34,218 nucleotides of DNA from a virus. A program made the position numbers and the translations under genes. This document shows positions 1 through 34,218 of this stretch, piece after piece. The stretch lies in IMG/VR virus record IMGVR_UViG_3300050821_003002, positions 1 to 34,218 of that record; one strand, 5' to 3'. A model generated the notes under the pieces. That model did no database searches. It saw only the letters and a list, made by a program, of their open reading frames with translations, and was not told the origin of the DNA. Positions within the stretch are counted from its first letter, which is position 1; every line of letters starts with the position of its first letter.

Positions 1-711
1 ATTCTCATATATTCTATTTCCTTTCTTGGAATATCTTACATCAAATTTCGCTCCAAATAGACGCATAAATTGCGTTATGGCAAAATAACCATCCTTAGTA
101 TTAACTGAATCTATATTCAAAGCAAATATATTGAGCGCCCCAGGCTTCTTTAATTCTGAAGACTCATATGATCCTCCGCTATGCCATAATGTCATATTTA
201 GAGGAATTGACGGATCTATATGTTTTGGAATTTCTTCTGCTATCCATTGTTTATGAACACCTTTTGGTGCTAAAACAATAACAGCATCAATTTTTCTTTC
301 CATATATAAGATACAGAAATTGGCAATAGCCATAGCTGTCTTGCCTAATCCCATCTCTAGAAACCAAGCAAACGCTTTTCGATAAGTGCTTATGTTGAGT
401 CCTTCTATTTGATGATTTTTAAGAAATAATTTTGGACGATAATTAAACTTGATAGGTTTAATATCATCCAACATTTCTTTAATAGATTGAATTTCTCCTA
501 TTTGTTTTAGTTCTTCAGTAGAATCTTCCCATTCGATCTCAAATCCACTCTCTTTGAGAACTTTAACATTCCAAGATGACATATCGTATCTAATTGATTT
601 AGATGAATATCGTATTTTAGGTCCAGATAGACGTGACAATATTCTTAGGAATTCAAGCGGGAACGGCCCGTGAATCATTAAGTAATTTGATTCCGTAATG
701 ACTCGTATCAT
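1..711 (-). CDS. SNF2/DEAD-like helicase, N-terminal part (runs off the window)
   Basis: An open frame starts with ATG at 711 and continues past base 1, giving 237 visible residues. A Walker A motif of the SNF2 type (MGLGKT, about residues 119-125) is followed by a motif Ia-like stretch (APKGVHKQW, about 147-155). The preceding region (NYRPKLFLKNHQIEGL) fits the Q-motif area of phage SNF2-like helicases, which use ATP to move on or remodel duplex DNA. Motifs II to VI lie outside the window. GGAAAA lies just before the start, which nearly touches the stop of the upstream zinc protein. It heads the distal part of the replication operon. Confidence 0.8.
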   Translation of the reverse strand, partial: MIRVITESNYLMIHGPFPLEFLRILSRLSGPKIRYSSKSIRYDMSSWNVKVLKESGFEIEWEDSTEELKQIGEIQSIKEMLDDIKPIKFNYRPKLFLKNHQIEGLNISTYRKAFAWFLEMGLGKTAMAIANFCILYMERKIDAVIVLAPKGVHKQWIAEEIPKHIDPSIPLNMTLWHSGGSYESSELKKPGALNIFALNIDSVNTKDGYFAITQFMRLFGAKFDVRYSKKGNRIYEN

Positions 712-712
712 T

Positions 713-910
713 CTATTTTCCGATTGGAGCTAAAGTCACTTTAACTTTTCTGTGATAATATCTAGCTTTAAGTCCACCATTTCTTGGTGCTTTATATGCT
801 GGATATGTTACCATTTGTAATTTTATGCCATTAAAATGATGAGCGCAAGGACGACAATAAATACCTTGATTAGTTTTCTTCTCAACGTTACATCTTGGAC
901 ATATTTTCAT
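713..910 (-). CDS. Small two-CxxC zinc-ribbon protein
   Basis: 65 residues with CPRC at 4-7 and CRPC at about 19-22, the arrangement of a one-zinc ribbon, then a basic tail (HRKVKV). A clear AGGAGA site lies 5-6 bases before the ATG. It sits between the polymerase alpha gene and the helicase, so a DNA- or RNA-binding accessory role is plausible. No specific family is recognised. Confidence 0.7.
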   Translation of the reverse strand: MKICPRCNVEKKTNQGIYCRPCAHHFNGIKLQMVTYPAYKAPRNGGLKARYYHRKVKVTLAPIGK

Positions 911-922
911 ATCAATCTCCTA

Positions 923-3814
923 TTACGCAAATAAATCCGGGCCTTTCATTTTTGGCTGTACTTTAATTTCTAGATCAGACATTTTACCCAAATATCTAAT
1001 ATTTGAAATTAAAATCATTCTAAATCCTCTTGGGATGCGCCCACGAATTGCATATAAAGAATCACCTGCTCCAGCTATCTCTTCAATTTTCTTTCCTGAA
1101 GTTTCATAATCATATCTATCAATCTTGCACAATATCTCATCTGTATCATCATGCACAAATAGATTAAGACTCCAAGATGGACCCTCTATTCTACGTCCAT
1201 CTCTCTTTGCCAATGAATGTAGATCATTTTCATCGCGAGGCTGTATTTTCTTGACAAGCCCAAGAATTGTATATTGATCATTTAATCCTGCATAGAGATC
1301 ACATATATGTGATGGTTCTGATATAATATTGATCTTAGTTAAGTCTGGATGTATCTTATTGATAGCATCTCTAATAGGTGTCAATGAATCTATCTTAGTT
1401 GATGCAGTGTGTAACTTTGCTAAGATGGCGGGCGTTAATGGAGCGCCACCATGTTTGCGCGATTCCAATATCTTACGCACTGTAACTGGACCAACACCTT
1501 TAATATTAGTTAATGGACCGACAAGTATTTTCTTGTCATCTTCTATCTTGATATTCCATCTATCTGTAGAATGATGAATATCTAATGGTTTATATTTAAT
1601 ACCTTCCATATCTAACTCACGCAAGAGCCGCAACTGCTTCATGGGTTCATATTCATTATCTAATGTTGCAGCAGCAAATTCTACTGGATGATATGCTTTA
1701 AGCCAGCAACACCAATATGTAATAAGTGAATAGCTAAGTGCATGGCTAAGATTAAACGACCAAGCACCCATTTGAATTAGTTCTGCCCAAATAGTATCTA
1801 TCGTCTTTTCATCCAAACCATTCTCAAGTGCGCCTTTTTTAAAAGGCTCACCTAACGTCTTCATTTCTTCTACACCCAAAGATTTGGACATAGCCTTTCT
1901 GATCTTAGTAACGCCACGAAAATCCATTTTACCAACATCGCGGCAAATACTCATAACCTGCTCTTGATAAACTACTTCTCCATATGTAACTTCTAAATAT
2001 GGCTTTAGCATCGGATGATGATATGTAGCTGGCTCTGTACCCATTCTCTTTCTAGTCCAACGAACTGCCCCACCAGCAGCAACTGGACCTGGGCGCGACA
2101 GAGAAGTAATAGCTACAAGATCACCTAATCTATCTGTATGAATAGATTGGAACAAAATCTGTAAGCTCTTGCCATTAGCTTGGAATATACCAGAGAATTG
2201 CTTCTTATTGAGAACGTCGAACGCCTTTTGATCATCTAAGGGGAGCGCCTCAAGAAAGCCGTTCTTTGGCTCTTGCCCTATTAATTCCAAGGCACGTTCA
2301 AATACAGATAACTGGGATAAGCCCAAAATATCAATTTTAAGAATATTGAGGATTTCAGCATCATATTTGTCTGCCATAATTGCTCCAGTACGAGCATCAA
2401 TAGCAACATAATCGAGGACTTCGCCGCTAGTGATGGCAATTCCAGCAGCGTGCTGACCAGCATTAGTAGCATGATCTTCAACTTCAAATACCGCAGAAAT
2501 TTCTGGATATTCCGTGAGTAGTTTCCTTCCGATTTCTGTGTCATAGAAGGTCTCCTCAAATGATTGTAGCGCACGAGAATCTTTTGATGATCGCTCTATA
2601 AGCGTATCAGCCACTTTGTCACACAGCCACTTTGGTATACCTAAAGATTGTCCAGCTTTATTAAGAATTGATCTTGGTTTATAGCTCATTACTGAGCCTA
2701 GCCGCGCCACATGCTCTACACCATATTTGTCTTTAATATAGTCAAATACCAGATGACGTTTAACGTCGCTAAAGTCAAGATCAATGTCAGGAAGATCAGC
2801 CCTCGTGACGTCAATAAATCTTTCGAAAAGTAAGCCAAATTTAATAGGATTGACATTTGTAATGCCACAAAGATAACAGAGCAAAGAGCCGGAGGATGAT
2901 CCACGTCCTGGTCCTACTATCATGTGTTGCTTGGCATAACTTACTAAATCTGCAACTATGAAAAAGTAGTCTTGGAAGTTCTTTTCATGAATTAAATCTA
3001 ATTCATGTTCTAATCGCTTTGCATAAATTGGATCATTTAAATTGATACCTAATTTTGCTGCGCCATCTTCACACATTCTCGTTAATGAGAATTCTTGTTT
3101 AGGTCTAAAAATATCAGCCTTAAGCAATTTGGCATTGCATACGTCCAATGCAAAGTCTCTATTGACAATAGCCATTTGGGCATCTTTATCTGTTACCACA
3201 TATGGGAGCGCAGCACGCCATTCTTCGTCTGTTAAGATGTGCTGTGGGAACAGAGATGTCTCAGCATCTTTATATAACAATGTATGATAAGCATATTTAT
3301 CTTCAACATAGGTAAATACATTATCAGACGAAGCGATGAACTTATATCCTTTTTCTTTCGCCATTCTAAATAAGCCAATTGGCATTGACGGTGATAAGGC
3401 GATGTAGAAATCGTTATTTTCATGTATCTCTTCAATAAGAACTTTGTTATCTGCGATCTTGATAACATCAGTTGCATTCATCGCCTCCTCATAAGATAAG
3501 ACTGGATAATATCCAGACTTAGATGTAGCTTTGAGAACTAATTCATTAATTGTTCTCAATTTTTCAATCGCAAAGAATGTCCAGTAAGACACCGGAGGTC
3601 TTTTCTGGCCTAGAATTGGTGTCACTCCAAGCTCTACACCAAACACAGGTTTTACTTTAACTTCATCACATAGTTTTTCCCATTCAGTAAATGAAAATGT
3701 CGATAATCTATCACTAATAGGACAGGCTAACCAATTTAATTGAAGTACACGATTATGTACGTCAGCTATTTTTCCGTATGCGTGACGGAAACTATATTCA
3801 CTTTTGATTCTCAC
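923..3814 (-). CDS. dnaE: DNA polymerase III alpha subunit (DnaE type)
   Basis: Replicative C-family polymerase. Counting from an upstream ATG at 3844, GPGRGSSSGS lies at about 311-320. The catalytic pair is in LPDIDLDF (D353, D355), the third aspartate in KIDILGL (D505), with a HAAGI motif near 465 and a C-terminal OB-like region after about 860. It has about 963 residues against about 1160 in E. coli. I prefer the GTG start at 3814: it overlaps the preceding stop as GTGA and has an AGGA site 8 bases upstream, while the ATG at 3844 has poor upstream sequence and a 34-base overlap. The PHP domain is degenerate: the HxH metal motif reads RIK, so PHP nuclease activity is probably lost. A separate exonuclease lies two genes upstream. 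The protein ends GPDLFA, a possible clamp-binding tail. Confidence 0.95.
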   Translation of the reverse strand: MRIKSEYSFRHAYGKIADVHNRVLQLNWLACPISDRLSTFSFTEWEKLCDEVKVKPVFGVELGVTPILGQKRPPVSYWTFFAIEKLRTINELVLKATSKSGYYPVLSYEEAMNATDVIKIADNKVLIEEIHENNDFYIALSPSMPIGLFRMAKEKGYKFIASSDNVFTYVEDKYAYHTLLYKDAETSLFPQHILTDEEWRAALPYVVTDKDAQMAIVNRDFALDVCNAKLLKADIFRPKQEFSLTRMCEDGAAKLGINLNDPIYAKRLEHELDLIHEKNFQDYFFIVADLVSYAKQHMIVGPGRGSSSGSLLCYLCGITNVNPIKFGLLFERFIDVTRADLPDIDLDFSDVKRHLVFDYIKDKYGVEHVARLGSVMSYKPRSILNKAGQSLGIPKWLCDKVADTLIERSSKDSRALQSFEETFYDTEIGRKLLTEYPEISAVFEVEDHATNAGQHAAGIAITSGEVLDYVAIDARTGAIMADKYDAEILNILKIDILGLSQLSVFERALELIGQEPKNGFLEALPLDDQKAFDVLNKKQFSGIFQANGKSLQILFQSIHTDRLGDLVAITSLSRPGPVAAGGAVRWTRKRMGTEPATYHHPMLKPYLEVTYGEVVYQEQVMSICRDVGKMDFRGVTKIRKAMSKSLGVEEMKTLGEPFKKGALENGLDEKTIDTIWAELIQMGAWSFNLSHALSYSLITYWCCWLKAYHPVEFAAATLDNEYEPMKQLRLLRELDMEGIKYKPLDIHHSTDRWNIKIEDDKKILVGPLTNIKGVGPVTVRKILESRKHGGAPLTPAILAKLHTASTKIDSLTPIRDAINKIHPDLTKINIISEPSHICDLYAGLNDQYTILGLVKKIQPRDENDLHSLAKRDGRRIEGPSWSLNLFVHDDTDEILCKIDRYDYETSGKKIEEIAGAGDSLYAIRGRIPRGFRMILISNIRYLGKMSDLEIKVQPKMKGPDLFA

Positions 3815-4077
3815 TTGTCTAGTCCTGCGCCATGTCTCTCGCATATTTTCATCATTAAAAACATTAAAGCATGTGTTGGATCTGGTATTAAATTATCTTT
3901 ATTGAACATTCCAAATGCAACCCTACATGCTACTGAGAGACGCTCATTATTGCCACCACGTTTATCATTATAATTCTTCATAGCATGATCAAGCATCTTA
4001 TATGCTTCTTCCCAATTTTCTGGGACATCTATCTCACGTTTATTGTATCTGGATATATAATATATTACTTCTTTCAT
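3811..4077 (-). CDS. Hypothetical protein between exonuclease and polymerase
   Basis: 88 residues, mostly helical in appearance, with no motif I recognise. Its ATG overlaps the exonuclease stop by 4 bases (ATGA), and its stop overlaps the GTG start of polymerase alpha in the same way. The exonuclease, this protein and the polymerase are therefore probably translationally coupled. A role as a small polymerase accessory factor is suggested only by this position. Confidence 0.7.
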   Translation of the reverse strand: MKEVIYYISRYNKREIDVPENWEEAYKMLDHAMKNYNDKRGGNNERLSVACRVAFGMFNKDNLIPDPTHALMFLMMKICERHGAGLDK

Positions 4078-4607
4078 AGTTGACCTCTTTTATATAATTC
4101 AATTGCACATTTAATAGTCATTTGAACGTCCACATCCGCTTGATGCGCCCCAGTAAACTCTGCTCCAAACAACTCTATATGTAGGTTTTTAAGACTCAAA
4201 CGATAGCCTTTTAGATATATAGTATTGGCTACTAAATCTTGTACTGGTGGCCATTTTATAACTCTGTTATATCGTTGGCATTCTAGTCTTATCATATTCA
4301 TATCGAAATCAATATTCTGTCCTATGATTAAACTTGCCGCTTGCAAGTTATGAATTATTTCATCTATGTAATCTTTAATAGGTGGCGCCTCAGAAACAGA
4401 ATCATTAGTAAATCCAGTTATCTTTGTTATCTCTTCAGATATAGACTTAATTGGTTTAAACACTTTATAATATTTATCAAATAATTCTTCTGTTTGAAGA
4501 TCGACAGACTGGATCGCAATAGATATGATCTCTGGCTGAGTATCCAGTCTGCGGGCTGGGTTAATGATCAACCCAGTTGTTTCTGTATCAAAAATTGTAG
4601 CTTTCAT
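4074..4607 (-). CDS. DEDDh 3'-5' exonuclease (epsilon/DnaQ-like proofreader)
   Basis: 177 residues with all three exonuclease motifs: ExoI FDTETTG (D7, E9), ExoII QNIDFD (D102) and ExoIII HQADVD (H155, D160), the DEDDh form found in the polymerase III epsilon subunit. It hydrolyses 3' ends of DNA and, beside a DnaE polymerase, most likely proofreads. No epsilon-type C-terminal clamp motif is obvious. It is coupled by 4-base overlaps to the genes on both sides. Confidence 0.93.
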   Translation of the reverse strand: MKATIFDTETTGLIINPARRLDTQPEIISIAIQSVDLQTEELFDKYYKVFKPIKSISEEITKITGFTNDSVSEAPPIKDYIDEIIHNLQAASLIIGQNIDFDMNMIRLECQRYNRVIKWPPVQDLVANTIYLKGYRLSLKNLHIELFGAEFTGAHQADVDVQMTIKCAIELYKRGQL

Positions 4608-4891
4608 TTGTCGAGTTTAAAAACCTCTTGTATTGGCCTTTGATGTTCATCATGCAATCTTTTAGGTCTAGGAGGTGGTTCTACCATAAATTGTCTCATA
4701 ATCCATCTGTGCATAGTTGTGTTCTCTTCAGTAGCTTTTTCTAGCCAATATTCGATAATTACCGCTGGGCAACGACCATATTCTGATGTTTTCTTCCTCA
4801 TTTTTTCTAATTCATCAACTGTTTGTTTAAATGACATATCTTTAATATCAAGAATAAGTTTCGCTCGTTTTATTTGATTTTTTGTTGCCAT
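4604..4891 (-). CDS. Hypothetical protein
   Basis: 95 residues, lysine rich at the N terminus, with a proline/arginine stretch (EPPPRPKRL) near residue 73. No family is recognised. It overlaps the exonuclease start by 4 bases, so it is translated in the same unit. Confidence 0.65.
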   Translation of the reverse strand: MATKNQIKRAKLILDIKDMSFKQTVDELEKMRKKTSEYGRCPAVIIEYWLEKATEENTTMHRWIMRQFMVEPPPRPKRLHDEHQRPIQEVFKLDK

Positions 4892-4896
4892 AGCTG

Positions 4897-5181
4897 CTAC
4901 TCCTTTGGATCGAACACTGCCAGTCTTAACGCGTAACCTGCCAAATCTATCAAACTATCTTTGTTACCTTTTTTTGAATATCTACTTAGTTTATCTATGA
5001 TATATATTAGAAATTTGATCCTAACTGCTGCCTCAAATGAGTTAACATGTATTCCTTCTGGAAATAAAACCATCAATATTTGAGCAGTTTTATGTTCATT
5101 ACTTCCATATTCCTTGTCGCGCTGCTCCATAGTTGCTATTAATTGATGAGCAAGTTTTATGGCATCGTCTGTTTCTGTCAC
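4897..5181 (-). CDS. DUF6378-like phage protein (possible nucleotide-metabolism helper)
   Basis: 94 residues. RDKEYGSNEHKTAQI near the start and KLSRYSKK...DSLIDLAGYALRL near the end match the pattern I remember for the phage DUF6378 family: R-EYG-, then K-RY-, then D---D-AGY-. That helical fold is related to MazG-type or nucleotide-modification-associated domains. The biochemical role is unknown. It overlaps the homing-endonuclease-like gene by 4 bases. Confidence 0.6.
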   Translation of the reverse strand: MTETDDAIKLAHQLIATMEQRDKEYGSNEHKTAQILMVLFPEGIHVNSFEAAVRIKFLIYIIDKLSRYSKKGNKDSLIDLAGYALRLAVFDPKE

Positions 5182-5573
5182 GATCTTACAATCCTAGATA
5201 TGGTTGTTTCATCTACATTAAACATTTCTGACAATTTTCCATAACCATAACCACAATCATATAATGTTTTAATTTGTTTATTTCTTTCAGGTTTATTTAT
5301 TCTGCTGTTATTATTCTGTTCAATATATGTTGCCCATTTACAATTCCAAGAATAGTAGCCTTCATTATTATCTATTCGCTCTAATGTATATTTTGGCCCT
5401 GGTTTTGGCCCCATATCTTTCATAAACTCTGCAAAAGAGTTTGCCCATCTATCAGACACATCAATTCCGCGACCACCATATTGTTCGTATTGCACGTCAT
5501 TTGGATTTAGGCATCTTTGCTTCATAGATTGCCATGCTTGATATTCCGATTTGTGTTCAGATTTGAGAGTCAT
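5178..5573 (-). CDS. HNH-like/AP2-like homing-endonuclease family protein with C-terminal HTH
   Basis: 131 residues. The segment EYQAWQSMKQRCLNPNDVQY, then YGGRGIDVSDRW, LERIDNNEGY and NCKWAT, is the signature of a very common group of free-standing phage and intron endonuclease-like proteins. The last 30 residues (YGKLSEMFNVDETTISRIV) form a helix-turn-helix. Such genes are often selfish insertions. Here it fits precisely between its neighbours with 4-base overlaps on both sides, so it may be domesticated. Confidence 0.75.
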   Translation of the reverse strand: MTLKSEHKSEYQAWQSMKQRCLNPNDVQYEQYGGRGIDVSDRWANSFAEFMKDMGPKPGPKYTLERIDNNEGYYSWNCKWATYIEQNNNSRINKPERNKQIKTLYDCGYGYGKLSEMFNVDETTISRIVRS

Positions 5574-6019
5574 TGCGCGAATAAATCCTTTGGTCTTATA
5601 TTACGTATCTGCAAAGTAGGTATTCCCAATTTGTAAAACTCTAATATTGATTCTTCATTATCATCAATTATAAAATGAATTGTATGAAATATGCCTTTGA
5701 AATGATCTTTAATCAATCTAATCTTTAATTCACTATTCTTGGTATAATCCTCGTCTGGGCGCATCAATACAGTATCGATATCAATTTTGTTTCGCACTAA
5801 CCAACTAACTGTTAGCGTTCTAAATTTTTCTGGTCTTCCAGTAAATCCTATGATTTCGTACCCTGAGGCGCTCAGATTGTTAATCAAATTCGCTACGTTT
5901 TTAAATGGTTTATCATATTTTCCATTCTCGTAATACTCATCCCAAGGCACAGTACCAATCATACTGTCACGCCAAAAAGCGTCAGCTACAGTATGATCAA
6001 TATCGATCACTACAATCAT
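5570..6019 (-). CDS. HAD-superfamily phosphatase (polynucleotide 3'-phosphatase/5'-nucleotidase-like)
   Basis: 149 residues. HAD motif I is DIDHT (D6, D8), motif II TGRPE (from T60), and a later IDDNEES supplies the acidic motif. The D-x-D-x-T / TGR pattern is typical of phage phosphatases related to the 3'-phosphatase domain of polynucleotide kinase and of nucleotidases. No kinase domain is present. The protein ends PKDLFAQ, sharing the DLF tail of the polymerase and ligase, so it may be brought to replication or repair sites rather than acting on free nucleotides. Confidence 0.8.
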   Translation of the reverse strand: MIVVIDIDHTVADAFWRDSMIGTVPWDEYYENGKYDKPFKNVANLINNLSASGYEIIGFTGRPEKFRTLTVSWLVRNKIDIDTVLMRPDEDYTKNSELKIRLIKDHFKGIFHTIHFIIDDNEESILEFYKLGIPTLQIRNIRPKDLFAQ

Positions 6020-6750
6020 TACAAATCCTTTATTACAATGTCAAGTTTCTTTACCATATTTATTTTCTCTTCAGAAGAGAGATTTGGATTTTCATAGATC
6101 ATATCTTGTAAATCTATACGTGCTTTTAATGGATCATTTTTAACAAATAAATATATCCAAGGATATACTTTCTCAACTTCCATAATCATTTGATTAATAA
6201 CACGATGGTATTCATCTTGAACACGAGCACTTGAGCGTTTCCTAATAAGATTAATCCAGTTACGCATATTGATAGACATGTTAATATTTGTAAGAATGTT
6301 AGTTGGCAAGACACCTCTGGCATCTTCTGTTCTAACTCCATCATCTATCATTATCTTATAATTGGCAGCAATAGTTTCCATTGTAGCTTTATATGTTCCA
6401 TTATCTAAAACAGATGGACCTGTATCATATTTAAAATCTGTCATATCAACAATACGCATAGCTTGCTGCGCATATGAGGCCGTTCTGGTGCGCACCAATT
6501 GATGTGTGAATGCTCTCGTAACCTCCTCAATTAGGAAGGTTAGATGAACAAATTCCCAAGAAGATGGTAACGTATTTGCCATCTCTTTAAGCTCTTTAAG
6601 GATTTCATAATCGTCTCTTTTGGCTACTTCCTCTAAAAGGCCAGGAGTCATCTTTAAACGAGTTGATCTTGTGTAAACTAGAATATTGGCAGCGTAACGC
6701 GAAGGATCAAGATTACCTTTGCCAGTGTAGTCTATAAGAGTTACCCGCAT
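6019..6750 (-). CDS. thyX: Flavin-dependent thymidylate synthase ThyX
   Basis: Makes dTMP from dUMP using methylene-tetrahydrofolate, FAD and NADPH. The ThyX core is present as FVHLTFLIEEVTRAFTHQLV followed by RTRTASYAQQAMR (residues 87-99 from the ATG at 6750). The family motif is RHRx7S; here His is Thr and the motif Ser is Ala97, an uncommon state at the dUMP site. The ATG at 6750 has AGGAG 5 bases upstream; an in-frame GTG at 6756 is less likely. The start lies inside the end of the FAD-enzyme gene, so the two are coupled. Length (243 aa) is normal. Confidence 0.9.
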   Translation of the reverse strand: MRVTLIDYTGKGNLDPSRYAANILVYTRSTRLKMTPGLLEEVAKRDDYEILKELKEMANTLPSSWEFVHLTFLIEEVTRAFTHQLVRTRTASYAQQAMRIVDMTDFKYDTGPSVLDNGTYKATMETIAANYKIMIDDGVRTEDARGVLPTNILTNINMSINMRNWINLIRKRSSARVQDEYHRVINQMIMEVEKVYPWIYLFVKNDPLKARIDLQDMIYENPNLSSEEKINMVKKLDIVIKDL

Positions 6751-7616
6751 ATCCACTCCTCGATTTTTTTGATATCTTGTACTAAATCATCAAGCAATAG
6801 TTTTGGTCTCCAAGTTGCGTAGCGCCCCAAAGAATAAATGTTGTAATTGACAGTCGCCCATCGTTGAAAGTTCTTTCGTACAGACTCAGATACTTCTGTT
6901 ATTTTGAAATATTGTTGTTTCTTAAATTCACTATCAAGTATTACGGCATCATATAATCCAAGTCTAAAATAAACTTCTGCCATATTATTTATTTCTGGTA
7001 TTTCTGTCATACCAGGGAACTCTATGATTAATTGATCTCCAGTAATAGTGGCACGGCTATAAGGCACATTTGGATTAGGAAATAGAACTGAAACAAATGC
7101 ATCGCAATCAACTATTGAACCAGAAAAAACTATTCCTGGTTTATTTTCAAATTTAACAGGATTATTATAATTCAATAATCTCATTAATTCTGGCATAGGT
7201 ATAGTGCTTATCATAGGAGTAGCCAATTTACCCTCAGCAAAAATAACATTTTTATCATATAAAATATCAGCATCTTGTGCCATAGCTTTTATAAAATAAG
7301 ATGGTGCAATATACCGTTCTGCATGAGTAGTTCCAGCAATAATTGATCTATCAGATAGATATTTACCAGTACATTTCTCTGAATATGATAAACTATCAGC
7401 CACAATATTATTATATGGAACATAAGTCTTTAGCATATCAACCTTACGAAATGGTATTCCTAAAATATTGCCTATCTCAGGACTTCTGAAGCGCAAGACG
7501 GCATGATGATTATTAGGTAATGATGGTTGTTTTTCAACCACAGTTACTTTGTGGCGCCTCAACATATGCGCTGCTAGAAGCCCAGCCATACCAGCACCTA
7601 CAATATTGATATGCAT
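6741..7616 (-). CDS. FAD/NAD(P)-binding oxidoreductase
   Basis: 291 residues with an N-terminal Rossmann motif GAGMAG (7-12), a following acidic VVEKQ strand end, and a C-terminal SLGRYATWRPKLLLDD segment like the FAD-contacting end of amine-oxidase or UDP-galactopyranose-mutase-type flavoproteins. The substrate is unknown. It overlaps the flavin-dependent ThyX by 10 bases, so a link to thymidylate or pyrimidine redox chemistry is tempting, but only context supports it. AGGATC precedes the ATG. Confidence 0.8.
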   Translation of the reverse strand: MHINIVGAGMAGLLAAHMLRRHKVTVVEKQPSLPNNHHAVLRFRSPEIGNILGIPFRKVDMLKTYVPYNNIVADSLSYSEKCTGKYLSDRSIIAGTTHAERYIAPSYFIKAMAQDADILYDKNVIFAEGKLATPMISTIPMPELMRLLNYNNPVKFENKPGIVFSGSIVDCDAFVSVLFPNPNVPYSRATITGDQLIIEFPGMTEIPEINNMAEVYFRLGLYDAVILDSEFKKQQYFKITEVSESVRKNFQRWATVNYNIYSLGRYATWRPKLLLDDLVQDIKKIEEWICG

Positions 7617-7625
7617 AGGTTGATC

Positions 7626-8180
7626 CTATTTTGGTTTAATAATAGCTTTTTTGAAGAAACGAAAACCCATCTTATCAAAAGGCGGGATGATATTCTTCCT
7701 TAGTTTCTCACGAAGAAACGCTTTAAATGTGCTCGTGTGAATACTCTCAAACTCGTCGAAGTGTATTTGATTTTCTTCTAGTAGTTTGCGCAGAGCCATT
7801 GCATACGAGTGTTGACCTCTGGTATAATCTATTTCGAAATGTCTTTTAATTATTTCTTGACCGTCATTCTCTGCCACCCATTGGATCGCATATTCCCTTT
7901 TTTCTTCACCTTTAGCTAAACTGCCCTGTATAACATCATCTATACTGATCTTACCGCCTCCAGTCATAGTAAATTCTTCGGAGCCAGCAGCCATCATAGC
8001 TCTAGGCAAATCTACTTCCTCAATTTGAGCAAGCTCTCTACTTAATACTTTCAATTGCCCTTCAAGCATTTCAATCTCAGCTTGAAGCTCTAGGGCTTTA
8101 CTCGCCCATTTAGATATGGATGATAGCTGCTCCTGTGATGGCGCAACAAATCCAAAAAGATCTCTAGGATCATCATTCAT
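7626..8180 (-). CDS. Conserved phage protein of the replication region, coiled-coil N terminus
   Basis: 184 residues. A heptad-like stretch at about 28-55 (ALELQAEIEMLEGQLKVLSR) is followed by a motif I remember from a widespread phage family of unknown function: EVDLPRAM, then F-M-GGGKISI, VQGSL-like and KRHFEIDY. The N terminus reads PRDLFGF, another copy of the DLF peptide seen at the ends of replication proteins here. It lies two genes after the SSB-like protein. A replication accessory role is inferred. Confidence 0.7.
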   Translation of the reverse strand: MNDDPRDLFGFVAPSQEQLSSISKWASKALELQAEIEMLEGQLKVLSRELAQIEEVDLPRAMMAAGSEEFTMTGGGKISIDDVIQGSLAKGEEKREYAIQWVAENDGQEIIKRHFEIDYTRGQHSYAMALRKLLEENQIHFDEFESIHTSTFKAFLREKLRKNIIPPFDKMGFRFFKKAIIKPK

Positions 8181-8431
8181 TATTTTTTCTCTAAGATAGG
8201 AGTAGCAGTGATCACACGTATTTCATCTTCTTCTTCTTGAGTTATATTTGGCATTTGTTTGATCCAAGAACAAACAGCACAGCGAGTTCTTGTATCATCT
8301 GCCCAAGTAAAAACATGGGCATGACAATCTACACAATCAAATTCTTTATAGTCCATTGATTCACCTGTTTTATACCAATGATCTCTCTGTTTAAGAGATG
8401 GCGCGTCATAAAGCATCCTCGGGTACTTCAT
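8180..8431 (-). CDS. Small zinc-ribbon protein
   Basis: 83 residues from the ATG at 8431, which has AAAGG 8 bases upstream. An in-frame ATG at 8458 would add nine residues but has no visible ribosome binding site. Two Cys pairs (CVDC...CAVC) with about 18 residues between them make a zinc ribbon. Its stop overlaps the next start as TAATG. Confidence 0.7.
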   Translation of the reverse strand: MKYPRMLYDAPSLKQRDHWYKTGESMDYKEFDCVDCHAHVFTWADDTRTRCAVCSWIKQMPNITQEEEDEIRVITATPILEKK

Positions 8432-8493
8432 AAAATTAACCTTTCGAGGTAAGGCCATTCACATGCGTTCTGTACGCACGTCGCGCCAATATC

Positions 8494-8934
8494 TCAACCT
8501 TTATATCTATCGTCTATTCCACGTTCCTTTATGATATTGGACTGTAGGAACATTAGATCACAGATTGCACAAGCAATATGTGACAATCCTGTAGCAGGAT
8601 CAATTGTTACTCCGCGTTGAAACTCGAAGATGTGGCGCTGCACTTTGGCTATTAACTCCAAATGTGATTTTGGATTTTCTGCCCATCCCCAAGCTCCATG
8701 TTTCTCTTTACCATACATAAGAGCGCGAGACACTTCTTCAAGTGCATCGACCGGCAACATTGTATGGTCTATTTTAATGGTTTTTGACATAGGAATAGGT
8801 TCTGGCTCTACTACAGGTTCAGGCTCCTGCCTTGGAGCAAAAGGTCTCAATAACCTTGGTCTTTCTGCCTCTCGCAATTTTTCCTCAATTGCTCGGGTAG
8901 CATGTTCACCTGCATCGTGCTCTATGAATGTCAT
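8494..8934 (-). CDS. DUF5664-like dATP/dGTP diphosphohydrolase-type protein
   Basis: 146 residues. The C-terminal 95 residues match the pattern I remember for DUF5664 (named dATP/dGTP diphosphohydrolase N-terminal): LPVDALEEVSRALMYGKEKHG, W-W, RH-FEF-RG, IDPATGLSHIACAICDLMFL. It is an all-helical MazG-like fold predicted to hydrolyse purine dNTPs. The first 50 residues are a proline/glutamate-rich linker (EPEPVVEPEP). It follows the SSB-like gene with only 9 bases between, inside the nucleotide-metabolism cluster. Confidence 0.75.
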   Translation of the reverse strand: MTFIEHDAGEHATRAIEEKLREAERPRLLRPFAPRQEPEPVVEPEPIPMSKTIKIDHTMLPVDALEEVSRALMYGKEKHGAWGWAENPKSHLELIAKVQRHIFEFQRGVTIDPATGLSHIACAICDLMFLQSNIIKERGIDDRYKG

Positions 8935-8943
8935 GTCTTCTCC

Positions 8944-9756
8944 TTAGAATGGTATATCCTTATCGTGTGGATCTTTACCTTTAGTACCTTCGATGATTGG
9001 TCCTCTCTCATCATCCTGTGTTGTCTCAATATCAGGACGAACAACATTAGTTCTGATATCTTCGTAGAATGACTTGCATAGTCTAATGAGTTGTTTACTT
9101 GGATCAATATCCATAATTAAATCAGACTTTATTGGTCTAAAAGTAAACCAGTCTCCTTGGTCGTTACCATCGCTGACAATATCCAACTTCCAAGAACGCC
9201 AAAAAAGGGGCGGTTTCCAAAGTTCATTATTAGGAAGTTGCACCACTTCTGTTCTACAGAGAGTTAGCCATTTTCTTGAATGCTTTAAATTAGTTGCCCT
9301 TAATGGGAAGAAAATTCTCTGCCATGAGGCGCCATCATGGATGAGACAATACCACTGTGCTGTTTCTTGGATTATATTACCATTCGATAATACATTCTCA
9401 TTTCTGTCATTTCTAACAGTTTGTTTCAAAATGTTAGCATCGTCTCCATGATTGTTGGCTAAACCGCCTCTATTTTTTGTCCACTCGATATAGTCTGTAG
9501 TAAAATGGCAAGGAATAACAATGACTGATTCTTTATAAATATCACCTGTTGCTACATTACAGAAATCACCAATTTCTGCTCCCTCAATATATTCAGCTTT
9601 TTTCTTCATTACCTGTGGTGATAGTGCTTGTAAAATGACTAAACGCGGAATGAGAACGTCTTTAGCTTTAACGTTCTCAGTTCCCATTGCACCCATGTGC
9701 AACAGTTCATCATCTAACGCTAAACTGCCTTGGGTCGTTGTTTGCACTTCATTCAT
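8944..9756 (-). CDS. SSB-like single-stranded DNA-binding protein with DIPF tail
   Basis: 270 residues. The layout (IPRLVILQALSPQV, YIEGAEIGDFCN, VIVIPCHFTTDYIEW, WKPPLFW, F-P) follows a phage family often annotated as an SSB or recombination-associated protein. The last residues are DPHDKDIPF. A conserved acidic tail ending DDIPF is the protein-interaction tip of bacterial SSB, so this strongly suggests ssDNA binding with partner docking. A GGAG site precedes the ATG. It sits directly upstream of the DUF5664-like and conserved coiled-coil genes and downstream of ligase. Confidence 0.75.
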   Translation of the reverse strand: MNEVQTTTQGSLALDDELLHMGAMGTENVKAKDVLIPRLVILQALSPQVMKKKAEYIEGAEIGDFCNVATGDIYKESVIVIPCHFTTDYIEWTKNRGGLANNHGDDANILKQTVRNDRNENVLSNGNIIQETAQWYCLIHDGASWQRIFFPLRATNLKHSRKWLTLCRTEVVQLPNNELWKPPLFWRSWKLDIVSDGNDQGDWFTFRPIKSDLIMDIDPSKQLIRLCKSFYEDIRTNVVRPDIETTQDDERGPIIEGTKGKDPHDKDIPF

Positions 9757-9766
9757 GTTGAGCTCC

Positions 9767-10912
9767 TTATGAGAAGAGATCTCGTTTAGGCTTGATTATT
9801 TCTTCTAATCCATCAAACATTTCTTCGTGGAATTTAATAGCCACAGGAAATCTCGGAATTCCATCTGGAGTTAATGCTTGATATTTGATAGTTACACTGT
9901 TATATTTTTCTTTATCTTCCAATAGTTGCAAAGTGAATTCTTGTGTCCCAGATATACCTGCTCTGAATTCTCTTCCGTCTCCAAGATGGCAAACAGCTAC
10001 TTTAGCATAGCCACTCCATTGACCTTCTCCCTCTAATATTTCTTTTAGTTCATATTCTTCATCAACAAACTCTTTTCTTTTGAGAAGTTTATCTGAACGT
10101 TTCTGTTCATATTGCACATTGTGGCGCACAATTTGTCCTTCAAATCCGTCCAATAATAATTCTTGATTGTATATATCAAGTTCATCCTCTGTTGTTACGA
10201 ATTTAGTTGGAGTTGCTACTATCATATTTATATTATGATCAAAATTAAATAAATTATCATGTAGATAATCCCATCGTTCCTCAAATATACTATCTGGATT
10301 TTCTAAATCAAACATATCATAAATCCAATATTCTATAAGCTCTGCTGATTCTTCTAGGTCAGCAAACTCAGGTACTGTCTTTTTGGCAAGAGAAATAATT
10401 TTATTAAAATTATCATGCAGATTATGATTATACAATTCTCCATCTAAAATAATTTCAGGATGTTCTTCAAAGAACGCTTTCAATTCACCTTCAATATGAG
10501 GTGTAGAAACAAGTTGTAAATTGGAACGCGACCAAAGTCCATTTACATTCGCTAGGCAGCGCACACCATCTAGTTTAGGTTGAGCAAAGCATGGGCGCTG
10601 CCAACCAATATATTTTTTAGCCAACATTGGTTTAATCAAACTGAAGCGTTGCTCGTTAATATCATCAATGTCTAGTCTGTAATCTATTCTCAATTTTTTA
10701 TTCATCTCAGCTTTAGCATAGAACAATGCTTGATTGTTTATAGTTGATTGTGATCTTAACTCTACTCGTGTCCATTCTGTCGTTTGTATTTGGCCTCCTA
10801 AAGCACCATAATGCGATCTCCAACAGCCTTCCCATTCTCCCTCTCCTACTTCTGCCCACCAAACTCTTGTATTGCCAGAAACATCCCTCTTGTATATACG
10901 ATCCAAAAGCAT
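9767..10912 (-). CDS. ATP-dependent DNA ligase
   Basis: 381 residues. Nucleotidyltransferase motifs: I KLDG (K113 is the probable AMP-accepting lysine), III DGELYNH (157-163), IV EGQIVR (258-263), V LLKRK (276-280), followed by an OB-fold end with EGQWSGYAKVA. The first 80 residues (W-G-A-GGQIQTTEWT) look like a WGR-type domain. It seals nicks in DNA. The C terminus is KPKRDLFS, one of the shared DLF tails. It is the first gene of the long minus-strand replication operon, behind a promoter-like sequence. Confidence 0.93.
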   Translation of the reverse strand: MLLDRIYKRDVSGNTRVWWAEVGEGEWEGCWRSHYGALGGQIQTTEWTRVELRSQSTINNQALFYAKAEMNKKLRIDYRLDIDDINEQRFSLIKPMLAKKYIGWQRPCFAQPKLDGVRCLANVNGLWSRSNLQLVSTPHIEGELKAFFEEHPEIILDGELYNHNLHDNFNKIISLAKKTVPEFADLEESAELIEYWIYDMFDLENPDSIFEERWDYLHDNLFNFDHNINMIVATPTKFVTTEDELDIYNQELLLDGFEGQIVRHNVQYEQKRSDKLLKRKEFVDEEYELKEILEGEGQWSGYAKVAVCHLGDGREFRAGISGTQEFTLQLLEDKEKYNSVTIKYQALTPDGIPRFPVAIKFHEEMFDGLEEIIKPKRDLFS

Positions 10913-10937
10913 ACCACACGCGTCCTTTCTTTCTTTA

Positions 10938-10965
10938 ATCTTACATAGTTCGGGGGAAAAAGCAA
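10938..10965 (-). promoter_or_regulatory. Predicted promoter of the replication operon
   Basis: On the minus strand, TTGCTT (10965-10960) and TAAGAT (10943-10938) are 16 bases apart, with a probable start of transcription about 20 bases before the ligase ATG. The same TTGCTT hexamer occurs in the candidate promoter facing the primase operon. Confidence 0.5.
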
Positions 10966-10982
10966 GCCCTTTTTATATGTAC

Positions 10983-11420
10983 TTATTTTTCATGTGGATT
11001 TCTGACTAACCTATACACTCCAACACTTACTTTTTCAATCATTTTGCTTTCTACTAATCTTGATATAGCATTATTGACTGAACTTTTGCTATATCCTAAA
11101 GCTTCAATATGAGCACCCATAGCATTCCAATTAGCAGTTGAATTCCTAGTCATATATTCAATTAGGAACTCTTTACTTCCTTTTCCACTTGGATGTTTAA
11201 ATGGAGAATGTATTTTCTGTTTCTTTTTTGGTTCTTTAATATGAGAAATAGCTTTATTTTCAGTTATCAACCTTGCTATTGTTGATGGCTGTTTTACTTG
11301 TGGCGCCTCATTAATCTCTTCAATATGAAGATGATCTTCTGGCGGTAGAAGTTTTGCTATTATGCCAAATAGCGTTTGTGACGAGACTGTGAGTTCTACT
11401 TTGTATCTTACCATTTTCAT
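10983..11420 (-). CDS. Winged-helix DNA-binding protein
   Basis: 145 residues. The last 65 (SKEFLIEYMTRN, WNAMGAHIEALGYSKSSVNNAI, RLVESKMIEKVSVGVYRLV) form a winged helix-turn-helix. The middle is basic (KEPKKKQK). It is probably a transcription regulator of the early or replication genes next to it. Six bases separate it from the Cro/CI-type gene, so the two form a regulatory pair. Confidence 0.7.
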   Translation of the reverse strand: MKMVRYKVELTVSSQTLFGIIAKLLPPEDHLHIEEINEAPQVKQPSTIARLITENKAISHIKEPKKKQKIHSPFKHPSGKGSKEFLIEYMTRNSTANWNAMGAHIEALGYSKSSVNNAISRLVESKMIEKVSVGVYRLVRNPHEK

Positions 11421-11426
11421 TCTCCT

Positions 11427-11762
11427 TCACTTTCTCTTCTTGTATTTGTTCATTTGAACAACATGTCTAACTGATGTAGTATGTTGTTTTGGCTGTTCCA
11501 TTTTTGGCACAATCTGTATTGGTATTCCAAAAGGAACAATAGCTCGTTTATAACCCATAGCACGTAATACAGCTTCAATAGTTGCACTTTGTGGTTTTTT
11601 AGTTTTGCCATTAAACCAATTAGATAATGTTTGTGCAGTTACACCAGAATTTTCTTCTATCCATTTATAATTAACACCGCTATCTTGATATACTGTTCTA
11701 ATTTCATCAATTACAGGGTCTTTATCCACGAAATTATAGCTCTTATACGTGAAGCCTGCCAT
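11427..11762 (-). CDS. XRE/Cro-CI-type helix-turn-helix regulator
   Basis: 111 residues with a helix-turn-helix at about 28-60 (YKWIEENSGVTAQTLSNWFN followed by GKTKKPQSATIEAVLRAMG), then a lysine-rich tail. It is transcribed away from the plus-strand primase operon. It probably controls the divergent promoters in the 106 bases between, which contain a perfect 8-base palindrome TTGCGCAA at 11843-11850. Confidence 0.8.
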   Translation of the reverse strand: MAGFTYKSYNFVDKDPVIDEIRTVYQDSGVNYKWIEENSGVTAQTLSNWFNGKTKKPQSATIEAVLRAMGYKRAIVPFGIPIQIVPKMEQPKQHTTSVRHVVQMNKYKKRK

Positions 11763-11811
11763 TTTGTTTTCCTTCTGGGGTTGAGTGAAGTTATACCGTT
11801 TCGATTTGTTC

Positions 11812-11840
11812 TTGCTTTCTTTTTCGTTTTATGCTATCTT
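11812..11840 (+). promoter_or_regulatory. Predicted promoter of the primase operon
   Basis: TTGCTT at 11812-11817 and TATCTT at 11835-11840 have a 17-base spacer, about 29 bases upstream of the first plus-strand start. TTGCGCAA at 11843-11850 lies at the expected transcription start and could be an operator for the adjacent XRE regulator. A TATAAC box on the other strand (about 11791-11796) may serve that regulator. Confidence 0.55.
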
Positions 11841-11868
11841 ACTTGCGCAATAACGAAAAGTAGAAAAG

Positions 11869-12102
11869 ATGCCAGATCTATTTACAGATGAGTACGAACG
11901 TGCAAAAATTAAATGGGAAAAATCTAAAGAGAATTACGATGAGGCTATTCGATTATATGATGCAATTTATATTCTGCTAAAACATCATTATGAAGAACTT
12001 ACCGAGGCATATAAAGAGTTTCATTCTCAACAATCTAAGGCAATTAAAATTGGAAGAAATTTAAGATCAATAAACATTAAATCTATTAGAAAAGGAGAAT
12101 AA
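11869..12102 (+). CDS. Small charged protein with N-terminal DLF
   Basis: 77 residues, helical, rich in Lys and Glu, beginning MPDLFTDEYERAK. The DLF near the end of the chain echoes the terminal peptide of the neighbouring replication proteins. It lies one base before the primase ATG in the same operon, so it may be a replication accessory factor. No family is recognised. Confidence 0.65.
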   Translation: MPDLFTDEYERAKIKWEKSKENYDEAIRLYDAIYILLKHHYEELTEAYKEFHSQQSKAIKIGRNLRSINIKSIRKGE

Positions 12103-12103
12103 G

Positions 12104-13345
12104 ATGGAACTTAACATTCAACAGGCTCTTGAATTCTTAGATATTCTAGAACCTAATGGGCGCCACACAATCGCCTCTGAAGCGCCATTTGGTGGCGTAG
12201 ATAATGGACCTCGATGGGAAGCTGGGCGCACCTTTGAAACGGAACAAAGAGAATTTCTCATAGCTGATATCAAGAAGCGCCAAGCTCGCAAGTCAAATGT
12301 TTATTACAGTGTCAACAAACCTTGCAAGATAACTGAGAGACAAGGTTCTGGAGGAAAGAATAATATTGACGATATTATCGCTATTAGAGCTATGGCATTT
12401 GATATAGACTTTATATCATTTGAAAGAGACAAACAGGCAATTTTAGATTTTATAGATAAAGAACTTGAATTAAAACCTTCATTAGTTATTAATACTGGTG
12501 GAGGATTTCACCTTCTTTATTTACTTGATCCTAGACATAGAACCAGATTATTTAGACATGTGAAAACTGACGAAGAAAGACAAATGAATGAACTTATGAT
12601 TAAGGATCGTAATGTTGTCACTACTTTAGGTCACGATTTTGAGACGATGTTGCGCGCCAAATTCGCTAGTTTCCCAGTTAAAGTAGACAACATGTCCAAC
12701 GTAGATCGTGTAATGCGGTTACCAGGAACGGTAAATTATCCAAAAGCAGAGAAGTTAGCCAAAGGCCAGCTAGTAGCACTAGCACACATAGCCAAAAATT
12801 ATTGTTGTAAATACAACATTCGTGAATTGAGATCAAAAGTGCCAAGTATAATGCAAGTTCGCGCAAATGTGCATAAACAACCATTTATTCCTCGCAAAGA
12901 TTCTAAATGGACAGCTTATAAGAAAGCATTGGCATGTGTAGAATTCATTAGAGACAAAGGATTAGCAGATTCAAATGAATGGTATACGCTTCATGTTATG
13001 CTTCCATTAATAGGAGCTATACATGATGATAACGAAGCAAATCAACTAACTATAGATGAGGCTACAGAGCTATTTTTGGAAGCAGTTTCTGGAGGAGCGC
13101 GCTACGGAACAATGGGGAGAGGTCAAGGCTACTTTATGAGACAATGGAAATCGCACCGCCCAGAATTTCCTAGACAGCATGGAACTAAATCATTAGGAGG
13201 TCTTATTTGGGCAGCAAAGGAGAATGGATTTAAACCGCCGTGGATAGGCGAAGTCATGTGGGAAGAGGATTATTTGAGACAAAAAGAAGAGCTTGAGAGA
13301 CAGAGAGCATCCATCTCTCAAGCTGATAAAGACTTATTCGGGTGA
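12104..13345 (+). CDS. Archaeo-eukaryotic-type primase (PrimPol/RepB-like)
   Basis: 413 residues. The AEP triad is visible: motif I FDIDF (D100, D102), motif II TGGGFH (131-136) and motif III DRVMRLPGTVNYP (201-213). This fold makes primers or acts as a primase-polymerase. The C-terminal half (KALACVEFIRDKG... through RPEFPRQHGTKSLGGL) resembles the PriCT-like region of phage primases. It ends ADKDLFG, a DLF tail. It has a good AAGGAG site. Its last 12 bases overlap the convergent ParB-like gene. Confidence 0.88.
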   Translation: MELNIQQALEFLDILEPNGRHTIASEAPFGGVDNGPRWEAGRTFETEQREFLIADIKKRQARKSNVYYSVNKPCKITERQGSGGKNNIDDIIAIRAMAFDIDFISFERDKQAILDFIDKELELKPSLVINTGGGFHLLYLLDPRHRTRLFRHVKTDEERQMNELMIKDRNVVTTLGHDFETMLRAKFASFPVKVDNMSNVDRVMRLPGTVNYPKAEKLAKGQLVALAHIAKNYCCKYNIRELRSKVPSIMQVRANVHKQPFIPRKDSKWTAYKKALACVEFIRDKGLADSNEWYTLHVMLPLIGAIHDDNEANQLTIDEATELFLEAVSGGARYGTMGRGQGYFMRQWKSHRPEFPRQHGTKSLGGLIWAAKENGFKPPWIGEVMWEEDYLRQKEELERQRASISQADKDLFG

Positions 13346-14260
13346 CTGTTCTTCGTTTACAAATGGCGTTCTTCCTGTTTCAACTTTAGGATAAGATCCT
13401 TGGACACCGATCGGTCTAGATAATGAAGGCCGTTCTGTGATCCAATATCCCCAGTAGCGCAAGATTAACTCTAGTTTCTCCCAAGGACGATAACCTCTCA
13501 TCCTCTTTTCTAATTGTCTTGGACCTAGGCGACTTCTCAATTGAGAGATATGTCCTTCTGGATTTATATCCTCGTTGAAGATGAGTTTATTGAAGAAGAC
13601 CCTCACTCTTTCGATATCAACTCCTTCTGTAGCTGCAATGATAAGATATCCAGCTATTAAAGACCCTTCTCCAAGTTTGTTGGCATCTCCTTGTCCAACA
13701 ATTCTGTTCGCGACATCATCATAAACATGCCTATTGCTAGCATATTTCGCCAAAATATCTTGAACAGTAAGTGTGTCTTTGCCTCCCACAGTCACCTTAC
13801 CTTTTGAGCGAGCTTCTATCAATTGGAGCGCACCAGTTATTGCTGTTCCATGATCAACCTGCATTTCGATTTTGAATCTATCGCCTGCTGATCTAACTTT
13901 ACCCATATCTAAAGTTTTGCGAACTTCGGGCGACAACCCAAATATCATTGTAACTGGGATAAAGATTTTTGAGTTAGTTAGTGCCGCCTTAATGATAGCA
14001 TGTGATCGATGATGACCGTCAAGAAGCATTCCTTCTCTTGAGAATTTGAATGCTTCTCCATTATCTAACCATTGTTCATGTAACATATCACGAGAATAGT
14101 CAGATATTGTTTTAGGAGCTATTGGTCTATTATGTGGATCACTTATCTGAAGAACTTGACGAGCTTTCTCTGCATCATATTCTGGAATTGTCTCCATAAA
14201 CTTCTCAGATTTGCCTCTTTCAAGAAGTTTAATAAGCCACGACATCTCGCTAAATACCAT
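13334..14260 (-). CDS. ParB/sulfiredoxin-fold protein (DGHHR motif)
   Basis: 308 residues. ML-LDGHHRSHAI (about 79-90) is the motif of ParB N-terminal-like domains, which bind or hydrolyse nucleotides and include nucleases. The rest (LSPEVRKTLDMGK, RSAGD, then a long helical region) follows a widespread phage family annotated as ParB-like with unknown substrate. GGAGC precedes the ATG, which shares a base with the upstream stop. The reading frame ends inside the end of the opposite-strand primase gene. Confidence 0.78.
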   Translation of the reverse strand: MVFSEMSWLIKLLERGKSEKFMETIPEYDAEKARQVLQISDPHNRPIAPKTISDYSRDMLHEQWLDNGEAFKFSREGMLLDGHHRSHAIIKAALTNSKIFIPVTMIFGLSPEVRKTLDMGKVRSAGDRFKIEMQVDHGTAITGALQLIEARSKGKVTVGGKDTLTVQDILAKYASNRHVYDDVANRIVGQGDANKLGEGSLIAGYLIIAATEGVDIERVRVFFNKLIFNEDINPEGHISQLRSRLGPRQLEKRMRGYRPWEKLELILRYWGYWITERPSLSRPIGVQGSYPKVETGRTPFVNEEQSPE

Positions 14261-14469
14261 TAGAACAGCTCCTTCTTTGGTTGTATCATAGATAGATGCT
14301 TACACCTATGCCCAGCTGGGCAATCACAATGCATCTCGCCTCCCCAACGTTTTATATGATAAATTTTATCTGGATATTTATAATGCCAATCATCTACTTT
14401 ATATACTATCCAATGATCTTCAGATACTTGAAGAGGGAAATAATTGTAATTTGTTATTATTGATATCAT
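14260..14469 (-). CDS. SWIM-type zinc-finger mini-protein
   Basis: 69 residues. CDCPAGHRCKHL (48-59) is a compact SWIM zinc motif (CxC...CxH), known for binding DNA or protein. It ends PKKELF, close to the DLF tails of the replication proteins. A second SWIM mini-protein lies at 20621-20857. Confidence 0.75.
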   Translation of the reverse strand: MISIITNYNYFPLQVSEDHWIVYKVDDWHYKYPDKIYHIKRWGGEMHCDCPAGHRCKHLSMIQPKKELF

Positions 14470-14483
14470 TTCCCTCTCCTTTC

Positions 14484-14684
14484 TTACTTAGTTATTTTGA
14501 TTATAACATATTGAACTTCTGTACTATCGTTCATTATGTCAGCTTGTGCTTCATCTAATACCATCTCTAGCTTAGATTGCACACCATTTATATGGGTGTC
14601 ATCTATCCAGCTATTAACTTCTGCTGCCGTAAACTCAACATTTTCGACATTTGTCTGATTTATGTTTATTGTCATCCGCGGCAT
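14484..14684 (-). CDS. Hypothetical protein
   Basis: 66 residues, acidic, with no recognised motif. It sits between small genes with spacers of 10-15 bases and is preceded by a GGAG-type site, as expected for a member of this operon. Confidence 0.6.
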   Translation of the reverse strand: MPRMTININQTNVENVEFTAAEVNSWIDDTHINGVQSKLEMVLDEAQADIMNDSTEVQYVIIKITK

Positions 14685-14694
14685 TTGGTTCTCC

Positions 14695-14898
14695 TTAGAG
14701 GATTCTTTCTAGTTCACGTACTACACTTTTGGGTGCTGGTTCTCCATCTTTATCTAAGACCATTATATAATTATTCATATAATAGAATACTGTTATTCCA
14801 TCTTTATCGTATCTATCATAACGTGTATGTTCAATATATTTATAGCCTTTCTTCAATAAGAAAGCATGAAGATTTTTGTTGAACGGAGAAGTTTTCAT
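14695..14898 (-). CDS. Hypothetical protein
   Basis: 67 residues, basic N-terminal half (NLHAFLLKKGYKYIEHTRYDRYDKDG), then a beta-rich stretch. No family is recognised. It is separated by two bases from the next gene upstream. Confidence 0.6.
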   Translation of the reverse strand: MKTSPFNKNLHAFLLKKGYKYIEHTRYDRYDKDGITVFYYMNNYIMVLDKDGEPAPKSVVRELERIL

Positions 14899-14900
14899 TA

Positions 14901-15266
14901 TTATTCTCCGTCTTCGTCTTCGTATTCTCCATTAGCGATTGTTTCTTGCGCGATTTCTTTTAAAATTTCTTTATCAATATCATTTCTTAATCCCCCTTGT
15001 TTTTGCCATTGTTCTACCTTTTCTTTTGATCCCCAACAACCTCCTGGCGCTGCATTGTAGAAAAATTTGACATATGCAACTAATCTTATTATATTTTCAT
15101 CATCTGCTCTGTTGATTGCCTCCTTTAAATCATTTTCTATTATAGCAGTTAAAAATTGACCAGGTTTAACTCCACTTTGTATCCATCTTATTATTCCAGG
15201 ATGCATACGAATTGGAATATGATATCGAGCTAAAGCTACATTTAGTTGGTCTTGGGTAAAGTCCAT
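14901..15266 (-). CDS. Conserved phage hypothetical (PGGCWGS motif)
   Basis: 121 residues. The arrangement IPIRMHPGIIRWI-SG, G-FL-AIIENDLKEAINRAD, VAYVKFFYNAAPGGCWGS and W is one I recognise from many tailed-phage genomes, always unassigned. It has an acidic tail (YEDEDGE). Confidence 0.7.
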   Translation of the reverse strand: MDFTQDQLNVALARYHIPIRMHPGIIRWIQSGVKPGQFLTAIIENDLKEAINRADDENIIRLVAYVKFFYNAAPGGCWGSKEKVEQWQKQGGLRNDIDKEILKEIAQETIANGEYEDEDGE

Positions 15267-15283
15267 TTTGCTACCTCTTTTAG

Positions 15284-15535
15284 TTAGTGACGTGTTTCGT
15301 TTTCATCTTCTATTACGCTTTCGTTATGAAATTTTATTACTGCTGTCATGAAGAGGCGTATTTCCTCATCTTCTAATTGTGATAACATTTGGCCAGCTGC
15401 TTCAGCTAAAGATACCAATAGAAAACGACATTCATCTACATCGTTAGATGATAATTTTTTGGGATATAATTCTTCAACTAACGCATGAAGCCTGCAACGA
15501 AAGCAGGTTTTCTCATCATGTTTGAGCTTCTTCAT
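15284..15535 (-). CDS. Hypothetical protein, CxxC near N terminus
   Basis: 83 residues. CFRCRLHALVEELYP near the start (Cys 11 and 14) could bind metal if paired with the later Cys at 36; the rest is helical and acidic. No family is recognised. It is the first gene after the terminator at 15559-15597. Confidence 0.6.
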   Translation of the reverse strand: MKKLKHDEKTCFRCRLHALVEELYPKKLSSNDVDECRFLLVSLAEAAGQMLSQLEDEEIRLFMTAVIKFHNESVIEDENETRH

Positions 15536-15558
15536 TTTGATTCCTTAAAAAGAGGAAA

Positions 15559-15597
15559 TGGGAGAGGGAACGGAAGGCTAATTCAGACCCTCTCCCA
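15559..15597 (-). terminator. Hairpin with T-rich tail after three-way-junction RNA copy 2
   Basis: On the minus strand TGGGAGAGGG (15597-15588) pairs perfectly with CCCTCTCCCA (15568-15559), followed by TTTCCTCTTTTT. It is a probable intrinsic terminator or attenuator between the RNA element at 15601-15686 and the gene starting at 15535. The other copy at 16570-16609 has the same design with a different stem. Confidence 0.7.
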
Positions 15598-15600
15598 CCC

Positions 15601-15686
15601 TTTGCCTGACTTTCGTCGCTGCTTGTGACGCCAGTTCCTTGATGTGTGCAGGGCGGGGAACCCTCAAGGCTGGTACGTCAGGCAAA
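15601..15686 (-). ncRNA. Unclassified three-way-junction RNA, copy 2
   Basis: Closed by a perfect 10-base stem (TTTGCCTGAC with GTCAGGCAAA). Inside are a stem CCAG-CC...GG-AA-CTGG with CCTTGA/TCAAGG above it and a short stem CGTC/GACG. Read on the minus strand, the conserved junction is GAC-GTA-CCAGCC...GGAACTGG-CG...CG-AAA-GTC. It begins one base after the upstream stop codon and runs into a terminator-like hairpin. The same core occurs at 16612-16712 with different stem sequences. It is not a hammerhead and I cannot match it to a ribozyme or riboswitch class I know. Confidence 0.7.
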
Positions 15687-15687
15687 C

Positions 15688-15909
15688 TTAATATTTAATC
15701 CATGTTGCTTTATCATAATCCTCGACGCGCAACCATGCTTCTGAGTACTGAGCTTCCCATTTTTCTTTTGGATACTCGTGAAACACTCTAGTTCCACATT
15801 CAGGACAGTACATTGGTCTGCGTGGATTAACCCAACAAATCAATATATTGCAACATGGCATTTGCAGCAATCGGAATTGCACATAGTCGTTAGTTGGTTT
15901 TGTCATCAT
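15688..15909 (-). CDS. Small zinc-ribbon protein (CC...CPECG)
   Basis: 73 residues. LLQMPCCNILICWVNPRRPMYCPECG is a motif I recognise from many phages: a CC pair and a CPEC pair make a zinc ribbon. The function is unknown. Its TAA stop directly precedes the three-way-junction RNA. Confidence 0.75.
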   Translation of the reverse strand: MMTKPTNDYVQFRLLQMPCCNILICWVNPRRPMYCPECGTRVFHEYPKEKWEAQYSEAWLRVEDYDKATWIKY

Positions 15910-16168
15910 TAGCTTCCTTATAATATCTTAATGTTTCATCTTTATATTTTTCAATATCATCTTTTCTTACATTAGGCAGATCAGCATCTAATTGATTTGC
16001 TATGTCGCGCAGCATAGCAGGTAATGTCAATACTACTTCAAGTGTAGCTTGACAAGAAAATCCTTCTCCTTGATTACCACCTAAAACTATCACTATCACA
16101 CCTTTAGCTTTGGTGCGCTCCATAACTAGAGTGGCTTCTTCGTCATATTTACCTGGACCCATTGTCAT
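15890..16168 (-). CDS. Conserved phage hypothetical (MGPGKYD family)
   Basis: 92 residues. MGPGKYDEEATLVMERTKAKGVIVIVLGGNQGEGFS with a later LP-MLRDIA-Q matches a small protein common in tailed phages, of unknown function. It overlaps its downstream neighbour by 20 bases and its upstream neighbour by 20 bases. Confidence 0.72.
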   Translation of the reverse strand: MTMGPGKYDEEATLVMERTKAKGVIVIVLGGNQGEGFSCQATLEVVLTLPAMLRDIANQLDADLPNVRKDDIEKYKDETLRYYKEANDDKTN

Positions 16169-16370
16169 TTGTTTCTTCCTTGAAGTAACGTTGTGCTTCC
16201 CACATAGTTATAGTTTGATTATCTTCTGTAATAACACCAAAGCCACCTTTTGATGGCTTTAATAAAACTCCAGTACCTTCTGTAATACCATATTTAAAAA
16301 GTATCTTTTTGATTTGATTATTTATTTCTACATGAGTCGCTTCTCTTACATTACATGTTATCATTGTCAT
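16149..16370 (-). CDS. Hypothetical protein
   Basis: 73 residues. A beta-rich middle (GTGVLLKPSKGGFGVITED) is the only notable feature, and no family is recognised. It is coupled by overlaps on both sides. Confidence 0.6.
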   Translation of the reverse strand: MTMITCNVREATHVEINNQIKKILFKYGITEGTGVLLKPSKGGFGVITEDNQTITMWEAQRYFKEETNDNGSR

Positions 16371-16546
16371 TTTAATACTCCCAAGTGTGGCAATGTCAAG
16401 CTACAAAAATCTTCAACACATTGTTGAATTTCTTGTGCCAACATATCTGTGATTCTTTTTCTATCCTCATCTTTAATCTGTTCATCTTGCAAGAAATGTT
16501 CTGCAAGATCCCAAGATTTGCTATCAACCAATATTTCTCTTGTCAT
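16367..16546 (-). CDS. Conserved small phage protein
   Basis: 59 residues from the ATG at 16546, which has GGAG about 9 bases upstream; a longer frame from 16609 would run through the terminator hairpin and is rejected. SKSWDLAEHFLQDE followed by LAQEIQQCVEDFC is a pattern seen in many small phage proteins without known function. Confidence 0.7.
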   Translation of the reverse strand: MTREILVDSKSWDLAEHFLQDEQIKDEDRKRITDMLAQEIQQCVEDFCSLTLPHLGVLK

Positions 16547-16569
16547 TGTTGCGCTCCATAGAAAGGAAA

Positions 16570-16609
16570 GTGGGAGGGCACCAGTTTTGGTGATCAAACG
16601 CCCTCCCAC
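16570..16609 (-). terminator. Hairpin with T-rich tail after three-way-junction RNA copy 1
   Basis: GTGGGAGGGC (16609-16600) pairs with GCCCTCCCAC (16579-16570) on the minus strand, with ACCA/TGGT pairing inside the loop, and is followed by TTTCCTTTC. It is the same design as the hairpin after copy 2, and the shared GTGGGAG suggests it belongs to the element rather than being an unrelated terminator. Confidence 0.7.
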
Positions 16610-16611
16610 CC

Positions 16612-16712
16612 GCTTGACTTTCGTGTCTAGGGCTGGAAAATGTCAACAAACCTTCCCTAGTCGCCAGTTCCTGTCATAGATTTGATCGACTCAACAGGCT
16701 GGTACGTCAAGC
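16612..16712 (-). ncRNA. Unclassified three-way-junction RNA, copy 1
   Basis: The outer stem GCTTGAC/GTCAAGC is compatible with that of copy 2. The junction strings GACGTACCAGCC, GGAACTGGCG and CGAAAGTC are identical to copy 2. The two inner arms differ in sequence but still pair (CCTG/CAGG in one, CTAGGG/CCCTAG in the other). This covariation argues for a selected RNA structure. It starts a few bases after the stop of the coiled-coil gene and ends at the hairpin at 16570-16609. Confidence 0.7.
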
Positions 16713-16719
16713 AAAACTT

Positions 16720-17052
16720 TTATTTATGTACTCCTGGGACATCATCTATTCTAGAGATGATATCATCAAACACGCTATCGTCACATTCTGCTTTAAACGT
16801 GTCTAATTCATTCTTGAGATTCTCAAGAGCTTCTATTTCTTCTGTCAACTTTGTTCCTTTATCACCTTCCTGTTGTTTCTCAGAAAGTTCATCAAATTCT
16901 CCTTGCAATTCATCTTGCAAGTTTCCAATATTTTCTATTTCTTTATCTATTGTTTTTGATATAATTTCGTCAATAAGATTTGAGAACTTCTCCTTTGCTT
17001 TATCAATAGCTTCTTTTGTATCCTGTACCACTTTAAGTTGGGTCTTGTTCAT
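16720..17052 (-). CDS. Coiled-coil acidic protein
   Basis: 110 residues from the ATG at 17052, which has a strong AAGGAG site 7 bases upstream; six extra N-terminal residues in frame are the ribosome binding site itself. Nearly the whole chain shows heptads rich in Glu and Lys (about residues 10-95), so a long coiled coil is expected. No family is recognised. Confidence 0.7.
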   Translation of the reverse strand: MNKTQLKVVQDTKEAIDKAKEKFSNLIDEIISKTIDKEIENIGNLQDELQGEFDELSEKQQEGDKGTKLTEEIEALENLKNELDTFKAECDDSVFDDIISRIDDVPGVHK

Positions 17053-17075
17053 AAGAAGTCTCCTTGCCAAATTGG

Positions 17076-17381
17076 CTAATTATTATTTGATAGAGACTTT
17101 ATAGCTTTGATACGATCTAAACCTTCCATCAATTCTAATTGTTCTTCAGTTTCCGTCGAATTGATCCATATACCACTCATATCTGGTAATGGAATATTAA
17201 AAGTAATAGAATGAACAGGAGTATTAGAATCAAATTGAAGAAGAGCCATACGGCGAGAATGACCTCTATAAGCTACTCCACAATTTTGTGGCCACGGATA
17301 ATACCAATGAGCATAACAATGAGCATCAGCTGCATTTACCAATCCTATAGTTAGTAGGCTGATTGAGATTATTTTCCGCAT
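17076..17381 (-). CDS. Secreted HCY...YPWPQ protein
   Basis: About 101 residues. A signal peptide (MRKIISISLLTIGLVNAADA) is followed by HCYAHWYYPWPQNC, a motif I associate with small exported proteins of Alphaproteobacteria and their phages. It probably reaches the periplasm, where it might modify the host envelope. The ATG at 17381 overlaps the upstream stop as TGATG; a GTG one codon earlier is also possible. Confidence 0.72.
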   Translation of the reverse strand: MRKIISISLLTIGLVNAADAHCYAHWYYPWPQNCGVAYRGHSRRMALLQFDSNTPVHSITFNIPLPDMSGIWINSTETEEQLELMEGLDRIKAIKSLSNNN

Positions 17382-17755
17382 CACATTGCCCTCAAAAAGT
17401 CTATATCAGCAACAATGATTACTATGTTGCCAACGAGATGGTCTTCTGTTATGATGCGCCCCAAGTTTTCTTCCCATAGAATCTGGGCTAGATGATTTGG
17501 AGCTTTACCTTGCATTTTGCCTTCTTCATTACAGAAGGCAATACATGGGCGTCCACCGAACTTATTAAAACGTGGAACAATCTCGATATGACCTTCGACA
17601 CCATAAACCAACATGTCGAGTGTTGGCTGTGCTATGAGCACTCTACCCTCCGCATATGTAGTATCAGTAGGCTTAATGATATACATATAGCTTCCAGTAG
17701 GAGGGACTTGTGGAAAGTTTGATTTAGGTTTTTTTGGAAGTTTATGTTCTGGCAT
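17381..17755 (-). CDS. DUF3846-like protein
   Basis: 124 residues. A central VEGHIEIVPRF, then CIAFCNEEGK and NHLAQILW, match the DUF3846 pattern (IE-V, CNEEGK, N--A) known from phages and plasmids and sometimes linked to anti-restriction or host takeover, without a proven function. It overlaps the next gene upstream by 14 bases. Confidence 0.7.
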   Translation of the reverse strand: MPEHKLPKKPKSNFPQVPPTGSYMYIIKPTDTTYAEGRVLIAQPTLDMLVYGVEGHIEIVPRFNKFGGRPCIAFCNEEGKMQGKAPNHLAQILWEENLGRIITEDHLVGNIVIIVADIDFLRAM

Positions 17756-18017
17756 TTTTCATCTCCTGTTGTGTTGGAAACGTTATACCTTTATCTTTTT
17801 GCCATTCCATAGCAATACAGTCACCTCCATCTGTTATGATGACCTTCTTTATGATGCCCATTTTAACAGCTATGTTGGATGTGTAATGTTGGAATGCTTT
17901 GACAGCTTCTTCTGGCCCAACATAGCGGCGCACATACTCGTATGTATCATCTTCAAAGAACTGACATACATGAAATTCTCCGTCAGTTCTGCCTATACGT
18001 CCAGATGAATGTTCCAT
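17742..18017 (-). CDS. Conserved phage hypothetical (IITDGGD)
   Basis: 91 residues. VCQFFEDDTYEYVRRYV, EEAVKAFQHYTSN and KVIITDGGDCIAMEW form a pattern I recall from small proteins of alphaproteobacterial phages. No function is known. Its ATG shares one base with the upstream stop. Confidence 0.68.
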   Translation of the reverse strand: MEHSSGRIGRTDGEFHVCQFFEDDTYEYVRRYVGPEEAVKAFQHYTSNIAVKMGIIKKVIITDGGDCIAMEWQKDKGITFPTQQEMKNART

Positions 18018-18370
18018 TAGTACTCTCCAATTCTAGGGATTAATGCTTGATTTTCTTTCTGCCTCTCACGATACATATGTTCTTCTTCATCTGACATTGT
18101 GCAGATTTCAACTATCGTTTGTGGTGCCTCAGGAGCAACCCTGATCTTTGCCAACTTACAAATGTTTGAATTAATTGTTGGTTGTACTGTTATTTGATTT
18201 GGTATTGGTATTGGTTTAGGTTTTAGATATTGAGGTGCAGGTGGAGGAATCTTATTACCATTCAGATCGTAATATGGCTGTTCTGGGTAACAATGTTTCT
18301 CAAAATCGCACATTTCTGCTTTGGCACTACCCGATATCAGTAGTGTCAGGATGATTAGGCTGGATTTCAC
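18017..18370 (-). CDS. Secreted proline-rich protein
   Basis: 117 residues starting at a GTG (18370) with GAGGAG upstream. The N terminus (KSSLIILTLLISGSAKA) is a signal peptide cleaved after AKA, followed by a proline-rich stretch (PPPAPQYLKPKPIPIPN) and three Cys that could form disulphides. It is a second exported protein in the same operon. Its start overlaps the upstream gene by 44 bases. Confidence 0.68.
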   Translation of the reverse strand: MKSSLIILTLLISGSAKAEMCDFEKHCYPEQPYYDLNGNKIPPPAPQYLKPKPIPIPNQITVQPTINSNICKLAKIRVAPEAPQTIVEICTMSDEEEHMYRERQKENQALIPRIGEY

Positions 18371-18575
18371 GTTTGGTCTCCTCTTTGACTATGTCTAAAA
18401 CGAATTCACCTACTTTTGAAAGATTGGAAAATTCGCCTGCGTGATGCCATATGTGCTCAGTTTTATATTGACCAAAATGGATATCTTCATCTTTATAACT
18501 TATTTCAACTATCCATTTAGGTGGTACTTCTCTGACTCGTACCATTCCTAGCATTGAATAGTAATAAGTTGCCAT
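18327..18575 (-). CDS. Hypothetical protein
   Basis: 82 residues with no known motif. AGGAG precedes the ATG. The last 44 bases are also read, in another frame, as the signal peptide of the next gene, which is an unusually long overlap even for this phage. Confidence 0.62.
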   Translation of the reverse strand: MATYYYSMLGMVRVREVPPKWIVEISYKDEDIHFGQYKTEHIWHHAGEFSNLSKVGEFVLDIVKEETKREIQPNHPDTTDIG

Positions 18576-18584
18576 TTTGGACTC

Positions 18585-19607
18585 CTATGGTTTAACGTGT
18601 ACGTGGCGACTAATAACTTCTCCTGAGCCGCGCCAGAAAGGCTGCACGATCCAGTGCTTATCGCCGCGTCTGTTGAGATATGAGCCTACCATATGTATGC
18701 GTGGACTCTTTCGAGTATATCCAAGCGGCATACCTTGTTGATGCATACTGGTTTCTTGGCTAATATGCATGGTAACTATGGTATGGTCTAATCTCTGAGC
18801 TTTATTCATTCTTCTGCGTATTCTATTGAGTGGAGACATATTGACATGCTCTAACTCTACAATTTTTCTGGAAGATGTCAGTAACATTAGACACGACCAA
18901 ACCATAATGTATTCGCCATAAACATCTGCATAGTAATTGGCTACGCGAGCATCTTCATTATCTCCACTAAGCCTAAGTCGATAATGAGGAGGTAACTCCA
19001 AAAACTCTTCCCCCCATTCGGATGGTTTATGGTATGATGTATCCCAAATGCTAAGAAGAGCATCCAATTGGATTTTATTATCCTTCCAAATGTGTGCCAG
19101 GTTAGCATCCAAAAAACTTTTAACAAAACTTGGACTTGCTATTTTACTATAATCAAAATCTAGATCAAAGAAAGCAGATATTGGACTAACATTTGGAGGT
19201 TCACCCTTCCTGATAAAATGGTTACTCCATACCCAAGTTACTTGACCTTTTCTACCAAACTCATCTGTCTCTAACAGAAAACCCAAACGAGTTGGTAATG
19301 GACGATCAGGATACTCGTAAGAATCTATTGAGAATGTTTTTCTCAATTTTTCTCGTCCGCTTTCTGGCCATTCTATCCACATCTTAGTATATGGTATCCT
19401 AAGATGAGCCATGGCTTCTCTAAGCACCTTGGGGCGCCCCAGAGTAAGCTCCACTGCTGTGTGGATAGTAGCGTCGTCAAATAAGAAACGTGGGCATCCT
19501 TTTAATTTTTCTTCCAATATTGGGAAGATACTTACGACAGGATGATTTATCAAACGTCTCTTTTTAGCTTCATGAACAGTTTCTGTTATGTGATCCATAA
19601 GGTACAT
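18585..19607 (-). CDS. Phage protein of unknown function with C-terminal WI-P-WRGSGE motif
   Basis: 340 residues, the largest product of the small-gene operon. No catalytic motif is visible. The end (MVGSYLNRRGDKHWIVQPFWRGSGEVISRHVHVK) recalls the C-terminal pattern of a broad phage family that includes homologues of the anti-CRISPR AcrVA2. I consider this a weak resemblance. The gene lies between small exported and zinc proteins, a region typical of host-takeover factors. Confidence 0.65.
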   Translation of the reverse strand: MYLMDHITETVHEAKKRRLINHPVVSIFPILEEKLKGCPRFLFDDATIHTAVELTLGRPKVLREAMAHLRIPYTKMWIEWPESGREKLRKTFSIDSYEYPDRPLPTRLGFLLETDEFGRKGQVTWVWSNHFIRKGEPPNVSPISAFFDLDFDYSKIASPSFVKSFLDANLAHIWKDNKIQLDALLSIWDTSYHKPSEWGEEFLELPPHYRLRLSGDNEDARVANYYADVYGEYIMVWSCLMLLTSSRKIVELEHVNMSPLNRIRRRMNKAQRLDHTIVTMHISQETSMHQQGMPLGYTRKSPRIHMVGSYLNRRGDKHWIVQPFWRGSGEVISRHVHVKP

Positions 19608-19649
19608 GACATTTTTTATCCTAGTTTGTTAGCTAAATGGCCTAAAAGG

Positions 19650-19681
19650 GCCGCCAGGTACTCGTTACAAATCCTGGCGGC
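19650..19681 (-). terminator. Hairpin with CCTTTTAGG tail
   Basis: On the minus strand GCCGCCAGG pairs with CCTGGCGGC over a 14-base loop, followed by CCTTTTAGG and CCATTT. The same tail follows the hairpin at 21357-21376. It could be a terminator with a short T run or an mRNA-end stabiliser. It lies upstream of the gene starting at 19607. Confidence 0.55.
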
Positions 19682-19687
19682 AAGGTA

Positions 19688-19723
19688 CACCTGGTCAGCT
19701 TGGGGGGCACTATAGACCAGGTG
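19688..19723 (-). other. Second hairpin in the same gap
   Basis: CACCTGGTC and GACCAGGTG form a perfect 9-base stem with an 18-base C-rich loop, 6 bases before the hairpin at 19650-19681 on the minus strand and just after the zinc-protein stop codon. The two hairpins together fill the 120-base gap. The function is unknown. Confidence 0.6.
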
Positions 19724-19727
19724 ATCT

Positions 19728-19976
19728 TTAAAAATCTTCCAAGTCTCTATGAATATCAGGGTCTGCGAAGTCGCCGTCACTGTCTAATTCTTCGCCCATT
19801 AAATCATAATTGGGATCAACTAGCACTTCTGGACGATAATGTCCCAATTTTTCTTCTTGACATTTCTCACAAACATATGTGAGAAAGATGCCGCGCGCAT
19901 CAAATCGCGCTTCTCGTTCCAAACCGCTGCCGCAATGGCAAGGACGAAGTGGTGGTAAATCTTTAAAATTAGCCAT
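19728..19976 (-). CDS. Zinc-ribbon protein with acidic tail
   Basis: 82 residues. CHCGS and CEKC frame a zinc ribbon, followed by HYRPEVLVDPNYD and a strongly acidic tail. The RPEVL-DPNY segment is common in small phage zinc proteins. No function is established. Confidence 0.7.
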   Translation of the reverse strand: MANFKDLPPLRPCHCGSGLEREARFDARGIFLTYVCEKCQEEKLGHYRPEVLVDPNYDLMGEELDSDGDFADPDIHRDLEDF

Positions 19977-20139
19977 TTTTTGCTCCTAATTTTTTGAGAA
20001 GTTTCTCAATATGATTGATTTCTTCCAATTTTTTCTTAGTTGGATTACTATCATAGTGAACAGTTTGATCAGCAACTAAAACTCTAAGAGCACTCCTAAT
20101 TGTGAATAGCTCTTTTTCAGTCACAGAGATATTTGCCAT
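19969..20139 (-). CDS. Small helical protein
   Basis: 56 residues, helical, Lys/Glu rich (MANISVTEKELFTIRSALR...), preceded by AAAGGAAAG 4 bases before the ATG. It overlaps the zinc-ribbon start by 8 bases and is only one base from the gene upstream, filling what would otherwise be an empty 160-base gap. Confidence 0.68.
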   Translation of the reverse strand: MANISVTEKELFTIRSALRVLVADQTVHYDSNPTKKKLEEINHIEKLLKKLGAKNG

Positions 20140-20140
20140 T

Positions 20141-20344
20141 TTACTTTCCTTTGGTTAGAGTACAAGTTACAGTTTCATCATTATTGCTTAGAACACATGT
20201 TTGTCCATTGGTAGGATGTGATGTTAATCCATCCCACATACTATAACAAATTGGTGGAGATAATGAACGAAGGCAAATTTTTATATATGCATTATGATTA
20301 TATATGGTACATGCAACACAAAAATTGATAATTGCAGATTTCAT
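20141..20344 (-). CDS. Small cysteine-containing protein, possibly exported
   Basis: 67 residues from the ATG at 20344, which has AGGAT 6 bases upstream. An upstream in-frame start at 20374 would lie in a hairpin and is rejected. The short hydrophobic N terminus (MKSAIINFCVACTIY) and six scattered Cys suggest an exported, disulphide-bonded protein, but the signal peptide is marginal. Confidence 0.6.
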   Translation of the reverse strand: MKSAIINFCVACTIYNHNAYIKICLRSLSPPICYSMWDGLTSHPTNGQTCVLSNNDETVTCTLTKGK

Positions 20345-20363
20345 CTTTTTATCCTGGTTAAAG

Positions 20364-20393
20364 GCCGCTCCCAAAACTCGAACGCTGGGAGCG
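20364..20393 (-). terminator. Hairpin between small genes
   Basis: CCGCTCCC pairs with GGGAGCGG on the minus strand over a 14-base loop, followed by CCTTTAACC. The tail resembles the CCTTTTAGG after two other hairpins of this operon. The T run is short, so it may protect an mRNA end rather than terminate. Confidence 0.5.
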
Positions 20394-20404
20394 GTAAGTT
20401 AACG

Positions 20405-20533
20405 CTACGCTACTTGAGGTTGATCGTCTTTATCTTCTGTTGGAGGAGTATCTTCTTTGATCTCTTCCTTTGGAGCTTCTGCTTCTGTCGGAGCACTCAA
20501 TTCTTCATCTTTATGCTCTTCTGGATCTCCCAT
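20405..20533 (-). CDS. 42-residue acidic protein
   Basis: A short gene with one of the best ribosome binding sites here (AAGGAG, 6 bases before the ATG at 20533). The product is almost only Glu, Asp, Pro, Lys and Ala (EEHKDEELSAPTEAEAPKEE) and is likely disordered. It follows hammerhead 6 directly. Highly acidic small phage proteins can be DNA mimics, but nothing here proves that. Confidence 0.65.
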   Translation of the reverse strand: MGDPEEHKDEELSAPTEAEAPKEEIKEDTPPTEDKDDQPQVA

Positions 20534-20557
20534 TTGTGTCTCCTTATAATTTCTGAC

Positions 20558-20621
20558 GATCTCATCAGGTGCTGCCTTACAGCACGACTTGGAACGCTTT
20601 GTGGCGCTCCAAGTTTCGATC
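20558..20621 (-). ncRNA. Type II hammerhead ribozyme 6
   Basis: Minus strand, 5' to 3': GATC, GAAA, stem III (CTTGGAGCGCC / GCGTTCCAAG around an ACAAA loop), TC, stem I (GTGCTG-TAAGG-CAGCAC), CTGATGA, GATC. All hammerhead core positions are present. Cleavage is expected after the C opposite base 20586. The first base of stem II is the G of the SWIM gene's TAG stop. The 42-residue gene's ribosome binding site lies about 13 bases downstream. Confidence 0.9.
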
Positions 20622-20857
20622 TATTGGTCTACTTCAGAAACAAATGCTGCTTTGTATGCCATATCGATATGTTTACAATGTTTTTCATGTTGACCAGCAG
20701 GACAATTACAAAAATCAGCTATGGTAGATAGAACAACTTCATACGTTTCCTTTCCATTCTTTAGAATGATATAACAGTCTCCATATATTCTGTCTCCTCG
20801 ATATTCATCGAGAAGCTTTTTGCCATTTGGCTTAACTGTGTACGTTGTTGCTGTCAT
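20621..20857 (-). CDS. SWIM-type zinc-finger mini-protein 2
   Basis: 78 residues. CNCPAG...CKHIDMA (about 50-67) is the SWIM motif, with a beta-rich front half. It resembles the SWIM protein at 14260-14469 in layout but not in detail. Its stop codon is shared with hammerhead 6. Binding to nucleic acid or protein is expected from the motif. Confidence 0.75.
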   Translation of the reverse strand: MTATTYTVKPNGKKLLDEYRGDRIYGDCYIILKNGKETYEVVLSTIADFCNCPAGQHEKHCKHIDMAYKAAFVSEVDQ

Positions 20858-21041
20858 TGGTAACTCCTGTACGATAACTGAGACTAATCACACGTGTCGC
20901 AGTTATTTCTGGTGGTACTTTGTTATAGAAGTCTTGGAGATAATTATAATGAAAATCTCCACTTAATTTCTTTACCATTTGCTCCAGATAAATGTCTACT
21001 CTGGACATCCATTTGTCAAATGCATCTTCTTGTTCTGTCAT
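20832..21041 (-). CDS. Conserved phage hypothetical
   Basis: 69 residues. FDKWMSRVDIYLEQMVKKLSGDFHYNYLQDFYNKVPPEITA follows a common small-phage-protein pattern (W---V, D---L-D-Y, PP--A) of unknown function. It overlaps the SWIM gene start by 26 bases. Confidence 0.65.
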   Translation of the reverse strand: MTEQEDAFDKWMSRVDIYLEQMVKKLSGDFHYNYLQDFYNKVPPEITATRVISLSYRTGVTNDSNNVHS

Positions 21042-21318
21042 TATGTACCTTCATATGTTGATCAAGATGCCCTGCACACACTATTTTCTTGCATTTTGGG
21101 CAAAACGCAACCACACGACGCTTAATTTTAAAATATCCAAGCGGTACAATCATAACCTGCACATTTCCTATGACTTTATATGCAAACATATCTGGTGGAA
21201 TATGTCCGTGTGCTGGTATCCCAAAAAGTGTCAAAATATGGTCGTTCCGCATCTGCCATTTAAATTTTGGATATTGTGGATCAATATAATGCAGATTATC
21301 ATGTATTTCAATGTCCAT
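21016..21318 (-). CDS. Zinc-binding protein with CPKC-H-H end
   Basis: 100 residues from the ATG at 21318, which has a strong CAGGAGA site. The end, CPKCKKIVCAGHLDQHMKVH, is a probable Cys/His zinc site; the rest is beta-rich. A longer frame from 21384 would run through a hairpin and is rejected. Confidence 0.68.
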   Translation of the reverse strand: MDIEIHDNLHYIDPQYPKFKWQMRNDHILTLFGIPAHGHIPPDMFAYKVIGNVQVMIVPLGYFKIKRRVVAFCPKCKKIVCAGHLDQHMKVHNDRTRRCI

Positions 21319-21348
21319 TTTATTCTCCTGGTTAGTGGTCTCAAATGA

Positions 21349-21376
21349 CCTAAAAGGTGGCGCATTGCTGCGCCAC
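21349..21376 (-). terminator. Hairpin with CCTTTTAGG tail
   Basis: GTGGCGC pairs with GCGCCAC over a 6-base loop on the minus strand, then CCTTTTAGG and TCATTT. It fills the only gap between the hammerheads of 20-24 kb that holds no ribozyme. The tail is shared with the hairpin at 19650-19681. Confidence 0.6.
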
Positions 21377-21393
21377 AAGTTCAATAAATTTTC

Positions 21394-21600
21394 TTAGACT
21401 GGTGGATGATTATAGTTCTCCATAATCAACATCTCTGCACGAGTTGGAGTGCAGGTGCAACGCTCATTCTCACAAGCGCGCCTGTACTCAGCTTCATGAG
21501 CCTTTCTGTATTCAGCGATCTTTTGAGCCCTTGTCTTAGGCTTCTCAACCGGAGTGATAGTATCTCCCTCAAACGCAGATTTGGTATCAATCTTCGTCAT
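21394..21600 (-). CDS. Small charged protein
   Basis: 68 residues from the ATG at 21600, which has AAGGAG 8 bases upstream. It is basic in the middle (KPKTRAQKIAEYRKAHEAEYRR) with a CENERCTC cysteine cluster. No family is recognised. The frame to 21639 would include half of hammerhead 5 and is rejected. Confidence 0.65.
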   Translation of the reverse strand: MTKIDTKSAFEGDTITPVEKPKTRAQKIAEYRKAHEAEYRRACENERCTCTPTRAEMLIMENYNHPPV

Positions 21601-21619
21601 GCTACCTTCTCCTTTTTCT

Positions 21620-21676
21620 GACCTCGTCAGGCGTTGCATTACAACGCGACAGCCAATCGCACTGGCTGTTTCGGTC
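21620..21676 (-). ncRNA. Type II hammerhead ribozyme 5
   Basis: Minus strand: GACC, GAAA, stem III (CAGCCA / TGGCTG around a short loop), TC, stem I (GCGTTG-TAATG-CAACGC), CTGACGA, GGTC. The core is complete. Cleavage is expected after the C opposite base 21648. The RNA begins on the base after the TAA stop of the membrane-protein gene and ends 19 bases before the next ATG. Stem sequences differ from the other copies but still pair. Confidence 0.93.
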
Positions 21677-21844
21677 TTATATCAATGTAATTACCCAAAC
21701 ACAAAATATAAAAAATAACAGCAATGGAATGCATCCAAGATTATTATTGGGTCCTTTCCACGCTGTTATCAGTCCTTGCGAGTGCAAGTTACTGGCGATA
21801 ACCATAACTACGACTATCACCAGTAGAATAATGAAGATATGCAT
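21677..21844 (-). CDS. Small membrane protein, two transmembrane segments
   Basis: 55 residues from the ATG at 21844 (GGAGG upstream, TAATG overlap with the previous stop). Two hydrophobic spans (about 3-20, IFIILLVIVVVMVIA, and about 37-53, IPLLLFFIFCVWVITL) are joined by a short polar loop. The size fits a holin-like or superinfection-exclusion protein, but no lysis genes are nearby, so I leave it unnamed. Confidence 0.68.
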   Translation of the reverse strand: MHIFIILLVIVVVMVIASNLHSQGLITAWKGPNNNLGCIPLLLFFIFCVWVITLI

Positions 21845-22149
21845 TATCCATACCTCCAATCACCAGCGACAGAGTATGACTCATAATCGCCGTTCTCACG
21901 CGCAGCCAAACGACGATCTTCAGCATTTTGCTGAAGTTCTTCGATGCGCTGCTTTTTTACAACGCGATTTCCATGACATGCAGCACATATAATGTCATAT
22001 ATTCCATTGCGATAATCTTCAGCAAAGTCTGGATCTTCTCTGAAGTCGTCCGCAGTCAATCCATGTGCATCTATATTAGGATTGACTGTTTTGCCCTCGC
22101 CATTGCAGACTGGGCATACGATCCATGGGTCACTTTTCTTCTTTGACAT
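21844..22149 (-). CDS. DnaJ-like zinc-finger protein (CPVCNGEGKTVNP)
   Basis: 101 residues. CPVCNGEGKTVNPNIDAHGL, a DPDFAEDYRNGIYDIICAAC segment and HGNRVV are a well-known phage and alphaproteobacterial pattern, with the two CxxC pairs of a DnaJ-type zinc finger. The function is unknown. It follows hammerhead 4 with a good AGGAG site. Confidence 0.75.
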   Translation of the reverse strand: MSKKKSDPWIVCPVCNGEGKTVNPNIDAHGLTADDFREDPDFAEDYRNGIYDIICAACHGNRVVKKQRIEELQQNAEDRRLAARENGDYESYSVAGDWRYG

Positions 22150-22169
22150 TTTTATTTCTCCTGGTTACT

Positions 22170-22226
22170 GATCTCATCAGGCAGCGCCACACGCTGCGAC
22201 TGGCAATCGCACTGCCAGTTTCGATC
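22170..22226 (-). ncRNA. Type II hammerhead ribozyme 4
   Basis: Minus strand: GATC, GAAA, stem III (CTGGCA / TGCCAG, perfect), TC, stem I (GCAGCG-TGTGG-CGCTGC, perfect), CTGATGA, GATC. Cleavage is expected after the C opposite base 22198. The first base of stem II is the G of the upstream TAG stop. This copy and copy 6 have U at the variable core position and GATC stem II; the others have C and GACC/GGTC. Confidence 0.94.
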
Positions 22227-22450
22227 TATACTTTTTCAACTTCTTTGGTTCGTTCCAAAAGGACAGTAGAAAGAGCTTGTATGAGTTCAATTATATCTTC
22301 GTTACTCAATTGACGAATTAAATACCAATTTTTATATCTAAGTTGAAGTAATGTTATATCTTTGTGAGTAAATATTCGTATTGCGTTATCAGTGTGATAT
22401 CGTTTTAACTTACCCATAGTAACATCATCTTCGATTCTATGATCTGACAT
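22226..22450 (-). CDS. Hypothetical protein
   Basis: 74 residues, mixed charge, with no recognised family. GGGAG precedes the ATG. Its TAG stop supplies the first base of hammerhead 4. It overlaps the next gene upstream by 14 bases. Confidence 0.65.
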   Translation of the reverse strand: MSDHRIEDDVTMGKLKRYHTDNAIRIFTHKDITLLQLRYKNWYLIRQLSNEDIIELIQALSTVLLERTKEVEKV

Positions 22451-22688
22451 TTTTTTCTCCCATCAGGACAACATTACTGTTGGCGAGCGCCCTCGCATGG
22501 AGCGCCTCTTCGATTGTGTTAGCAGCCAATGTAAGCAATTTAGCTCGCGCGTCAAGATCTTTTGCTTGACCAGGCTTCTTTGGTGGAGTATTCTCCAGAA
22601 CCCAGTCTATTTTCTTGACTGTTGTTCTGACAGTAGAAGCAAGCTCTTGAGCTTGTTCTACTTCTAGTTCAATGGTAACTTTTGACAT
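22437..22688 (-). CDS. Hypothetical helical protein
   Basis: 83 residues, a short beta start (SKVTIELEVEQ) then helices. No family is recognised. GAGGTAGCAAA before the ATG is the same leader as in the genes at 23052 and 33312. It is the first gene after hammerhead 3. Confidence 0.65.
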   Translation of the reverse strand: MSKVTIELEVEQAQELASTVRTTVKKIDWVLENTPPKKPGQAKDLDARAKLLTLAANTIEEALHARALANSNVVLMGEKNVRS

Positions 22689-22708
22689 TTTGCTACCTCA
22701 TAATTACT

Positions 22709-22774
22709 GACCTCGTCAGCTAGCGTCTAACGCTAGGACTATGGGGCGCTTTGTGGCGCCCCATAGTTTCGGTC
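22709..22774 (-). ncRNA. Type II hammerhead ribozyme 3
   Basis: Minus strand: GACC, GAAA, a long stem III (CTATGGGGCGC / GCGCCCCATAG around CACAAA), TC, stem I (CTAGCGT-TAG-ACGCTAG, perfect), CTGACGA, GGTC. Cleavage is expected after the C opposite base 22737. The first base of stem II is the last base of the upstream TAG stop codon. Confidence 0.94.
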
Positions 22775-23052
22775 TATTTTCTTATCAATTGAACTTTATT
22801 GTTTTTCTCAATACAGTTATAATAATCTCCAGCTATAATAGAAATACTTCCAAATTCCCACCTAATTTTGGATATTTTCTTATTTGGAAACAATGTACTG
22901 CACTCTTCAATGGAAGTCTTCTTCAACATTAAATTGAAGAGAACATCTCTATCTGAGCCTGGGCGAAAACCTTTATTTGGATCAAAATTACTTTGTGCAA
23001 CTCTGTTTCCAGAATCTATTTCAAATTTCTCTCTCTGTGTTGGTCTTGACAT
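22774..23052 (-). CDS. Hypothetical protein
   Basis: 92 residues, basic, two Cys, with no recognised family. It is flanked by hammerheads 2 and 3, so the model predicts that this gene is released as a single-gene mRNA. Confidence 0.65.
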   Translation of the reverse strand: MSRPTQREKFEIDSGNRVAQSNFDPNKGFRPGSDRDVLFNLMLKKTSIEECSTLFPNKKISKIRWEFGSISIIAGDYYNCIEKNNKVQLIRK

Positions 23053-23072
23053 TTTGCTACCTCTTGGTTACT

Positions 23073-23136
23073 GACCTCGTCAGGCAGCGAGGAACGCTGC
23101 GACTATGGGGCGCTTTGTGCGCCCATAGTTTCGGTC
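23073..23136 (-). ncRNA. Type II hammerhead ribozyme 2
   Basis: Minus strand: GACC, GAAA, stem III (CTATGGGCGC / GCGCCCCATAG, one extra C), TC, stem I (GCAGCG with CGCTGC over a 5-base loop), CTGACGA, GGTC. Cleavage is expected after the C opposite base 23101. It starts on the base after a TAA stop. Stem III resembles copy 3, so the two may be a recent duplication, while stem I resembles copy 4. Confidence 0.93.
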
Positions 23137-23556
23137 TTATGACCCAATATCTAGTAACCAAACACCGTCTGATCCTTTAGACACACTCTCAATAAATAGA
23201 TCATTAAGAATGTGTCCCCAAATACCGTGCTTACCGTCAGTTTTAGGACGATTAACCAAAATCGAATCTAGTGGAGCACTAGCTGGTAGTGTTCTGGTTT
23301 CATCTTCTTCGTCGTAAATCTTGACATATCCTTGAGCAATAGAATCAATCAGATCGCACAATCTCCACGGCTTTTTGCCGTCGAATTGACGAAGCACAGG
23401 ATGGGAAAGTGGATAATCAAATCTAATTGAGATTCTATTTGAAGTATCTACTATCATCTGTTCGCTATGCCCTTTCAATTGAATAAGATCAGGATCTATT
23501 TCATCCTCGTTACGATTTATCCACGAATTTATGTGTATATCTAGGTTGATTTTCAT
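23137..23556 (-). CDS. Hypothetical protein
   Basis: 139 residues, beta-rich (MKINLDIHINSWINR..., ISIRFDYPLSHPVLR), with no known motif. AGGAGA precedes the ATG. It lies between hammerheads 1 and 2. Confidence 0.68.
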   Translation of the reverse strand: MKINLDIHINSWINRNEDEIDPDLIQLKGHSEQMIVDTSNRISIRFDYPLSHPVLRQFDGKKPWRLCDLIDSIAQGYVKIYDEEDETRTLPASAPLDSILVNRPKTDGKHGIWGHILNDLFIESVSKGSDGVWLLDIGS

Positions 23557-23574
23557 TTTATATCTCCTATTATT

Positions 23575-23638
23575 GACCTCGTCAGGTGCTGCCTTACAGC
23601 ACGACTGTGGGCGCTTGTAGCGCCCACTAGTTTCGGTC
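23575..23638 (-). ncRNA. Type II hammerhead ribozyme 1
   Basis: Minus strand: GACC, GAAA, stem III (CTAGTGGGCGC / GCGCCCACAG with one bulged A), TC, stem I (GTGCTG-TAAGG-CAGCAC, identical to copy 6), CTGACGA, GGTC. Cleavage is expected after the C opposite base 23603. It starts on the base after a TAA stop. It is the first ribozyme met by transcription from the 24.56 kb promoter. Confidence 0.92.
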
Positions 23639-23797
23639 TTATTTCTCTTTTTTGGTAAATTTCACAGTAGGTAGTGAAGGTGGAGTTCTTTTACTGCGAT
23701 TAGAATGAGCAATTGCAGCTCCTACAAAAACTTTTTGAAGCGTAGACAATGGTTTCTGCTTCTGAAAAGGCGGTCTTTTGAACTTATTATTGATCAT
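23639..23797 (-). CDS. 52-residue basic protein
   Basis: Very basic (MINNKFKRPPFQKQK... FTKKEK) with AAGGAG 9 bases before the ATG at 23797. It is probably nucleic-acid binding by charge alone. Its TAA is followed immediately by hammerhead 1. Confidence 0.68.
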   Translation of the reverse strand: MINNKFKRPPFQKQKPLSTLQKVFVGAAIAHSNRSKRTPPSLPTVKFTKKEK

Positions 23798-23809
23798 AAC
23801 GCTTACTCC

Positions 23810-24283
23810 TTACTTTTTACGCCAAGAAGCTTCCTCAGCTTCCTTCTTTTGAGCTTTAATTTTGTTTATATAATCAATAAATGTAGTTCCAGTAACAGAT
23901 CCGTATGTTTCGATTTTATCACCCTTTGCAATCTTAGATTCTGAAAGCGGATAATAACGCTTTCCTGGAGGATTATTCTTCACATATTTTATAACTATCT
24001 TGCCAGTTCTTACCAATGTTTTTACTTGCTTCTTCATAATATCATAGTTCTGATCAATCTTTAATTCTTCCAGCGGCTTTTCGTCCCGCTCTTTCAATTC
24101 CTTATTACGATCAATTTTATATGTTTTTCTGATCGGCGTAATATTCATATTTTTATGTGCGCTACGCGGATCATCGTTCGCGATTTGAGATACATCAAAT
24201 CTTGCTTTCTCTCGTTGCGCCAATTTCTTAAGATTAGCGCATTTGAGACGTCTAAATAATTTAAGTTTTGGACTTCTCAACAT
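23810..24283 (-). CDS. Basic hypothetical protein, first gene of the ribozyme operon
   Basis: 157 residues, very basic at both ends (LRSPKLKLFRRLKCANLKKL; ASWRKK) with no recognised fold. AGGAGA is 5-6 bases before the ATG. It follows the 24.3-24.55 kb structured RNA and its T run by only 18 bases, so it is the first protein made from the operon. Confidence 0.68.
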   Translation of the reverse strand: MLRSPKLKLFRRLKCANLKKLAQREKARFDVSQIANDDPRSAHKNMNITPIRKTYKIDRNKELKERDEKPLEELKIDQNYDIMKKQVKTLVRTGKIVIKYVKNNPPGKRYYPLSESKIAKGDKIETYGSVTGTTFIDYINKIKAQKKEAEEASWRKK

Positions 24284-24307
24284 TTTGTTCTCCTAAACGC
24301 CAAAAAA

Positions 24308-24546
24308 CTTCTAAACAAATATCTATATCCGCCACTTTGCACTGCCTCCGTACCGAGGCCAGCGCCCGTCCCGTCGCCTATTTGCGGCTTCGGGTCCCAG
24401 TAGAGCTTGCTCCAGCAAGTTATATCCGGGAGGATGGCTGTTCGCTACTCTTGCGCCACTGTTGCATGTCTTGTTAGACCTGTGACGCAACTAGCCCTTA
24501 TGGAGGGGGCTTCGGATGAGCGAGGATATAGATATATGTTTAGAAG
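24308..24546 (-). ncRNA. Unclassified structured RNA of about 240 nt
   Basis: GC-rich gene-free block. The ends (24546-24524 and 24330-24308) form a 23-base stem with a single T-T mismatch, and on the minus strand a TTTTTT run follows directly. Inside I can draw at least four hairpins: AGCCC/GGGCT, GTTGC/GCAAC with GTCT-AACA-AGAC, CTTGC-TGGA-GCAAG within AGTAG/CTACT, and GCGCT-GCCTC/GAGGC-AGTGC. CCGAAGCC occurs twice. TATAAT lies 16-21 bases upstream. I see no RNase P, tmRNA, 6S, retron or group I/II signature. It may be a free small RNA or a leader of the ribozyme operon. Confidence 0.75.
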
Positions 24547-24561
24547 TTGGGTTGGGCCTCT

Positions 24562-24567
24562 ATTATA
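24562..24567 (-). promoter_or_regulatory. Perfect -10 box of the structured RNA and ribozyme operon
   Basis: TATAAT on the minus strand, 16 bases before the structured RNA. The -35 region is weak (ATCCTT at 17 bases). A perfect inverted repeat CGGGC-AATCCT-GCCCG at 24569-24584 fills the spacer. Together these suggest a promoter that depends on, or is blocked by, a regulator. Confidence 0.55.
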
Positions 24568-24621
24568 CGGGCAGGATTGCCCGCAAGGATAGGCTAGCAC
24601 CTTTCGGCAGGGAAAGCAAGC

Positions 24622-24649
24622 GAGAACGTAAAGAGAACATAAAGAGAAC
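24622..24649. repeat. Three GAGAAC repeats at 11-base spacing
   Basis: GAGAAC at 24622, 24633 and 24644 on the plus strand, each 11 bases apart, about one helical turn. They lie 55-85 bases upstream of the TATAAT box. This is the layout of a cooperative regulator-binding site. Confidence 0.6.
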
Positions 24650-24780
24650 ATATAGGGAAAATACCATGATATTCAATGAATGATGATGTATCCAACGTGT
24701 TGGTTGCGCCCAGAATTCAATCAATGAATGAATAAAATAGCGTCTTAGAGGCGCCAATATTATGATTATCACTGTTACAT

Positions 24781-24799
24781 TGTTACACTGTTACGTAGT
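24781..24799 (+). repeat. 19-base inverted repeat, left copy
   Basis: TGTTACACTGTTACGTAGT, an exact reverse complement of 26059-26077. It is preceded by two more TGTTAC units (ACTGTTAC ATTGTTAC), so it also looks iterated. It ends next to the stop of the DUF3631 gene. Confidence 0.75.
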
Positions 24800-24800
24800 G

Positions 24801-25817
24801 TTAGGCATACCTTTTCCACATTTCTTCAAAGTCGTCTTTGAGCCAATATCTTATTGTCTCTCCTCTTTCTAGTCTTTCAACTCGGCTTATTATCTGGAAA
24901 TCACGTAGTGTATCTCCAATTTTCCGCTTTGTTATTTTTTGGCCTTCATAGTCTACTTCGTGTTCACCTTCTTTATCTTCTAGCAGTTTCTCATGCATTC
25001 TTTTCACAGAGATCTTATTGACTTTAGCTCTATTGAATATTCTCTGTGTATCACGCAACACTAACTCTTTGATATCTGGATTTATGCTCTCTTCTAAAAA
25101 TTTGAGAGCAGCCTCTCTAGCCATTGCGCTTCTTCCAAGCGAGTCAGCGATAGATATAAGAGGTCTCCATTTATCTGCATCACGACCTCCTAACTGAACT
25201 GGCATTTGCGGTTCTGGACTAAGAACTGCTTGTTCAATCCAATTATGTAGTTGTGATGCATAGTATTGCTCTCTTGAACTAAATCTCTCCATTGCTTTAT
25301 CTGAGCGATGTAGTCTTATTACTAATGATCGAGTCATTAGTGTTGCTGGCAATTTACCGATTCCAGCAAGCGCAAGAGGAGCAAAAACTGGATAGGATAT
25401 AACTTCACCATCCTTTCCTGTTCTTATTACGCTCCCACCTAGCCTGTCTCCTTCATTTAAAACAGACTTCATACCTCTTGATATTGACATGTTATCTACT
25501 TCATCTAGCAACATTGTATGATTACTCGCTAAACGAAATAGTGCTGCTTCAGTTGGGTCTATTACTCGTTTACCATTCCATACCATTGCAGCTAATATTT
25601 CCAAAACTGTACTCTTACCACAGTTAGGAACTGGACTAAGAATTGCCAATCTTGGAGTTTTGCTATACTTGGCATAGACGTGGGTATGTAGCGCCCATAG
25701 AGACAAGCCTATCAAGTAATGTCTGGGCGCGTCTAGGTGTTTAGCGAAGATGTCAATTATAAACTCAAGAGGATTCTGACTTGGTTCTTGGGTTATAACT
25801 TGCTTTATTGGTGACAT
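24801..25817 (-). CDS. DUF3631-type ATPase/helicase
   Basis: 338 residues. The pattern LIGLSLWALHTHVY, TPRLAILSPVPNCGKST (Walker A, 62-70), MLLDEVDN (Walker B, 102-109), GGSVIRTGKDGE, FAPLALAGIGKLPATLMTRSLVIRL and WRPLISIADSLG is that of DUF3631, the ATPase part of plasmid and phage primase-helicase proteins. The usual N-terminal primase part is absent. It is a likely DNA-dependent motor for replication. It has its own strong promoter and is bracketed by a 19-base inverted repeat. Confidence 0.88.
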   Translation of the reverse strand: MSPIKQVITQEPSQNPLEFIIDIFAKHLDAPRHYLIGLSLWALHTHVYAKYSKTPRLAILSPVPNCGKSTVLEILAAMVWNGKRVIDPTEAALFRLASNHTMLLDEVDNMSISRGMKSVLNEGDRLGGSVIRTGKDGEVISYPVFAPLALAGIGKLPATLMTRSLVIRLHRSDKAMERFSSREQYYASQLHNWIEQAVLSPEPQMPVQLGGRDADKWRPLISIADSLGRSAMAREAALKFLEESINPDIKELVLRDTQRIFNRAKVNKISVKRMHEKLLEDKEGEHEVDYEGQKITKRKIGDTLRDFQIISRVERLERGETIRYWLKDDFEEMWKRYA

Positions 25818-25933
25818 AACTGTTTCTCCTAGCGTGTGATGATTGAGATATACGCCACAGAGTTACATGTCACAGTGTCTAATATTCACGATGACAAACA
25901 GCCTGCGATCGGTGATTTGTCCGATTACAGAAC

Positions 25934-25962
25934 AGTATAACACATTACTAATGATGATGCAA
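25934..25962 (-). promoter_or_regulatory. Strong predicted promoter of the DUF3631 gene
   Basis: On the minus strand TTGCAT (25962-25957), a 17-base spacer and TATACT (25939-25934). This is the best sigma-70-like match in the window. It leaves a leader of about 110 bases before the ATG at 25817. Confidence 0.65.
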
Positions 25963-26058
25963 GTGTTATTTTCGTATGAATTAGATGAATACTGGAGTCA
26001 ATATATTTAATGATTGACTATATATTGTCAAAAATAAACGTGCCCGATAGGCTACGTA

Positions 26059-26077
26059 ACTACGTAACAGTGTAACA
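26059..26077 (-). repeat. 19-base inverted repeat, right copy
   Basis: ACTACGTAACAGTGTAACA, the exact reverse complement of 24781-24799, next to the terminase stop codon. With the left copy it brackets a 1.3 kb unit that contains only the DUF3631 gene and its control region. Confidence 0.75.
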
Positions 26078-26085
26078 GATGATAT

Positions 26086-26730
26086 TCAAACTGCTTTCAC
26101 CACTCTATCTTTAAGCTCAAGTTCAGCAATTTTCTTTTCCAACTCAGGTAATGGCATCTCTGCAATATTTTCTTCTTCAGATTTAGATATGATAGTAGTA
26201 CTGTCACCCCATTTCTGTGGACGTCCAGCTTTCAAATGTCTGAAGCGCACTTCGACGCGCAATTTGGCACGCGCAATGACATCAGCATCTTGAACCTTAA
26301 TTTTCTTCCCAGATTTAATGATTTCCTTTAAATCATTAGCTGCATCATCAGCAATACTGATGACTTCCTCTTCAAATATAGTCAATCTATCAGCAATTGC
26401 CATATTGTATAGTGCTTGGAAATCAGATTCTGCCTTCAACCATGCTGAACAGCGGCGCACAGTGGGCATGTGTGAATCATGACAAATATTGATGAGCAAC
26501 TCTCCAGCACTAATGCGCTCACATATCTCAGTTGCCAATTCTTCAGTATAATTGATTTTATCTTTAACTTTGAGTTGTTCTTTATACAACTCACGTGCCA
26601 ATGCATCACGCTTCTCTTTATTGACGCGCTCAATCTCAGCATCAATACGCTGTTGCTTTTTGAGGCGCTCATAATCCTCTTCCCACATAACTGTGGGTTC
26701 TGGATCTATATTATGGATGGGATCAGTCAT
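26086..26730 (-). CDS. Terminase small subunit
   Basis: 214 residues. A charged coiled N terminus is followed by YTEELATEICERISAGELL, a helix-turn-helix-like segment (SHMPTVRRCSAWL), then LYNMAIADRLTIFEEEVISIADDA and ARAKLRVEVRFRHLKAGRP. This order is that of terminase small subunits, which recognise the packaging site and load the large subunit. The large subunit does not follow: the DUF3631 unit comes instead. Its start overlaps the next gene upstream by 8 bases. Confidence 0.85.
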   Translation of the reverse strand: MTDPIHNIDPEPTVMWEEDYERLKKQQRIDAEIERVNKEKRDALARELYKEQLKVKDKINYTEELATEICERISAGELLINICHDSHMPTVRRCSAWLKAESDFQALYNMAIADRLTIFEEEVISIADDAANDLKEIIKSGKKIKVQDADVIARAKLRVEVRFRHLKAGRPQKWGDSTTIISKSEEENIAEMPLPELEKKIAELELKDRVVKAV

Positions 26731-27010
26731 TCTGGTGGTGCTCCAAACGCTTCAGCTTTTCTTCCAACAGCTTCCTTCGTCTACTATTAATGGCCAACTT
26801 ATAATATTCTAATGTCAATGTATGTTTGTGCTCATCAAATACTTTATTAATAGCTCTAATCAATTTAGTTCTGCCTTGATTCAATAAGCGTTCTTGCTCA
26901 ATTGATGGGGACGGTTCTTGTTGGTGAAGTTGTGATTGTCTTTGAATCCACTGATTCCGCCAGATCCTTGTGGCGCGCTCGCGTGCAGTTTCAATTGAGT
27001 CCTCGGACAT
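26723..27010 (-). CDS. Charged helical protein upstream of terminase
   Basis: About 95 residues from the ATG at 27010. Alternatives at 27025 and 27061 exist and none has a good ribosome binding site. It is helical, Arg/Glu/Gln-rich (ARERATRIWRNQ, SRRRKLLEEKLKRLE), with no family recognised. Coupling to the terminase gene suggests a packaging or regulatory role. Confidence 0.6.
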   Translation of the reverse strand: MSEDSIETARERATRIWRNQWIQRQSQLHQQEPSPSIEQERLLNQGRTKLIRAINKVFDEHKHTLTLEYYKLAINSRRRKLLEEKLKRLEHHQND

Positions 27011-27095
27011 ATCGATATGATACATGAAAATTGCGGCAGAATTAAGGCTGAAAATCAACATAAAAAGAAAGTACTATCGCTGCTCCGCGGATTGT

Positions 27096-27117
27096 GCTAC
27101 CGTCGTTTTCCGGTAGC
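27096..27117 (+). other. 5' leader hairpin of the plus-strand operon
   Basis: GCTACCG and CGGTAGC form a perfect 7-base stem with a TCGTTTTC loop, ending two bases before the AGGAGA ribosome binding site of the zinc-finger gene. It may stabilise the mRNA 5' end or act as an operator between the divergent operons. Confidence 0.55.
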
Positions 27118-27128
27118 AGGAGAGAACC

Positions 27129-27329
27129 ATGATTGATCCAGAAGTACTAAAAAAACATATCATCAGATGTGCAGATTGCGGAGACGAATTTATTAAAATT
27201 CAGCCAACGCAGAGATTTTGCTCAAACGTTTGTAGGCAAAGAGGTTATCAAAACAAGAAGAAAATTATTGAGGCTATTGAAGCCGCTTCTGTTGAGGCGC
27301 CCAAGAAGCGTGACTTATTCGCAGCGTAA
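27129..27329 (+). CDS. Treble-clef zinc finger with DLF tail
   Basis: 66 residues. CADCGDEF and FCSNVCRQRGYQNKKK are a treble-clef zinc finger of the type found in small DNA-binding phage proteins. It ends PKKRDLFAA, one of the clearest DLF tails. It is the first gene of the operon with the DUF5906 primase-helicase, so a replication accessory role is likely. Confidence 0.75.
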   Translation: MIDPEVLKKHIIRCADCGDEFIKIQPTQRFCSNVCRQRGYQNKKKIIEAIEAASVEAPKKRDLFAA

Positions 27330-27352
27330 TAATATGATAATGGGAGGTAGCA

Positions 27353-27586
27353 ATGTGGATTCATATTCAAAATAAACTATTCAATCTCAACAATGCAATA
27401 AGTGTATCTATAACAGATAAGATATGGGAGGATTATGAAGAGAAAGAATTAGGATATTGGGTATTGAAAGTCAAATTTTTAGGTAAAGACAATTCTTATT
27501 TATTTAAAATGAGAAACAGAGATGAAGCTCAAGCAGCCTTTGATGTCATATCCAAATCTATACCAGGTTCAATAAATATCATATAA
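27353..27586 (+). CDS. Hypothetical beta-rich protein
   Basis: 77 residues, alternating hydrophobic strands then a helix (RNRDEAQAAFDVISK), the outline of a small PH-like or phage beta-sandwich domain. GGGAGG lies 6 bases before the ATG. No family name can be given. Confidence 0.65.
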   Translation: MWIHIQNKLFNLNNAISVSITDKIWEDYEEKELGYWVLKVKFLGKDNSYLFKMRNRDEAQAAFDVISKSIPGSINII

Positions 27587-27607
27587 TCACAATAGGGTGG
27601 GCGCACT

Positions 27608-29173
27608 ATGGCAGACGATTTTGATGATACACCAGTTCGTCCAGAACAAATCTCCAATCTCTCACAATATCCAGAATTTCAACAAAAACAATCATCTGCT
27701 CATGGTGCGCCCCAACTTGATTCCAAACAAGCAGCAATAGATTGGGTTGACCAATATTATGCAATCATATGGATATTAGGTAAATTTATGATTCTCAACG
27801 AAAGAATACCTAGTGAATATCATTTAATGTCAAAAAAGGATTTTGTAGATTCATTAGAAAATATTAGAATAGTTCAAATGGATAACGGAGAACCAAAAAC
27901 ATTTCAAGTTAGCAAATTATGGCTTGAATATCCATTGCGCCGCACATATGAGCGTGGCATTATATTTGATCCAAAATGGAAATTTGATGCTAAAATTATG
28001 CGTAATGGATTATATAATACATGGACCGGATTTGCAATTGAACCAAACAAAGGTGATTGTCATCTATTTTTGGATTTCATTAAGCAAATCATATGCAATA
28101 ATAATGATATTCATTATAACTGGCTTATGTGTTGGTTATCTCAAATTTTCCAAGAGCCATGGAAGAAATATGATACCGCTGTAGTATTGAGAGGACTCAA
28201 AGGTATTGGTAAATCATTTTTAGCCAAAACATTAGGCATATTGATGAATGGCAAACTTGACGCGCCCAGACGCAAGAAACTATATATTACCATTGATAAT
28301 AAGAATAGCATATTCGGCAATCATAACGATCATTTGGAAAATGTATTATTAATGGCTATTGAAGAAGCTATTTGGGCTGGCGATAGAGCTCATGAATCCA
28401 CATTTAAACAGACTATATCTGGCGAAACATTATTTATTAATCCAAAGAATTTACCAGGCAGAACAGTTATCAATTATATCAGAGTCATAATGATGAGTAA
28501 TTCTGATTGGGTCGTACCAGCTACAGAAGATGAGCGCAGATTTTTCGTTCTCAATGTAAATGGTGATCGTAAAGATGACAAAATTTATTTTGATTCACTC
28601 GAAAATGAATTAAATAATGGCGGATTTGAGGCGCTCATGTATGTATTTATGAACCATACTATTGATGTCAATCTTAGAACAGCATTGGTTACTGAAGCTC
28701 TCATAGAGCAAAAAACCCAAAATATGTCTGGAGTAGAGAAATGGTGGTTTGATCTATTATGTTCAGGTAAATTGCCATTTGTCAAACAAGACGATATGGG
28801 TTATTGGGTTATCAAAGAGAAATTGTATATGGATTTTTGTCGCGCCCAGAATAGGATGGGTGACCGTAATAGATATAATGAAAGAAGTTTTGGTATGAAA
28901 CTATATGAGTTGATACCTGATATATCCACTGGTAGAATAGAACACCATAAAAATGGTAAGGTTAAGTCAATGGTAGTAAGTGACCAAAAATATACTAGTG
29001 GTAGTCCAGGTAATACCGAGAGATTGAATGTGCATGTTTTTCCGAAATTGGAAATGTGTCGAATGGTAATGAATTACAGATTAAAAACGGATTATGATTA
29101 TGGTAGTGAGTCAGAATGGTCGCTTCCTACGTATACTGAATCAAATATCATGAGTAGTCATAATTTATTTTGA
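27608..29173 (+). CDS. DUF5906 primase-helicase (SF3/D5-like)
   Basis: 521 residues. NTWTGFAIEPNKGDCHLFLDF, then Walker A GLKGIGKS (196-203), an acidic Walker B-like IEEAIW (E252, E253) and a sensor segment MMSNSDWVVPATEDERRF (295-312) identify the DUF5906 ATPase domain of phage primase-helicases. It is a ring helicase expected to unwind DNA at the fork. No N-terminal primase domain is visible; the separate AEP primase at 12104-13345 could supply it. It ends SSHNLF, a DLF-like tail. Confidence 0.9.
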   Translation: MADDFDDTPVRPEQISNLSQYPEFQQKQSSAHGAPQLDSKQAAIDWVDQYYAIIWILGKFMILNERIPSEYHLMSKKDFVDSLENIRIVQMDNGEPKTFQVSKLWLEYPLRRTYERGIIFDPKWKFDAKIMRNGLYNTWTGFAIEPNKGDCHLFLDFIKQIICNNNDIHYNWLMCWLSQIFQEPWKKYDTAVVLRGLKGIGKSFLAKTLGILMNGKLDAPRRKKLYITIDNKNSIFGNHNDHLENVLLMAIEEAIWAGDRAHESTFKQTISGETLFINPKNLPGRTVINYIRVIMMSNSDWVVPATEDERRFFVLNVNGDRKDDKIYFDSLENELNNGGFEALMYVFMNHTIDVNLRTALVTEALIEQKTQNMSGVEKWWFDLLCSGKLPFVKQDDMGYWVIKEKLYMDFCRAQNRMGDRNRYNERSFGMKLYELIPDISTGRIEHHKNGKVKSMVVSDQKYTSGSPGNTERLNVHVFPKLEMCRMVMNYRLKTDYDYGSESEWSLPTYTESNIMSSHNLF

Positions 29174-29796
29174 AATTATTGCAATCCGTCCGGTTAATGT
29201 TTTAAATTAACTTTCGAGTGTAAGTGTATGATTCCACAGGGTTTTTAGGTGAACCAAATGAGTCCTGTTTGCTGGTCACACATCGCTGTATTTCAAGGTT
29301 CGCGCGAAAGGTATGGAAAATAAACAGACTAACCGGACAAACCGGACAACCATTGGTAAGTGCCTGTAATCGTTGCGCTTTTCCTGTCCTGTTTATTTTT
29401 ATTGAAATAGGATAAATAGGATAATAGTATGATATGGGGCGCTTCTGGGTCAGCTTCTGGAAATCAGAAATGGATGATCAATAGTGTTAATCAATGGTGC
29501 GCTCCTGACTTCAGTCAATGGCTGATGAACCGTGGTCAATCACTCCATGGTGGCGCATCCAAAGTCAGTCAATGAAGCCATGATATCATCAGCCAATCAA
29601 TAAAAATCAATCAACTTCTGATAATCAGTAAGAGTATATGGTGATGACTTCTGGTGATCACAAATGTATATCCTCGATCCGAAAATGATAATCAGCCATT
29701 CACCAAACTCAAATCATGATTTGACAATCAACCATTCAACAAACTCAAATCATGGTTTGAATGGTATGGGCCATAAAAATGGGGCTTTGCGCCCCA
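29174..29796. other. Repeat-rich non-coding region between convergent operons
   Basis: 623 bases without a credible gene. After a weak hairpin (GTTAAT/ATTAAC, 29193-29211) come a GTCCGGTTA/TAACCGGAC pair (29188-29196, 29330-29338), an ACCGGACAA tandem repeat (29332-29350), an 11-base inverted repeat AAAATAAACAG/CTGTTTATTTT (29317-29327, 29389-29399) and four CTTCTG units (about 29442, 29454, 29615 and 29648), three of them followed by ATCA. This density of iterated sites fits an origin of replication or a complex terminator. I cannot decide between them. Confidence 0.55.
29691..29760. repeat. Two 34-base direct repeats, 36-base period
   Basis: 29691-29724 and 29727-29760 differ at 3 of 34 positions. 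Each contains CAAACTCAAATCATG followed by (A/G)TTTGA, so each carries an inverted TCAAA(T)/(A)TTTGA pair. They lie next to the GC-rich island and may be operator or origin iterons. Confidence 0.75.
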
Positions 29797-30009
29797 TCAA
29801 TATCCTGTGATATTGTGTTGGATCCATTTCCCGTGGTATGACCAAAGGGCGCATGATCTGTCACGCCCGTCGAACCCGCGAATGAATATGGCATAGTGCC
29901 CGCCATGTGGTTGGGCTTCGATGTGGGCGCGCGCTTTGATTTCATCATCAAAGTCTTTAACGCGCGAGTGAATACCGTCGAGCCAATGGCCTTCGTATAT
30001 TTTGAACAT
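29797..30009 (-). CDS. Hypothetical protein at the edge of the GC-rich island
   Basis: 70 residues from the ATG at 30009, which has AGGA 8 bases upstream. FKIYEGHWLDGIHSRVKDFDDEIKARAH suggests a small alpha/beta protein. No family is recognised. GC content is higher than in the main operons. Confidence 0.65.
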   Translation of the reverse strand: MFKIYEGHWLDGIHSRVKDFDDEIKARAHIEAQPHGGHYAIFIRGFDGRDRSCALWSYHGKWIQHNITGY

Positions 30010-30037
30010 GGATATTTTCCTGATGCAAGAGGGCAAG

Positions 30038-30063
30038 AAAAGAGCGGTGCTTGCGCACCGCTC
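30038..30063 (-). terminator. Intrinsic terminator of the GC-rich gene
   Basis: GAGCGGTGC and GCACCGCTC form a perfect 9-base stem over a 4-base loop (30042-30063), followed on the minus strand by TTTTCTT. It is the cleanest classical terminator in the window and lies 10 bases after the stop of the gene at 30073-30567. Confidence 0.8.
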
Positions 30064-30072
30064 GTTAGTCGA

Positions 30073-30567
30073 TTAGGCGACGTTCTCCTCAGCCGCCTTT
30101 TCCGCGCGGATAACGTGTATGTCCGCCTTGCCGCGCACCTCGTTATCGATTGCGAGGGAAAATCCGAGGCGCTCGAAAAAGCTCTCGGTCACCCGCCCGC
30201 CCGTTCGCAAGCCGCTTAGGCGACGATACACAACCTGCGCGTCCGCAAGCGAAACGCCCGCGAAGTCCGCAAGAGGATAAACGCCGTTCGGCAGTTCGCG
30301 CACCGCCAAGAAAAAATCCCTACGCGGGCCTTTCTTAACGAAACCGCACATAGCAGCATCTGCATCTGCGGGCGACATTTGCACCGCAATTTTCGCGGTG
30401 CGCGGTGCGCGCGTCTTAACAAGCGAGGCTTGCGCGAGTGCAGCAACGGTTTCGTTCGTTTGCGCCGTTGCAGCAATAAGAGCGGCAATGCTAGTGCGCA
30501 ATTCGGCATTCTCCGCGCTAACTTGCGCGAGCACATCCGAGACTTTCGAGGATACATTCGAAGACAT
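30073..30567 (-). CDS. GC-rich hypothetical protein with coiled-coil N terminus
   Basis: 164 residues from the ATG at 30567 (GGAG upstream); a longer frame to 30711 passes through repeats and is rejected. An N-terminal coiled coil (SSKVSDVLAQVSAENAELR...) precedes a basic segment (KTRAPRTAKIAVQM) and a winged-helix-like end (LADFAGVSLADAQVVYRRLSGL). Ala, Arg and Gly codons end mostly in G or C, unlike every neighbouring operon, so I infer recent transfer from a GC-rich genome, possibly the host. Confidence 0.7.
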   Translation of the reverse strand: MSSNVSSKVSDVLAQVSAENAELRTSIAALIAATAQTNETVAALAQASLVKTRAPRTAKIAVQMSPADADAAMCGFVKKGPRRDFFLAVRELPNGVYPLADFAGVSLADAQVVYRRLSGLRTGGRVTESFFERLGFSLAIDNEVRGKADIHVIRAEKAAEENVA

Positions 30568-30775
30568 TTTTTCTACTCCGTTAGGGAAAAACCGCGCCGC
30601 ACGCAGCGGAAGCGGTGCACCGCAATCGCGCGGCGCAAGAAACACAATACACATAAACGACGTTAGCAACATTACATTTGCATTAACATTTTGTAATGTT
30701 GTGACGAACATGCATTGCGCGTTGTCGCCTATGTTGTTGTTTGCAATAGGCGTTTAAATGCGTTTGCAGCGTCGT
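30568..30775. other. Gene-free leader with inverted repeats
   Basis: 208 bases between two minus-strand genes. It holds CAACATTAC/GTAATGTTG (30667-30675, 30693-30701) and the hairpin GCCTAT/ATAGGC (30727-30751). The first is a possible operator for the GC-rich gene; the second may end the transcript of the gene at 30776-30961. No clear promoter hexamers are seen. Confidence 0.5.
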
Positions 30776-30961
30776 CTAATGCCCTCGAATAGTTCGCAGG
30801 TATGCGCCTAGCGGAAACACGTCGAAACCGCTCGACGGCCCTCTAAAGCAATCGTCGCGCCGTTCGTGTTTTGTTCTCACCGATCGGTCGTAGGCACCTT
30901 CGGTTTTGTCGAAGGTCCAGCCGCCATCTTCTGTTTTACCTGTTTCGCACATGGTGGCCAT
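30776..30961 (-). CDS. Hypothetical small protein, GC-rich island
   Basis: 61 residues, polar, one Cys pair, no motif. The ribosome binding site is weak (GGACGG). A second ATG three codons later is possible. It is kept because it shares the base composition of the neighbouring GC-rich gene and fills the gap between repeats. Low confidence. Confidence 0.4.
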   Translation of the reverse strand: MATMCETGKTEDGGWTFDKTEGAYDRSVRTKHERRDDCFRGPSSGFDVFPLGAYLRTIRGH

Positions 30962-30990
30962 GGTGACCGTCCGCGTTTTACAATCAATTT

Positions 30991-31102
30991 TCCACTGACC
31001 CTCATTTCTACAATAATCATCTGTATTATATGAATTCGTTATCCGTCAAAAATCCACTGAACCTCATTTCTACAATAATCATCTGTGTTATATGAATTCG
31101 TT
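30991..31102. repeat. Two 50-base direct repeats, 62-base period
   Basis: 30991-31040 and 31053-31102 differ at only two positions. Each includes TCTACAATAATCATCTGT and TTATATGAATTCGTT. They stand exactly where base composition changes from the GC-rich island to the AT-rich operon, so they may mark an insertion boundary or be a double operator or promoter for the island. Confidence 0.8.
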
Positions 31103-31114
31103 TTACAACCAAAT

Positions 31115-31336
31115 TCACCTCCTCCCTTTCTCTAGCCAATGTTTGGCAACTCTGGCTGCCCTAAGAAGGTCATCAATTTCATCGAGGAGATATTCTCTAT
31201 TGGGGCGCTGCTCATGTATGTTGTCGATCCCAAATCGCAAGCTACGCGCTGCCATCAATATGGCTTCTTGCGCTTCTTCGATGAGCCATGCTATGGCTTC
31301 AGATTCACCAGCAGGTTCCCAATTTTCCAACTTCAT
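31115..31336 (-). CDS. Hypothetical helical protein
   Basis: 73 residues from the ATG at 31336 (GGAGG upstream, TAATG overlap with the preceding stop). Two helices rich in Ala, Glu and Arg (AIAWLIEEAQEAILMAARSL; LLDEIDDLLRAARVAKHWLEKG). It is the last gene of the 31.1-34.2 kb operon. No family is recognised. Confidence 0.65.
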   Translation of the reverse strand: MKLENWEPAGESEAIAWLIEEAQEAILMAARSLRFGIDNIHEQRPNREYLLDEIDDLLRAARVAKHWLEKGRR

Positions 31337-31833
31337 TACAACCTCCCACATAGACACATAAACTTGGGCTTATGGCACTGCGTACACCATCCACAGCTAG
31401 TATGTCCTAATTGCCCAGCCAGATCACAATTACATCGCTCAAGGTCATCATTCTCTGGGGCGCGACCAACGCGACGTACAAATGTTTCAGCAGTGATAGG
31501 CAATATATCTGTCACATTAATTTCAACATAAACATGACGTATATCGCTGGGCGCTCTATATACCATTGTAAAACCATCAGCATGATGCGTGATTTCAATA
31601 TTTGGGTCATTTGGAATGACTCGTGGGTCAAAAACTGGTACCCACCGAACTGGTAGATCATTCCAATTTGGAAATAGTTTCTTCTGTGATTCTTCCCATT
31701 TGGCCCAATCACCACTCTCTTTTTCTTTCTGTATGAGGTAGCGCATGTCAGCCATCACAATTTCGCGCTCGACCTCATCTAGTGGTCTGGGCGCTACTCC
31801 GCTGCCTGGACGGTCATTCTTACGTTGTGTCAT
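31336..31833 (-). CDS. Hypothetical protein with Cys-rich C terminus
   Basis: 165 residues from the ATG at 31833, which has GGAGG 7 bases upstream; nine more residues are possible in frame. The end (CNCDLAGQLGHTSCGWCTQCHKPKFMCLCGR) holds eight Cys that can bind two zinc ions. No family is recognised. Confidence 0.67.
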   Translation of the reverse strand: MTQRKNDRPGSGVAPRPLDEVEREIVMADMRYLIQKEKESGDWAKWEESQKKLFPNWNDLPVRWVPVFDPRVIPNDPNIEITHHADGFTMVYRAPSDIRHVYVEINVTDILPITAETFVRRVGRAPENDDLERCNCDLAGQLGHTSCGWCTQCHKPKFMCLCGRL

Positions 31834-31847
31834 TTGATATCCTCCAT

Positions 31848-32102
31848 TTATGGCTTCCATCCATAGCTTGTATTTATAGATTCCATAATCTGAAAACAGT
31901 CATCGCAAAGATAATCACACTCGGTAGTTGGAATGCCTGGGTACAGTTCATTTTTCTCTTCCATTGCTTCCTCATCACTCCAACCTTTCTTATATACCTT
32001 CTGGCAGATGACGCAATAGAATTGGTGAGGTTTGACTTTTGGTTTGGGGCGCCCCAGCCAATCTACTGGCGCGTCAAGCTTAGTTTTTCTTTTGGCTGGC
32101 AT
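31848..32102 (-). CDS. Small zinc-finger protein
   Basis: 84 residues. CVIC and CDDC frame a zinc finger, with a basic N terminus (MPAKRKTKLDA). The segment GWSDEEAMEEKNELYPGI is common in small phage zinc proteins. It overlaps the next gene upstream by 23 bases. Confidence 0.7.
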   Translation of the reverse strand: MPAKRKTKLDAPVDWLGRPKPKVKPHQFYCVICQKVYKKGWSDEEAMEEKNELYPGIPTTECDYLCDDCFQIMESINTSYGWKP

Positions 32103-32349
32103 TTCTGACGTATCCTCTTGACTTTTGGATCTCTAATATTACTTGATTGTTTGCTATTCCTAGTGCTTCTTCATTAGTGATCTCTCTGAGGTGGCGTGTT
32201 TTGGTGAAGGCCATGACGTGACCGCACATAAAGCAGATGGCGAAAGCATTTTCTGTTGGAGCATTACTATGACCAGCACTGGTGGCACCACTTATGGCAT
32301 AGCCGCAGTTGAGGCAATAGTTTTCTGGTATATCATGTGTCTTCAACAT
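32080..32349 (-). CDS. Small zinc-finger protein
   Basis: 89 residues with CLNCG and CFMCGHVM, a zinc-ribbon pair, and a helical tail. It resembles phage proteins that carry the line AICFMCGHVM. The function is unknown. Confidence 0.7.
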   Translation of the reverse strand: MLKTHDIPENYCLNCGYAISGATSAGHSNAPTENAFAICFMCGHVMAFTKTRHLREITNEEALGIANNQVILEIQKSRGYVRNASQKKN

Positions 32350-32671
32350 TGCTGCCTCCTAATGGCTTCTTGCCCAACATTACTCGCTGTGCGTCACGCG
32401 TTTCTGGTGTGAGTGGTGGCGCGTCAAAATGGGAAGATTTATAGCCATTATTTTCTAGCCATTTAACACTCTCGGCTAGCATGGCATCTGTGGCATCTAG
32501 CCACTGTAACCTGGCTTTATGAACCGTTGCTAGTGGTACGTCTTCTCTAAATGGAGTTGAATAGCGGTGTCTCCTCCACCAAGCTTGCGCTGCTTCGAGA
32601 GTGGGATTTCTGAATAGTTCATCACGCTCTTTTAGGAACATTTTGAGTTCTTTTTCTTCATCCTTAGTCAT
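32333..32671 (-). CDS. Conserved phage hypothetical
   Basis: 112 residues. TLEAAQAWWRRHRYSTPF and VPLATVHKARLQWLDATDAML-ES is a pattern known from several phages, always unassigned. It overlaps both neighbours (17 and 8 bases). Confidence 0.68.
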   Translation of the reverse strand: MTKDEEKELKMFLKERDELFRNPTLEAAQAWWRRHRYSTPFREDVPLATVHKARLQWLDATDAMLAESVKWLENNGYKSSHFDAPPLTPETRDAQRVMLGKKPLGGSNVEDT

Positions 32672-32834
32672 TACATCTCTCCCATACGTTAAGTTTGCCT
32701 TTTAATTTGAGATAACGTATGGCATCAGATAAATCCTTAGGATCACTCCAAACCACACTCCTACGATCTTTGTGGAAAAAGACTTTCCATTTACCATTTT
32801 CAAGAGCGATGTGGTAAGAAAGAAGTTGACACAT
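32664..32834 (-). CDS. Hypothetical protein
   Basis: 56 residues from the ATG at 32834 (GGGAG 7 bases upstream). A small beta-rich start (YHIALENGKWKVFFH) then a helix (DAIRYLKLKG). Nothing is recognised. Confidence 0.63.
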   Translation of the reverse strand: MCQLLSYHIALENGKWKVFFHKDRRSVVWSDPKDLSDAIRYLKLKGKLNVWERCND

Positions 32835-32835
32835 C

Positions 32836-33312
32836 TTACTTCTCCCAGTACTCATCATTAAAGATCAGTTTTTCTAACTTAAATATGGCTTGTTTATCGC
32901 TATCTTTACTCATGTAATCTAGTATGACTAATCCATGGGCGCAACCAGACTCCTTATCCGTGGCGTAATCTCGCAATGGGATATGGTCGCCGCGCACTAG
33001 CACAAGTTCTGATCTGGCTGCTAGATATGCCAATAATGCACTTCGTCCACCAGCCTTAGCATTTATGTGATGGTATCTTCGTTGTGATGGGCGCACCACC
33101 CATTTTATTCCTTTTTTGGTACTTAAGAGGTATTTGAGCTCTAATCCGATAGATTGATTTCCTGATTTGATTTTGCAATCTGGCACGCCGATAGTGCTAC
33201 CATATATCATCGGCTCTATCCATTCTAGCTTTAGTATCCCATCACATTCTGATATCCATTCTTGTAACCAATACCTCAGATCACCTTCGCTTGCTACCTC
33301 ATTTAATTTCAT
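32836..33312 (-). CDS. PD-(D/E)XK-fold nuclease
   Basis: 158 residues. STIGVPDCKI (D45) and GLELKYL (E58, K60) form the PD-(D/E)xK catalytic signature, followed by WVVRPSQRRYHH and AGGRSALLAYLAARSELVLV, an order typical of VRR-NUC or phage Holliday-junction/exonuclease-like enzymes. It probably cuts branched or host DNA. GAGGTAGCAAA precedes the ATG. Confidence 0.8.
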   Translation of the reverse strand: MKLNEVASEGDLRYWLQEWISECDGILKLEWIEPMIYGSTIGVPDCKIKSGNQSIGLELKYLLSTKKGIKWVVRPSQRRYHHINAKAGGRSALLAYLAARSELVLVRGDHIPLRDYATDKESGCAHGLVILDYMSKDSDKQAIFKLEKLIFNDEYWEK

Positions 33313-33316
33313 TTTG

Positions 33317-33595
33317 CTACCTCTTATTTTTGGATCTCAGTTCGTCAGACATTTGATCATCCTGCCAACTCGCGATTTGATCTTTTTGCTCTTGAGTAGG
33401 TGGTAGAATGCCTATGGCATTTTTCCAATCAGCGCACTGCATACAAAGATAGCGCGCTCCTTTCATGTCAGGAGTGCTATCTGCTACCCATATTGGGTGC
33501 AAGCATTCATCACAGTTTTTAACTCTGCAATGAACATGTGGCGCAACACCCATTTTGATGCGCGCGCATATTATATCAATATTACTACTATCCAT
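33317..33595 (-). CDS. Zinc-binding protein
   Basis: 92 residues from the ATG at 33595, five bases after a GGAGG. CRVKNCDECLHPIWVADS and YLCMQCADW provide a four-Cys zinc site. Four bases separate it from the nuclease start, so the two are probably co-translated. Confidence 0.68.
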   Translation of the reverse strand: MDSSNIDIICARIKMGVAPHVHCRVKNCDECLHPIWVADSTPDMKGARYLCMQCADWKNAIGILPPTQEQKDQIASWQDDQMSDELRSKNKR

Positions 33596-34037
33596 CTTTG
33601 CCTCCATTATTGAAAATTGCCTCTACCATAGCTTTGAGTTGCTCAGGTGTTCCTAGATATTCCTTACTGATAACTTCTGCTACCATCATTCTATGCTGTA
33701 GCTCAGCTTCTTCCCATGTGCTACAACGCATAGTTTCTTCACCATCCCATTCTATTTCTAGATTATTTATGAGTTTCTTAGGTTCTTTTCTTCTATGGAA
33801 CGCCATAGTTTCAAACAGCAATGGGGCGCTACCATCGAAATCGAAATTGTGATTGAGTCCTAGAAATACAGTGCTGACTTCTATTAGATCTGTTTTGGTG
33901 AATGCTACTGTTCTTTCGCCACTATCCCAATATTTTTCGAACCAGTTAGACCATCCTTCCATATTAGTTGGAACTGCTGTATGTCCTACCAATATGAAAT
34001 AACGATTTCTCTCCCATTCTAGAGGATCATCCCACAT
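33588..34037 (-). CDS. Conserved phage hypothetical (VSTVFLGLNHNF family)
   Basis: 149 residues. VSTVFLGLNHNFDFDGSAPLLFETMAF followed by STWEEAELQHRMMVAEV is a signature of a widespread phage protein family without known function. It overlaps the next gene downstream by 8 bases. Confidence 0.75.
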   Translation of the reverse strand: MWDDPLEWERNRYFILVGHTAVPTNMEGWSNWFEKYWDSGERTVAFTKTDLIEVSTVFLGLNHNFDFDGSAPLLFETMAFHRRKEPKKLINNLEIEWDGEETMRCSTWEEAELQHRMMVAEVISKEYLGTPEQLKAMVEAIFNNGGKDG

Positions 34038-34040
34038 TTG

Positions 34041-34218
34041 CTACCTCTTTTGACATGCTATTCCTTCAGCTCGAACAGCCTTGACTGCTGCTAATACCTC
34101 CTCAAATGTTTTGTTCTCCATATTTTCAGCATATGCAATAAGATCACCTGCAAGATCCTCATCAGTATAATCATTAAAGTTATAGCCATTATCTATAGCA
34201 TCTGTGATATTGTCTCTG
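34041..34218 (-). CDS. Conserved small phage protein, partial (runs off the window)
   Basis: The last 58-59 residues are visible: TDEDLAGDLIAYAENMENK, FEEVLAAVKAVRAEGIACQKR and TAG. The D-A-DL--Y, V--VK-VR--G pattern is common in small phage proteins. The start lies outside the window. Confidence 0.6.
   Translation of the reverse strand, partial: RDNITDAIDNGYNFNDYTDEDLAGDLIAYAENMENKTFEEVLAAVKAVRAEGIACQKR

Follow-up and report, generated by a model that had tools for sequence, protein, structure and literature searches.

The window, the whole 34,218-nt stretch of viral DNA analysed here (IMG/VR record IMGVR_UViG_3300050821_003002, positions 1 to 34,218), carries on its minus strand a series of small open reading frames (ORFs) interspersed, between positions 20558 and 23638, with six complete type II hammerhead ribozymes (Table 1). 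These copies separate genes, on their coding strand, within what is presumably one transcription unit spanning the array, the arrangement of a clustered, segmenting set of hammerheads. The inner fragments between successive cut sites would measure 502, 364, 539, 550 and 1062 nt and hold 1, 1, 2, 2 and 4 ORFs, respectively, and several junctions within the array are gene overlaps that lack a hammerhead. A first-pass annotation of this DNA had described six full-core hammerheads with their ends in stem II, occupying six consecutive gaps and cutting between successive protein genes. All six elements were recovered on the minus strand with the same cut positions, and each does occupy a gap between genes. 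However, the gaps are not strictly consecutive, as the one at 21319–21393 and the ORF overlaps are without an element, and not all of the resulting fragments are single-gene.

Table 1. Features of the hammerhead array and related features of the same phage, with cut sites predicted after C17
Feature	Position	Strand	Cut after	Context
Hammerhead type II copy 1	23575–23638	−	23603	Directly after stop TAA of ORF 23639–23797; R1 score 74.2 bits
139-aa ORF	23137–23556	−		Only ORF between copies 1 and 2; matches no family
Hammerhead type II copy 2	23073–23136	−	23101	Directly after stop TAA of ORF 23137–23556
92-aa ORF	22774–23052	−		Only ORF between copies 2 and 3; matches no family
Hammerhead type II copy 3	22709–22774	−	22737	G of stop TAG (ORF 22774–23052) is first base of stem II
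Competing "clamp" hairpin CUGAC-GAG-GUCAG	22707–22719	−		Copy 3
Two overlapping ORFs (83, 74 aa)	22226–22688	−		Between copies 3 and 4; overlap without hammerhead
Hammerhead type II copy 4	22170–22226	−	22198	One-base overlap with stop TAG of ORF 22226–22450
Two overlapping ORFs (101 aa; 60/55 aa)	21677–22149	−		Between copies 4 and 5; CxxCxGxG-like cysteines in 101-aa ORF
Hammerhead type II copy 5	21620–21676	−	21648	Directly after stop TAA of ORF 21677–21859
Four ORFs (68, 100, 69, 78 aa)	20621–21600	−		Between copies 5 and 6
75-nt gap	21319–21393	−		Between copies 5 and 6; two hairpins, no hammerhead
Hammerhead type II copy 6	20558–20621	−	20586	One-base overlap with stop TAG of ORF 20621–20857
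42-aa acidic ORF (family f4)	20405–20533	−		Downstream of copy 6
PNKP-type 3'-phosphatase (HAD)	5570–6019	−		Same phage

The hammerhead core, with CUGANGA, GAAA, U16.1 and C17, and three stems can be read from the sequence of every copy (6/6). The elements are 57–66 nt long and consist of stem III (9–12 bp), stem I (6 bp, with a loop of 5 nt in all six) and a stem II of 4 bp. Loops close stems I and III while stem II is open, which is the type II layout. A strict scanner that finds these six elements identified a single one across 300 dinucleotide-shuffled versions of the window and none when the sequences of all loci were reversed, and no seventh or degenerate hammerhead was found in the window by the R1 search. 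The earlier observation that stems I and III diverge yet remain paired holds for the pairing and for stem III, in which all six sequences differ, but stem I has five distinct sequences, with copies 1 and 6 being identical.

No intrinsic terminator (a coding-strand G+C hairpin with a U-run after it) was found at any of the six copies. The gap at 21319–21393 contains one terminator-like site on the coding strand and two hairpins that are conserved in relatives, GTGGCGCA-GCAA-TGCGCCAC-CTTTT and GGTC-ATTTGA-GACC. This double hairpin was considered as a degenerate hammerhead and rejected, both core strands being missing.

The Rfam model RF02276 (Hammerhead_II) yields no hammerhead match in the window, either at the gathering level (37 bits) or at E = 10. 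An Infernal search with this model had been proposed in the first-pass annotation as a check, with a lack of hits above threshold counting against the elements. The zero matches are attributed to model bias, as RF02276 describes the pseudoknotted form and responds to elements with a long loop I, detecting 4 of 47 other short-loop copies and missing 43. In the published type II consensus, loop I forms a pseudoknot with the 3' tail. The window copies share the permutation, core and stem order of RF02276, but have a 5-nt UNANG-like loop I, and their stem II is preceded by an invariant A that is unpaired. Furthermore, no complement of at least 4 bp between loop I and the tail 3' of stem II was found in them, in contrast to L038 and L093. 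The standard model thus overlooks most of an abundant short-loop form, and Rfam-based censuses of phage hammerheads are for this reason likely too low.

Eight related phage contigs carry 3–7 hammerhead copies each. Across the whole contigs (12–81 kb) the copies are confined to one region, with a single exception on the opposite strand that likewise lies between a stop codon and AGGAG-ATG. In the window and its kin, the R1 search returned 45 places, all with E ≤ 5e-12, and none from there to E = 10. Among 34 distinct family copies, in an alignment built from sequence alone, 442/442 cells are paired across 13 tested pairs (100%), and 8 of the 13 pairs show compensatory changes on both sides; the covariation score of 0.554 compares with 0.187 for shuffled and at most 0.147 for slid alignments. 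The catalytic unpaired letters are retained in nearly every copy while the stems vary. At least six relatives have an ortholog of copy 6 in front of the same small ORF, and the family f4 ORF is preceded by a hammerhead in most relatives. The gene content between hammerheads varies among relatives, a layout that is no more than suggestive of gene cassettes, and identical stem III modules are found joined to different stem I modules. A phage collection gave no near DNA match that would point to cultured relatives; the DNA polymerase reaches at most 35% identity, and the examined parts of the two nearest records contain no hammerhead.

The short-loop form extends well beyond this family. A pattern scan gave 425 matches, family copies included, of which 389 have all five free stem I positions paired and 376 a 4-bp stem II. 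The pattern scans fixed parts of the core, and some additionally required G-U....C within the stem I hairpin and C or T at N7; evidence is therefore restricted to features that each pattern left free. Fusion to a stop codon is seen in 29/38 family copies and 115/338 other short-loop elements, and a Shine-Dalgarno sequence with a start codon follows within 120 nt in 37/38 and 279/338, respectively. Six other records hold 9/0, 9/0, 7/0, 5/0, 5/0 and 4/0 copies by strand, so that stacks longer than that of the window, with nine copies, occur in two other phage contigs (one being L140). The stacks of L140, L026, L217, L162, L246 and L148 resemble the window in the short-loop form, in having 4–9 copies on a single strand and, mostly, in the stop/Shine-Dalgarno placement, but differ in their genes and stem sequences, and only some have the second hairpin described below. 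The array regions of L140, L217 and L246 had no match in the phage collection. Arrays of three copies are also present in cultured strains, namely Streptomyces iakyrus NRRL ISP-5482 (L396) and Phycicoccus jejuensis NRRL B-24460 (L376).

In this family, and in roughly one in four of the other short-loop elements, the catalytic CUGAN is complementary to an N'UCAG just downstream. The resulting hairpin engages the catalytic CUGA and N7 and is mutually exclusive with stem II; it is the same in copies 2, 3, 4 and 5, with a variant in copy 6 and a 4-bp form in copy 1. N7, a base without a partner in the ribozyme fold, changes in concert with N' (C-G 29, U-A 15, mismatch 3). When tabulated against the base before UCAG, the counts are C-G 29, C-A 0, U-A 15 and U-G 1 (Fisher p = 5e-11), whereas ordinary tail bases show an odds ratio of only 1.6 with N7; this near-complete separation led to the rejection of a composition effect. 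Pairing of UCAG with an upstream CUGA or stop codon was also dismissed, showing no excess (7/47 vs 38/246). UCAG is present in 91/338 other short-loop elements compared to 0/39 of the long-loop class, and the predicted folds of the family 3' products contain the second hairpin in 37/38 cases. A cruder test, which counted predicted 3' products whose core pairs with anything downstream, gave 171/337 vs about 130 for shuffled tails, and 18/39 in the long-loop class. As this test is weak outside the family, it is the N7 covariation and the UCAG enrichment that carry the case for the second hairpin. No description of such a hairpin was found in the literature.

The six short-loop hammerheads are probably active and cut the message of an operon of small genes while it is being transcribed or shortly afterwards. 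The earlier proposal of a self-segmenting polycistronic mRNA has computational support in the structure, the covariation, the orthologous placement and the stop/Shine-Dalgarno placement. Points against this reading are the short stem II, the junctions of the operon that have no element and the inactivity of 4 of 18 consensus-fitting hammerheads in an earlier study (PMC3088659). Cleavage after C17 is predicted to release shorter messages from a long polycistronic mRNA, with possible effects on mRNA stability or expression. The upstream product would end with the stop codon, GACC/GAUC, GAAA, the stem III hairpin and a 2',3'-cyclic phosphate, and the downstream product would begin with a 5'-OH and the stem I hairpin, shortly followed by the Shine-Dalgarno sequence. 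The earlier assignment of stem III to the 3' end and stem I to the 5' end of the products follows from the topology, type II being the sole circular permutation that leaves a closed hairpin at the cut on both products. Once the upstream stem II strand departs, the catalytic CUGAN could pair with N'UCAG to form the second hairpin abutting stem I, which should prevent religation and protect the 5' end. It is conceivable, and is put forward tentatively, that two such states exist in many of the type II hammerheads of phages, a stop-fused active ribozyme being combined with a covarying hairpin into which the catalytic strand is drawn once the cut has been made.

The same hairpin allows another order of events. 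For the intact RNA, RNAfold favours other folds by 2–8 kcal/mol, mostly containing the competing hairpin, which means that the hairpin might inhibit cutting instead of following it. As a regulated switch, it would hold the ribozyme off until a trigger, such as a ribosome departing from the fused stop codon, a protein or Mg2+, released it, making cleavage conditional. The covariation with N7 would fit such a switch, as would the stop-codon origin of the A beside stem II and sometimes of its first G, since a ribosome terminating at a stop codon that adjoins or enters stem II would cover this stem. However, RNAfold leaves out tertiary contacts and ignores the stabilisation of the core, UCAG emerges only a few bases after the core, so that a distinct off state would have little time to form, 247/338 other short-loop elements lack UCAG, and the switch is without a candidate signal. 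A conditional off-switch is accordingly considered unlikely, and the hairpin is read as probably forming in the downstream product after the cut.

The variable genes between hammerheads in relatives, the exchange of stem I modules next to identical stem III modules and the inconstancy of flanked genes in known clusters (PMC3088659) could also indicate that the repeats serve mainly as short homologies for the gain and loss of accessory genes, with RNA cleavage being secondary. This is rather improbable, as DNA homology cannot explain why RNA pairing is kept while stem sequences diverge, and leaves the intact core, the strand, the stop-codon placement and the N7 covariation unaccounted for; variable genes are moreover found outside the array. 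That phage repair enzymes assist in rejoining the cut ends into circles or into RNAs of shuffled order is very unlikely. The phage does encode an ATP-dependent ligase, resembling DNA ligases, and the PNKP-like 3'-phosphatase, which is retained by 6/8 of the related contigs and by the L140 contig with its nine copies and could, speculatively, act on cyclic-phosphate ends. However, phages commonly use both enzymes in DNA metabolism, the second hairpin would work against rejoining, and a search for spliced or circular products of known hammerheads found none (PMC3088659). There is equally little probability that the elements are inert, functioning as nothing more than paired ends or weak terminators: stems I and III are stable hairpins by themselves, but conservation of the unpaired catalytic letters amid varying stems argues for cutting, and on the coding strand stem III has no U-run after it.

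The segmenting interpretation, which is likely, is not in itself new. Clustered hammerheads in phages and prophages were reported to flank single genes or short gene blocks, and cutting into operon- or gene-length mRNAs was proposed (Perreault et al. 2011, PMC3088659). In that study, tandem arrays cleaved in vitro, an Agrobacterium tumefaciens triple did so in E. coli as well, and 4 of 18 tested consensus-fitting hammerheads were inactive. The window resembles these clusters in having several copies that flank genes, with the same processing proposed, but differs in having six within 3.1 kb, all of the type II short-loop form and all fused to stop codons, at orthologous places across a phage family and with a covarying second hairpin. 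Haloviruses HF1/HF2 likewise have a hammerhead variant closely preceding a start codon within a polycistronic message, and a 5' end has been mapped in the vicinity of its cut site, but it is a single copy with a variant core (PMC3088659). The view that no such stack of six was known is thus partly right: clusters and their proposed role had been published and stacks of nine exist, while the array is longer than the published clusters and of a form that Rfam misses, and the stop-codon fusion of all six copies and the competing hairpin are new.

The function of bacterial and phage hammerheads has been described as unsettled (PMC6155905; PMC10085705). With orthologous stop-fused arrays, more than 300 further elements in similar positions and a covarying second fold, the statement that these ribozymes "may process mRNA" becomes a set of site-by-site predictions covering the ends, the stability of the products and irreversibility. 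If the two-state reading is true, a single 65-nt element would end translation, cut the message and cap both new ends with hairpins, irreversibly, and such elements would stand in arrays of up to nine.

Six matches to the pattern GAYCGAAA-N-CTGANGAGRTC lie between 20558 and 23638 on the minus strand of the window. Read by eye and with a scanner requiring the core and three stems, all six are complete type II hammerheads, as the first-pass annotation had proposed, and its cut positions are the ones obtained here. As a measure of chance, the scanner gave a single hit when the full window sequence was shuffled 300 times. In each copy stem II is open and 4 bp long (GACC/GGUC or GAUC/GAUC), stems III and I are closed, and stem I has 6 bp and a loop of 5 nt; GAAA precedes stem III, U16.1-C17 lies between stems III and I, and CUGANGA follows stem I.

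The elements are fused to stop codons, with TAA immediately 5' of stem II in copies 1, 2 and 5, and with the G of TAG forming the first base of stem II in copies 3, 4 and 6. Because each window copy begins at a stop codon, the unpaired A before stem II is here a stop-codon base. It sits just 5' of the stem II strand, where the canonical loop contact of other hammerheads has an A (L6), and is a candidate equivalent of that A. The next start codon follows stem II at 18–25 nt in nearly all copies of the family (the window array and its related contigs), behind a Shine-Dalgarno site. Overlapping gene pairs of the array (overlaps of 1–26 nt) look translationally coupled and have no hammerhead between them. 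The only array gap lacking one holds in its place a terminator-like structure, a double hairpin that includes a GCAA loop and a short run of U; relatives keep it at the corresponding junction. Cutting is predicted to release inner fragments of 502, 364, 539, 550 and 1062 nt with 1, 1, 2, 2 and 4 ORFs, respectively. In the related contig L130, a lone hammerhead on the opposite strand is flanked by a TGA stop and by an AGGAG-ATG of that strand, so that element orientation tracks the direction of coding and not that of the replicon.

Relatives of a 340-aa window protein (75–100% identical) are encoded in eleven viral contigs. L127 has an array identical to that of the window and is nearly the same phage. 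A further eight relatives, searched over their whole contigs, hold 7, 6, 5, 6, 3, 3, 3 and 3 copies. In an alignment of 34 distinct copies made from sequence only, pairing is found in 442 of 442 cells, with changes on both sides in 8 of 13 pairs; the pairing is lost when the partner columns are shifted by one to three positions. A covariance model of these copies locates 45 sites, all at E <= 5e-12, with no weaker match up to 10. A 42–48-aa ORF (family f4) is preceded at one conserved junction by a copy in the window, L128, L130–L133 and L136; in L135 and L137 the copy at this junction has an additional U, placed between A9 and stem II, and these are possibly decayed copies, perhaps inactive.

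Scans of viral and genome contigs, in which part of each pattern was fixed so that the free features are the informative ones, yielded at least 443 distinct type II elements, at least 376 of them with a 17-nt stem I hairpin (the short-loop form). Among the matches listed, stem I is paired at all five free positions in 389/425 and stem II is 4 bp long in 376/425; of the short-loop elements, 369 of 376 have the unpaired A preceding stem II, and their loop I prefers A at the third and G at the fifth place. The Rfam Hammerhead_II model detects the long-loop form and matches only 4 of 47 short-loop copies from 17 loci; this check, suggested in the first-pass annotation, matched none of the six window copies. 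According to the published consensus, a majority of type II examples carry a pseudoknot between loop I and the tail, so that the short-loop form is under-modelled and not excluded (PMC3088659).

A second hairpin can form between CUGAN of the core and N'UCAG just downstream. Within stem II and the following 12 nt, UCAG is present in 34/38 family copies and, among the matches listed, in 91/338 other short-loop and 0/39 long-loop elements, being the commonest of all orders of these four letters in the short-loop groups. N7, the sole free base of CUGANGA, is left unpaired in the hammerhead fold. Among the matches listed, 47 non-family elements have their UCAG past stem II, at distances that vary; they comprise 44 different stem I and 40 different stem III sequences. 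In 44 of these 47, N7 is complementary to the base immediately 5' of UCAG (C-G 29, U-A 15; Fisher p = 5e-11), or in 41 of 44 when one element is counted per locus; ordinary tail bases, as a control, give an odds ratio of 1.6. In the family, the base tied to N7 by this rule is the second one of stem II (C-G 22, U-A 10, C-A 5). This covariation supports a pairing incompatible with the active fold, and the claim rests on it because a cruder count of any core pairing in 3' products is weak outside the family. For 37 of the 38 3' products of the family, the fold predicted contains the second hairpin, abutting stem I, and the L135 and L137 copies with the extra U could still form it.

Most likely, the transcript would fold and be cut between stop codon and Shine-Dalgarno site, leaving products whose 3' end carries the hairpin of stem III and whose 5' end carries that of stem I; the second hairpin would afterwards capture the catalytic strand, preventing religation and covering the 5'-OH end. 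Of this model, the structure, the placement and the covariation are shown here, and the cutting with its consequences is inferred. The main rival is that the second hairpin is an off-switch. Predicted energies allow this, and RNAfold favours CUGAN-GAG-N'UCAG or a close variant over core plus stem II in 5/6 window copies. The PNKP-like 3'-phosphatase of the window phage could act on cyclic-phosphate RNA ends, possibly in RNA-end repair, and such enzymes serve DNA metabolism too. It is kept in 6/8 kin contigs, and a nine-copy contig outside the family (L140) also encodes one (31% identity).

The window, a virus record of 34,218 bases, also carries phage genes, for a DnaE-type DNA polymerase (at most 35% identical to those of named phages), an exonuclease, ThyX, DNA ligase, a primase/helicase and a protein resembling the Sf6 terminase small subunit. 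Two similar intergenic RNAs share CTTGAC/CCTGAC-GTACCAGCC...GGAACTGGCG...CGAAAGTCAAG/GTCAGG and a predicted three-way junction, with 72–80% identical stretches in L130, L132, L135 and L137 and shorter ones in L136; they belong to no Rfam family and are a candidate new structured RNA. A G+C-rich stretch upstream of the 157-aa ORF preceding the array gave no Rfam match, even when searched alone, and is otherwise found in L127 only.

Coordinates of the features discussed
Feature	Position	Strand	Remark
Hammerhead copy 1		-	predicted cut after 23603
Hammerhead copy 2		-	predicted cut after 23101
Hammerhead copy 3		-	predicted cut after 22737
Hammerhead copy 4		-	predicted cut after 22198
Hammerhead copy 5		-	predicted cut after 21648
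Hammerhead copy 6		-	predicted cut after 20586
Double hairpin	21319-21393	-	
PNKP-type phosphatase	5570-6019	-	149 aa; Pfam PF25109; closest solved chain Pnkp1
340-aa protein	18585-19607		
Intergenic RNA	15536-15687	-	
Intergenic RNA	16610-16719	-	
G+C-rich structured non-coding stretch	24284-24444	-	
Inverted recurrence of 25 nt of this stretch	24524-24548		
Palindromic repeats, long non-coding gaps	24652-24800; 25818-26085		GTAACAGTGTTAC-like, TTCATTCATTGATTGAAT-like; possible operators or origin
Lone hammerhead, L130	3408-3478	-	
Copy with extra U, L135	5770-5830		
Copy with extra U, L137	5770-5830		

Stacks occur beyond this family too. Nine copies on one strand are found in each of the contigs of L140 and L026 (in the latter at both contig ends), and other one-strand stacks hold seven (L217), five (L162 and L153) and four copies (L148). 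Contigs of Phycicoccus jejuensis (L376) and Streptomyces iakyrus (L396) carry three-copy short-loop arrays of near-identical elements and are possible cultured test systems. Clusters of phage hammerheads were described by Perreault et al. (PMC3088659), who proposed that these cut transcripts into gene-length mRNAs and showed that tandem arrays cleave in vitro and that a hammerhead triple of A. tumefaciens does so in E. coli. In phage-related DNA neighbouring hammerheads flank small unknown ORFs, in a role called open (de la Pena et al. 2017, PMC6155905); the reason for hammerhead associations has been termed unknown (PMC10085705). The stack is less novel than the first-pass annotation supposed. 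The open literature searched gave no account of stop-codon fusion, of a row of six or more copies, or of the second hairpin. The window array is a real, strong example and an extension of a known phenomenon. The covarying second hairpin is the feature that most merits testing, along with the fusion to stop codons and the gap in Rfam.
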